NCBI RefSeq assembly: GCF_016097555.1
Contig: NC_054712.1
Span: 45,994,233-46,058,232, forward strand
Direction of reading: 5' to 3'
From: Gigantopelta aegis
Lineage: Eukaryota; Mollusca; Gastropoda; Neomphalida; Peltospiridae
Length of the DNA stretch: 64,000 bases
Below, in pieces: positions 1 through 64,000 of this stretch. How positions within the stretch are numbered: the stretch's first letter is position 1; every line of letters starts with the position of its first letter. The position numbers and the translations under genes are program-made. Below the pieces are notes generated by a model that saw only the letters and a list, made by a program, of their open reading frames with translations, ran no database searches and was not told the DNA's origin.

Positions 1-922
1 TTAATAGCCTATTGTAGATTGTTAACGTTTGTAGGTGTAGATTGTTATCGTTTGTAGGTGTAGATTGTTATCGTTTGTAGGTGTATATTGTTATAATTTG
101 TAGGAGTGGTGTTAATAGCCTATTGTAGATTGTTTTGTTTGTAGGTGTAGATTGTTATCGTTTGTAGGTGTAGATTGTTATCGTTTGTAGGTGTAGATTG
201 TTATCGTTTGTAGGTGTAGATTGTTATCATTTGTAGGAGTGGTGTTAATAGCCTATTGTAGATTGTTATCGTTTGTAGGTGTAGATTGTTATCGTTTGTA
301 GGTATAGATTGTTATCGTTTGTAGGTGTAGATTGTTATCATTTGTAAGAGTGGTGTTAATAGCCTATTGTAGATTGTTATCGTTTGTAGGTGTAGATTGT
401 TATTGTTTGTAGGTGTAGATTGTTATCGTTTGTAGGTGTAGATTGTTATCATTTGTAAGAGTGGTGTTAATAGCCTATTGTAGATTGTTATCGTTTGTAG
501 GTGTAGATTGTTATTGTTTGTAGGTGTAGATTGTTATCGTTTGTAGGTGTAGATTGTTATCATTTGTAGGAGTGGTGTTAATAGCCTATTGTAGATTGTT
601 ATCGTTTGTAGGTGTAGATTGTTATTGTTTGTAGGTGTAGATTGTTATCGTTTGTAGGTGTAGATTGTTATCGTTTGTAGGTGTAGATTGTTATCATTTG
701 TAGGAGTGGTGTTAATAGCCTATTGTAGATTGTTTTGTTTGTAGGTGTAGATTGTTATCGTTTGTAGGTGTAGATTGTTATCATTTGTAGGAGTGGTGTT
801 AATGCCTATTGTAGATTGTTTTGTTTGTAGGTGTAGATTGTTATCATTTGTAGGTGTAGATTGTTATCATTTGTAGGAGTGGTGTTAATAGCCTATTGTA
901 GATTGTTTTGTTTGTATCTGTT
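1..922. repeat. 23-bp minisatellite with higher-order structure
   Basis: Units close to TGTAGATTGTTATCGTTTGTAGG are repeated; every two to five units are separated by a block reading AGTGGTGTTAATAGCCTAT, giving a higher-order period of roughly 115-140 bp. The array reaches the left window edge, so its full length is unknown. It ends at a SINE. Confidence 0.95.
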
Positions 923-1236
923 GGGCTGGATGTAGCCCAGTGGTAACACGCTATGTTGATGTGCGGTTGGTCTGGGATCGATTTCCCTCGGTGACCTATT
1001 GGTCTTATTTCTCATTCCAGCCAGTGCACCACAACTGGTATATCAATGGCCATGGTATGTGCTGTCCTGTCTTGGGATGGTGCATATAAAAGATCCCATG
1101 CTACTAGTGAAAAAATACAGCAGGTTTCTTCTCTAAGACTATATGTCAAAATTACCAATTGTTTGACATCCATTAGCCAATGATTGATTTATCAATATGC
1201 TCTAGTGATGTTGTTAAACAAAACAAACTTAACTTT
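923..1236 (+). repeat. tRNA-headed SINE, tail type B
   Basis: A-box-like TAGCCCAGTGG and a GGGATCGATTTCCC B-box region, then the shared core GGGATGGTGCATATAAAAGATCCC, then a B tail ending GTTGTTAAACAAAACAAACTT and a T-run. Inserted between the minisatellite and the next MITE. Confidence 0.85.
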
Positions 1237-1283
1237 TTTTTTTTTTATCTTTCATTATTTAGAGATGAATTCAGCTGAATATT

Positions 1284-1512
1284 CAGGGCCTTAGCTAGGA
1301 TATTTTGTGTGTGGGCAGATGAATTCTTGAAGAACAAACAAGCATGGAAGACACAATTCACTAGGAGGTCCGGGGGCATGTCCTTCCAGGACATGTTAGA
1401 ATCTAGAGGCTCTGAAATACCATCTTGTAGCCATTTCAGGGAGGTTACATGCTTAAAATGTCCATATCAATAACCAGTATATATTTTTTAACCGCCACTA
1501 GCTACGGCCCTG
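1284..1512. mobile_element. hAT-like MITE next to a COQ9 acceptor
   Basis: Termini CAGGGCCTTAGCTAG and CTAGCTACGGCCCTG are inverted copies. Flanks ATATT and ATGTT could be a 5-bp target-site duplication with one change. Its right end is only 30 bp before the COQ9 exon at 1543. Confidence 0.6.
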
Positions 1513-1542
1513 ATGTTTTACTGACTAAAATACTGTTTGTAG

Positions 1543-1693
1543 GTGCTGAAGTAGAAGGGTATACCTCCGTCGCTCACGGCATGTTTCCACGTGGAGGAGT
1601 CGAACTGATAGAGTATTTCTACACCTCGGCCAATGAGGAGCTCGCTAACATACTGAAGGCAGAAGTGGAGGAACTCAAGACAAAGGGTGAAAA
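1543..1693 (+). CDS. COQ9: COQ9 exon (first in window)
   Basis: The acceptor CTGTTTGTAG precedes a split glycine codon and the donor GTAAAT follows. It codes for AEVEGYTSVAHGMFPRGG and on to EELKTKGEK. The ORF continues upstream of the acceptor only by chance, inside MITE sequence, so an in-frame ATG at 1449 is not a real start. Confidence 0.9.
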
Positions 1694-4600
1694 GTAAATT
1701 CACAGAATATTTGGTTTTTAAAATTTTGATTAGCGACATTTAAAAATTGATAAGCAACTACTATTTAATGTTTTAGACTTGTGTAGTGATCTCTGAAACT
1801 TACATAGAAAATTGTGATGTGATACTGAAAAAAATATTCGTTGAAATTTTCTTTTTGTAACTGGTGGAACAGCCAAGATACCGGTACGTCATTTCCACGT
1901 GCTGATCTGCCTTTAGTTTCTTTGTTCAAAATATTGATTACCAGTATTACTTCAGGTGCAATTGCCTAAATTGGCTCTTCCAGCAGTTTTGCATTCATCC
2001 CTGTATTAAAATTGAGATTTAATCCATATAATTTGATGGTAATTTGCATTGACATTGATTTTTTTTTTTGACATAGGAATTTATAAAAAAAAGTTTAAAT
2101 GGGAGTTGGTATAGGCTTAAAACTTACTATGTTTTTATACATATTTCAGCATTTTTTGTATAAAGTTACATGCCAGGGGACTCATTCACAAAGGTCTCTT
2201 AGGCTCTGCTAGACAACAAAGCATCCTCTTTGCAAGTATTTTAGCATTGCACTGCGAGATCGCAAAGTTGCGAGAGTTTAGTGAATTAGGCCCCAGTTCA
2301 TTAGTACCTATTTGACACAAACAGACTGTAAATAATAGCTGTGATTTAAAATATGCAGATGTATTATTAAAGGAAAAAAACAAATTGCTTTGATTAGTTT
2401 TAAAATATCACACCGTATAAGATGAAAATTCCATTAGTCCTTAATCTGTATCTGTATATGTAATTCATAATACATATTCTTGCCCACTGGACAAAGTTAT
2501 CCAGCTTTTGCACGGTGCTAGAAAAATCTGTCTGACACGAGGCTAGATAAATCTGTCCGACTCGAGGGCTAGACGATTTCTACATACGCGTGATGTCGTA
2601 ACTTGTGCTTTACAACGATTGACATCATAACTCATGCTTTTCAGAATTCTGTTTGCCATTTCTCGTTGTATCATTGTTTTAAAAATATTTAAACAAATTA
2701 ATATTTTCAACTTTATATTTATTGGTAAGTTGTTACATTTTTATGTCGTTGCATGAGGTGGGCTATATTTCCCCACATATGATTAAATGAGTTTGTAGGT
2801 AAAATATTTACAAATCATTTTACAACAAACAAACTGTCTTTTACAAAATTAATGTTTTGTTACTGAAATTAAATGGGCAAGAAAAAGAATCAATCACCTC
2901 AGAACAAACTGTTTTTATACCAGCCTCGGTAAACCTCGGCCCTCACAAAAAACATTTTGTCCCTCGGGTTGCAATTGTCTTGTCTATACTTCACAATGAT
3001 GATAGATTCTATTAATCTATAACAGTCACTTTCTGAACAAATGGGTTGAGTAGATTCCATTTATTAATATAACTTGCCCATGATATCCATGTCATAAACC
3101 CATGTGATAATTTAATGTATTAACCCGGTCTCTAGGTAATATGTTGCTGTGGATCGGTGATTTGTTTACAAGCCAACAAGACCTGTGTACCTGAGAGTAA
3201 TGTTTTGAAAGATTTACTTAAAATGTGTGACATCAAACTAATTTGTCACAATCGTGATGATGTCATATTACCGATGGCGGCGACTTTAGTACTGTCATTC
3301 ACTAAAGATTGAATTAAAATGTTATTTTAGAAGTGTTATAGGATAAATAAAATTCACTACTCATGTTTTTTAATATGGAAAATACCAACCTCGTCTAATT
3401 AATCGGTATTTGTCTCAGCAGAGCCTCGACAAATACCGATTAACATAGACTTGGTTGATATTTTCCATCTATTTATGCATCTCTGTATGCATGTAATTAT
3501 CCAATCATGTGCTCTATGCATTATTAATTATGTATATATTTATACATATGGATTATGTATCTGACTATGTTTATTTCGTGTGTTTACCATGATAAAAGAT
3601 AATTTTATTTCACATATTGTATTGATGTTTTTTCAGACCCAAAACGAGACCATTTATCCGAAGTGCTGTTGAAAAGAGACTACGAATGATCACACCATAC
3701 ATAGACCAATGGCCCCAGGTTTGTCTGTCTGGTGTTTCGTCTCTCAGTCTCTGACAATAGCTAACATTTGATTGGTTAATGTCAAGACTAGAGCATATTG
3801 ATTTATTATTCATCGGCTATTGAATGTCAAATATTTGGTAACTTTTTACCCCCACTTTTGTCTCGGATCTTTTATGTACACTTTCAAGCAGCCATTGAAA
3901 TACCAGTGGTGGTGCATTGGTTGGGATGGGAAAAAATCCAATCACAGAATGGGTCTACCAAGGGTGTTCAATCTTACAATGCAAACACCTAAGGTGAGCG
4001 GTCTACCCACTGAGCTAGACCCTGCTTCTCTCGTTGGGTAATAGTGATTAGTTAAAGAATGCATTACGCCTTCATTAAACAAGGCCCATTGGGCTATTCC
4101 TCCCTCCAGCCAGTGCACCATGACTGGTATATCAAAGGACATGGTGTGTGTTATCCTGTCTGTGGGATGGTGCATATAAAAGATCCCTTGCTGCTAATCG
4201 AAAGCTCATGAAGTGGCAACAGCAGGTTTCCTCTCTCAATATCTGTGTGGTCCTTAACCATATGTCCGATGCCATATAACCGTAAATAAAATGTGTTGAG
4301 TGCGTTGTTAAATAAAACCCTTCCTTCCTTCCTTCCCATAATCACAAGGCACGGAACTGAAAAAGTGTTTGAAATTTGAAATCCTATAGCCTGCTGTCAT
4401 AAAGTGTGCTTTTTCTAATTCTGTTTACAACCTTCAAAACATTACCCAGACACCTGGAGGATGTTTAATTGTATTGTCAGATATAATATAAAGTCTGAAA
4501 TCTTGTCACACAGGTTGTTGTGTAACGAGTGCGTGCAGGATGTTTAATTGTATTGTCAGATGTAATATAAAGTCTGAAATCTTGTCACACAGGTTGTTGT

Positions 4601-7600
4601 GTAACGAGTGCGTGCAGGATGTTTAATTGTATGGTCAGATGTAATATAAAGTCTGAAATCTTGTCATACAAGTTGTTGTGTAACGAGTGCGTGCAGGATG
4701 TTTAATTGTATGGTCAGATGTAATATAAAGTCTGAAATCTTGTCATACAAGTTGTTGTGTAACGAGTGCGTGCAGGATGTTTAATTGTATTGTCAGATGT
4801 AATATCAAGTCTGAAATCTTGTCATACAGGTTGTTGTGTAACGAGTGCGTGCTTTCCTTTCTCTCCATGCGTGAGGGGTGGGATGTAGCCCAGTGGTAAA
4901 GCGTTCTCTTGATGTGCGATCGGTCTGGGATCGATCCCCGTTGGGGGGCCCATTGAACTATTTCTCGCTTCAGCCAGTGCTCCACAACTGGTGTAACAAA
5001 GGCCATGGTATGTGTTATTCTGTCTATGGGATGGTGCATATAAAAGATCCCTTGCTTCTAACCGATAAGAGTAGCACATAAAGTGGCGACAGCGGGTTTC
5101 CTCTCTCAATATCTGTGTGGTCCTTAACCATATGTCTGACACCATATAACAGTAAATAAAATGTGTTGAGTGCATCGTTAAATAAAACATTTCCTTCCTT
5201 TCTCTCCAGGCGATGGCTATCCAGGCTCTGCCCCTGAATGCCGTGCAGTCGTGGAAAAATCTTGGTCAACTGATGGACGACATCTGGTTCTACGCGGGAG
5301 ATGATTCTGTAGATGTGAGTCAAAATTGTGACCAGGTCTCAACCCCGACAGTCAAGAATCTCTGGGGACAATAAAAAAAAAAAAAAAAAATTAAAAAAAT
5401 TGAACCAGGTCTTGACCGTAAGTTTTTCGTTGGTAGCCCACCAGTCTACCAGGTTATAAAAATTGGCAGCCTTCAGTAAAAATTGGTAGCTCCATAATTT
5501 TAATAAATTAAAAAAAAAAGAGTAAAAATCTAAATCATTTATTTTGATTTAAAGATGTTGTTTCAGGTGGGGGTTTTAAAAGTGTTTTAGTGTCTTGTTG
5601 ATTGCGGAGTAACTGGATGTACTATACAAATCTAGTAGCCCGACGGACTACTGGGTTTAGACAACTGGTAGCCCGAGTAACAAATTGGTAGCCAAAACAC
5701 CCCAGCTAGTGCTAAGGCCAAGCCCTGAATTCTCTTAAAAAGATCAGTCTAGGGACGTGTGATATTACTGGTATTGTTTAACAACACTACAAGGGCACCT
5801 TGGTTAATTAATCATTGATTATTGGATGTCGAACATTTAAAAAATTGATAATCAGACATGTAGTCTTCAATGATGACCTACTACATTAGCAAAAAAGGGA
5901 TTTTTTTATTTTATATATACAATTTTTCGAGACAGGACAGCGCATACCAGGGCCTTTAGTAATAACATCTTTGTAACAATAGACAGTGCTTGTGTATCAG
6001 AACATACATATACCCGTATTGGTTGTATGGGTAGTAGTGTTGGGGAGTGCATTTTGCTTGAAGAATATTTCGTCTCAATCATAGTAACGACTACACTGTT
6101 TTACATCTGTTTCAGTTCAAGTGGTACACTAAAAGAGTATCTCTGGCGGGTGTTTACAAGAGTACGGAGATCTACATGATACAAGACCGATCGGAGGACA
6201 ACGCGAACACCTGGACGTTTCTAGACAGGCGACTCGATGACCTCACACAACTGGCATCAACTCTCAGAAACGTATGCATGTTACTTGATCATCTACATGA
6301 TAAACACATGTGTCAAATCAACTCTCAGAAACGTATGATAAACATGTGTCAAATCAACTCTCAGAAATGTATGCATGTTACTTGATCATCTACATGATAA
6401 ACACACGTCAAATCAACTCTCAGAAACGTATGCATATTACTTGATCATCTACATGATAAACACACGTGTCAAATCAACTCTCAGAAACGTATGCATGTTA
6501 CTTGATCATCTACATGATAAACACACGTCAAATCAACTCAGAAATGTATACATGTTACAATGATCATCTACATGATAAACACACGTCAAATCAACTCTCA
6601 GAAATGTATGCATATTACTTGATCATCTACATGATAAACATGTGTCAATCAACTCTCAGAAACGTATGCATGTTACTTGATCATCTGAATGATAAACACA
6701 TGTGTCAAATCAACTCTCAGAAACGTATGCATGTTACTTGATCATCTGCATGATAAACACACGGGTCATATCAACTCTCAGAAATGTATGCATGTTACTT
6801 GATCATCTCAATGATAAACGTGTGTCATATCAACTCTCAGAAATGTATGCATGTTACTTGATCATCTACATGATAAACATGTGTCATATCAACTCTCAGA
6901 AATGTATGCATGTTACTTGATCATCTACATGATAAACACACGTCAAATCAACTCTCAGAAATGTATGCATGTTACTTGATCATCTCAATGATAAACATGT
7001 GTCAAATCAACCACCTTGAATTACTAACCTTTTTTTTATGCACCCGTGTATGTATGATGGGTCATTTTATGGTATGGTGTTGTCTGTCCGTCCGTCCGTC
7101 CGTCCGTCCATTCATTTTTCTTGTCCAGACTATATCTTCCATACAGATGCATACAGGACCATCAGACAATCACGTGTAGGAACAACTTGGGATGGTATTA
7201 TTACTAGGTCACTGTGAGTTACTTTTCATGGTCTACTGCACATAACAGTAAATTCTTGTCTGGACCATATCTTGCTTACAGATCCATACAGGACCATCGA
7301 ACCTCACATGTAGGAACAACTTGGGATGGCGGTGTGTTGCGTACTATTACTAGATCACTGTGACCTACTTTTCATGGTCTAATGCACATAACAGTAAATC
7401 CTTGTCCGGATCGTATCTTGCATTCAGGACCATCAAACCTCACATGTAGGAACAACTTGGGATAGTGGTGTGTCGCGTACTATTACTAGGTCACTGTGAC
7501 CTACTTTTCGTGGTCTAATGCACATAACAGTAAATCCTTGTCCGGATCATATCTTGCATACAGGACTATCAAACCTCACATGTAGGAACAACTTGGGATA

Positions 7601-10600
7601 GTGGTGTGTAACATACAATTACTAGGTCTCTGTGATACAAATAAATAATTTGTCTATATTCTGAACATCATATGGTTTTCCATCAAACTCCTGATGGGCG
7701 TATCATGTACCTCACCAGTACTCTTGTTAACTATATTTTTCAGGTCACTCAGTGTGGAGATGTTGTTGGAGAAGGCCTCAACGGGATATTCATAATGGTA
7801 CGAGTTTTAAAGAGCCACTGTCAGTCCAGTTATGTAATGAAATATGTTGGGAATACTAGTTTAATATCCGATACTGAAACATACATAAGATATTAATCAG
7901 ACTGGGGCTTTTTTTTGTGTTAAATTGGATGCACCTTAGTCTCAGACTTAGTGAGTTATTCAGTTTGTGCAGCTTGTATGAAATGTACAACTTGCCGTCA
8001 TTAAAATGACAGAATTAAAATAATAAAATGAAACACATGTTTGCTGGGTCTTGAAAAGTAGGCTTGACTATTGTGGACTTTTCACCAAAAAACAAGAACT
8101 GACATAGATTCCAGGTGACATTAAAATCTGGAATAGAGGTTTTTCATCTCTGAACTTTTAACGTTTTATGCTAATTTGTAATGTTAAAAATGTGTTTTGG
8201 CCACTGGATGTCAAACATTTGATAATTATGATAAGTCTCCAGAGAAAACCTGCTATATTTTTACATTAGCAGCAAGAAATCTTTTATATGCACCCTCCCA
8301 CAGACAGGACAGCACATACCATGTCTTTGATATATACTGGAGTACTGGTTGGGATGGGGAAAAACTTAACAGGTCCGCTGAGGAGATTCGATCCTACAAC
8401 TCAAGCTCATCAGATGAGCGCTCTACCAACTGATTTTAACGCCATCACTGTAACCAGTTTAAGATTTGAGCAGTAGATTTACCGTAATTTTAACGCCGTC
8501 ACTGTAACCAGTTTAAGATTTGAGCAGTAATTTACTGTAATTTTAACCCCGTCACTGTAACCAGTTTAAGATTTGAGCAGTAGATTTACCGTAATTTTAA
8601 CGCCGTCACTGTAACCAGTTTAAGATTTGAGCAGTAGATTTACTGTAATTTTAACCCCGTCACTGTAACCAGTTTAAGATTTGAGCAGTAGATTTACCAT
8701 AATTTTAACCCTGTCACTGTAACCAGTTTAAGATTTGAGCAGTGGATTTACCTTAATCTTATTGATAACAGTTGTTGTTTGTATTAACAGCAAAACAGAT
8801 TCAGTGAGTAAACGGAGACATTGCTACTTTAATAATATAAACCGGTATCGACTATAGTCCATTCCCAGCCTCCATGAACATTGTTTTTTGTAAATAATTT
8901 CGGTTTGATTTGACATAATGGAAAGTGAAAGTATTTTGGAAATAAAAAATAAAAAAAACCCCAAAACAACAACCCCCTCCTGCCAAAAAACCCCCAACCC
9001 TCCTCTGTGCAATTCAAAAAAACTTGTAATAAATTAAATACCATAGTGCAGGCCTGGAAATAATTATTTGGACCATGCCTGTCAAGCTGTCCTATATCAG
9101 TCAGTTTGTGCCTGTCACAAATTAAAATGTACCTGTCACCAAATTGCATGCCAGTGTGTAAATATCGAAAGCAATTATTACAAATTTTAGAATGTTATTT
9201 ATCTTTTATTAATCCTGTAATATTAATAAATGCATGAAATTATAGTATGACTGATAAATTACTTATATGGTCATTGTTATTGTATTCAGATCAACAACTG
9301 CCAATATCACTTTGGTAAGAAACCTTCAAATCTTAAGCAGCCACTGTTGTCAGAATCAGATAAGAAACAATGTTGTCAGCATAACTTTGACTTGTATCTG
9401 ATTTCGGTTTCTAGTTTCTAGTTTATGATATCGTTCATGTTATATATCCGTAGGCAGGAAACCTTCAAATGTTGAACTGTCACTACTGTCAGATAAACAG
9501 AATACATTTTCATTATCACTAAAACTTTCACTTGTGTCACCAGACTCCGAATCAGATCCACTAATCTCCTTTCTTTCAGTTTCTAGTTTCTGGTATTTTA
9601 CTTTTGGGGGTCTCTTTTTGTACATTTGCCTTTTCTTCTGATTTGGTCTCCTCCTTTTCACCTGGTTCCACAGATGAACTACAGGGCTTACATCAAATGA
9701 TCCCAGTGGGGGACCTTCCTCAACAATTCGTAGGATATTTGTTAACCTGTCCTCACCTAAAGAACACCTGCTATGACTCTTTGTTCTTTTTAAGCGAGAA
9801 AACATTCTCTCAAGTTTTGCATTACAAACTGGTACAGAAAACAAAAGTTCAATGAAAGTCAGTATATTCTTCCACTTAGTGGACTTAGAGCAGTTAAACA
9901 AAATTTTCCAGGTTTTTTTGTAACAACTTTTATGTGGCTGTAAAAAGTCCAGTGTGTACCTGACCATGTCGTGCCATTCCTCTAGAATATTTTGAGGAGA
10001 GGCATCTGGAGAAAATCCTTGTTTCAGCAATACAGGCTGAAAGTTCTCTATCAGTTCAGTAACATTGACATCCGTAAAGTCTACACCTGCCACATCAACA
10101 TTTGATTTCCAGTGTTCAGTGTTTAATATAGTGGCAACATTATTCAGCTGTATACTGCTGGCACCCTTTAGTCTGGAATCCATGGTCAGTGTACAGCATT
10201 TATAATGGTATTCTTTGCTGATTTTACATCTTCAGTGGCCTTCAGAAAACTTGTTTTAGTGAATTCTATCCCCTGATAAGTGTACACTGAATCAGTCTTT
10301 TGTAACTTTCCAAACAGAAATTTAACAGCAGGAAGATCCTCAAAAGACCTAGTTAACAATTGATCAAGAGATTCTTCAGAACACTTGATATTATGTAGAA
10401 CTCCAACACTGTCAATAACATCTTCTTGAAATGCTTTGGACAATATAGCTGCTGGGTTCAGGACATCAATAAAGAATGCAACATACAAAAGCATGCGACT
10501 AGAATTCCACTCACACAGATAACCACATATCTTTTTATGATCTTTACATTTTTTGTCACCAGCTAAGTGCTGTAGATGTTGCATGTAAACACCATATTTA

Positions 10601-13155
10601 TCCAGGACCATCCACAGTGCTGACAACTTGAAAGAAATCCACCTTGTACCACAAGCACGTTTTTGGTTTCAGAGAGCCCTCTTCAAATTCAAATGTATCT
10701 TTGACTAAATTGTGCAAAGTTTTCAGTTCCTGTAGTTTTTTGGGAGATTTATGGTAAAGGTAATACAACCTCAGCAGCATATTGTCCACCTTTTGAAATA
10801 CGGTAGTATTTAAGGCATCTTTCAGGGCCAATTCTAATTTGTGAGCCACACACCATGTATATATTAGCCATGGTGCTTTTTGTTCCAGAAGTGCTTTTAC
10901 TCCACTTTTATTACCACTGTTGACTGATGCACCATCAGCACCAAAACCAATAAGCTTTGAATAAAGTTCACTTGGCATGATACCCAGTGAGTGAAAACTC
11001 TCCTCAATTGCACCAAGTATTCCAGGTGCATCTCCCTTTTTGACATCTTTTAGGTAAAGAAATGAAAGCTTCACTTCAATTTCATCATTTTTAGAATAAG
11101 GATCAAAATACAGTACATATACAACTTCCTTTTCTGTAACAGACTTGTCTGTGCTCCCATCTGTTAAAACACTATAGAATTTGGCTTTTGAAAGATCATC
11201 ATGCAGCTTTGATGCTATAAAACTGTCCATGAATGTCCACAAATTCTGCACATTGTTTACGGTTAGTGTAAGCTTGATCACCTATATCTACACCATGGTA
11301 AGTTTCCAGTTTAATCAAATCTTCATACAGAGAATGGGAGCTCTTTTTTGGCAATAAAATATGCTATTTCAAATTTTTTTATTTGTTGAAGTTCTTGTAC
11401 TTTAGTCATACTACAAAAGCTGTCACCAAGCGTTTGTTGTTGGGGGTCTGGTTCAAATACATTGTGAAGATGTTCAACACATTCACCCCTAGCGTTCATG
11501 TCCTTGACGTAAAGTTTGTATGCATGTTTATGGTAGTTTGTTGAAGAATGGTCTCTAGCATTTGATAAGCGCATGTTTGTAGACCCTCTTATCCAAACGT
11601 CAGTGAAATCTCTACTACACCGTATCTCTTTCTCAAACTGTGTGCAGACGACACACCTCATTGCGGTCACCTCACCTTTAGAATTTGTTTCGTGTTTTAA
11701 CCAAACGGATGCATTAGTTTTTACCAAGTCGTCATTTATCCATTTTTGCAACGTTGTTGATCGTAGAGTTCTAACCTGCTTCTTTGTAATGCTGGTAATT
11801 TGTGGGGATGAATCTGATGTTTCGCTACCGACATTAGTATCACACGTACTACTACTTGTACTTGCTACACTTGTAGTTTTATCAAAAAAAGATGTTATCT
11901 TTTTCGACATTCTAAATTCTTTACCTTTACGGACACCACGTGATATCCGTTGTGCATGCACGGGCGATGACGTCACTATATTCTCGGTTTCACGTTTTAT
12001 TGTTATTATTTTTAAATATATATTGACCCGTATAAAGTATAAGACGTGTTCTGTTGATTTGTTATTTTATGTTATTTACTGACATAATTAACTTCGCTCG
12101 GGGGGGGGGGGGGCAAAAATTTTGTGCTGTCGGCTATTCGGGTCACTCGGAACACATTTGCCGATTAACGATTTTCTGATCGGACCCGCGTTCCGTATAA
12201 GCAGCGTAAGTGCAGCAGACATATTTCGCGAGACGCGATTTCTGCCAATTCGTCAAGGAAATAAAAGTTATAAATTTTTTAGTAGTACGTTTGGGTGTTT
12301 TCTTCCTTGTATTTAAATATGTTTGCGTGCAGATCTATTCGTTGTGCATAGTTGAGCAGAAATGCGTAGCGTTCACAGTGGGTTTTTTGGTGTGCAATGC
12401 GGCCCCGCTCTATTAATAGACACCAGCTGTAGTAATCGGTTGAGGTGTCTCTTCCCCCAAAATAATATTAATAATGACCGATGTGTGACCGTTCCGTTTT
12501 AGAGGTACAATAACATTCCATTAAATAATTATAATCGGAATCAATTAATTGTCAGTTAATTTTAAAGGTAAACTTTAGTGCTAAAAGACGCTTATAATTA
12601 TCACGCCGTTTGTGTCAACCATTGAACCAATGATTCGCCGAGGTGAGGTCATTAGGCGTGTCTATTAATAGACAAAAACAATTTGTGTGTTGTTTTTTCT
12701 CGTGGAAAACGTAAATGCCTTCTCGTTTGTATTTAGTTACCATAAAAACTAATGTAAGCTTCGTGCACGTGCACACTAGTCGGAAAATATTCAAAATATG
12801 CCTCTCTTTTTTTTCTCAAAATATAGAGAAATCGGCTAAGACAAAATAAAAATAGCAGTTTTTGTGCCGGACAAGATGACCGCTAATATTAAAAACGCGA
12901 CTGTCAAATCGTGACAAATCACAAATACGTACCGGACAATGACCGTGACCGGACACTTATTTCCAGGCTTGTAGTGACAAAACAATGTTCCCTGATGGGA
13001 ATGTTTATAATTTAAATTGACCAAATAACATTAATTTAATTCAATAATTAATTGGTTAATTAATTCAGACATTGGCTTCATTATTATACATATATAAAAG
13101 CATTTTCTTTTTTCAGGGTCGGAATGTTCTTGGAATAAATTCTCGGAAAAGATGA
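1543..13155 (+). CDS. COQ9: COQ9, ubiquinone biosynthesis protein (3' six exons; 5' end outside window)
   Basis: COQ9 is a mitochondrial lipid-binding protein with a TetR-like fold that presents coenzyme Q intermediates to the hydroxylase COQ7. I recognise it from ordered blocks in consecutive exons: VAHGMFPRGGVELIEYF, FIRSAVEKRLRMITPYIDQW, MDDIWFYAGDDSVDFKWYT, NTWTFLDRRLDD, and the C-terminal GRNVLGINSRKR followed by TGA. Exons are 1543-1693, 3637-3718, 5210-5314, 6116-6271, 7744-7797 and 13117-13155. All introns are GT-AG and the phases join without a break, giving about 194 residues here against 318 for the human protein, so the transit peptide and N-terminal exons lie upstream of the window. 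The last exon codes for only 12 residues and follows a 5.3-kb intron that holds an antisense hAT element. Repeats crowd three splice sites. Identification is by remembered similarity, not a search. Confidence 0.93.
2173..2297. mobile_element. small MITE (CAGGGG...TTCAC family)
   Basis: Imperfect inverted ends, CAGGGGACTCATTCAC on the left and GTGAATTAGGCCCCAG on the right. Related copies are at 30073-30171 and 35092-35145, the last much shorter. Confidence 0.5.
3375..3468. repeat. foldback hairpin
   Basis: Two arms of about 40 bp (starting ATGGAAAATACCAACC and ending TTGATATTTTCCAT) are inverted copies around a short GC-richer loop. The surrounding 2480-3370 stretch has related CTCG-rich short repeats but no coding signal. 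Confidence 0.6.
3637..3718 (+). CDS. COQ9: COQ9 exon
   Basis: One leading base completes the previous lysine codon; 27 codons follow, including RSAVEKRLRMITPYIDQWPQ. Acceptor TTTTTTCAG, donor GTTTGT. Confidence 0.92.
3775..4036 (-). repeat. SINE, tail type B
   Basis: Reverse orientation: the B tail (ACTAGAGCATATTGATTTATTATTCATCGGC) comes first, then a diverged core, then a tRNA-like head GAGCTAGACCC. It starts about 55 bp after the COQ9 exon ending at 3718. Confidence 0.75.
4085..4336 (+). repeat. 5'-truncated SINE, tail type A
   Basis: Begins at GGCCCATTGGGCTATT, so it lacks the tRNA head; the core and the A tail ending GTTAAATAAAACCCTTCC are intact. Confidence 0.85.
4452..4855. repeat. 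minisatellite, about 80 bp x 5
   Basis: Five successive units carry GGATGTTTAATTGTAT, AAAGTCTGAAATCTTGTCA and GTTGTTGTGTAACGAGTGCG. The last unit runs into the upstream target-site copy of the next SINE. Confidence 0.9.
4872..5196 (+). repeat. full-length SINE (type A) inserted in a COQ9 splice acceptor
   Basis: tRNA-like head (GATGTAGCCCAGTGG, GGGATCGATCCCC), shared core, A tail ending TTAAATAAAACATTTCCTT. The 12-bp direct repeat CCTTTCTCTCCA flanks it at 4856-4867 and 5197-5208; the right copy is the working polypyrimidine tract and acceptor of the COQ9 exon at 5210. Confidence 0.9.
5210..5314 (+). CDS. COQ9: COQ9 exon with SINE-abutted acceptor
   Basis: Thirty-five codons in phase 0, ending LMDDIWFYAGDDSVD; donor GTGAGT. 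The polypyrimidine tract TTCCTTCCTTTCTCTCCAG lies directly after the 3' tail of a SINE and is one copy of its target-site duplication. Confidence 0.93.
5404..5734. mobile_element. MITE, CAGGGCTTGACC family
   Basis: Left end CCAGGTCTTGACCGTAAG, right end CTAAGGCCAAGCCCTG, with 'gtagcc' motifs inside both halves. The same family surrounds the Tc1-like element at 39931-41971. Confidence 0.55.
5773..5955 (-). repeat. diverged SINE fragment, tail type B
   Basis: TTGTTTAACAACACTACAAGGGCA and ATTGGATGTCGAACATTT match the B tail in reverse; the core is decayed and the head is missing. Confidence 0.65.
6116..6271 (+). CDS. COQ9: COQ9 exon with repeated donor
   Basis: Fifty-two codons in phase 0, from FKWYTKRVSLAGVY to LDDLTQLASTLRN. 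The donor AAC|GTATGC and the last ~20 exon bases form the first unit of a roughly 60-bp minisatellite that fills the start of the intron. Confidence 0.92.
6245..7012. repeat. 60-bp minisatellite containing repeated COQ9 donor
   Basis: About 12-13 units of CTCAGAAACGTATGCATG, ACTTGATCATCTACATGATAA and ACACGTGTCAAATCAA. The first unit is the 3' end of the COQ9 exon plus its donor, so every unit carries a copy of exon end and GTATGC or ATGTATGC. Confidence 0.93.
7086..7640. repeat. (TCCG)n followed by a 136-bp tandem repeat
   Basis: A short TCCG run at 7086-7109 is followed by about 3.6 units of roughly 136 bp; AGGAACAACTTGGGAT recurs near 7179, 7313, 7449 and 7585. Confidence 0.85.
7744..7797 (+). 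CDS. COQ9: COQ9 exon
   Basis: Eighteen codons in phase 0, VTQCGDVVGEGLNGIFIM, matching the helix before the COQ9 C-terminus. Acceptor TATTTTTCAG, donor GTACGA. Confidence 0.88.
8205..8434 (-). repeat. SINE with a different tRNA-like head
   Basis: Reverse strand: B-type tail and core as in other copies, but the head reads (reverse complement) TTGGTAGAGCGCTCATCTGA then GTTGTAGGATCGAATC, a better canonical A and B box than the GATCGATCC head. Confidence 0.75.
8438..8757. repeat. 58-bp minisatellite, about 6 units
   Basis: Units contain CGTCACTGTAACCAGTTTAAG, ATTTGAGCAGTAGATTTACC and GTAATTTTAAC. It starts at the head end of the adjacent SINE. Confidence 0.9.
9049..12971 (-). mobile_element. 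hAT DNA transposon with degenerate transposase
   Basis: Ends CAGGCCTGGAAATAA on the left and (as reverse complement) CAAGCCTGGAAATAA on the right are terminal inverted repeats. The 5-bp direct repeat TAGTG lies exactly outside both (9044-9048 and 12972-12976), as for hAT groups with 5-bp target duplications. The 3.9-kb element sits antisense in the last COQ9 intron. Its subterminal parts contain repeated CCTGTCA or CCGGACA motifs, a poly-G run near 12101, and no second gene. Confidence 0.85.
9440..11976 (-). pseudogene. hAT transposase (ZNF862-like), frameshifted
   Basis: Four reading-frame blocks run in order on the minus strand: 11976-11323, 11281-10598, 10626-10186 and 10183-9440. The first has a TTF-type zinc finger (CVVC, then HSSTNYHKH). 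The second has the RNase H-like core (LTDGSTDKS, FGADGASVNSG, CVAHKLELAL). The third continues RWISFKLSALWMVLDKYG. The fourth holds the C-terminal hAT dimerisation region (ELLFSVPVCNAKLERMFSRL) and an acidic serine-rich tail. At least four frame changes separate the blocks, one between the first two passing through a short third frame (YEDLIKLETYHGVDIGDQ). Transposition would need trans-acting enzyme. Family assignment rests on these motifs. Confidence 0.88.
13117..13155 (+). CDS. COQ9: COQ9 terminal exon
   Basis: After TTCTTTTTTCAG, twelve codons GRNVLGINSRKR and a TGA. The ending resembles the human COQ9 C-terminus (NLTGLNQRR). It is easy to miss because it lies beyond a complete hAT insertion. 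Confidence 0.85.
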   Translation, partial: GRNVLGINSRKR

Positions 13156-14032
13156 TAGAGCACGACGTGTAACATGTGGTATGTCCATACTGGACATTAA
13201 CAGAGATTTACTAATTTGCATAACAGTAACAGTCAGCTTGTGATGTTTTTAGTGGACTGTGACAGTCAGCTGGTTATGTTGAACATGCTAATATTTTGAC
13301 CCCATCCTGACCTATCACATTTGTTTAACATTAAGAGTAAAAATCGGGCTAGTGAGTATTTTATGCATTCAGATTGGAAATTGTGTCTTTAAAATAGGAA
13401 ATTAAAAAATGACATAGCTTTGGGGGAATGGTGTCAGATATCCAACCAGGCAAGCGATAGAAAACTGTACATAGTAATATTTTGTTATTACATTTTGGTG
13501 AAAACGTCATCTTCACAGTTATATATACACACCCCCCCCCCAAAAAAAAAAAAAAAAGAGAAGAAGATTACAATAATGTTTGTATTGTATTGTATTGTAC
13601 AATTTACATCAGCTGAGATGAAAAAATATGTACTGAACATTTTTAATGACTCATTCTTAATAAACAATATGTGTCTTGTTATTGGAAGTTTGGTGGTATA
13701 ATCAAATATTAACATTCACTATTGATCAAGCCATTAAAATGTGTGTTTCCAGGAATATGTTGAAAAAACTTGATTATATAGGTTGTTTTTGTTTGTTTGG
13801 GTTGTGTGTTGTTTTTTTTTGGGGGGGGGGGGGGGGGGTGAGGGTGTGGGGTGATAAATTACATTGACCCATATATGCCCAGCTTTCAACTACATATTAA
13901 TAGAAAATTGAAGAATTATATAAGACATCAAAAATGAAAGAAATAAGGATTTGGCCCCTTTTCTAAGTACTGTTGGGTTCCTGGAAATACACTTTTAAGG
14001 CCTAATTATCACCAATCCTGTTGATACAGTGG
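13156..14032. other. COQ9 3' flank, no further gene seen
   Basis: AT-rich, with C, A and G homopolymer runs (near 13530 and 13812). Apart from the candidate poly(A) signal I see no feature. Confidence 0.6.
13659..13664 (+). terminator. candidate COQ9 poly(A) signal
   Basis: First good AATAAA downstream of the COQ9 stop, about 500 bp into the presumed 3' UTR. No transcript evidence. Confidence 0.35.
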
Positions 14033-14370
14033 TTAAGGTAGTACCAAACCAAATACCTTCCAGCTGGGTGAAAGATTGAGGTGCACCCAACTTTTGATAC
14101 AGAAGTAGCCTTGTGCTTGAAACATGTATGGGGTACCTGTAAAAAAAAAAAAAAAAAAAAAACATTGTGTGAAACTAGGGTAGTCATAGATAGAAATGAG
14201 CATCTTGACACACCCCCCCCCCCCAATGTTTTCTGATTCACTTTTAGGGTGAGGGTGGTAGTATTTATATCTGTGGCGTTTATGTTGATTGATACGCTGC
14301 AGGTAGGAGTTCTAGCCACATATGTTACTATTGTCGTCTATGGGATTTGATTTGGTAGTATACACCCGTA
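14033..14370. mobile_element. TTAA-flanked MITE (GTATACTACC family)
   Basis: Left TTAAGGTAGTACCAAACCAAAT, right ATTTGATTTGGTAGTATACACCC. Reverse-oriented copies at 43088-43526 and 47717-48174. TTAA at the ends suggests piggyBac-type mobilisation. Confidence 0.7.
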
Positions 14371-14540
14371 AGTCTTAACTCATGAGGCTCATAGGTACTG
14401 GGTTCACCTCCTGGTACTGGCACCAATCCAGAGTGAGTTCGAGTCTCTCACTGACAGTGACAACTACCATTAACACATGGCCAGGACAGACAGCCCAGAT
14501 TGCTGGAAATGATGACAAAACTGAATGTTAAAATGAATGA

Positions 14541-14893
14541 ATGAAGGAAGGAAATGTTTTATTTAATGACGCACTCAACACATTTTATTTATGGTTATAT
14601 GGCGTCGGACATATGGTTAAGGACCATACAGATATTGAGAGAGGAAACCCGCTGTCGCCACTTCATGGGCTACTCTTTTTCATTTAGCAGCAAGGGATCT
14701 TTTATATGCACCATCCCACAGACAAGATAGTACATATCACGGCCTTTGGTACACCAGTTGTGGAACACTGGCTGAAACGAGAAACGAGAAATACAGGGGC
14801 GTCCGAACCCCCCTAGTCTATGCCCCTGAAATAGCCCAATCGGTCCACTGACTGGAATCGATCCTAGATCGATCGCGCATCAGGCGAGCGCTG
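14541..14893 (-). repeat. SINE, tail type A, carrying a 35-bp insert
   Basis: Reverse copy running from the tail AAATGTTTTATTTAATGACGCACTC to the head near GATCGCGCATCAGG. At 14794-14828 it is interrupted by a tiny inverted-repeat insert. Confidence 0.85.
14794..14828. mobile_element. 35-bp inverted-repeat insert with 5-bp target duplication
   Basis: CAGGGGC at one end and GCCCCTG at the other; AAATA is repeated immediately outside (14789-14793 and 14829-14833). Removing the insert and one AAATA restores the usual SINE sequence GAGAAATAGCCC. Confidence 0.75.
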
Positions 14894-15056
14894 GTTAAAA
14901 TGAATGATGTATGCCTGGAAATCACATGCAATTAAGCACCTCCCCGTTTTAACCACGTGGCTTACACTTCACAAGTTATTGTGACCGTTCGTGAATACAA
15001 AACACAATAATATATGTTGTATATATTCAGAGGATATTAATAATAAAAAAGAAGCC

Positions 15057-15238
15057 TGTTTTGTTTAACAACACTACTAGAGCACTTTGATAATTAATTA
15101 TCAGCAATTTGATGTGAAACATTTGGTAATTTTGACAGTCTTAGGGAGGAAACACGATACAGTTCCATCAGTAGCAATTGGCCCACCGACGGGGATCGAT
15201 CCCAGACCCACCATGCATCAGGCGAGTGCTCCCATCTT
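15057..15238 (-). repeat. internally deleted SINE, tail type B
   Basis: Reverse B tail (TTTGTTTAACAACACTACTAGAGCA) joins directly to the head (CCACCGACGGGGATCGATCCC); most of the core is missing. Confidence 0.75.
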
Positions 15239-15975
15239 GACGCAATAAAGAACTTAAACTTGAACATGAACTCATCTGGACAGTGTCACAGTGATAATAT
15301 GAGTCTAGGCTCACGCCAGCCGATCGCCAATTCGCCATGGGCCAATTGAAATACCAGCTGGCGAACAAAATAATTCCCGTTTCGCCAAACTAGCGAAATC
15401 GAAATCTGATATTTGGGGATAAAGATACTTAAGTCGGTGTTTCTACAGACCCGACCGTGGTGACTTTTTGTCAAATCACCTTTTTGTCGATTTTATTTTT
15501 CACGCACACGGTCATGTTTACAATGAGTTAGGTCTGTCACTGAATATAGTCCTGACATCTTATTAATTAAAGACCATTTCTGTGGACTTTAACACAATTT
15601 CCAGAAACAGGTGTGCCACGATAATCAAGTTTAATTTTCATAACGTCTGTGTACATTCAGTTTCTTACACTCCCGTTGGTGAGAACACTATGCGTTATTT
15701 TTGATGGCACATGGGTTGTTTACACACGTACATGTGTCAACGAGTTCAAGGCATACGACTGGCTGCTCCTAGGTGATGACCAGGTCACCAGTGCCATGCA
15801 CCCAATGAAAAACAACACGGTGGAAATAGATTACACTGTGACGTATTATTAAACCTGACAATCATGTGTTTGTGACGCGTAAGTTAGTTACAAGTGCAAC
15901 GGCTATAAATAACTTTTAGTCGAAATAGATGTTAAAAGTTGCTTAAAACCTGGTTTTTGAGGATATGTAAGAAAT
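15239..15975. other. no recognised feature
   Basis: Only short ORFs without recognisable similarity; several GCGAA/TTCGC words near 15310-15400 hint at an old repeat. Confidence 0.4.
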
Positions 15976-16117
15976 AGAATAATACATGAGTGTCCGTTAG
16001 ATACCATTTATCTCACAACTCGTTTGAAAACGTATCAAACTTGTTTTCACTTGTTAGATACATGTTAAAACAACTCATAAGATAAATGATATCTAACGGC
16101 CACTCATGTAGTATTCT
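15976..16117. repeat. foldback MITE
   Basis: Arms of 37 bp (AGAATAATACATGAGTG... and ...CACTCATGTAGTATTCT) are inverted copies with four differences, around a 68-bp loop. Confidence 0.7.
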
Positions 16118-17640
16118 TTATATACTACACTGATATGGTATCAGTATGTTGATCTATAGTCCATTCCATCAGGGAATGTCGTTTTCTTACTATTGGATTT
16201 ACTACAAGTTATTTATTTCTGAGCCGATTGTTTTCTAAATAATAGTTGTTTTGGGGTTGTTATGTTTTTTTACTTACGTTATATTAAACTGAAATTATTT
16301 TTTTAAAAACCCCAATGTTCATTGAGGCTGTGAAGGATTAGAGGTTGTTAACAAATAACAATATCTGTCAACATACGTAATGTTAGGTCAACGGTGTCAC
16401 GAAATGATGCGGATGCAGTCAAATACAATCATGTTTTCACTAACATGATGGTGTTTAATTAAACTGTGACTATACGTAATGTGTATGACAAAAGATTTTA
16501 ATTGAACCATTAGGTGTGTACAGATGACCCTGGCGTATGACTGATATTCATAGCTCTGTAAACGCCTGTAAATAAGCGGCCAGTCCAGTACAAATACAAA
16601 TACATTGTCAAACTTTTTATACTTTAAAAAAAAAAAATCTATATTTAATATAGGACAGCTGCATACAACAAATGTTCTTGGCTTAATCCAAAATTAAGCC
16701 CTATAAGCTGAATATCCATGCATGGAAACCAGATTTTGTTGTTTAATTGGGGCTCAAGTTGACCCATGGATATTCGGTTTTGGGAGTTTCACTGTATCGT
16801 GTTATGTCATGGTAGATGATTATTAAAAGAGAACAGTAACAAATATAGATATACACTGTAGCTCATTTAACAGGCACTATCTAAATTATTTCCAGGTCTC
16901 CAAACCAAATCGGACATAACCATATATGCAGGCATGCGAAGTTAGTTTAGTGTTAACTTCACAGAACACAACTTTCTTTACACTCAGACCATTCCACAAC
17001 GGCATAGAGGAACATATATAATAAATTAATTATATATGACAAGTTGATTTAAAACAATATACTAGGATATACAACAGTGAATGCATTGCTTGATTCAGCT
17101 ATTAGTTATTAACTGTCTTGAGTAACTAAGTTGTTAATTACACTAGGTAACAGAAAATCTGGATACGCCTTGTGTATCGATCAAAGTCTTATGTAACGGT
17201 AAGTTGATAATTAAAAATAAAACAGGGTTGTGGGGAAAGTAGGAGGGCAAAAAACAACATTCATCCAATATTCTTTACACCGACTTTCTGTGACCATCCC
17301 CAAATAATTAGCTTTTTCAAGCCTGAAAAATAACATTCGTAACTTTCCTTTTCCTTTTATAAACCCATTTAAATAAAGGTTTTCAGTATTAGTTTCGATC
17401 ATTCGGGCTAAACCATTTCAAATTTGGCTAAAACAAAATTGAACTTTTAGCCAAATTGGCTATTAAAAAAAAAAAAACTAGACTGAACCCAGAGAGTGGA
17501 TATCGGGTATAAAAAGGGTGCCAGATTAGCCACCATTAAAAACTATTCTTGGATAAACCAAATCATTTTACCATAACAGACTTTGCTGTGATTATTGGGA
17601 GCCAATTAAAATATTACCATATTATTGAGCATTGATATTT
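16118..17640. other. AT-rich intergenic stretch, nothing recognised
   Basis: No ORF, repeat family or RNA gene that I can support. Confidence 0.5.
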
Positions 17641-17659
17641 AATCCTTTTGCTCATGTGG

Positions 17660-17720
17660 TACTATTGCCCCCCCCCCCCCCCCCCCCCCCCCCCCACCCC
17701 CACCACCTCCGCCACTGCAT
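17660..17720. repeat. poly-C tract with a CAGTGGCGGAGG end
   Basis: A run of C, then CACCACCTCCGCCACTGC. The reverse complement begins GCAGTGGCGGAGG, resembling the CAGTGGCGTAGGAAG end near 63851, so probably one end of a G-rich MITE. Confidence 0.45.
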
Positions 17721-17944
17721 AGGCAGTATTGCCATGTTAGGTTATAAAGAGATCAAAATTATTCTGAAAGTACCGCCAAAACAATACATGTCCTCTACTG
17801 GGCCCAACACATGTTTATATCGCTTAAGTTTAAGGGTCATAACTATGTCATAAGAGGACAAATTTCCATCAAGCATTATCTGTAAAGCTACGATATTGAT
17901 AAAGCTATACAAACAATTTCAGCTCCATATCTGAGTTATACTGG

Positions 17945-17993
17945 AGTGTGTGTGTGGTGTGTGTGTGTGTGTGTGTGTGTGTGGGGGGGGGGG
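17945..17993. repeat. (TG)n plus poly-G microsatellite
   Basis: TG dinucleotide run ending in a G run. Histidine/threonine-rich ORFs over it are artefacts. Confidence 0.9.
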
Positions 17994-18189
17994 GCTGAGA
18001 AAAGAGTCTGGAAACCTATAATTCGGTCAGATGGATAGACAGGTGTAGCTGTTTGGTAGTAATGCTGATATGAATTAATGTTGTTATCCAGATTCGGGCA
18101 TTTTTGTTTATACATATCATCACCCATCTTGATCCAGCCCCAACTGGTAGGCAAAAGGAGCAAAGGTTGTGGGAGCAAGATATGGCCAC

Positions 18190-19370
18190 CATAGTAGACT
18201 GCCCTCTTTACACATTGCCTGTGGTTAGCTTGATAAAATTCGAGTTTCTTCTTGCAAACCGCTTCTTTCTGGCCTTATTCTGATCAGTGCGATACCTTGC
18301 TCAGTCAGAGCAGTATTATAATAATCTCATTAGTGAGGACACTTTTTACTGTGATGTGGCTTGAGTGTCACATTAATCAGTGCACCGGCATGCATCAGAA
18401 GGGACCTCCATATGTAGCCCATGCCACCTACGGTTCTTGGCAGGCCCCAGAAAAAGATGGTACCGTGTTGCATCATGTTAGTGCCAGAAATATAGGCTAT
18501 GAAGGGATCGCGATTTTTGCAGTTTGAAGGTAGTAGAATCTGTGGGGCAGTCAAGTAACGAAAACGTTTCCTTGTACTATTTGCTGTCCAGGGCCGTACC
18601 CTCCGGGGGGGGGGGGGGGGGTCTCACTTTTTTTTTTTTACTCCAGAAAATAGCATACGCATCTCAGGGTTTAATTTGTATAGCGTTTCATTTGTTTATA
18701 AAAAGTAGTGCTCTCCCCCACCCCCTAGGATTTTGATCATGGTACGGCCCTGCAGTCATCATCAGCTGGAAGTGTCTGTGCATCAACAATAAACAACACC
18801 CTCCCGCCCCGGAGTCGGTCACTGGCGAAGTCAGAGGCTGAATCCGGGGTGGGTGTGCCTGAACCTTAGTGGATAGGGGCACGCAAAATGAGTTGCCAGT
18901 TGCCAGATAAACAACACTGCATCATCAGTGTCAGCAGTACATATTGAAATCTCTTGTGATGACTGTGCCGTGATGTTTGCACCACATACTGGTGTCTGCC
19001 TATTGTGGTTTCATGGAGAGAGCGAGCTGATATAAAGGTTTTGATAGTACAGACATAAGACATAAACTGTTCCACGTCTGCAACACGTTGCTTTCCATCC
19101 TCAGCAAATGCATAAAAGAGATGGAAAGCCAAAAAGCATCGATCCTAGTTCTGTCAAATTCTGTTATAACGCTGGTGACCTGGATTTTTAGGAAAATGAA
19201 GTACACCTCCATCTGCTTTGAAGCATGCATTATTCTGTCCACGTGCTTGGTCAGTCTGAACAGATAGCAACACATTGTCTTTACATAGTGAAGTGGCCAT
19301 ATCTCCAATTGGTGTAGTCTTTGCAAAGAATCAGGCACATTAAAACACTGGCCTGTCATAGTGAACAGTT
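18190..19370 (-). pseudogene. possible decayed coding relic, family unknown
   Basis: Between SINEs, on the minus strand, several stretches stay open but in different frames (for example a 132-codon ORF at 19398-19000 overlapping an 88-codon ORF in another frame at 19132-18866). A MITE interrupts the stretch at 18589-18752. The composition looks more like coding than the flanks, but no motif is recognised. It could be an old transposon protein or chance. Confidence 0.2.
18589..18752. mobile_element. G-rich MITE with CAGGGCCGTACC ends
   Basis: Perfect 12-bp terminal inverted repeats CAGGGCCGTACC and GGTACGGCCCTG, with a poly-G run near the left end and a C run inside the right half. No clear target duplication. 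Confidence 0.75.
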
Positions 19371-19378
19371 TAAAGTTC

Positions 19379-19667
19379 GTTTTGTTTAACGACACCACTA
19401 AAGTACATTGATTTATTAATCATCGGCTATTGGATATCAAGCATTTAGCAAGTTTCACACAGTCTTAAGAGAAGAAACTTGCTAGATCTTTCCATTTAGT
19501 AGCAAGGGATCTTTTATATGCACCATCGCAGACAGGATAGCACATACATGTACCACGGCCTTTGACATACCAGTCGTGGTGCACTGGCTGAAATGACAAA
19601 TAGCCCAATGAGCCCATCGACGGGGATCGATCCCAAACCAACCGCCCATCAAGCATGTGTTTTACCT
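19379..19667 (-). repeat. SINE, tail type B
   Basis: Starts TTTGTTTAACGACACCACTAAAG, has the core GGGATCTTTTATATGCACC and ends with the reverse head GGGGATCGATCCCAAACC. Confidence 0.9.
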
Positions 19668-19683
19668 GTGGGGGAAAAAAAAG

Positions 19684-19999
19684 AAAAAAGAAATGTTTTA
19701 TTTAAAGACACACTCAAAACATTTTATTTACAGTTATATGGCTGACGTCAACCACACAGATCTATATTGATAGAGGAAACCCGCTGTCGCCACTTCATGG
19801 GCTACTCTTTCCGATTAGCAGCAAGGGATCTTTTATGTGCACCATCCCACAGACAGGGTAGTACATACCACAGCCTCTAATATACCAGTCATGGTGCACT
19901 GGCTGGAACGAGAAATTGCCCAATGGGCTCCACCGACGAAGATCGATCCCACACCGACCGCACATCAAACAAACATGTACCACTGAGTTACGTCTCGCC
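19684..19999 (-). repeat. SINE, tail type A
   Basis: AATGTTTTATTTAAAGACACACTC tail, core and a reverse head ending in CACTGAGTTACGTCTCGCCCC. Back to back with a type B copy. Confidence 0.9.
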
Positions 20000-20109
20000 C
20001 CAGTGAACACCGATAGACAGGAATAGGTGCTTCTTCATTTTGCATACAACTGGAGGCACATCAGTAGATTTCCATACATGGCTTTAATGTATATATATGA
20101 TACATTTAC

Positions 20110-20890
20110 GTACATCACTGTGCATGCGCACACAGGAATACCTTTAGGCGACTCAATATTTGAAAATTATCTGTAGATATATTAGATTATTTATGTACCA
20201 AGTTGTTTGCTTTTAATATCACGTGTTTTTATTGAAATCAAAGTTAAAGAGTAATAAAACACATTTTAAGGTAGCCATTTTCCATTTCAAAATGGCTACC
20301 TACTGTGCGAATTAAACTGATCTTAATGTCAACGTTCAATACATTCCAGCATATAAATAATATTTATAGATACTCATTAAACAATAAATTGGCGTTAAAG
20401 TACATAGCTGGTACAAACAGGCCTTAGTTGAATTTGGCATCACTGGGCATGTCACGTGTACGATTTTATGTGACTCAATATCTGAAAATGATCTATATTT
20501 ACATGTATTACTATTAGTTTACATATTTGAAGTTTTTTTGTTTTTATCACAACTACGTTTTTTTAATAAAACCAGTTATAGTAATAATTCTGAACGACAA
20601 AAACGTTATGAATTTTAAAGTAGTCATTTTCAATTTTATGATGGCTACCTAGTGTGCGAATTAATTTGATATTAATTTCAACTTTCAATATATTCTTGCA
20701 TATGAATATTATTTAAAGACACACACTATTCTCCATATTAAAAAAACCCAGACCCTAAGTCAATTAAACATCAATGTGCATGCACACATGTATGATTTCA
20801 AGTGGCGCAATATCTAAAAAAGATCTTTATAATATATTAGTTGATATATCTGCCAAGTTTTTTTCTTTTATCACAAAATGCACAATTGCT
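20110..20890. repeat. diverged tandem repeat, about 350 bp x 2-3, with hairpin
   Basis: Three diverged passages share GCATGCGCACACA-like starts, GACTCAATATCTGAAAATGATC and AAGTTTTTTTC; two also share a GGTAGCCATTTT...AAAATGGCTACC hairpin followed by GTGTGCGAATTAA. Confidence 0.6.
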
Positions 20891-21486
20891 ACAATATTAG
20901 AAACTATGCCAGAGCGTAACTAGGATTTGTTTTTAAGGGGGGGGGGGGGGGGGGGCAACTGAGTAGTTAATAGTCGAAAACTCCTTAAACGGTTAAGAGA
21001 ATAAAAGTCTATACTTTTTCAGGATTTTTTCATTTTAAAGCCACTTTTTGCTACTGTGCCGCTATACTACTATGTATGTGCCAACATGTACATAAAATGT
21101 ATTTAAATGTAATCAAAACAATAATAATGAACACCATTCAGTATAAAACACATACTGTATTCACAAAGAGTTAACAATGCCCATTGCTGAATGAATAATG
21201 AGTACTGTTATACGATGTACACATTGCACACAATAGGTATTAAAATATGTGTATGATTTAAGCCATCTTTGCCAAATATGCTTAAATTATTGAAGCCTAC
21301 TATGATTGAAAACATTTTTATGTAACCATTTCACAAGAGAAATCAATTGAGTATTGATTCGTTCAAGAGGCCTCGTTCTATTTATTTGAGTTACTTGAGC
21401 ATCCCCAATCTTCCTCCTCCCACCCCCATCCCCAAGATTTGGATAAATAATATGCAATACTTGACAAAAGAATTTTTTTTTTTTTA

Positions 21487-21640
21487 TCAAGGCTAGCTCT
21501 GGGCCAGCAGAAAATTTTGGCAAATTATCTAGTAAACTTCAACAACTGCAGAAATCCAGTTATTTTGGTACAAAATATCAATTATTTCATATTTTTTAAT
21601 TATCAATTGTCAAATTTGGCCAGTGCCAGAGCTAGCACAG
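21487..21640. mobile_element. MITE, GCTAGCTCTGG family
   Basis: Ends GGCTAGCTCTGGGC and GTGCCAGAGCTAGC are inverted copies; the interior is rich in TTGGCAAA words. Related copies lie at 27488-27676 and 58430-58605, with partial ones near 29640-29745 and 31460-31640. Confidence 0.6.
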
Positions 21641-21860
21641 ACTATGTTGATGCGACAGTACACAGACCGTATCCATGTAGAAACAGATAGGTCCATATTC
21701 AAGGGCACCCTGTCAATAGCCATCTTACACATGGCTCAATGCTTGTTTTTATGCATGTTGCATAAAACAAATGGGGGGGGGGGGGGGGTAATAAGACTTT
21801 ACAGTTCACTTCAATTAGCTGTCAGGGATTGGGGTGGCAAGTAGGTACTGATGTAGACTT

Positions 21861-22505
21861 AAGGCCGTCCCACACTAGCGCAGCACGTCAGCAGTGAGGC
21901 GTCAATCATGCCCACATATAGGCCTATGCAGCGTGTCAAGCAGAATTAAAAGAGCAGAAAAAAGCTGAAAAGAGGAAAAGAAAAATGGATTTGATTTGAA
22001 AACATGGCTCCCACAAAGATAATTTCGAGTAAATTGGTTTTAATGTATTTGTACAGGAGATTACTTGATAAAAAAACGCAAGAGGAAATTTTGGGTACAT
22101 GACATCATTAACCAGGCATTGGCTGCCATTTCCATGTCTTTGTAACTAACCGATTGGATGTTGTATATATGCATGGGTGTTTCTGCACCTCTATGATCAA
22201 CCTTTCATTAATATTTAGTTTTGGCACTGTTTTTCAGTAAAATAAAGATATTCGTCAATGGTGGGGTGTTTTTTTGGGAGGGGGGGGGGGGGGGGGGTTG
22301 GTGGAAGACCTAAAATATTACAACATTATAACATCATAAACTAGGGGTTTCTGCACGCGTCAGGAGCAGCAAGCAGCAAAAATCACTTCTGGAACTATAA
22401 AAAAAAACACGACATTGACGCACTGTGCTAGTGAGGGTATGTATATGGTAATTCATTGGAAGTGATTTTTTGTGCCAACGCGCTGCACTAGTGTGGGATG
22501 GCCTT
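21861..22505. mobile_element. 645-bp MITE, AAGGCCGTCCCACACTAG ends
   Basis: Left AAGGCCGTCCCACACTAGCG and right CTAGTGTGGGATGGCCTT are terminal inverted repeats; a poly-G run lies at about 22280. No transposase ORF. Confidence 0.75.
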
Positions 22506-22565
22506 TACAAGTGTTAAAAAAAAAAACCCAGTGCCCTCTTAAATTAAAAAGGGCATTTCCCTTCC

Positions 22566-22612
22566 CAGGGTTTCTGCCAAAGGGTAAAATGCGTATGGCA
22601 CCACACCCAATT
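22566..22612. mobile_element. single end of the CAGGGTTTCTGCC MITE
   Basis: CAGGGTTTCTGCCAAAGGGTA and the following TATGGCACCAC match one end of the MITE at 35374-35621; no matching second end is seen. Confidence 0.5.
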
Positions 22613-23098
22613 TTGTTGGCAGATTTGTTTGTTTTTTAAATTAACCCTTTGACAAAATGAATCACTCTTACCATTACTGTATGATTTTCTTGGGATGCAG
22701 ATGATTCATCCTCTGGACATTTCGTCCACTGTTGAACTCGAGACGATTCGTCCACAACCAAAAATTGTTCTTGGACAATTTGTCCACTATAATTTTTATA
22801 GTTAAGTTTAGAACTTAGCTGGAACCTGGTAGCGGTATGGACATAATATTGTTTATTGGTTGGTTACCTCAAATGACATCACATTATGGTATTTTTGACA
22901 TAAATGATGAAATTTGTTTAGTTACTAGCTTTGTTTTCTAAACAGTATGTCAGAATTATAGGTGTAATTGAAGAGCAACTTAAATGACAATATATCTGTG
23001 AAGTATTATAATGGATACAGGCAGACAAGTTGATAGTGCCATTTTACTGGCTAAGAAATAACATTTTAAGATTTATTGGTATATTTGTTTAATGCCAT

Positions 23099-23449
23099 TA
23101 GGGCTTCTAGATTATGGTAGCCCACTCCCATGGCTAGTGATATTTAATGTTGGGTTTGTAAATAACTACCATTGCCATGCCAAACGGCTATTGAATATTT
23201 TTTGTCAAATGTTGCAGTTAAATCCATTTTGTAAATATGAATATCCTGCCCCCACCCCAACCCCCTAATATTAGTGTTTTTAAGCTCTATCTCCAACTTT
23301 AGGTGACATATTTAATTATTACTAATATTATTTAGTAAAATTGTATTAACTTAAAGGAAAGTAGGACAATGAATTTTTAATCGTGGCTAGTAAATGTGTT
23401 AAATCACTGATCCCATGGCTAGTGGATTATATAAAAATTCTAAAAGCCC
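23099..23449. mobile_element. MITE, CAGGGCTTCTAGA family
   Basis: AGGGCTTCTAGATTATGGTAG at the left, TTCTAAAAGCCCTG at the right, GGCTAGTG motifs near both ends. Copies at 27825-28153 and 51108-51418 and a truncated reverse copy at 41577-41850. Confidence 0.75.
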
Positions 23450-23769
23450 TGATTGTATGGTGGACGAACCGTCTGGAAAGCATTTTCTTAACCCTAACCG
23501 TAACCCATTTTCTTTCTTGGGAAGCCCCAACCTCCCCCCAACTCCTTTTCCATACCAAAAAAATTATTTATGGCAAAAACCTTGCCCCTCCCCACCATTT
23601 TATGGTGAGGATCTTTTCACCTATTCACCCCACCACCCCTGCCAAGATACTGTCAAATAATTTCCATGAAAAATTAACTGCTAATTAATGTGAACTGAGG
23701 GAGAGTATTGCAGATTTTTAAACAACTTAATTGCAGTTCACTGATCCTTAAGATCAAGAGGCTTTAAAA

Positions 23770-24996
23770 TCAGTACTGGTTTTCTTCTATCCATCCCTTG
23801 AGACTGGTGGGTAATGGGAGTTGCTGGATGTGGTCGTAACGTGTGTACTGCCTAATCACAAAACGACACAGGTACTGTAAAGTTCTAACTTGAGTGAATC
23901 TAGACACAGGTTTTGTAAGTCTGACAGGGAATGATGGCGCACCAGGTGATCTTGACCGTGAGTAACAGAATATTCCAGTCTGAGAGTCAGTCATAGAATG
24001 TTCTATTAGATCTACAATGGAGGGGTAGCCCTCCGTGTCAGGTTGTGCATAGAAACTAAACATGCCATTACAGTGTTCGATACGAGTGTGCAGCGTCCTG
24101 CCGTACGAACGAAAGCTCAAGCTCAACAAATATCTTTCGTCTGAACTGTCGCGTACAAGAAAAGCACCGTCTGACTGATGCGCCAATTTTTCTTCAGCTT
24201 CATTCCGCGTGATCGGTCCCCAGTACCACCCAAATTTGGAAAGACGGAACAGCTCCTGGGTAAGGCTCCACACTTTTGGTGGTTCAGAGTCATCATATGC
24301 GAGAGCAAATTTCTGAGACATATCAAATGTTTCACAAGAATCATAAGTTGGGATAGCTTGGCATAAAAGACGTCGACCGTCAATCATTATACTGTGATGC
24401 GAACTCCCTTCTCCTGAATCTTCACTATTGCAATCACTCCTGGCACAACAGTCGGGATGAAATTTTGATATATCTTTTGTTCGGCAGCTTGGTTTGTCTC
24501 TCCTCACATCGTTACTGTCCGTATTGGAATGCATTTCACTTATCTTCGGTGATGTGTATGTCTGTCCATTCAAGTTCAAACTGTCACAGCTGCGCGAACC
24601 TGCACTTGATCTTACAGTCTTTTCACACAACACAACCAGATGTTTCCCTTTAGGTTTGCATTTCTTTGTTTCTAATTTTAATGAAGCATTTGGGCAATCT
24701 TCAACACGGTTGCTTTCACTTTCATCCGTTTTTCGATGAACCGACTGCGTAAATTTACGTCTTAAATTTCTTAGAAGTCCTATCTTGTCTCTTTTTCTGT
24801 GATTGACATCAGATTCTGTCGTTGTGTGCTCATCTGCATAGTTTTGTTGTGATAAACCTTGTGAGTCATTTGACAAATTGGAACATTCACGAGTAATCTC
24901 GGAATCGCAACTCATAACTTCGTGTTTCGGGGACGCACCACGATTGCGTCGCTGTGCTGAAAGTTTTATCCCTTTAAAGGTTATTTTCTTCATCAT
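23770..24996 (-). CDS. SOCS6: suppressor of cytokine signalling, SOCS6/SOCS7 type (intronless)
   Basis: A 408-residue ORF without introns. SOCS6/7 proteins are substrate receptors of Cullin-5/Elongin ubiquitin ligases that dock on phosphotyrosine proteins in receptor signalling. The first ~240 residues are polar and basic with no known domain. The SH2 domain is near 256-355: GWYWGPITRNEAEEKLA, the phosphotyrosine-binding FLVRDSS (Arg 282), YLLSLSFRSYGRTLHTRIEH, and SIVDLIEHS. The SOCS box follows near 363-408: the Elongin B/C contact LQYLCRFVI at 373-381 and the Cul5-box LPLP at 393-396. The SH2 and C-terminus resemble SOCS6 more than other SOCS members. I chose the first methionine of MMKK; no upstream in-frame start precedes it. 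It is head to head with GPATCH1, 363 bp apart. Confidence 0.93.
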   Translation of the reverse strand: MMKKITFKGIKLSAQRRNRGASPKHEVMSCDSEITRECSNLSNDSQGLSQQNYADEHTTTESDVNHRKRDKIGLLRNLRRKFTQSVHRKTDESESNRVEDCPNASLKLETKKCKPKGKHLVVLCEKTVRSSAGSRSCDSLNLNGQTYTSPKISEMHSNTDSNDVRRDKPSCRTKDISKFHPDCCARSDCNSEDSGEGSSHHSIMIDGRRLLCQAIPTYDSCETFDMSQKFALAYDDSEPPKVWSLTQELFRLSKFGWYWGPITRNEAEEKLAHQSDGAFLVRDSSDERYLLSLSFRSYGRTLHTRIEHCNGMFSFYAQPDTEGYPSIVDLIEHSMTDSQTGIFCYSRSRSPGAPSFPVRLTKPVSRFTQVRTLQYLCRFVIRQYTRYDHIQQLPLPTSLKGWIEENQY

Positions 24997-25359
24997 CTTC
25001 CAAGCCCATGAAACACATCAAACTGCATTTTGATGCATATTTTGTAAAGCAATTTACAGCAAAAAAAAAGAGAGATCACCTTTATAACTACGGGCGAAAC
25101 TCTCTGGAATATCTTTGAGCATGCGTAATAGAAAGCTTCCGTATTTTGACCCGTGCAGAAAACATTTTTACTAACTTTATTGGTGAAAAAGTATATTTTT
25201 CAGTATTATTAAAAACTATATTATCTATATCATTAGTTTACTATAAATAATATATGACAAACTGTAACAATCTGTTTAGTATATTTTGTAAAATATAAGC
25301 GATATATGTTAACCAATCCAACACAAGATGCATTTTGTGCGGTAAAGAAATTTTTCAAG
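24997..25359. promoter_or_regulatory. shared bidirectional promoter region, SOCS6 / GPATCH1
   Basis: Only 363 bp separate the divergent start codons, so both promoters and both 5' UTRs must lie here unless there are distant 5' exons. I see no clear TATA box at a fitting distance; a TGCGTAATAGAAAGC word occurs near 25124. Confidence 0.6.
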
Positions 25360-25432
25360 ATGTCAGCTTCCATGGATTCAGACGAAGAAACGTTTGTAAC
25401 ACTAGGATCGCCGTTGGAAGTGTTTGAAGATG
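25360..25432 (+). CDS. GPATCH1: GPATCH1 exon 1
   Basis: [20 protein letters not shown] onward; the ATG at 25360 has a second in-frame ATG four codons on. Donor GTCATT is weak. The last base starts an Asp codon completed in exon 2. Confidence 0.88.
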
Positions 25433-28400
25433 GTCATTGCTACTTTTATTTGAATTATATTAAAACTGTTATTATTTTTCATTAATATACATAATTTAAA
25501 ATCAATTGTCATTCTTTCCGTACGCGGATTACAATGATTTAGTGATTGAAATTAACGTAAATATTTAGGAATGCCTGACGTTTCGCTCCAAGCCTGTTCG
25601 CCCCAGTCAGTTCTCTCCCAAGTCACTTCGCCCCATACCAGTTCGCCCCCAATCTAGTACATGTTAGCCCTAGTGCACGGGGAACATTAAGTCAACACTG
25701 TTCGTAGCAAGAACGCCACTTTCTACGTTAGCCTCCACTTGGGGTTTATTGTGTCCGTTTTTGAATATCATATTATCAATAAATTGAATAAGAAAAAAAC
25801 AGAAATTTATGAAACAGACACAAGGCTTTTGATTGCATGAATTTCTGGGTGATAAATGTTATGCCCAAAATAATCACGCCCAAATTAACTACAAACGTCA
25901 GTGCTGCCACTTTATACTTTTTTCTTGGAAATATACTTTTTATACTTTTTTAAAGGGACATTCCTGAGTTTGCTGCATTATAAGACGTTTCCGACTAATA
26001 AAATAATTCTACGATTAAACTTACATATTAAATATATTTTCTTGTTTAGAATATCAGTGTCTGTATATTCAATGTCATTCTGGTCGTCTTAATATTTGTG
26101 AGAAGCCCAAAATGGATTTTGTCTTTAAATAATTTTGTACGTACGAAAAAATATTTTTTAGGAATTAAAATAAAAATTAACCTAGTACACATATTAGAAC
26201 GATCAGAAACACGTTTAATATACAGCCACTAATATTCTAAACAAGAAAATATATTTAATGTGTACGTTTAATCGTATTAGTCGATAACATTTTAAAACAT
26301 TGCAGCAAACTCAGGAATGTCCCTTTAATACTTTTTCACATCAAAATACTTCTTCTTTTTTTTAAAATACGTTTTCTACAAAAAATAACTTAAGAAAACC
26401 TATTTCAAATTTGACCATTGTAAGATTTATGCTTTGCTAGTTTTTTTTTCAGGAATGGTTTGTTCTTTGTTGAGTGGAGTGTTTGTTGAGCTCTCTGATC
26501 CTGCTGCTCTCAATGACCAAGTGACAGGGTACTGAAATATGCAGAAAAGAGTGTTCAACAATTGCAAATGCTCACAACATGGTACACACCATTCCTTGAG
26601 GTTGGTCATAAGCAGCAAACATTAGTAGGACAAAGGTAGTGAATGTTATATGGTTACCTATCGGGGTAAGTTGATGAAAAATTAAACTTTTTTAATACAT
26701 TTTTTTAAAGACTATTTTGACACTTTTTCCCCCTGCATGATTCCATACTTTCTTTTAAAAATACAAAGTGGCAGCACTGAAATATGTTTTATTTAATAAT
26801 GCACTCAACACATTTTATTTACGTTTATATGGCGTCAGAATATTAATTATGTCAATAATATAATGGGATTGGCCAACAGGCTTAGGCTATATTAAGACCT
26901 ATCTCTACATTTTACCTCCAGATACATGTTACAATACAATAGACTTACATAGGTGTACAAAGAGGAAGAAAAAGAGAAGGGGTAGAGAAAGATTGGGGTA
27001 GGGTGGGTGGGTATAGTGAGTAGTAAACTGCATAACTTTTACATTGGATTGGGCGATGTCTAGCATAAAATTAATGTATTAACTTTAACAAAAATTTTAG
27101 TAGCAGTTATGAATTTTAAAGTAGTTTTAATAATTTCTTCATTTTTTTTTGTTCACTAAATTCTGGATTTCCCAATAAGATCATTTTATAATTGAGATAT
27201 AATTCAAAACGGGCCTCTGAGAATTGAAAATCTGCGTGACCCATTTATCGATCACGCAGAAATAAATTCAGGTAACCCATTTCATTTTTGCGTAGCCCGT
27301 TATATCCAAGTAAATGGTGTTTGAAATTTTGCACGAACAAAAAATAGGTTACTTAAATTAAATTTGTACACGCAAAGTGCGAAAAAAAACGATCGCTCTC
27401 ACAATTTTTAGAGGCCTATAAAACCAGTGAAATGTTAAGTTTAATTACATTAAATTAACTTGAAATGCATTTCTGAATAATAACTCCGGGCTAGCTCTGG
27501 CACTCACCAAATTCGCCAGTTGCAAATTTTGAACACAATTGGCAAATTTGATTTTATTTTGGCAAAATAATTTCATGTAATAATTGACATTTTAAAGAAA
27601 ATAACTGTCAATTTCTGCAATTGTTTAAGTTTAATAGACAATTTGACGAAATATTTTGCTCACCCAGAACTAGCCCTGTGACTCCAGCAGCTGTTGATGA
27701 CAGTACTGAACTAAAACAACCTTTCTGTGCTCTGAAAAGACAAAAGTCCCTGTTGTGCCCCAAAAAGTGAGATCTAAAGCTCTGAGATGTTTAATTACTG
27801 ACAGCCATATTGTTTAATGCCATTAGGGTTTCTAGATTATGATAGCCCCACTTCCACGGCTAGTGTTATTCAATGTTGGGCTAGTAAATAACTACTATTG
27901 CCCTGCCCAACGGTTAATGAAATTGTTTTGTCAAATGTTGCAGTTAAGTCTATTTTGCCCCCACCCCAACCCCCTAATGTTAGTGTTTTTAAGTGATATC
28001 TCCATCTTTAGGTGAAATATCTGACTATTACTAATATTTAGTAAAATTGTATTAAAGTAAAGTAGGGCTAGAGAATTTTTAATCATGGCTAGTAAAACAT
28101 TTTAATCATTGATCCCATAGCTAGTGGGTTTTATAAACATTCTAGAAGTCCTGTGTCATTTAAAGGGACATTCCTGACTTTGCTGCATTGTAAGATGTTT
28201 TAAAGGGACATTCCTGACTTTGCTGCATTGTAAGATGTTTTAAAGGGACATTCCTGACTTTGCTGCATTGTAAGATGTTTCCGACTAATAAAATATTTCT
28301 ATGATTAAACTTACATATTAAATATATTTGCTAGTTTAGAATATCATTGTCTGTATATTCAATGTGTTTCTGGTTGTCTTAATATTTGTAAGAAGCCCAA

Positions 28401-31400
28401 ACTGGATTTTGTCTTCAAATAATTTCGTACGTATGAAAACACAATATTTTAGGAAATAATATGAAATTTAACCTAGTACAAAATTAGAACGGTCAGAAAC
28501 ACGTTTAATATACAGCCACTAATATTTTGTGCAGAAAAATATATTTGATATGTAATTACAATATTTGTAAGAAGCCCAAACTGGATTTTGTCTTCAAATA
28601 ATTTCGTACGTATGAAAAAACAATATTTTAGGAAATAATATGAAATTTAACCTAGTACAAAATTAGAACGTTCAGAAACACGTTTAATATACAGCCACTA
28701 ATATTTTGTGCAGAAAAATATATTTGATATGTAATTACAATCGTTAAAAAGTCTCTGTTAGTCGATAACATCTTAAAAAGTGCAGAAAACTCAGGAATGT
28801 CCCTTAAATATTGGAAAGAAATTCAAATTCAGGTAAAAAGAAATTCAAATTACAATTTGGTCCTTACTTTAAAAAAAAAAAAAAAATACTGTAGATCATG
28901 AAATTAATGCAATCATAATATTAATGCGAAAAATGCAAGTTTGTGTTATTCGCATTTATTTTTATGTTTTGTCCAGCAGTAGTCCAGCAAGCTTTGTGTC
29001 ACACTCTATTAAAACAAAGAAAAATTAAAATTCTAATACATTTATAAAAAAACAGCCACAATTCATCGTAGGCAAGACAGACTAATTGTCCAATAGTCCA
29101 GCAAAAGCCGACACTATTTGTCACGCGTGAATGGGTTTTAGCATGCTAATCCTGAGGTTGACCATTCCTTTGTTTTTACTGTTCAAGTTCGCTGCAACTT
29201 TCTTGGCATATCTTTAATCTTAAGAAGATACAGTTGTAATGGTACATGTATGCTAATGTTTAGCCAGATTTAGGTAACTATACACGTGAGGTAAATGATT
29301 GCGTTGAGTTGATCTCATGAAAAACACTAGGGACTAAACAGGTTAATTGATGTGTACACTGACATGTCATTGAAGACGTTTGGAACTGACAATTACTTTG
29401 TGGCAAACTGAAAATTTTTTGGGGTTGAAATGATTGGGGACGAACTGGTCAAACGGGAGGCGAACTGGTTTGGGGCGAAACATACCCAACCCTGATTACT
29501 ACAATATATTAACTGTGGTGGTGTGGGAACTCTTAGTAATTATGTAACGCTTGATGTGGGACATGGAATGCCAGGGATGACTCAGGTTGAGTAGAAACGT
29601 TCGCCACATTACAAGAAAGCCACAGTTATTTCCCAACAAAATATCAACCAATACAGGAAATTATTTTGACCAAATTAAAATAAAATTAGCCATTTATTTT
29701 TAAAATTTGCAATTGGCAAATATGGTGAGTGCCAGAGATAGCTGTGTATGCCGTATGCATTGAAGCTATGATTCCAAGCTTTGGAACCCAAATTCTGCAA
29801 AATCTTCATGTTTTAGACAACCACCCCACCCCCATCCCTCATCACTCAACTTAGGTTGGAACTTCAGAATTTATTACTAATAAATTTGAGTGCAAAGTAT
29901 GTTGTTGTTTTTTAGCTTTCAGAATGTGTTGAAATTGAATACTGAACTTTTTTTATTATATATATTTTTTATTGTAATTTAAACCCACCCCACATTAACT
30001 AACATCAATTGATTATATTGACATTTTGATCATGTTTGTTGTAACAAGTTCCCTTTGGGAAAATTAAATAGCTGGGGTCTAATTCACTAAACTCTCGCAA
30101 CTTTGCGATCTCACAGTGCAATGCTAAAAGACTTGCAAAGAGGATGCTAATTGTGAATTAGGCCCCTGGTCTGTAGGCATTTGTGATATTGTGGTCGTTA
30201 TTTGACACATAATAATAATAACGACTGCTACATGTAGTTGAGCATTAAACCAACAAACTGCGAGTAACCAAATGACCAAGAAGTGAAGTAATCAGACTAC
30301 GTGTTTAAATGTCATTAATTAAATTTCCTGGGTAGGCAGTTGATCAATTAATCAGGCTACATTTGTTTTTGTTTTTAATACCTGCTACAGAAAATCAGGA
30401 AACATTATACTGCAGAAACTACGAGTAATTTAGGACTGAAAAAGTATTGTTGCAAACCATGATTGTTCCCATTAATTACAAAAACTATATTTATAAATTA
30501 ATACCTGTCTATATTTTTAGATGAACCTATTAAGAAACCGGTGTCTATTTATGACATTCAAGCAAGAGATTCCAAAGGCCGGCCGAGATTTCATGGAGCT
30601 TTCACAGGTGGCTTCTCTGCGGGTTTCTTCAATACTGTTGGATCCAAAGAAGGTTGTTTATTAGTGTGATTTAATTTACAAATTTACAGATTTCCTTTTT
30701 CTGATTTAAAACCTGTGTTTTACTGCCCATACTGATGGCATTTCCATCCTTGCTTCACCAGCGTAGCCATTGGTGGCATGAAGTCCATGCCCCCCACCCC
30801 AGCCCTGTCACACCTTTTCTTTTTCCCACACCTCTTTGTATGTCTCCTTATAACGTGACACATAGATAGTATGAGTGCCCTCCCTTTCCAATATGGGTGT
30901 CTCCCCCCCCCCCCGTATAAAATCATGGCTATTCCAAAGCCTTGTCATAGTTTGTAACATTTTTTACTTTTTAATTTAACATTAGATAGTGTTGAGACGA
31001 GGTAAAAACTAAAATGATTTGAAACAGCATTTTATTTATTTTGTTAATTTTAATTATCTTCATTTTTATTAACATAAACTGAGGTCCAATCATACAGTCC
31101 TGAGTACATACCAGCACTTGTTAACATATTAAATATCAAACACTGTAACATCAAGGCAGTTACCGACTCATATCTTAAATCCTTGAAAATGGCCTTTATT
31201 TGAATATGAGTTTTCATCTTTTTATAGATCATTTGAACTTTTATTTCTAAATGTGTATCACATCCTGGGTTTTCATTTTATCAGTTGTTATTTTTCCTGT
31301 TAGGTTTCACACCGTCTACGTTTGTGTCATCGAGAAGTTCCAAGGCTGAGGCTTCATCACGCAATGTTGAAGACTTCATGGATGAGGAGGTGTGAATTAG

Positions 31401-34400
31401 TGTTACATATGTTTTGAGGGCCTGGAAATGAAGTGCTGTAATTCTTGGTGATCAGAAAATGTTGCCAATTTATGTCAAAAATAAACAACACCTGGGGCTA
31501 ATTTCCAACATATTATCAGTAATTACACAAATTTGTTTTGCCAAATTAAAATAAAAGTTGCCAGTTATTCTTAAAAGTTGCCAGTTATTCTTAAAATTTG
31601 CAGTTGGCGAATTTGGCAAGTGGCAAATCTAGCACCGTGTTTGATGTTTGTTTACTACAGTTTTTTCTTTGGAAGAAAAGTTTGTTTAATGACATCTTAG
31701 TACAAAGACTGTATTACCTGCCAGGCAAATTGCCTAGCAGTGACTGCTAATGCTGAGCTTTATAATATAACATTTAGTGAAATATCTTAAAATATCAGTG
31801 AAATAAAAGTGTTATCAGTCACTCAGTGACGATAACACATTTTAGAGGAAAATTTCACTATTTCACTCTGAAATGTGTTATTGTCACTGTAGAAAGTGTT
31901 ATCTTCACTATAAGAAAGCCGGAACTGTTTTGCTGCTGGCATTTTAAAAATAAAGGTAAATTGCCAAAAGTTCTATAATAAATATGATTTATATTTCATC
32001 GAGTGAAGTCTGCAATCACATCACACTCATGAGATGATTGTGCGACTCGTGTGATATGATTGTGCGACTCGTGTGATATGATTGTGCGACTCGTGTGATA
32101 TGATTGCAGACTTCACTCGATGAAATATAAATGATATTTGACAAAAAGATGAAATATCCTCTGTATATCGCACTGTGACAGTTTTGAAGACAGCAGTTAA
32201 TTCAAGTTGTTACTGAGTTGCAAACATATATGTTTTGTTTTAATGAAATGTAAAAATTAATTTTATAGTATTTTAAAGGAGAGGACAATTAAGGCATTTG
32301 GCCTGGTATGCATATTCAACGATATATAATGCACATTATTGCATATATAACGGGCACAGCCATTTTGTACCATCTCAGTGAGTACGCCTTCTGGTGAGCT
32401 GGTGGTTACGTAATACTTAATGCGTCACGACAGGAATGAGCCTTAGAACTAGAGAAACACAATCTACCTGGTTTTTGCAGGATGATAAATAGTCATACAT
32501 TGCAATGTTCTGTAATAATACACATCCCAGTAAGTATATCCAGCATTATATATATTATTTTTTAATACAAAATAAAATACCATTGTCAAAGTGCCTACAC
32601 AACAAGTCGAAACAATTAACAATGTTTTGCCCATGCATTAACCTACGTACTGAAATGATACACGGAGTGTTTTTTTAGTTAATTGGTCTATGCTGTTAGT
32701 TGCTTCTACCTGTGATTCCTGATTGGCAGGTGTGTATTTGATTGGTAACCAGACAAGCCAATTAATTGACGCTGTCTAGAAACAAAAATACATACTGGTA
32801 TTGTGGAATATTACCTGTCGCCCCTAAAATTATAATGGACATGTAGTGATTTCCCTAGAAATTTGGCAAGGCATGGTAGACCAAACACTTTCGGGGCATT
32901 TTCACCATTTTCAGGACACTTGTATTTCATTAAAAATACACAGAAATTAATTGAAATATACATTAATGTAATTTATGTGCTTGCTTTAATAAATGAATGG
33001 CAAAAGATATAAAAGGCATATTTTATTAATTAATAATACCTTTTTGGGTGTTTTATAAAGGCAATTTTAGAATTAATTAGTGAAAAAGGCTTGTTTAATC
33101 TCAGGGCAGCATGGTGCTGGTTAAGGCAAGATGGTGCTAGACTATTGAGGCATGGTTGCTGCACCATGCTAAAACAAGCTAGGGAAAACACTAGTCATGG
33201 TTTATTACTGTAAATAGTTCTGTAAAACTATTGATTAAGTAGACTTTTCCATCTAAAACCACAGAACTGACCAATTACGTAGTCCCAAAGAAAAGAAAAT
33301 TATCCCTTGGGTATCGTGGGTTGTCGTTTTTGCTCCAACGTAGCATATCAGTAGGTGTAATAGTGTACATTTTTCGTTTGGATTATTAAACAGAGGAAAA
33401 TACTATAACCCCATTTTGTTCCATTAATGCAACTTGAAATATATTTAGTTAAATAGTTTATTATATTATTACGTCATTTATGCTGTTTTACAAGTCAGGT
33501 TGATCAAAGAGAAGCGCCTTGTCGAAAATTACTGCTTTTGTTTACACTGTACATACAGGAGATGGTCAGGAGCTGACGTCACTTCTCCCCAAGCTATCCC
33601 ACCGGACGTCACAAAAACGAAACAAAATGGCTGCCCCCAGTTAGCAGGAATAATCATGTTTTTTTTATTAACTCTAAAATTATGTGTTTTTCATTTGCTA
33701 AAGTGTCAGTATGTGTTGGTGGTCCAGGTATGCATCTTTCCAACACATAAGGCTCTTGTTTGAGTTGACCCTACCTTTAAATGGATGAGATGTTAAATGC
33801 GGGATGACCAGGTAATATATGATCTTTATTTGGATTTCTACAACAATAACTCTCTTTTTTTTGTACCAAATTAAATTGGAACTGCTACAAAGTGACCAGT
33901 AACATGTTGGACTTATCGTGATTGATAATTCAAATAAATTGCGGTAAGAAATGTGTATGTTAATGGTGAAACAAAATCTGTAATAGCCAAAAATATTTTA
34001 CATTAATAGCTTTTTTTCTTCTTTTTTTAAATAACACCACTAGAGCACATTGATTTATTAATCATCGGCTATTGGATGTCAAACATATGGTCATTTTGAC
34101 AGTCATAGAGAGGAAACCCTCTACATTTTTCGATTAGTAGCAAGGGATCTTTTATATGCACCATCCCGTATACAGGATAGCACATACCACAAGCTTTGAT
34201 ATACCAGTCATGGTGCACTGGCTGGAATGAGAAATAGCCCAATGGGCCCACCGACGGGGATCGATCCTAGACCGACCGTGCATCAGGCATGCACTTTTCC
34301 ACTGGGCTACATCCCGCCCATAACAGTTGGGGTTAGTGACTTTAGTGGGTTTTATTCATGGCTGTAAAATCAATGTATTTGTATGGTTTGCAGGACTTAG

Positions 34401-37400
34401 GAGAACATGGAATTGCTCCTCAGAAATACACCACATCATCAGAGTACACATCCGAGGAGCGAAGTCGGAAAAGAAAAGCTATGGCTGCATCCTTATCAAG
34501 TTCCTCTATAATTCCTGGAGAACCAGCTCTTGTGGATCTTATAATACCAGAAAGGTTTGTATTTAGTTATATTTCTCCATACGTCATGGAGAATATACAG
34601 GATTTAGTTTTTTTAACAAGTGATGTATGATTTGAATAATTTGAAATAAAAAAATATGTTATTGCCTCCAACTGTCCTAATGGTATGGACATGACCAGAA
34701 CAAGGTAACTGGTTCACCAAAGGCTGTGGTATGTGCTATCCTGTCTGTGAGAAAATAAATACAAAAAATCCCTTGCTTCTAATGGAAAAATGTAGCAAGT
34801 TTTTTCTAAAGACTTTATGTCAGAATTAATTAAAAGGGTATACAATGTGCTCTATTCACAGTGGTATCGTTAAACAAAACAAACGTTAACTTCAGAGCTA
34901 ATTTACATTTTCCTGTGCAACACTAATTGTTTAGTTGGATGTACGGTTTTTAAATATTAAGTTTTCTGAAGTATATGCTTGTAAAATTTGTGACATAAAG
35001 CCTTTCAGCAGACTTTGATGTAATGTTGTGTTACACTAACAGGAATTCTAGCTTAAATAATGATCACAATTCGGAATGTTACATTGTTGGGGCCTGATTC
35101 ACTAAACTCTCGTCGCAACTTTGTGAATTCGGCCCCTGAGCACTAATTATCACAGTTAGTTCCACAACAAGTAAACTCATTAATAATGGTTGACAGTTTT
35201 ATGACAAACAATAAAAAACCCACATGTAAAACTAGGAGTAACACTTGTATTGCACAGGGCAGGTATACTTTAGGTTGCTTCTACTGTAGTGTTTTCAAAC
35301 ATATTAACAATGGGTGGTTTTTTTCTGAATAAAACAAATTACTCAAACAGAATTGAAAAGAGGCATATGTAGACAGGGTTTCTGCCAGAAAGAAATTTTT
35401 GGGTATGGTGCTATGGAATTGAATATTTACAGTGTGTGTGATGAATGCAACCGCAGTCGACAGAGTATGGAGGACCTCCACCCAAAAGAAAATAGGTTTA
35501 GGGTTAGGGTTAGGGTTAGGGTTAAGAAAATCATAGTCATTAATTGTGTCCAACAGTTAGCTTAAAAAAATAAAATTTGGTAATGGTGCCATAACCGTCT
35601 TACCCTCTGGCAGAAACCCTGGTAAATATTAAACCTGGCCCTATGTTTGTAAATTATTAATGGTTTAGATGTGATTTAACATTTTCATCTTTTTTTTCCC
35701 TCAAGGTTGTCGGTGGGAGTGAGACTTCTCAGAAAGATGGGATGGAAAGAAGGACAGGGGATCGGTCCGAGACGCAAAAAGAAGAAAAAGAAAAAAGGTG
35801 AATTTTATAAATTTAATATTTTGACATACACAAATGAATTTAAGGCATTTGTAATTAATTTGGTGCTTCACAGAATACGTTTAAGGCATAAGCTTTAAAA
35901 GAAAGAATTTAATGCTTTGAACTGTTTGACCACAAATAATTTTATACGCTATTTTACAGTGTGTTGGTATAATTTTCACATATATGCAACAATATAATGA
36001 GGGTTAATCATTACATTTTTGTCACATTTCATTGCTTACTACTGAGTATTAATAAATTAATATACTTTTAATTGAATTCTGAGCAAATAGAGGGTTTTAT
36101 TTATTTCCAATATTGTCTTTGTTCTTTTACATGTGGACAAACTAAAGTTATGGATGATGATTTCTGACAAGCACAATCGGTGTACATTTAGATGAAATGA
36201 TTAATATGCTTCTTTCTCTTACTGCCAGGTTCATCGGTACGAGTTGTCGGCTGTGCACTGCTACCATCGGAAAGTGATGAGGTAAGTTTAACAACTTTGT
36301 GTAGAGTTCTCAGTCCCCAGCTTGTGGCGAGAGTACTGAAGAGACAGGTTTGTGGAGTTAAATAGTAAAGAAGTTGATTACAGCAAGGTACTGAACGATT
36401 GAAAAGAAATAGGTAAAGCTGATACTCCATGTAATATTATGGTTACAGTAGGGTTAGGATTGGAGGCATTGGTAATATAATAATAGCTTATTCTACACAT
36501 TGTAAGCTAACCATAAGGAATGATGTTGGTGAAAGGCGTTCAGTGCTGTAATATACTGGTGAAATAATTCATTACCAATAATAGCGGCATGGACTGACTG
36601 AAGCTATATATGTATATATTCCCATATGGTGATTTGGTGTACATAGAGTCTTTTTACGATATTTATTCAGTTGCCTGCTAATTAATGTCTTTATAAACAT
36701 GATATTGTGTTTTTCTATAGGAATCTGATGATGATTTTATTTGTGATGTGACGTTTGCCCCTAAAGACACGACCCCAATCTCGTTTGAAGCGAAGGACAA
36801 TGTGCACGGTCTCGGATATCATGGCTTGGATCCTACAGCCGCCCTCCCGTCTAGTCACGTCAACCTGTTCGGTCCACCGCCGGTTAGATCTGGGGGACGC
36901 AAAGGCATCCGCGGTCAGGTAAGGTACATCTTCCTTTTACAAGCCAGGTGGTGTATCTAGGAGTCGAGAGACATAAGTGCATCTTAGGTTCACAAGGTAC
37001 CTGGGATCAGTTAAAATATATACATGTACTCCATGTTCAAACTGAACAAATATATTGTTGACAATTTGGTACATTTTATATGAAAATGTGTGGCCAAAAT
37101 CAGATTGTCTATGCCAAAAGAAAAGTCCTATACAGATAAAGATTTCAAATCTTGTTTTTTTTGTCAAAATTATAATAATAAAACAATGTAGGTTTGTTTA
37201 TATACTGTTACTATTATGTGTTCCCTTATATCTTCCATCAGTATTTTTTTATATTAGGCAAATATACATGTATTATTTGCAAATTAAATTAAATTTTTCT
37301 ACCATTTATTCTTAATCTGTTGATAGCCATAGTTTAAAGTGTTCTGAAGTGTCATTAAATAAATATTTGTTTTGTTTTCATCAAAGTAGACTCAGCCTGT

Positions 37401-40400
37401 TTATATTTTTCAGGCGTTTGGTGTCGGAGCTCTGGAGGAGGAAGATTCAGATATTTATTCGACGGATCACCTCTCCAACTACGACATGACGATGGAGATC
37501 GAAGACAAAGACAACAACTTTGGCTGGACGGCCCCAGGAAAACACAAACCTGGTAACCAGTTTCTTATCATCTGTCATTATATTTTTACATTCTGAAATA
37601 TATTTGTGAAGTGAAATTTCATTCAGTTTAGTACGTAGGAAGGGGACATAACCTTTTTTAAATTCTTGTTTAAAGACCTGTTTTTACCTATTGGGAGGTT
37701 TACCATCATTTCCTGCATATTAACTGCAGGGTTTATATCTTTTCAAAATTATGGATGTGATTTTTCAGCTTTTGTAAAAATTTCAGCTACTTTTGTTTTG
37801 ACAAAATAGTTATCACAGTAGACTGGATTTCATCAGAAATGCTGAAAAAATTACCTTTAAGTGTGGTATAGAATTTTCAACTTCACTTCAGCATCACATG
37901 AGTATAAAACATCTCAAAATTCCACCTGTGTGCTGTTTACTGGAGCTAATTATGTGGCCATTGTTGTAGCTCACTAGCAAGCTAGCAAGTGGTCAATATG
38001 AAATACTTGTTGATGAAAGCATGTCAGTAATGGCCTAAGTGTACGGGGTGTGTGTGTGTTCGTGTTTGAGTGTGTTTGTGTGTGTGTGTGTTCGTGTTTG
38101 TGTGTGTGTTCGTGTTTGTGTGTGTTTGTGTGTGTGTTCGTGTTTGTGTGTGTGTGTGTGTTCGTGTTTGTGTGTGTGTGTGTGTTTGTGTGTGTTTGTG
38201 TTTGTGTGTGTGTGTGTTTGTGTGTGTTCGCGTTTGTGTGTGTTCGTGTTTGTGTGTGTTTGTGTTTGTGTGTGTTCGTGTTTGTGTGTGTTCCTGTGTG
38301 TTCATGTGTGTTCGTGTTTGTGTTTGTGTGTGTTCGTGTTTGTGTGTGTTCGTGTTTGTGTGTGTTCGTGTTTGTTTGTGTGTGTTTGTGTGTGTTCGTG
38401 TTTGTGTGTGTTCGTGTGTGTGTGTGTGTTCGTGTTTGTGTGTGTTCGTGTTTGTGTCTTCGTGTTTGTGTGTGTTTGTGTTTGTGTGTGTGTTTGTTTG
38501 TGTGTGTGTGTTTGTGTGTTTGTGTGTGTGTTTGTGTTTGTGTTTGTGTGTGTGTGTGTTTGTGTTTGTGTGTGTGTGTGTTTGTGTGTGTTTGTGTGTG
38601 TGTTTGTGTTTGTGTTTGTGTGTGTGTGTTTGTGTTTGTGTGTTTGTGTTTGTGTGTGTTTGTGTGTGTGTGTTCGTGTTTGTGTGTGTGTGTGTTTGTG
38701 TTCGTGTTTGTGTGTGTTCGTGTTTGTGTGTGTTTTCGTGTTTGTGTTTGTGTGTGTTCGTGTTTGTGTTTGTGTGTGTTCATGTTTGTGTTTGTGTGTG
38801 TTCGTGTTTGTGTGTGTGTGGGTTCAGGCAGGGCACCTGCACCTGCCAACACACACACACCTGCCAACACACACACACCCCATACAGGATCAAATCTTCA
38901 AATTCGGGCAAAAACGATGGAGACATTCGAGCAAAATAATCTGACCTGAAACCTTTTGACCCATTTATTTCCATCATTTATTGACAATATTAGTTATACT
39001 TTGTATATGTAGTGATTTGTTTTGAACGCTATATAGCTGTCAATGTGTGTCACTGAGGGATTAATGAATTGGTGTGTAATCATAAAATAAATAATGTTAA
39101 AATTCATTTCTGGATTATTCTCTTTCTGTTCAGCATCACCGTCATCTCTTCCTGTTGGATACCTCGGGAAACTTCTCGCAGGTTTCACGCTGTCTTCTAA
39201 ACCACTGTCCCAGAAAAAAGTGTTTAAACCTCCAAGTTTACCACGTCACTACCGACCAGTCCATCACTTCAAAAAGATCCAACCAGAGGCTGCAGTACAA
39301 CAAACGTTGAACCAATCGGATTCCATGACACAGCCAAGAAGGAAAGAGCCACTAAATGCTGTTGACCGAGGCCTCATGCTAGGAGAAACTCCCATTTTTA
39401 GTATGTATCTCATTTATAGCTTTTTATCTTTTTCTTTTTCTTTTTTTTTTTCTTTTAAGTACTGTAAACCCGATTAATATTGCAATGTATTTTTTCTGAA
39501 ATATGCACCTTAGCGCATGTTCACGATATTTAAATTTCGCGAAAGACTATTGGCATCTGTAAAAAATAATGCATGTAAAAATAATGTGTGTGTATCAAGT
39601 TCGCGATTTGAGATCGGCCGTGAACTATGCAAAATTAATACACACAATTTTTTTCTGGTTTACAGTAATAATATTCTACAAAATTGTTAATAACTTAAGT
39701 TAAAGTTAGCCCATATACTTAAGAGAGGTATGCATGGTTATTCAATGTTTTGATTACTAGCCATTTGACCCGAGAGCAAATTTTATATGCACACATTTCC
39801 CCCTCACCCTGGGTTACAATAAATATTAAGCAAATGCTCTCTAAGCACATTACATGATTTGTTTTTGAAATTACTGTAGTTCGGAGCTGATACTGGAAGA
39901 CATATCCCACACACACCTAATATTCAGTATCAGGGCTTGACCTTAGCAATAGCCCAGCGTGTTTTAGCTACCAAATGTTTGCTCAGGCTACCAGATGTCT
40001 AAACCTGGTAGTCCACCAGGCTACTATACTAGCCGTCATTAATAACGCAATTTCCTTTTAACAAAATAATATACGTTCTGGTTGGACTTCGTTGACGCTA
40101 TTCGTCAATGTACATGGTACAGTGGTACACATTATTTCAGCAGCATGTAAAGGTCGACTTCCGGCCTGTTCCCAACATATGGGGAACAACGCTAAAAACG
40201 CATTATCCGGTAAATCGCGTACACGCAACCACTTGGCGAAATAACACTTTGCACGTGCATTTCCTGATACCCGGGCACACTCAGAACACGCGGGTGGCAA
40301 TGAGTATCTCACTCCTACACGATGCCTCGGTTGAACAACGCCGATCGGAATCAAGCCATTGGCTTGTTGAATGCAGGAAACTCGCAATTGCGGGTAGCAC

Positions 40401-43400
40401 AACGGTTCCACGTGCACCCGTCAACCATTAATCGGCTCCTCAACCGATATCAGACGACAGGGACCGTCAATGACCGCCGTCGTTCGGGCACACCACGCGT
40501 AATAACCAATAGACAGGACCGGAACATACGGTTGCGGCACCTGTGCAATCGGTTTTTGACAGCCGCAAGCACTGCCAGGACTGAAGTGGGAACCAGGGGA
40601 CGACTCATCAGCGCCCGAACTGTCCGGAGACGTATTGCCGCAGAACGACTGCATTGCCACCGACCCTACCGTGGCCTATCGTCAAGCAAGACTCTTATGG
40701 GCCAGGAATGGTGGGCATTTGCGACCCAGGAGATGGCGAGATGTCATCTTCTCGGATGAATCGAGATTTAACGTGAGTGTCACGGACAGACGTCGTTGCA
40801 TTTACCGCCGTCGTGGAGAATGTGTCGCGCAGGCCTGTGTTCTGGAGAGGGACCGCTACGGGGGCGGCGGAGTCATGGTTTGGGGCGCCATCAATGCTGA
40901 CTTCCGGTCCGAACTCGTGGTGGTACAGGGAAACCTTAATGCACAACACTACGTCGACAACATCCTGCGGCCGGTCCTCCTCCCATTGATGAGACGGCAT
41001 GGCGGAAACAGGCTCGTCTTCCAGCAAGACAACGCTCGGCCGCACACTGCCAGGCGTACACAGGCGTTTCTTCGTGCCCACCATGTCACTGTGTTGGACT
41101 GGCCAGCAGTTTCCCCGGACATGAACCCAATAGAGCACATGTGGGATGAGCTGGGACGTCGTGTTCAAAACCAACCGAATCCACCACAGAACTTCGCTGA
41201 GCTGCAGCAGGCATTGCAGCATCACTGGGCAGCCATCCCACGACGTGTGGTGAGGCACCTGTGCATGTCCATGCCTAGGAGGCTGCAGGCGTGCATCGCA
41301 GCACATGGAGGTCACACGAAATACTGACCCCCATGACGTTGACATCGCCAGAGACGTTATGCGCGATTCACTGTTGGCGGCTGACAGTGCCAGTCAGATG
41401 GGCCAGTGGTTGGTCTCACTGGTGGTATCAGTTTCATTTTTGTGGGATCTTGCATAATAAAATAAACCATGATCATTTCCGAGATTGCGTTTTTATTGCC
41501 GCCTAGTATATATATTTGTTTTACACGTCCAGTTACTCTGCAATCAACATGTACAAGTGTATATTTCACGGTATATTTCCAGCGCTTCTAGAACGTTTAT
41601 AAAATCCACTAGCCATGGGATCAGTGATTTAAAACATTTACTAACCACGATTAAAATTTCACTAGCCCTACTTTACTTTGAGTTAATACAGTTTTAATAA
41701 ATAATAGTAAAAATTGGATATGTCACCTAAAGAGAGATATAGCTTACGAACACTAACCTTGGGTGTCGGGGTTGGGGTCAGGATATTCATATTTACAAAA
41801 TAGACTTAACTGCAACATTTTACAAAAAATACAAAGAAATGATTTTAATATTTTCTCTCATTTTAATATTTTTTTAAATTATGGGTCAACCCATTTTAAC
41901 TGAGGACTACCAGATTTTATAACCTGGTAGCCAGGATGGCTACCACTGAAAAAAGTTAAGGTCATGGCCTGATGACAACCGTTTGTATGAAACAGTTACT
42001 TGTTTATTTGTTACAATGCCAATGCCTCATTAATTTTAAAGAATTCAGTAGCTACAGTACATTGTTACTTGGTTTATTATGTTACAACACCTGTGTTTGA
42101 CCTCATTAACTTTAACACTCAAACAATTCAGTACATAGGCCTACAACACTTTGTATGAAACAGTTCAGGGCTTGAACTTAACGGCGGCATTGACAGCAAT
42201 TGCCGTCGTTGACATATAAATTTCCGTAGGTAGGTAAAAATGACTGTGAAAGACAAATTCTTAAATGTGAGCCCTACAGTTACTTGTTCATTTGTTACAG
42301 TGCCTGTGTTTGACTGTATTAAGTTTATCTTATACAATTACTGTTTACAAAACTGTTTTGCATTCTCGTGTGACATTTAGTTTACTTTGTGACACTGCCG
42401 AGGTGTAATGTTATTAAAGTTTTTACTTTATTACAGCGTCAGTGTTTGATCTTGTTTCAAAGGATGATAAGAAAAAGATGGAAGAGGTTAAACTGTCGAC
42501 TCATCACACAGATGGAAAAGATAACCGCGATAAATCTGATGACAATTGCATTCACAATCGTGGTCACGATCACTCGTCTACTGATCAAACAGCTGCCCAC
42601 ACTGAGGTAGAAGTTTCACAGATACTAACAAGTGCTTTGATTAAAATCTCTAAAACAGCTAAAATTACACTATTCTATTATTTCTTTATTAATATTATTA
42701 GAAGCTATAACATTTTTTTTTAATAAAGTATGTTTTTGACCATTCTGTTGGTTTGATGAAAATAGAAATTGCTATAAAAATAAATCTGTTTTCTTATAGT
42801 TTGAAGATTGACTTTCCTTTCATTCTACAAAATTGCGTCTTATTGCGAATTGTTGTCTGACAGCGTGTACAGCACAAGCCTAGAATACTTGACACAATGC
42901 TATTGTTTTAAGTAAAATTTAATGTATTTATTGTTCGGACAAAATAATGTTTTTGATGACAACCAATGTCACATTAATTATCATTAGCAGGAACGGCAGT
43001 ATTAATAGAGTTTAGTGACATGTTTGGTCCACATCAAGCGTTGTTACCTGAAGCTTGTTACTTTTGTTGAATATTGGTATTCATTACTGGGTGTATACTA
43101 CCAAATCAAATCCCATAGATGACAGTAGTAACATATGTGGCTAAAACTCCTATCTGCAGTGTATCAATCGACATCAATGCCACGGATATAAATACTACCA
43201 CCCCTCACCCTTAAAGTGAATAAGAAAAAAATTGGGGGTCAATCTGCTAATTTCTGAGATAATGGGTAGGGTCTATGACTACCCTAGTTCCGCACAAAAT
43301 TCGAGTACCTTTTTTTACAGGTACACCATATATGTTTCAAGCACAAGGCTACTTGACACAGTGGTACTAGATGAAATAAAATTGCATACATTGTTTTGCC

Positions 43401-46400
43401 CAGATGAAAGTTTTTTTTTTACAACCAACTCACTAACACTTGTGGTGTTCACTTCTTTATCAAAAGTTGGGTGCACCTCGAACTTTGACCCAGCCGGAAG
43501 TTATTTAGTTTAGTACTACCTGTAAACAAATTATAAAGTAAAGTATAAGAAATATTTTGTATCTGTTTTTCTATCAGGCCAGTGAACACAGACCTGATCT
43601 CACAAAGACTGAAACCAGTCAACCGGTTGCACTGATCAAGGGAAACCTGTCGTTTAAACCTTTCTTACGCGACTCGGAGAAACAAGCACGATACGAGTTA
43701 TACCTCAACCACATCAGACAGGGACATAAAGGTAGACTGTAATATAATTTCTCTTTACTTTAACTGTAGTTATAGTTAATTTGTATCATATTCGTAGTCT
43801 CTTTGTATCATAGGGGCGGGATGTAGCCTAGTGGTAAAGCACTCGCTTGATGCATGGTCAGTCTGGGATCGATCCCCGTCGGTGGGCCCATTGTGTTATT
43901 TCTCATTCCAGCTAATGCACTACGACTGGTATATCAAAGGCCGTGGTATTTGTTATCCTGTCTGTGGGATGGTGCATATAAAAGATCCCTTGCTGCTAAT
44001 CGAAAAAAGAGAAGCCCATGAAGTGGTGACAGCGGGTTTCTTCTCTCAATATCTGTGTGGTCCTTAACCATATTTATGATGCCATATGACCGTAAATAAA
44101 ATGTGTTGAGTGCATTGTTAAATGAAATATTTCCTTTGTATCATATGCACTGACCATCACCAGAAATTCACTGGTCAGATTTGTAGTCCTAAAAAGGATA
44201 TGAGAAGAAAAAATAATATACTTTTAATTTTTGAATACAGTAACTAGTTGTATTCTGGTAAGCAGTAAATGACCCCCCAATTGTATACATGAGTTAGAAG
44301 TATTGTGCATTTTATAGCAAATTCACAAATGAAAAATGGGTGGTAGATTTTCAGTGGAGTTCAATACACTAATAGGGTGCATCATGTTTATCTAGTAAGG
44401 TTATGTGGCATTGTGTAGTTGATCCAAGTTTATTTTTTATCATCAAGTGGATGGAAAATATTGCCACCACATCTGAGAATGATATTGATATTTACGGTGA
44501 AACCTTTTTGAGGTTGTTAATTTCAGTATTAAATTCAACATTATTGATAGTATTTCTCAGTTTATTAATTGCGTGAGGACTATTAAAAATACTCATGCTA
44601 GTAAAGTACTTTTGGCTATTACAACAGCTATTTTACCATATGTTTCACCTTACTTACAACTTACAAATTATCAAAAAAAAATCCATTGTGTTTTTTGTTC
44701 TGTTTTTTGTAGTACATTAGAATGTATTTTATGTGAAATGGAAAAGGTACATACCTCAAGAACTAGGATGATGTGTCGATGTTTGCTCTGTTTATTTATT
44801 TACAAATTGTTTCCAGACCCTTATGCTGCTGCATCAGATAAACACATGACTGAGTGGGAGCACGATAAAGAGAGAGAGGAATTTACCAAATCAGCCAAAC
44901 TGTACAAGCCGATGGTTGGTTTAATGGCGCACCGCTTCACCACAGCCAAGTACTCGGATGAAGTGGACAAAGCCGATATTCCAGTTGATGAGACGGTGAC
45001 TGATACTTAAAATTAAATAAATGGAAGGAAGAAAATGTTTTATTTAACAACACACTCAACACATTTTATTTACAGTTATATGGCGTCAGAAATATGGTTA
45101 CGGACCACACAGATATTGAGAGAGGAAACCCGCTATTGCCACTTCATGGTCTACTCTTTTCGATTAGCAGCACGGGATCTTTTATATACTCCATCCCACA
45201 GACAGTATAGTACATACCACAGCCTTTGTTACACCAGTTGTGGAGCACTGGCTGGAACAAGAAATAGTCCCATGGGTCCACCAACGGGGATCGATCCTAG
45301 ACTGACCGTGCATCAAGTGAACACTTTACCACTGGGCTGATATAAATGGGGGCCTAATTCAGTAAACAAGGTCAAAATGAATGTGTGGGGCTCTTCATTT
45401 CAAATTATATTTTGCATGAAAAATAACCCACTTTCCAAAGACCTATATGTTCACAAAACAATACTGGGCAGGCTGTAGATCAGTGGTGGAATCTTCTCTA
45501 TTTCAAGTTTATTTTGCCATGAGACTTTGTAGCGGTCGAGTGGTATGTTCTTGCGCCAAATAAATGAATGCTATAAATAGGAAGCGAAAACAACATATGT
45601 GAACTTCTGTATTTATTACATACCTTCTTTTATGTTTCACAAAAATGGTTTTTAATTTAACGTCATAACAACACTTTGTTAAATCAATGATGAAAACTCC
45701 TTTCATGAATTTGCTTAACGTTCAGAATTATACTTTGCGGCCGCCTTGTGTAATGTTTCAAATACAATGTGATGTCAGTAAATAAAAGGCGGTATTTGCA
45801 GCAAAAAGAAAAAGGGAATTCCCCATTTAAAAGTTCCGGTCCAGATTGCACCTATGTGCGATACAAAATAAATTTATCACACGGTTTCAAAATGTCTTTA
45901 TCACTATAGTAAGATTGAATAGGTATGTAATAAATAGAGGGATCAGATACCCACATAACTGGAATTTACTCAACCTATTTCATTGTTACAGATTACACAT
46001 TGCGGATTATATATTATACAAATAAGCACACAGATGACAGACAAATGGAATTTGTGCCTTATACTCAAACCCATGTGTCAAAATAACTATACTCTTCAAA
46101 AAAAGTAAAGGAACCTGAAATAGTAATGTTAATATCAACTAGTGGACTGAACATGCGTTTTGACCACAGACATCCTAGTAAAGAACATTCAAGTCTGTTT
46201 ATCAACACACCAAAACACATTTCATAGTTTGCACATGCATCACGCAGTTGCCCCGTACACATGCGTGGGGTGTCATTTTTGATTTTGACAATTTCCAGGA
46301 AGGTCCATTAATCACTGTGGAACATTATTTCTGTCAATCATTATCATTCTGTTGATCATACAGTTGTTATTGTTTTGTTTTCAGTCGTTTTTATTCTTTG

Positions 46401-49400
46401 AATATATTTGCGATTTACTGATAAAAAAACATCAACTTTCAATTTTCACTTCTGACCCCAATTGTCCTTTAAGATCTTTGGTGGTCATAAAACCTACTGT
46501 GATACTGAACTACCATTTGTAATGTTTGCCCAATTAATTCACTATAACCATTCCCCAAAGCTAATATACCTTACAATTTTGGCAATTGTAATTTCTTATT
46601 TTCCCCAACTTTTTTGAAGAGTATATTTATTGAGCAGGAAGTAGCTGTGACCTAACCCTTCTGTAGAGTGATGGCATGCAGTGCATCATCAATTGAATCA
46701 CATTGTGGATGTGATGATGTGCTGCACTGCACACCAACATTAATTAAAGGGACATTCCTGAGTTTGCTGCATTGTAAGATATTTCCGACTAATAAAATAT
46801 TTCTACGATTAAACTTACATATATGTATTACATATATTTTCTTGTTTAGAATATCAGCGTCTGTGTATTCAATGTGTTTCTGGTCGTCTTAATATTTGTA
46901 AGAAGCCCAAGCTGGATTTTGTCTTCAAATAATTTTGTATGTATGAAAAAATATATTTTAGGAAATCAAATCAAATTTAACATAATACAAATATTGGAAG
47001 GATCAGAAACACATTTAATATACAGCCACTAATATTTTATGCAGGAAAATATATTTGATATGTAATTACAATCGTTAAAATGTCTCTGTTAGTCGATAAC
47101 ATCATTAAAATTGCAGAAAACTCAGAATGTCCCTTTAACACCATTCCAGTACAGACATAAAAATGTTAACAGGTGCTCATTTAGCAAATAGTTCTCTCCT
47201 TTGAAACATTATTGCATGGCCATGTTAAAATGTAAACTGCTTTATTATAAGAAAATGATAAAGTTTCAGATAAAGCCTATTTAAAACTAAAAATTGTGAT
47301 AAATATTTCAGGTTGAGAAATCTGAACAGGCGAAAGCGGCGGAGATGAAAATGTTCGGGCATCTGACGCGCGACGAATGTGAATGGGTTCCTGACAAACT
47401 GCTGTGTCGGAGATTCAACGTGCCGCACCCATACCCCGGGTAGGAGTTCTAACTTGTTGTTTACCGTGACTGCATGCTAAAGTCTTAACTCTTCACAGCT
47501 GGTCGAAGTTAGTGGTATGAAAACTGGAAAGATTTCTTCCTACACCCCAACATTTGTTATTGTTTACACTGTCTGGGCTTGGGTATCAATCTATAACTTT
47601 GGGCACAATGCATTGTTCTTTGCTAGAGCGCGTCGGGATCTGGCTCAGTCGGTAGAGCGATCGCCTGAGGTGCTTCAGTTGTACGATCAGACCACCTCGG
47701 TGGACCCATTCTCTTATTAAGGGTGTATACTACCAAATCAAATCCCATAGACGACAATAGTAACATATGCGGCTAAAACTCCTACCTGCAACATATCAAC
47801 CGACATAAACGCCACGGATATAAATACTACCACCCCTTACACTTAAAGTGAATCAGAAAAAAATGGGGGTCAAGCTGCTCGTTTCTGAGATAACGGGTAG
47901 CGTCTATGACTACCCTAGTTTCGCACAAAATTTGAGTACTTTTTTTTACAGGTACCCCATACATGTTTCAAGCACAAGGCTACTTGACACATTGGTACTA
48001 GATGAAATAAAATTGCACATTTATTTTACCCAGATGAAACTATTATTTTTTACAACCAACACACTCACATTTATAACCAATCACAGGACTTGTGGTGTTC
48101 ACTTCTCTATCAAAAGTTCGGTGCACCTCGAACTTTGACCCAGCCGGAAGTTATTTGGTATAGTACTACCTTAAGCTGCTTTTTTTTTTAATATCTCAAT
48201 CAGTTCCCCATGACTGGTATATCAAAGGCTGTGGTATGTGCTGTCCTGTTTGTGGGAAAGTACATATACAAAATCTATGTATATATGATCATCTCATCTT
48301 CTATTTAGCTGAGGCTGAGCTCGTGATTTTGTTATATTTTAATTTTATAATACTCTAAAATACACCTCAGAGGCCCTATTTTCCCACACACTGTCCCAAA
48401 TCATCCACTCTGCTGTCTTATATTTCTTTTGACCTCCAATTGTTTTTTAAATAACAACAGGCCATACTGTACTTCCCATTTTGAGTCCTGTTACTGTTAC
48501 CACAGATTGAGATCTGTTTGGTTTCTTGTTCTCAGATCCACTGTCGTCGGGGTACCAACTGTGAGGAAAGAGAAATTCTCGGTTTTCAACTTCCTCAACT
48601 TCTCTGATAGCAGCACAGCTGCCCAGTCACCAGCAACCCAGGCACCATCAACCCAGGCACCACTAGCTATTCAGTTTGATGGTTTGACATTTAAAAAATT
48701 TATACGGTTTCAATTAAATTTTAAATTATATTTCTCACTGAATCAGTTTTTTTTGTCAACAAAAAAAGTAACAACAAGAATTCAATTTAAATTTTTCCAA
48801 AATTGAAACATTTTATTTTATTTTTATTCTTGTTAAAATGTTTTTGCTTTTAGATGTTCGTAATATTGTCACGGCTGTTATAGAACAGGGAGGAGGGTAG
48901 ATGTTGGGGAGCATCATTAATTCATGTCTGGATGGTCTGTTGCAGTTTCTTTTCTTTCTTAATTGTTGCTTCCAAAAATCCCTCCCCTGTGTTCAGTACT
49001 GGAACTGCCCTTACCAATAAAAAATTGAAAACATTTTACTTCGTGAGTATTAGTCAGGTGAGTGGGTAATCACAGGTTAAATGCTGGGCTGTGCACTTTG
49101 CAGAAGTTGAAGATAAGCTGATGTTATAATTGTTGATAGGTAAAGGCCTCAGTGGAGTCATGGTTGAGCCATCAGACATAAAGCTGGCAGGCACTGGGTT
49201 CACAGCCTGATACCAGCTCCAACCCAAAACAAGTCTTAACAACTCATGGATAGGTGTACAACCACCCTCTTCTCTCTCACTAACAACTAACCCTCTGTCC
49301 TGGACAGACAGCCCAGATAGCTGAGATGTGTGTGACCAGGACAGCGAGCTTGAACTGTAATTGGCTATAAGCACGGTAATACATATAATGAATGAATGTT

Positions 49401-52400
49401 GACAGGTAAATCTCATCAGCATCAACAAGGATCAGACGTGAGTTCAGACAAAGGTTCAGGACTTTCCATCAAAGTGAAGCCTCGAAGTCTCGGCAAACCG
49501 GCATCCATCTTCAGTGTGCTTGACGATGATCACCGTAAGAGAAAGCCACCGGGCACAGAGTCAGAATCAACAGCAGGTGTCTCTCATGTCTCACCTGTAC
49601 AAAAAACACAGGTGGGAACTCATTCAAGTTTTAAACTTTCACACAGGTAATCATTGTTATAAGATTTTTAATGGTCATGTCTACACAACAAACACAGGTG
49701 AGAACTCATTCAAGTTTTAAACTTTCACACAGATAGTCATTATTATTAGATTTTTAATGGTCTTGTCTGCACAACAAAACAGGTGGGAACTCATTCATTG
49801 TTGTCAGGGTTTTAGTTGCCTCATCTAAGCCACGAATACAGGTGAGAAGTTATTAAAGTTTTAAACTTTCAGACAGGTAATTATGGTTATAACATTTTTA
49901 ATTGTCTCGTCTAAGCCACAAATGCAGGTGAGATCTTGTTACAGTTTTGAACTTTCAAACATAATCATCATCAGATTTTTAATTATCTCATCTGACCACA
50001 TATTTTAAACTTTTGTGCAAGTAATCATTGTTCAAATTGTCATTCTTTCAACTGTTCTGGTTTTTAATTCCAACCTCTGCAGAATTAATATTTAAACATT
50101 AATCTTTTAACTTGCAAAGACATGTTGTTGTTATTGATATGCAATATATAGAGATACAGAACATTGAATTAATAAGTATGTTTTGTTTTAAATCAGGAAA
50201 ACTCGGAAGCCAGCAATGATCGACCTCCGATAGATTTGTTTAAAGCAATATTCAAAAACTCAGATTCTGAGTCGTCGAGTACGTCTGATTCTGAAGATGA
50301 CGCAGTTGCTCGTAACACTGATGTCATCACTACAGACACAAACCGGACACACACAAATGATGTTGTGGTTAACAGTAAGTCAGTTTAGTTACAGTATTGC
50401 TGTTCATTATAACTTGAGTTTTAATTTTAAAGATGATACTTCTTTATAAATATATTTATGATGCTGATTTTATTTACTGAATCCATTTAGTTGTTAAACC
50501 CCCCCCACCACAAAAATCCGAAACAAACAAGCATTTCTTCTTCTTCTGCGTTCAAGCTATAGTTGATCATACTTTAAATTTGGAGTCTGGTTGTGGTGAT
50601 AAAAAACGCCGTCTCTGTCAGGTCTTCTTTGGAACCCTAAAGCTTGACAGCCAGTGTTGCTCCGTTCAGCCAGTGCTTTATCCTGGCTTCATCGTAGAAG
50701 GGGCAGAATTGCAGGATGTGCTCCTGGGGACTGTGATCCTGTTTGACATGTACATTCATCAGTGTCTGCCAGTTTCAAGCGGTACATATGGGATCTGAGA
50801 TGGCAATGACCGGTTCTTAGCCTGAATGCATTAGTCTTAGAAAAGTATTTTCATATTTTAAGATATATTTGGCAAACAAATTTTTTGGTTCCCTTTCAGA
50901 ATATTTCAGTTAGTTTTTATTTCATCAGAATATATCTTTAGTATGCATGTTTTTTTTTATAAAATATTTGTTCACAGAATGGCTAAGTTGTTATAATGAT
51001 GCACATTTGTTGAAAATGCAATTTGGATTTTCAGTCCTATCCACTTTGAACAAGCAGAAGAGTACCTCATTGCTCACCAGCTAAATACACTCGGTCTATA
51101 AGAGGTACAGGGCTTCTAGATTATGGTAGCCCCACTCCCATGGCTAGTGATATTCAGTGTCGGGCTAGTAAATAACTACTATAACTAGCCCGACGGCTAG
51201 TGGAAAAAACTCCGTCAAATGCTGCATTTAAGTCTTATTTTGTAAATCTAAGAGGTTTTAAGTTCTATCTCCCTCTTTGGGTGACATATCTGATTATTAC
51301 TGTTAGTAAAATTGTATTTATTTAAAGTAGGGCTAGTGAATTTTTAATCATGGCTAGTAAATGTTTAAAATCACTGATCCCATGGCTAGTGGATATTTAT
51401 AAAATTCTAGAAGCCCTGGAGGTAAGAATGTTGTATTTTTATTTGAAAACTTCAAATTCCTTTTTATTTATTATCTTTTTTATTGCAGGAGCAGATAATT
51501 CAAAACCCCAAGATGATGAAATACAAAAACGATTACCATCGCATGAGTTATCTGCTGCTGACCAGCAACATTTATCTCCCCCTGCTGCTGAAACGGGTGC
51601 AGATCGGTTGTCTTCCCCTGTCGTGTCGGGTGATATTCCGGATACAGCATCAACCTATGGGCCGGCTCTTCCACCACGTCACTTGACTGCAGGTAAATAA
51701 CAATAATCATAAATCAAGTGGTTTTCTTCTTACGTTGTAGGTAAATGACTAAAAATATTTATTTTTATTTTGTGTTCTCCATAATTGTCAATGGTTTCTC
51801 ACTTGTGCCCAAAGTCTTTTGATCAGTTGATGAAACACAAAAATGATTACCATCGCATGAGTGATCTTCTGCTGACCAGTGGCTGTCAGGCCTTTACTGG
51901 CGCAGAACTTTTCGGCTCTGAGCGACCCAAGATTTGGGTTGTTTGAGAATGCAGCCCAAAGTGGGTGGTAAACTAAATACTGTCACGAGTCCAATAGTCG
52001 ACAAGTAATGAAAGGGAAACTTGAAATGAACTTTGAAGAGAGATCATTAAAGGGACTATCATGGGTTTGAAGTCATTAACATACAGTGGATGAATATACT
52101 AATTTGTAGTACAGCTGGGAACTACATTCTTTTAAAATGTTTGTAATACGAAACAGGATTTTCATACGGGTGCAATTATTAGGTCACCAAATCCAGTTTG
52201 ATGTGCGGTCGGTCTGGGATCGATCTCCGTCGGTGGACCCATTGGGCTATTTCTTGTTCCAGTCATTGCTCCACAACTGGTGTAACAAAGGCTATGGTAT
52301 GTACTGTCCTGTATGTGGGATGGTGCATATAAAAGATCCCTTGCTGCTAATCGAAAAGAGTAGCCCATGAAATAGTGACAGCAGGTTTCCTCTCTTAATA

Positions 52401-55400
52401 TCTGTGTAGTACTTAACCATATGTCTGATGCCATATAACCGTAGATAGAATGTGTTGAGTGCGTTTTTAAATAAAACATTTCCTTCCAAATCCAGTTTGT
52501 GCTACTTACAAACAATAGAGTGACCAGAAACATATCGGATATTCAGACACCAATAATCTAAACAAGAAACTATATTTAGTATGTAATATTTGTTGTTAAA
52601 ATATTTTATTAGTTGCAAGCATCTTAAAGTGACAACAAACTCAGGACTCTATCTGTAATGCTAGAAAAAAGCTAATATTGGCCAAGCACTGGTTCCAATG
52701 GCTACACACTCAAAGTAGTCCATTTATGTCATACTTCCTGTTGTGTTTTCTTGTAAAAGTTCAGTTTTTAGTTAGTGTAAAATATACTTTTCTTTAAAGA
52801 AGAGCAATAGCCAAGGAATTTCTTTTTATTTCACTTGTGTGTTAAAATAGTGTGGTATCAGCACTTGATTACATCATATCACTAAATCTCTTTCCAGTTT
52901 CAGTAAGGATAATGACAGCTACTTACTAGTTCAGGATATAAATGTACAGGATATAAATGTACATGTTGAAATTTTATTTTCCTAGCGTCAGTTGAAGCAT
53001 CTACATGTGGTACTGATGTGGTGTTCGCCAAAACTGTTAGCAATGTCAGAGGAAGTACATCGGAAAGAAAAACATCGCCATAGAAACAAACACAAGACAG
53101 AACATAAACACAAACACAAGAAAGAGAAAAAGGTAACCTGTTTTGTTTTGGGTTTTTTACTAGCCTAGTTCAGATTATTTGTAGTTTGGGTAAATAATAT
53201 ACCAAGGCATAATAAAAAAATGATTCTGACATAGAGTAGTTGTAATGTAATACAGTGAAACACCTCTCAACCGGACACCCTCCGGCCCAAGTAAAAAGTC
53301 CAGTGTTAGGAGGTATCCCTTTTAGAGAGGTTCTCTTCTGTACATATATTTAAAAAGGGACCATGAAAAACGTCCAGTTTTGAGGGAATTCCAGTTTACA
53401 GAGGGTCCGGTTTTAAGAGGTTTCAATGTATACAATATCTCACAATTAATGAAACGCAAATTGATAAACATTTCTGCCTATGTAGAAAACAGTTCTTATG
53501 TCAAGAAAAATAAATACATTAAATGGTGTATTCAAAATCCACTCTTGAGTCAATAAACACATTTGAAGGCTGCAGGTTTCTTCTCTATCAAAACCATAGC
53601 ATGTTCACATGCTGTGAAAGATTCCATTCCGTTGCTAATTTTTTTATCTTAAACGTAATTTTTTTTTAGATCAAACTAAGGCTTGTTTTTAATGGAAAAA
53701 TTCTTCCTTAATTTAGGTATATTTTCTAACACAAAAGAAAGAATGATAATTTTTAATTGCTTTGTTTATTCCAGGTAAAACACAAAAAATCCAAGCACAA
53801 GAAGAAGGAAAAGAAACACAAAAGAAAGAAGCGTCCAAGTGATAATGGGTATGAAAGTAGCTCAGAATCAGAAGGGGACACAACTCCATCTGACTCGGAA
53901 CTTATTGACAGGCAAGTTGGCTAGACCAAGTATTTTAATTAGTGATTCTGCTCCAATGTTAAGTTTGGGAATCAAGACACTCAATAGCTGGTGTATTTGC
54001 CATGCTGGAGTGTGGTTAACCAAACATTCAGTTACAGTTGGTTTACATCAACCAGTCAGTTTTCTGTCATTCTGTTAGTAAAATACTGTAGTTTCCCGTA
54101 TATTATGCGCACTTTTTTTCCAGAAAATACAGGTTAAAAATGGGGGTGCGCACTATACATAGCAATAGAAAAAATATCTTTTAAAAATGTCCAGCGATCA
54201 CCCATGGAAAATCGCCGATCGGTAGTTTACAGGTTATTGACAGTGTTCATTAAAATGAAATGCCAAAACCCTCTTAAAAATCGCTTTTCACTTGTGATGG
54301 TTGTAATAAATGCAAAATAAATCTACAAAAGTATCCATACCTCGCCAAAAAGTGCACAGAAATGACAAAACTGGACCGTAAATATTTTTAATTTCCATGA
54401 GATTTAATTCGGCCCTATCCGGCAAACCGGAAATATACCACACTGTTATAAATTTAGAAATCTCGCTACGAGAATGAAATGTAATATACTATATTTTTGT
54501 TTTCATATATTTATTAGTCATTTACAGTGTATATAACTTTGTTTTGATTTATGCACGTGTGAGTCTGTGACATGTAAGTACACAAGTACTAGCCTTTGTT
54601 TAATGTGACATGTAGGTCTATGTACTCAAATACCTAACTTAAGTATTGTTTCTTGGTTTCTTGAATATACCGCTTCTTTCGCTTTTCGTTAATTTTGGTG
54701 ACGGGGAAAACGGTACATCTTGCATTCACTGTCGATTTTGTGGTTTAAAAAACCGGTGCGCATTATATTGTGCTTCATGGTTTTTTTCTTGGAATAAATG
54801 TTCAAAGTGGGGGGTGCGCGTTCTACACCGGTACGCATAATACATGGGAAAATACGGTATATAGAGCTGAATTTACGAAGCCCGTTTTTCTTAAATGCAG
54901 GTGTTTAAGCATTGTAAATGCATGTAGTTACACTTGTGTAAGCCATAAACAGGCTTTGTAAATTCTGCCTATAATGTCTTATTTGTCAGTGTTTTAAATT
55001 AAATTCAGAATTCAAAATATCTGCATATTTTATTCATGTAATCTTCTTACTTTATTTAAGACTGAGCTCAGAATAGCATGCTTCAACTGTTATTACATTT
55101 AAAGTAAAATAAAATGGAAAAGACAAAATATACTATTGATTTAAAGGAGGGGACAATTAAGGCATTTGGCCTAGTATGCATATTCAACGATATATAATGC
55201 AAAGTGTTGAAATAACTATATTATGTTTTGTACATAAATTAAGCCATGTGTTTTCTTGGTTAATTGGTCTTTTCTTTCCTTGGCCTGTACCTGTGGTTCC
55301 TGATTGGCAGGTGTATATTTAGACACACTAAAAAGACGTGCCTCTTTTATTAAGATCACAAGTTATTGTGTTATAACCGCACGGATACCCCTCTATTCGT

Positions 55401-56162
55401 AATGGACATTACCAGTCACCCTGCGTTATTACTGTAAGTAATTCTGTAAAACCCTTGCTTAAGTAGACTTTCCCATCTAAAATCACAAAACTGACAAATT
55501 ACATTGTCCCAAAGAAAAGTATCACTTGGGTATTGTGAGTTGTCGTTTTTGCTCAAACATACCCTACCAATAGGCCTAATAATATGCATTTTTTCTTTGG
55601 TTTTTTAAAAAAGAAAAATACTATAACTTCATTTCATTCTATTGATGCAAATTGAAATATATTTAGTAAAATAGTTTATTATACAAACAAGTCATTTATG
55701 TTGTTTTACAAGTCAGGTTGATGAAAGCGAAGCGCCTTGTCGTAAATTAGAGCATTTGTTTACACTGTGTATAGAAGAGATGGACGGAGTGGACGTCACT
55801 TTGCCCCTAGCTATACCACCTGACGTCACAAAAACGAAATAAAATGGCTGCCCCCAGTTAGCAGGAATAATCGTGTTTTTTTATTAACTCTAAAATTACG
55901 TGTTTTTCATTTGTTAAAATGTCAGTATGTTTTGGTGGTCCGGGTATGCATCTTTCCAACACATAAGGCTCTTGTTGGAGTTGACCCCACCTTTAAGACT
56001 TAATGATGTCGTCACCACCAGTGTATTGACAACAGCAATAGCTGAACTAATATTAAACATTAACAACAAATTATCATATACTACAAAATTTAAAATTGTC
56101 CTCTTTTTTTTCACAGGTTGAAAAGTATTTCAAGAAAGACGCTCACCACAGAATACATATGA
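25360..56162 (+). CDS. GPATCH1: GPATCH1, G-patch domain-containing spliceosome protein (20 exons, complete)
   Basis: GPATCH1 is a nuclear protein of catalytic spliceosomes; its G-patch partners the DEAH helicase DHX35. Exons: 25360-25432, 30521-30652, 31304-31389, 34394-34554, 35706-35797, 36229-36281, 36721-36918, 37414-37552, 39134-39400, 42437-42606, 43578-43731, 44817-44995, 47312-47439, 48536-48681, 49406-49611, 50197-50374, 51489-51692, 53050-53132, 53775-53911, 56117-56162. About 943 residues (human 931). The DUF1604 block ([20 protein letters not shown], residues ~46-65) comes first, the G-patch ([16 protein letters not shown]) near 155-170, then conserved blocks ([50 protein letters not shown]) and a His/Lys-rich tail ending DRLKSISRK. 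All phases join if exon 18 uses a downstream acceptor. Intron 19 is GC-AG; intron 1 has a weak donor (GATG|GTCATT). The start fits DSDEETFV in human order. Confidence 0.95.
25950..26328. mobile_element. TTAA-flanked palindromic MITE (TTAAAGGGACATTCCTGA family)
   Basis: Starts TTAAAGGGACATTCCTGAG and ends CTCAGGAATGTCCCTTTAA. Further copies at 28160-28807, 46745-47138 and 56967-57351. Confidence 0.85.
26781..26838 (-). repeat. SINE type A tail fragment
   Basis: ATGTTTTATTTAATAATGCAC to TATATGGCGTCAGA; only the last ~60 bp of the SINE. Confidence 0.8.
27211..27416. mobile_element. MITE, GGGCCTCTGAGAATTG ends
   Basis: GGGCCTCTGAGAATTG at the left, CACAATTTTTAGAGGCC at the right. A related, unbounded stretch is near 58900-59050. 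Confidence 0.5.
27488..27676. mobile_element. MITE, GGGCTAGCTCTGG family
   Basis: Left GGGCTAGCTCTGGC, right CCAGAACTAGCCC; interior with TTGGCAAAT words. Confidence 0.65.
27825..28153. mobile_element. MITE, CAGGGCTTCTAGA family
   Basis: AGGGTTTCTAGATTATGATAG at left and ATTCTAGAAGTCCTG at right. It shares the upstream words TTGTTTAATGCCATT with the 23099 copy, so those two are a subfamily. Confidence 0.7.
28160..28807. mobile_element. rearranged TTAA MITE with amplified ends
   Basis: Same family as 25950, but the first 40 bp (TTAAAGGGACATTCCTGAC and on) is present three times in tandem, and an internal ~180-bp block (28381-28559) is duplicated (28560-28739). Confidence 0.85.
29498..30520. 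other. GPATCH1 intron 1, 3' part
   Basis: Partial GCTAGCTCTGG-family sequence near 29640-29745 and a small TTCACTAAACTC MITE at 30073-30171; otherwise plain AT-rich sequence. Confidence 0.5.
30521..30652 (+). CDS. GPATCH1: GPATCH1 exon 2
   Basis: Codes for [16 protein letters not shown] and the DUF1604 core [19 protein letters not shown]. Acceptor TATTTTTAG, donor GTTGTT. Confidence 0.92.
31304..31389 (+). CDS. GPATCH1: GPATCH1 exon 3
   Basis: [13 protein letters not shown] then NVEDFMDEE; ends in phase 0 at donor GTGTGA. Confidence 0.92.
31784..32147. repeat. foldback element with perfect 32-bp arms
   Basis: The arms at 31987-32018 and 32101-32132 are exact inverted copies (ATTTATATTTCATCGAGTG... 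/ ...CACTCGATGAAATATAAAT). The loop holds about three 21-22-bp tandem units around GATTGTGCGACTCGTGTGAT. A second inverted region (GTGTTATCAGTCACTCAGTG... / CACTGTAGAAAGTGTTATC) lies just upstream. Confidence 0.8.
32273..33780. mobile_element. 1.5-kb TTAA-flanked element with a nested MITE
   Basis: Starts TTAAAGGAGAGGACAATTAAGG, ends GTTGACCCTACCTTTAA. A shorter copy is at 55141-55996. The region 32845-33196 is bounded by inverted TAGTGATTTCCCTAG and CTAGGGAAAACACTAG and is missing from the other copy, so it inserted later. No transposase. Confidence 0.65.
34022..34319 (-). repeat. SINE, tail type B
   Basis: ACACCACTAGAGCACATTGA tail to the GGGCTACATCCCGCCC head in reverse; nearly full length. 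Confidence 0.9.
34394..34554 (+). CDS. GPATCH1: GPATCH1 exon 4
   Basis: [15 protein letters not shown] to [14 protein letters not shown]; it follows a type B SINE by 75 bp. Confidence 0.92.
34700..34888 (+). repeat. diverged SINE fragment, tail type B
   Basis: GGCTGTGGTATGTGCTATCC, decayed core, then ATCGTTAAACAAAACAAACG. Confidence 0.7.
35374..35621. mobile_element. MITE (CAGGGTTTCTGCCAGA) with internal telomere-like repeat
   Basis: 16-bp ends CAGGGTTTCTGCCAGA and TCTGGCAGAAACCCTG; flanks GTAGA and GTAAA fit a 5-bp target duplication with one change. At 35500-35524 it holds about four TTAGGG units. Confidence 0.75.
35500..35524. repeat. interstitial (TTAGGG)n
   Basis: Four adjacent TTAGGG copies, the animal telomere motif, inside a MITE. 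Confidence 0.9.
35706..35797 (+). CDS. GPATCH1: GPATCH1 exon 5, G-patch core
   Basis: [20 protein letters not shown] followed by an unbroken Arg/Lys run; this is the glycine-rich helicase-activating motif. Confidence 0.94.
36229..36281 (+). CDS. GPATCH1: GPATCH1 exon 6
   Basis: A short exon coding [17 protein letters not shown]; donor GTAAGT. Confidence 0.88.
36721..36918 (+). CDS. GPATCH1: GPATCH1 exon 7
   Basis: [34 protein letters not shown]; phase 0 at both ends. Confidence 0.92.
37414..37552 (+). CDS. GPATCH1: GPATCH1 exon 8
   Basis: [19 protein letters not shown] and [11 protein letters not shown]. Confidence 0.92.
38043..38825. repeat. GT-rich compound array, about 780 bp
   Basis: Mixed units of GTGTGT, TTCGTGTTTGTGTGT and TTTGTGTTTGTG in GPATCH1 intron 8. 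It creates 300-codon Cys/Val- or His/Thr-rich ORFs on both strands that are not genes. It is followed by ACACACACCTGCCA repeats to about 38880. Confidence 0.95.
39134..39400 (+). CDS. GPATCH1: GPATCH1 exon 9
   Basis: [31 protein letters not shown] and [10 protein letters not shown]. Confidence 0.93.
39461..39667. mobile_element. MITE, TACTGTAAACC ends
   Basis: TACTGTAAACC at the left and GGTTTACAGTA at the right, 60 bp after exon 9; A/T-rich inside with TCGCGA-like words. Confidence 0.65.
40027..41508 (+). mobile_element. Tc1-like (DD34E) transposon
   Basis: Ends TACTAGCCGTCATTAATAA on the left and (reverse complement) TACTAGGCGGCAATAAAAA on the right, each followed by ACGCAAT; TA on both sides. 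About 1.48 kb, as usual for Tc1 elements, with one frameshifted transposase gene. Confidence 0.85.
40322..41327 (+). pseudogene. Tc1-like transposase, one frameshift
   Basis: The first part (from 40322) has the paired-like helix-turn-helix DNA-binding region ([19 protein letters not shown], a basic RRRSGTPR linker). Near 40680, after CHRPYRG, the frame shifts; the second frame holds the catalytic domain to the stop at 41327. Catalytic motifs are intact: VIFSDESRF (first Asp), [10 protein letters not shown] (second Asp) and [12 protein letters not shown] (Glu), with exactly 34 residues between the second Asp and the Glu, hence DD34E. A few residues seem lost at the frameshift. Recently active family but this copy is broken unless the shift is an assembly error. 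Confidence 0.9.
41577..41850 (-). mobile_element. truncated CAGGGCTTCTAGA MITE
   Basis: CAGCGCTTCTAGAACG then CACTAGCCATGGGATCAGTG in reverse to other copies; the other end is missing. Confidence 0.65.
42167..42281. mobile_element. small MITE, CAGGGCTTGAACTTAA end
   Basis: CAGGGCTTGAACTTAACGG at the left and CTTAAATGTGAGCCCTA at the right, inverted. A single related end occurs near 62051. Confidence 0.5.
42437..42606 (+). CDS. GPATCH1: GPATCH1 exon 10
   Basis: [18 protein letters not shown], then a poorly conserved polar stretch; phase 0 end. Confidence 0.87.
43088..43526. mobile_element. TTAA-type MITE (GTATACTACC family), reverse copy
   Basis: GGGTGTATACTACCAAATC on the left, TTTAGTACTACC on the right; the ends have lost TTAA. 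It ends about 50 bp before exon 11. Confidence 0.65.
43578..43731 (+). CDS. GPATCH1: GPATCH1 exon 11
   Basis: [20 protein letters not shown]; a type A SINE begins 84 bp downstream. Confidence 0.92.
43815..44136 (+). repeat. SINE, tail type A
   Basis: GGGATGTAGCCTAGTGG head, GGGATCGATCCCC, core, tail ending GTTAAATGAAATATTTCC. Confidence 0.92.
44137..44816. other. rest of GPATCH1 intron 11, nothing recognised
   Basis: AT-rich sequence; an ORF joined to exon 12 from upstream is chance extension. Confidence 0.5.
44817..44995 (+). CDS. GPATCH1: GPATCH1 exon 12
   Basis: [33 protein letters not shown]; a reverse SINE begins 26 bp after its donor. Confidence 0.93.
45021..45345 (-). repeat. SINE, tail type A
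   Basis: AAATGTTTTATTTAACAACACAC tail to a head ending ACCACTGGGCTGATA; full length, just inside intron 12. Confidence 0.92.
46089..46624. mobile_element. non-autonomous mariner-like element
   Basis: TATACTCTTCAAAAAAAGT at the left and ACTTTTTTGAAGAGTATA at the right, TA-flanked; 0.53 kb without a transposase. Confidence 0.7.
46745..47138. mobile_element. TTAA MITE (TTAAAGGGACATTCCTGA family)
   Basis: TTAAAGGGACATTCCTGAG to ACTCAGAATGTCCCTTTAA; the most regular copy in the window, 170 bp before exon 13. Confidence 0.85.
47312..47439 (+). CDS. GPATCH1: GPATCH1 exon 13
   Basis: [20 protein letters not shown] and [10 protein letters not shown], one of the best conserved blocks of the family. 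Confidence 0.94.
47632..47715 (+). repeat. SINE tRNA-like head fragment
   Basis: GGATCTGGCTCAGTCGGTAG, then a diverged B-box region GTTGTACGATCAGACC. Head without body; the same head type as at 8205-8434. Not a credible tRNA gene. Confidence 0.6.
47717..48174. mobile_element. TTAA MITE (GTATACTACC family)
   Basis: TTAAGGGTGTATACTACCAAA to GGTATAGTACTACCTTAA; full length with TTAA on both sides, which supports TTAA as the target. Confidence 0.8.
48196..48275 (+). repeat. SINE core fragment
   Basis: TGACTGGTATATCAAAGGC, GGTATGTGCTGTCCTGT; about 80 bp. Confidence 0.7.
48536..48681 (+). CDS. GPATCH1: GPATCH1 exon 14
   Basis: [20 protein letters not shown], then a Ser/Thr/Pro/Gln-rich linker. 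Confidence 0.92.
49406..49611 (+). CDS. GPATCH1: GPATCH1 exon 15 with repeated donor
   Basis: Polar linker with [20 protein letters not shown]. Its donor ACACAG|GTGGGA begins a tandem repeat with further copies of the same donor. Confidence 0.85.
49595..50010. repeat. tandem repeat, about 70-85 bp x 5, over the exon 15 donor
   Basis: Units AACACAGGTGAGAACTCATT, AGTTTTAAACTTTCACACAG and ATTTTTAATGGTC; the first unit begins in exon 15. Donor-like GTs recur near 49698, 49783, 49842 and 49928. Confidence 0.85.
50197..50374 (+). CDS. GPATCH1: GPATCH1 exon 16
   Basis: [19 protein letters not shown], matching the human MDLFRAIFASSSDE region. Confidence 0.9.
51108..51418. mobile_element. MITE (CAGGGCTTCTAGA family) with 6-bp target duplication
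   Basis: CAGGGCTTCTAGATTATGG to TTCTAGAAGCCCTG; GAGGTA is repeated immediately outside at 51102-51107 and 51419-51424. Seventy bases before exon 17. Confidence 0.88.
51489..51692 (+). CDS. GPATCH1: GPATCH1 exon 17
   Basis: Ends with [13 protein letters not shown], comparable to the FGPRLPP motif of human GPATCH1. A MITE ends 70 bp upstream and a 51-bp partial copy of the exon lies in the next intron. Confidence 0.88.
51829..51879 (+). repeat. partial copy of GPATCH1 exon 17 in intron 17
   Basis: About 47 of 51 bases match 51515-51565 (GATTACCATCGCATGAGT and CTGCTGACCAG are shared). No flanking splice signals; not an exon. Confidence 0.85.
52201..52485 (+). repeat. 5'-truncated SINE (type A) with 14-bp target duplication
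   Basis: Starts ATGTGCGGTCGGTCTGGGAT, just after where the A box would be, and ends with TTAAATAAAACATTTCCTT. CCAAATCCAGTTTG flanks it at 52187-52200 and 52486-52499. Confidence 0.93.
53050..53132 (+). CDS. GPATCH1: GPATCH1 exon 18 (acceptor uncertain)
   Basis: Codes for [18 protein letters not shown] and onward in the frame of exon 19. The best-looking acceptor (TTATTTTCCTAG at 52974-52985) would put this region out of frame and give a TAG. Acceptors ending at 53040 (TGTTAG) or 53049 (AATGTCAG) restore the frame. Confidence 0.65.
53253..53428. mobile_element. pogo-like MITE
   Basis: CAGTGAAACACCTCTCAACC with CGGACACCCTC on the left; GAGGGTCCGGTTTTAAGAGG and TTTCAATG on the right; TA on both sides. 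Confidence 0.75.
53775..53911 (+). CDS. GPATCH1: GPATCH1 exon 19 with GC donor
   Basis: Lys/His-rich [18 protein letters not shown], then an acidic SSSESEG stretch to SELID. The donor is AG|GCAAGT, the usual form of GC-AG introns. Confidence 0.88.
54083..54856. mobile_element. 774-bp inverted-repeat element
   Basis: ATACTGTAGTTTCCCGTAT with TATTATGCGCAC on the left, GCATAATACATGGGAAAATA with CGGTAT on the right. No transposase ORF. Confidence 0.7.
55141..55996. mobile_element. TTAA-flanked element, shorter copy
   Basis: TTAAAGGAGGGGACAATTAAGG to GACCCCACCTTTAA; matches 32273-33780 but lacks the nested MITE. It ends 120 bp before exon 20. Confidence 0.75.
56117..56162 (+). CDS. GPATCH1: GPATCH1 terminal exon 20
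   Basis: Codes for [14 protein letters not shown] and TGA, comparable to the human LKSLPLRRQ end. Acceptor CTTTTTTTTCACAG. Confidence 0.88.
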
Positions 56163-56167
56163 TTATT

Positions 56168-56173
56168 AATAAA
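56168..56173 (+). terminator. candidate GPATCH1 poly(A) signal (proximal)
   Basis: AATAAA begins six bases after the stop codon; a second AATAAA at 56249-56254 is the more comfortable signal. Confidence 0.45.
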
Positions 56174-56248
56174 ATTATTTTGTTATGTAAAATATTGTTT
56201 TTATAAATTTGAATTATTATTTTTATTATTATGATCTTTTAATTACCA

Positions 56249-56254
56249 AATAAA
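56249..56254 (+). terminator. candidate GPATCH1 poly(A) signal (distal)
   Basis: AATAAA about 87 bp downstream of the stop. Confidence 0.5.
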
Positions 56255-56966
56255 AACATAGTTATATTGGCTGGATTCAAATACAGTGTACTGCACTGCA
56301 CTGATTTGCATGTCTTTTAAACAGTCCACAATTTTAATCTCACAACCAGCTGGGACATCCGACAAAATGAATGTCCAGTTAACCATAGTGAAGTTCAGTC
56401 AAACAATCACTTGACGACAGAGTACTACTAAAGAATCCACCAGCAGAATCACAAACTCATTTTATATCGATGATCAAAAGAAAGTATACTGAAACATGTG
56501 AAATAGCAGAATTTATCCTGTGTGCCATTTGTAAACGGTGACGTTGACATTTGATGGCAATTATTGTGTATACCAGTGTTCACATTTTGCAATTCGATTA
56601 TACTTTCATTGTAATTCAGTTTGCATACAATGGCTAATCAAATTGATTTGCGACAGTAAAACGAGCGTGAACATGTTGGAAATTTTGGGGATTCCCCCAA
56701 GAGCTTATTTACATATTCATACAGCATTTCTTTCAGAGTAATTAGACATACATATTTTCAAAATGCCACCGAATCTTTTTTTTTTGAAGCAAAATGCATC
56801 TTTCTCTAAATTTTATATTGTTTATCAACGTTTGTGTGACATAGACAGGAATGTGGAAGTAAATAACAGCAACTATGCCAAATTATTAATCTTTGTTAAC
56901 CTATCAAGCACCAGTTGTATGAGTATTCGGAGTAAGTGAAATCGGTACTAATGGTTGGTATAATGG

Positions 56967-57351
56967 TTAAAGGGACATTCCTGAGTTTACTGCAATTTTT
57001 AAAATGTTATCGACTGAGACTTTTTAATGATTGTAATTACATATAAAATATATTTTTCTGCATAAAATATTAGTGGCTGTATATTAAACGTGTTTCTTAT
57101 CGTTATAATATTTTTACTAAGTTGACTTTCATTTTAGCTTCTAAAATATATTTTTTCGTAGTACGAAATTATTTGAAGACAAAATCCAGTTTGGGCTTCT
57201 TACACATATTAAGACGACCAGAAACACATTGAATATACAGACACTGATATTCTAAACAAGAAAATATATTTAATATGCAAGTTTAATCGTAGAAATATTT
57301 TATTAGTCGGAAACATCTTACAATGCAGCAAACTCAGGAATTTCCCTTTAA
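56967..57351. mobile_element. TTAA MITE (TTAAAGGGACATTCCTGA family), reverse copy
   Basis: TTAAAGGGACATTCCTGAG to CAAACTCAGGAATTTCCCTTTAA, interior inverted relative to 25950 and 46745. Confidence 0.85.
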
Positions 57352-57740
57352 TAAAACACAAAAATTATATTGGGGGGAGTAGTTGCATTACATGTACACA
57401 GGACATCACATACTGGTTGCGACAGAAAAAATCCAAAAGATTTGACGAGAGATTACAATGCCATGACATCAGCACCTCTAGTGAATGTTTTACCCAGCGA
57501 GTTATCCCACTTAAGTTCCATCTTTGGGTGAGTGAGCAACTGCAAACTTTAAAAAAGGGGCTTGGGGGGGGGGAAAAAAAAACCTCCAACGCTTGTTTAA
57601 GTTGTATGACAGCGACTGGAAAATATCCACTACACACCCCCATCTTGTATATCAGTCATAACCCTGGAACAAACTGTACAGTATCTCACCTCTAATGTAC
57701 ATAATATATTTCAAGGAACACGGCATAGATGGTACAATGT
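57352..57740. other. intergenic gap between GPATCH1 and HSBP1
   Basis: Short ORFs on both strands over a G/A run near 57565; nothing recognised. Confidence 0.4.
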
Positions 57741-57746
57741 TTTATT
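57741..57746 (-). terminator. candidate HSBP1 poly(A) signal
   Basis: TTTATT on + (AATAAA on the gene strand) about 1.05 kb below the stop. Others at 58052-58057 and near 57862 would give shorter 3' UTRs. Confidence 0.35.
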
Positions 57747-58429
57747 ACATAATGTAAACATTTCGTATCTACAATTTTCATATTACAAATAAATAACACT
57801 GTTCAGTTCATTGTTTCATTTTACAAACCTTGTTTTCTTTCTACTGTCAAGAATAATAATTTATTTTACATAATATTGTAGGTTCATGAAAGTGACCCCC
57901 TCCCCCCAAAAAACCCCCCAACAAATTAATATATTTTTAATAATAATAAAAACAATTAATGTTTTAAAAATAAAATAATCTACATTACTATTATGAGAAT
58001 TCTCTGTATGGTTGTATGGTACTCATCCCCTATCCCTGCCGAAATGAAAGTTTTATTTTAGAGAACATTGAAAGAAATATATTACTTTAAATTAACAAGA
58101 TAATTTCATTGCAAAAGTATTTCATTGCAAGAGCAACCTTACGCCTGATTGTTTTTATACCAATACATAGACAAACTCAACATTCAAGTGAATTCATTAT
58201 AACATCTTTTAAAATAAATATTAAATATTCTTAAAATCAACCCCCAAAGATGTACAGAAAAAAGTTTTGATTTCACAATGACTTGATAATAATAAAGATG
58301 ATCACAAAATGTTAAATCTCTCAAGACTAATGGAGTATATTTTTTCTAAATAACCAACTTGATGACTTAAGTCGACCAAGTAAAATTAATAACCACAAAA
58401 TAACTAACTGATTAGCCTACAAACTCTGG

Positions 58430-58605
58430 GATAGCTCTGCCACTCGCCAATTGCAATTAAAAAAAACCCCAAAAACATTTTATTTTAATTTGGCGAAAAC
58501 ATTTCAAGCAATGATTGATATTGTTAAAATATTACAGGGTTTTTACAATTTTTCAAGTTTAATGGACAAGTTGGCAAAATTTTCTGCTCACCCAGAGCTA
58601 TCCCT
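58430..58605. mobile_element. MITE, GCTAGCTCTGG family, in HSBP1 3' UTR
   Basis: GGGATAGCTCTGCCACTCGCC to CACCCAGAGCTATCCC. It explains most of a 112-codon + strand ORF here. Confidence 0.6.
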
Positions 58606-58795
58606 GCAATTGTACATAAAATCCAAGAACAAAAACTCTTGGACGGATTGCATTTTGAGGGGTGACCACAATGTTCTTGATGAGGAGGAGGAGAAGAAGT
58701 TTGTCCTGACAGAAGATGAAGATGTAGGTGTGTTAAAACACGAGATGCCAGCTCATGGAATGCACACAGCAGTAGATTGTTTACGATGACTGAAC

Positions 58796-58881
58796 TTAGA
58801 CGTGTTCGTCCACCCCTGCTTGGGTCATCAGGTCAGCGATGTTCTTCTCCAGGTCATCAATTCGGTTGCCCATATCATCAA
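58796..58881 (-). CDS. HSBP1: HSBP1 exon 3
   Basis: Starts TT after an AC acceptor; [27 protein letters not shown] and TAA. Confidence 0.93.
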
Positions 58882-61800
58882 GTGAAATTGGTTAAAGAAA
58901 ACAACAGACTTTTGACAATTGTAAAAACAAGCTGAAATAACAAATTTCATTTTTGTGTAACCCATCAAAATAATGTCCCATATTTAATGATTGAAAAAAC
59001 AAATGGGTTTCGCAAAACTATAGTTCTTGCAATTTTCAGATGCCTAAATTTACATGACTCGATTATGAGATGTAAAACCCATTTAAAAATAAAAGCAGAA
59101 GTGATATCAAAAAGCTTAATATTTTTTTATTTTACACTTCAATAAAGGTTACGGTTCTGGGCCCAATTTCACTAAACATCGTACGCCTAATTTTGGACGT
59201 AACCGTAAATCTACGACTAAACAACAGTTTTTATTACTATTATAGTACAACAAATACAGTTAAAAGTACACATATTTCATTTTCTTTTGACCGTAAAATG
59301 CTCCCATCTTATGTAATGATGTAATTTTCGGTGTGAAATAGATGCCAAACACTTGTAAATGTATGCCCGGTATAACCGCTACAGTGCTAGTCGCAGATGT
59401 AAACTTACGATGTTTTGTGAAATAGGCCCCAGTGTTCTAGATCAAATCCAGTCTAAAAATGTGAAAGTTTATGTAAATAAAATGAAAATTGGACACTTCC
59501 ATTCAGGTGTCTACAGATTCATGAAATACAACGAACAATTCTTTCCAACATAACCAAAAGGAAAATGTACAGAGCTATGGTAAAAAAAAACACAACTAAA
59601 AGCTTATTGATGCTACATTATTTACCAAAAGGTGTTATTTCATGATAGAAGATTTTACACTAATTTAGTGAATGCACCTATATATTCCTTTGCCATACTA
59701 CAATTACTAGTCTCAATGGAATTGATGCAAACAAAACTGCAGACACATTTATGGCTAACCAAAATAACCACATGATACAAGTGCCTAATAAGAAAATAGT
59801 GGATTACATTTATGTGCAAAACTAGGTTTACGACGTTTTGTGAAACTGAGCCCTGACTGTATGGATGCCACTGTGTTAAAGGATATTTCTTGTGATGATC
59901 TGGTCAGACATCTGCTGAAATTTGTCCTGCATCTGCTGCATGAGATTCTGAACCTAGAGAAAAAAAAAAAAAATATGTGTAATCAGTTGCAAGGTACATG
60001 CAGTGGACAAATAAAAATATTGCTAGACAAGACTTAAGTAGATTTCTCAATGTACTTGTCCGGTGGACCAGGGCTCACCCTGGATCAAAAATACCTGTAG
60101 CCAAAACATTAGCCAAATGGAATTTTTATTAGCCATATTGAAAATGCTTTAGCCAAATTTGTTTTACGCAGTACTGTATAGAGTATTTATATATGAAAAT
60201 GTATCTTTTTCAGCTAATTGTGTACAAACTGGAATAAATTGGAACAACAAAACCTCAATGGGGGGTAGGGGCAGTTAATATATTACTTCGATTTTTCAGC
60301 GGGAGTGGGGTGCGGTGGGGATGGGGTTATGCATTATCTTCAGAGTTTGAAGCCAGTACCCCATACACCCACCCCCATTTCTAAGGCCTATGACATTAAA
60401 TTAACAAACATACAGAAATATGGGGGTGGGTAGATGTTTATTGAGGGTAGTTGTTTTTTCTTTCTTCCTTTTTTTCCCAAATAAAAATTTGAGAGCTTTT
60501 TTTTTATCTAGAGCTCATTATTTCTTTAAATAGCAATCTTTATGTTAATTTGAATTGTTTTTTTTTTTTTTTTTTTTTTTTTTTAAGTGACCCATCAATT
60601 CCCCACCCCAAACAATTTCATAATTTATGCCATGTTGTTGCTGTTGATTTCAGCATCATGTTAAATGTTTGTTGTGATTTCTGCTTGCAAAATACTTCGG
60701 CTAAGAATGCCGACTTCACAGTATATTCCATTTATTTATTTAAAAAAAGAAAGAAAAAAAGTTACGGTAATAAAATTAAAAGTTACGGTCTTTTTAAAAT
60801 CCAGCTAATTTATTAAATGTCACCTCAGTCTTACAAATTTATAGCTAAAATTATCTAACAAATATGATTATTGTAAACTACTTTTATTCAGTGTACATTT
60901 AACTGCAATTTGTATAAATACTGCATGTTCATCTCCCGTGATAACGATCTGCATGCGTGCTCTCGACCATGGGTACAAAATTAACAAAGACAACGGAATA
61001 AACAAAAACTGCAGTTAGGTATTCACTGATGCGAACAACTATTGTTTTTCTACAAATTTACATCAAGATTTACTTTTGCGTAATCGTATTGTCCGCAACG
61101 ATGTCTCTTGACACGTGGGTGTCGGCTGACTCTGAAGCGTGACGTATATTCGCACCGAGAGCTGTCCTTAGTTTAGCCAACGAACGTTCTTCCTAACATT
61201 CGCGAACTATGTGATTGGTGTTTGTCATGTCCATTTGGTTTAATGTGAAACGCACAAACCTGTTTCACGAACGTTTTGTTTTCGCTCGGTCTGGCTGAAC
61301 TCAGCCCTTGAGATAGCCCTACATGTCTTTCGGCCCTGAACTGGCATGTGTATTAAAACTGACACGCTTTGTCAGGCTGTTTTTATTACTTTGGTTCAAA
61401 GATTTTACAAAGTAAAAATAACAAGTTACATATCTTCCACACATTGCTGTCATACATGTTGAATGCATGCCGTTAAAATTAATAACCACGATTATTAAAA
61501 TAAGCAAACATAAGGCCTACGCTGAATTCTGCATGACACCATTGTTTTGTTAACAGTTGGGAGATCGCTATTACGCTAATTGAATATTTGGTATTATTAT
61601 TATGTTTGAGGTATCGGATAGATTATGTAACCGTTTGTTCACATCAAAAGACAGAAAATGGCTTAGCCAAAATTTTAGCCACTTGCAAATTTTATTAGCC
61701 ATTTTTTATAAAAATTAGCCAATGGCTAATTTGGCTACCGACAGCGCGAGCCCTGGTGGACAAATGAAAAAGTCTGCTTATTTCTACTGATATATATACA

Positions 61801-63278
61801 CACACACACACACACACATAGAGAGGCATAGACAGAAACATAGATAGAATGAGAGTTGGTCATCAATGAGGAGCTTTAGCGATGGCAGGGAACATTTTAT
61901 TCAGTATTGCGTCACGATTCGCAACTCAAGTTTCAGAGATCGCTATACAAGTTTATAATATTAAACAGTAGTTGCTAATCAATTTTCAACTCACTAGAAA
62001 TATTGCTAATCATGATTTCGAAAACCAAATGTTCCCTGGATGGCAGACATCAGGGCTTGAACTTATGAATTTGTCTCCCACAGCAATTTTTAAAAGAATT
62101 GCAATGGGTGAAACAGTCCACCGGCAGCAATTTTGAGCCTGCCTATGGCAAAAAAATTTAAAGTGACATTTGCAGCAAATAAACCTGACGAAATGCTATC
62201 TTGTTATATGTAGATATCTTTTAAATGTGCAAATGTGAAATATTGGCAAATAATGTACACCAGCAGTGTTCTACGTTGCGACCAAAATGTTGGCGTGGCG
62301 ACTGACTGAATTTATTATCGTCGCCAAAAATGTCTAAGGATTAAATTATTTGCCATGTGCGTTCAGAGTCCTTGCAGCAAAAACAAATGAAATTTGTTGA
62401 CATCATTGTGCAGTCAGAACATTTCACTATTTACGAAGTTGTCCGATTGATCACTGTGAATTCCGTATTAAATGTCGGTACAATTCGGAACTCATCGTTG
62501 ATTTTAGTAATTTGGCGAAGAAAACAATCCAGATACTTACAACACATTCATAAATGATACAAAATGAGTAGTGTCGCACTGTGGCGAGTAACATTTTAAG
62601 CTTGGCTAGTAAATTTTGTTTGTCCACTAGCCAAAGAAGAGTAAGTTATAAAACCAAGTGTAGAACACTGACCTGGTGTATACATTTCGCCATTGTTGAG
62701 CTTTTCTGATGGCACATTAGTATTAATAGGTAATAAAGTCAAACACGATTATTGTTGTATTATTTAAGCAGGAATCTTAGCCTATTTGATTTGAGGCAGA
62801 AATCCCATGTTTTCATTATAGAATGATTTTATAAGTCAAAATGTTTGTCTAGCTCTTGAACAGCACATTTTAACCTGTCTTTCATCCGACACTCATGACC
62901 TTTTATTTATTTATTTATTTAATTATTATTGTAGTTTGGCTACCACTACCCGTTATCCATAAATACTACCAGTAAAATATTGCTTAAATGTCTGTTATTA
63001 CACAAAGTAGGACAAATATAGCAACTTTCTAAAATTCATCACAACCAAAGACGACTTTTGACAAGTTCACACACGAATTTTGGTTGACATTTCCTCATCT
63101 CCAAAACAAACCATCATCACCACTGTACTAACAATATCTATCAGCGTAACATGCGCATAGTAAACTAACTAGGTCACAATATGTCTAAGCGAAGCTGTAT
63201 ACTTACAAACGTTGTCAGATCCTGGATGTTTTTAGGATCCGCGCTGTTCGACATGTAATCTTTTGACAAATCGGCCAT
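58796..63278 (-). CDS. HSBP1: HSBP1, heat shock factor-binding protein 1 (3 exons, complete)
   Basis: HSBP1 is a small, all-helical, trimeric coiled-coil protein that binds the trimerisation domain of HSF1 and dampens the heat-shock response; it is nuclear and cytosolic. Minus-strand exons: 63278-63207 ([20 protein letters not shown]...), 59953-59887 ([20 protein letters not shown] and TR) and 58881-58796 ([20 protein letters not shown], then AGVDEHV and TAA). Total 74 residues (human 76). Heptad hydrophobics run through residues ~22-68. Intron 1 (GT-AG) is 3.25 kb with a 1.7-kb element inside. Intron 2 begins ATATCCTTT and ends TTTCAC: an AT-AC intron; only this junction (A|TT = Ile) gives the family's TR-IDDM reading. 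GPATCH1 is convergent on the left. Confidence 0.93.
58882..59886 (-). promoter_or_regulatory. U12-type AT-AC intron of HSBP1
   Basis: On the gene strand the 5' splice site is ATATCCTTTAA, matching the minor-spliceosome consensus RTATCCTTT exactly. The 3' end carries TTCTTTAAC, one change from the TTCCTTAAC branch consensus, nine bases before the junction, and terminates in AC. Confidence 0.9.
59157..59432. mobile_element. MITE (CTGGGCCCAATTTCACTAAAC family) inside the U12 intron
   Basis: CTGGGCCCAATTTCACTAAAC and CATCGTACG on the left; CGATGTTTTGTGAAATAGGC and CCCAG on the right. A further end (TTTGTGAAACTGAGCCCTG) occurs near 59838-59856, 18 bp below exon 2. Confidence 0.65.
59887..59953 (-). 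CDS. HSBP1: HSBP1 exon 2
   Basis: Acceptor [26 protein letters not shown] and TR plus one base. Without the AT-AC splice the frame would stop after three codons (NIL, TAA). Confidence 0.93.
60069..61755. mobile_element. 1.7-kb non-autonomous hAT-like element with 6-bp target duplication
   Basis: CAGGGCTCACCCTGG on the left, GCGCGAGCCCTG on the right, GTGGAC repeated exactly outside (60063-60068 and 61756-61761). 'TTAGCCA' words lie near both ends. No transposase ORF; a T(n) run at 60557-60584. Confidence 0.85.
61796..61819. repeat. (CA)n microsatellite
   Basis: About 12 CA units. Confidence 0.95.
62263..62672. mobile_element. 410-bp MITE, CAGTGTTCTAC ends
   Basis: CAGTGTTCTACGTTG on the left, CAAGTGTAGAACACTG on the right; GGCGAC/GTCGCC and GGCTAGTAAA words inside. 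Confidence 0.7.
63207..63278 (-). CDS. HSBP1: HSBP1 exon 1
   Basis: Twenty-four codons, [20 protein letters not shown] then LTTF; donor GTAAGT, phase 0. Confidence 0.92.
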
Positions 63279-63480
63279 TCTGCAATGTTCTCGGCTCGCA
63301 CTAACAAACTAAATAACGCATGCGTGCACTTCTGTTATAGACTGGATTTGCGGTCGCTAAGGCGACTTAAAACTTGCGATCAATACAGGGTACTACACAA
63401 ACAAAAACCGGTTTTGTTGGCGGCCGCTGGCGGAATAATACGAAGTTGCTAGAGACTGATTAATAATTAACCGCTTCTGT
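63279..63480 (-). promoter_or_regulatory. HSBP1 5' flank
   Basis: The 200 bp upstream of the HSBP1 ATG are more GC-rich than the surroundings and contain GCATGCGTGC and GCGGCCGC-like words. No heat-shock element or TATA box is clear. Confidence 0.4.
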
Positions 63481-63486
63481 TCTTAC

Positions 63487-63690
63487 GAGTATGGAAGAGC
63501 GCTCGCATGAGGTGCAATACGTTGTAGGATCGATCGTCGTCGTGGAAGTGTCGCATTCACCACTCGCCCTGACAAGTGTCTCATGACTAATGTATCAATG
63601 GTGGTGGTACATGCTGCCCTGTCTACAAATAAACAAAGGCAGAATTAACGTCTATCCGCAATATCCTTGAGGACAAACCTAGTTAATTAT
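63487..63690 (+). repeat. diverged SINE with second head type
   Basis: GAAGAGCGCTCGCATGAGG, GTTGTAGGATCGATCGTCG, then GGTACATGCTGCCCTGTC and a decayed B tail. Confidence 0.6.
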
Positions 63691-63708
63691 CGATGATACA
63701 CAAGAAGG

Positions 63709-63862
63709 TGCCAAGGGGGGGGGGGGTGCCAAGGGGGGGGGGGCACACTTATATTTACACACTTTTATTATAAAGCAAATATAAAGCAAAATATCTGAAA
63801 AGGGGGGGGGGGTACATGTCCTCCTTGCCCCCTCCCGCTTCCTACGCCACTGCGATAGGCTA
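63709..63862. mobile_element. G-rich MITE end with poly-G runs
   Basis: Two GTGCCAAGGGGGG units, a third G run, then CTTCCTACGCCACTGC, whose reverse complement is the CAGTGGCGTAGGAAG end. Confidence 0.55.
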
Positions 63863-63895
63863 TATAAATAAAAGAATCACTTGCAGAGGCAGATC

Positions 63896-63997
<102 letters not shown>

Positions 63998-64000
63998 GTG

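What the first reader, a model, noticed from the sequence alone, without database searches (positions are those of the whole stretch)
58882..59886. AT-AC minor-spliceosome intron in HSBP1
Read on the minus strand, HSBP1 exon 2 has no GT donor: the conserved frame runs to ACAAGAA and is followed by ATATCCTTTAA, the exact U12 5' splice motif. The intron ends in AC, with TTCTTTAAC nine bases before it, in the range of U12 branch sites. Only this AT-AC junction gives the conserved I-D-D-M reading. AT-AC U12 introns are rare, and a standard gene finder would truncate this protein (NIL, stop) or drop the last exon.
Basis: partly seen in the sequence, partly recalled or inferred. Interest (0 to 1): 0.75.

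Follow-up and report, generated by a model that had tools for sequence, protein, structure and literature searches.

The report
Rare-type AT-AC intron in HSBP1
A small, conserved animal gene (HSBP1) contains an intron with the unusual AT-AC ends and signals that a second, rare splicing machine recognises; it is a convincing example of a known kind of intron, in a gene whose protein could be cut short by a gene finder that expects ordinary introns.

Summary
On the minus strand HSBP1 has three coding exons: 63278-63207, 59953-59887 and 58881-58796 (74 aa). Intron 1 is GT-AG. Intron 2 (59886-58882, 1005 nt, phase 1) begins ATATCCTTT and ends AC; TTCTTTAAC ends 9 nt before its 3' end. Of 225 donor/acceptor pairs that keep both HSBP1 halves, none is GT-AG or GC-AG, and only the AT-AC pair 59886/58882 restores TRIDDMGNR. 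That junction scores 1.5e-25 against Pfam HSBP1. The same genome encodes U12 (1 match), U11 (2) and U6atac (3) snRNAs above Rfam cut-offs. U12 and U6atac can pair with the branch site and donor. U4atac and CENATAC could not be tested: the genome machine stayed busy.

The reading as a U12-type AT-AC intron is well supported. It is a new member of a known kind: about a quarter of human minor introns are AT-AC. Not shown: RNA evidence, conservation in other species, the organism's identity, and whether databases already list HSBP1. Five full-text searches found no relevant paper; supplements were not readable. Modest interest.

The parts
63207..63278 (-). HSBP1 coding exon 1, [24 protein letters not shown] (a second in-frame ATG at 63254)
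   Evidence: open frame with DPKNIQDLT, followed by GTAAGT; phase 0
59954..63206 (-). intron 1, 3253 nt, ordinary U2-like GT-AG (GTAAGTATAC...TTTTTTCTCTAG)
   Evidence: 6 of 9 mismatches to the U12 donor, 18 of 20 pyrimidines before the AG; contrast to intron 2
59887..59953 (-). HSBP1 exon 2, [22 protein letters not shown] plus the first base of the Ile codon
58882..59886 (-). intron 2, 1005 nt, AT-AC, phase 1, U12-type
59878..59886 (-). U12-type 5' splice site ATATCCTTT
   Evidence: 0 mismatches to the (recalled) consensus; can pair with AAAGGA of the genome's own U6atac
58891..58899 (-). U12-type branch element TTCTTTAAC (branch A 58892 or 58893, inferred)
   Evidence: 1 mismatch to recalled TTCCTTAAC, 9 nt from its end to the intron end; can pair with GUAAGGAA of the genome's own U12
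58796..58881 (-). HSBP1 coding exon 3 to the stop, (I)[27 protein letters not shown]
59157..59432 (.). MITE-like element inside intron 2: 27-nt terminal inverted repeats, 276 nt in all; not part of the splicing signals
   Evidence: arms 59157-59183 and 59406-59432, 89% complementary; copy number not obtained

Best explanation
Intron 2 of an intact HSBP1 gene is a U12-type (minor-spliceosome) AT-AC intron. The expected path, inferred by analogy, is that U11 recognises ATATCCTTT and U12 pairs with TTCTTTAAC; U6atac then replaces U11 at the donor, the lariat forms on 58892 or 58893, and the 3' cut after the AC at 58882 joins A|TT into the Ile codon of T-R-I-D-D-M. Shown here: the sequence signals, the uniqueness of the junction, the restored protein, the snRNA genes and their pairing potential. 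Inferred: that splicing takes place this way. If the intron is retained, translation ends after ITRNIL (49 aa) and the second half of the conserved core is lost.
For: Pfam HSBP1 gives 89.2 bits (1.5e-25) for exons 2+3 joined, against 37.6 bits for the read-through form. The joined exons align without a gap to the solved HSBP1 chain 3ci9 over 38 residues, across the junction. None of 225 pairs keeping both halves is GT-AG or GC-AG. Donor 0 mismatches, branch 1 mismatch, 9 nt to the end. Phase 1, in keeping with the bias of minor introns away from phase 0 (passage). U12 128.2 bits, U6atac 93.4 bits three times, U11 98 and 89 bits, all above Rfam cut-offs in the same assembly (U12 and U6atac). 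Duplexes with the genome's own U12 (-6.3 kcal/mol) and U6atac (-6.4; 16 of 500 shuffled donors do as well). Intron 1 of the same gene lacks these signals.
Against: No RNA reads were available. The branch element is one base off and pairs more weakly with U12 than the consensus (-6.3 against -9.0). The 20 nt before the 3' end hold 15 pyrimidines, so 'no polypyrimidine tract' is not a clean contrast with intron 1 (18 of 20). U4atac and CENATAC were asked for but did not complete. No orthologue from another species could be compared (searches found none).
Confidence: 0.95

Rival explanations
1. An AT-AC intron removed by the major (U2) spliceosome.
For: U2-type AT-AC introns exist (passage); 15 of 20 bases before the 3' end are pyrimidines.
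Against: The donor is the exact U12 motif, not an ATAAGT-like U2 donor (type recalled); a U12 branch-like element lies close to the 3' end.
Confidence: 0.02
2. A broken or misassembled gene: the real donor or acceptor was GT/AG and is altered here, or the locus is a pseudogene.
For: There are no reads to check the assembly, and no second copy was found to compare.
Against: The frame is intact over three exons, with ATG and stop. The U12 motif extends seven bases beyond the AT, so even a GT there would be a U12-like donor. The acceptor side has its own U12 branch-like element.
Confidence: 0.02
3. A chance AT-AC register; the transcript really uses another exon and a different protein end.
For: A GTAAGT donor lies inside the intron at 59408, so other isoforms are possible.
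Against: The stop after NIL lies upstream of that donor; the rough joint chance of the U12 signals in the five allowed registers is about 5e-9; only this junction gives the conserved Ile.
Confidence: 0.01

Closest known systems
U12-type (minor) AT-AC introns (A-type, AT-AN)
   Same: ATATCCTTT donor, AC end, U12-like branch element near the 3' end, phase 1, one such intron beside an ordinary intron; snRNAs of the minor spliceosome present in the genome.
   Different: Nothing essential; the branch element is one base off the recalled consensus. The papers my searches could reach do not name HSBP1 as a minor-intron gene.
[quoted passage not shown]
   Same: Small coiled-coil protein; Pfam match over profile positions 7-51 of 51 with exons 2+3 and a gapless alignment to 3ci9.
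   Different: Ends in VDEHV soon after the conserved core; the coding sequence found here has three exons. The gene structure in other species was not compared.
Minor introns as U6atac-limited switches (Younis et al. 2013, PMC3728624, passages read)
   Same: Retention would give a truncated product, so protein output could depend on minor splicing.
   Different: Not shown for HSBP1 or for this animal; analogy only.

Membership tests
U12-type AT-AC intron | U12 5' splice site ATATCCTTT at the exon end | tested here: met
   0 mismatches at 59886 (consensus recalled)
U12-type AT-AC intron | branch element like TTCCTTRAC close to the 3' splice site (optimum 11-13 nt, passage) | tested here: met
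   TTCTTTAAC, 1 mismatch, branch A 10 or 11 nt from the intron end (at or just under the optimum)
U12-type AT-AC intron | no distinct polypyrimidine tract | tested here: inconclusive
   15 of 20 pyrimidines against 18 of 20 in intron 1
U12-type AT-AC intron | AT...AC termini fixed by the reading frame | tested here: met
   only register giving TRIDDMGNR; no GT-AG or GC-AG among 225 frame-keeping pairs
U12-type AT-AC intron | minor-spliceosome snRNAs U11, U12, U6atac in the organism | tested here: met
   U12 and U6atac
U12-type AT-AC intron | U4atac snRNA and the AT-AN factor CENATAC present | not tested
   requests not answered: U4atac; CENATAC
U12-type AT-AC intron | removal depends on the minor spliceosome | not testable with these tools
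   needs RNA and knock-down
HSBP1 family | Pfam PF06825 above its curated cut-off | tested here: met
   89.2 bits against 28.6, E 1.5e-25

The most novel reading that the evidence does not exclude
The AT-AC intron works as a regulatory valve: output of full-length HSBP1 (inhibitor of HSF1 and assembly factor for the WASH complex, passages) is set by minor-spliceosome capacity, which in human cells rises with p38 stress signalling through U6atac. That would tie the minor spliceosome to the heat-shock response in this animal.
Probability: 0.08. Interest if true: 0.55.

Novelty: new member of a known kind. Interest (0 to 1): 0.22.

Why it matters
It is a clean, checkable minor intron in a tiny conserved gene: within the scanned positions no GT-AG or GC-AG splice recovers the protein, so the case is useful for correcting gene models. 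It also gives a simple test of whether AT-AC splicing controls a stress and endosome regulator. As an intron it is ordinary for its class.

Tried and rejected
GT-AG and GC-AG alternatives: none among 225 frame-keeping pairs. A second ATATCCTTT in the window at minus 44201 was looked at. I take it as a chance match: 1.4 exact matches are expected, and the coding sequence I think I recognise near it (SUGP1-like, from memory; Pfam gave no match for the open frame 44501-45007) reads on the plus strand. HSBP1 relatives in viral contigs and genome contigs: 23 and 123 stretches matched a pattern, none confirmed, so no orthologue could be compared. Rfam at gathering thresholds over the window: nothing.

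Literature: HSBP1 with U12-type, HSBP1 with minor intron, and HSBP with U12 and intron gave no papers. HSBP1 with minor spliceosome, and HSBP1 with U12, gave one paper each; by their titles in the listing both are expression studies, and I did not open them. (two or more of five terms) listed 40 of 482 and 5 of 328 papers; none of those listed held the HSBP1 term or 'heat shock factor binding'. One search (heat shock factor binding, spliceosome, intron retention) found none. Supplements could not be read, so gene lists in tables and the minor-intron databases were not checked.

Not obtained in the end: U4atac, CENATAC, copy number of the MITE-like element, DNA of the two U11 loci (so pairing of U11 with the donor was not computed).

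Full report
The gene. Read on the minus strand, the window holds an intact HSBP1 gene. Coding exon 1 (63278-63207) encodes [24 protein letters not shown] and is followed by GTAAGT. Exon 2 (59953-59887) encodes [22 protein letters not shown] plus one base, and exon 3 (58881-58796) the rest, ending VDEHV-stop. Exons 2 and 3 joined score 89.2 bits (1.5e-25, cut-off 28.6) against Pfam HSBP1 and align without a gap over 38 residues to HSBP1 chain 3ci9. A six-frame search of the 1.15-Gb assembly with the 50-residue query gave 2 matches (3 candidates scored), both exons of this gene, so no second HSBP1 locus was seen.

The intron. Intron 2 is 59886-58882, 1005 nt, phase 1. It starts ATATCCTTTAAC and ends TTCTTTAACCAATTTCAC. 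Donor positions 59936-59787 and acceptor positions 58980-58801 were paired exhaustively. Of these pairs, 225 keep both conserved halves in frame: none is GT-AG or GC-AG, three are AT-AC, and five are the same junction slid by one base each. Only AT-AC at 59886/58882 gives TRIDDMGNR; the other four registers give L or N in place of I. Intron retention gives a 49-aa product ending ITRNIL.

Signals. The donor matches ATATCCTTT exactly. The element TTCTTTAAC differs from TTCCTTAAC in one base and ends 9 nt before the intron end, so a branch A is 10 or 11 nt from the end; the optimum given in a review is 11-13 nt (passage). Both consensuses are recalled. The exact donor 9-mer occurs at 2 of 127,984 positions of the window on both strands, this one included. 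AC ends with a branch element of at most one mismatch 7-13 nt upstream occur at 8 of 127,920 positions; shuffles of the last 40 nt show such an element in 77 of 20,000. The joint chance over the five registers is about 5e-9; this is rough, since it uses the same window. Intron 1 is a contrast: donor GTAAGTATA (6 of 9 mismatches to the U12 donor), no branch-like element in its last 40 nt better than 4 mismatches, 18 of 20 pyrimidines before its AG. Intron 2 still has 15 of 20 pyrimidines, so that feature does not separate them cleanly.

The machine. The same assembly has one U12 match (128.2 bits), three U6atac matches (93.4 bits each) and two U11 matches (98 and 89 bits), all above the Rfam cut-offs. 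The tool's 14 control genomes gave none, but it does not say here whether any of them has a minor spliceosome, so I put no weight on that. U12 and U6atac were confirmed by an Rfam scan of their loci. The genome's U12 carries GUAAGGAA, which can pair with the branch element (-6.3 kcal/mol, against -9.0 for the consensus). Its U6atac carries AAAGGA, which can pair with the donor (-6.4; 16 of 500 shuffled donors reach this, so this pairing alone is modest evidence). U4atac and the AT-AN factor CENATAC could not be looked for: none of the 5 and 11 requests was answered (listed in the membership test).

How it works. By analogy with the described pathway (passages), U11 and U12 would define the donor and branch site, U6atac would replace U11, and removal of the intron would join the Ile codon. 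CENATAC depletion in human cells causes retention of AT-AN introns above all (passages). That this animal removes the intron this way is inferred, not shown.

What is new. AT-AC minor introns are well known: about 26% of human minor introns in one paper, 24% of minor introns in another. The finding is a correct, well-supported new member of a known kind. Whether the intron is conserved elsewhere, and whether it regulates HSBP1 under stress (U6atac and p38; HSBP1 roles), is open.

Sources: PMC10639083, PMC8280824, PMC3728624, PMC7367187, PMC3584512 and PMC8047104, passages only. Other papers were seen in search listings only.

Noticed in passing
window 59157-59432, inside intron 2: MITE-like element with 27-nt terminal inverted repeats (89% complementary); a related 18-nt piece lies at 59828-59845 near the donor (94% to 59405-59422). 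A GTAAGT site on the minus strand begins at 59408, at the edge of one arm. Copy number in the genome not obtained.
   Followed up: partly
window 23770-25017, minus strand: Open frame of 415 aa with an SH2 domain and a SOCS box: a SOCS-family gene.
   Followed up: partly
window 40560-41327, plus strand: Transposase open frame with a DDE_3 domain.
   Followed up: no
window 9440-12066, minus strand: Pieces of a possible hAT-like transposon: a hAT dimerisation match below its cut-off (20.1 against 21.4 bits) and a zf-C17orf113 zinc finger; the middle piece has no Pfam match.
   Followed up: no
L004, L005, L006 (G000 contig C4): Three U6atac matches with the same score (93.4 bits) lie within about 1.35 Mb on one contig; in human cells this snRNA is short-lived and limiting.
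   Followed up: no
window 37974-38949: Long GTGTGT/CACACA-rich repeat with open frames of 173-310 aa in all six frames; low-complexity sequence, not taken as a gene.
   Followed up: no
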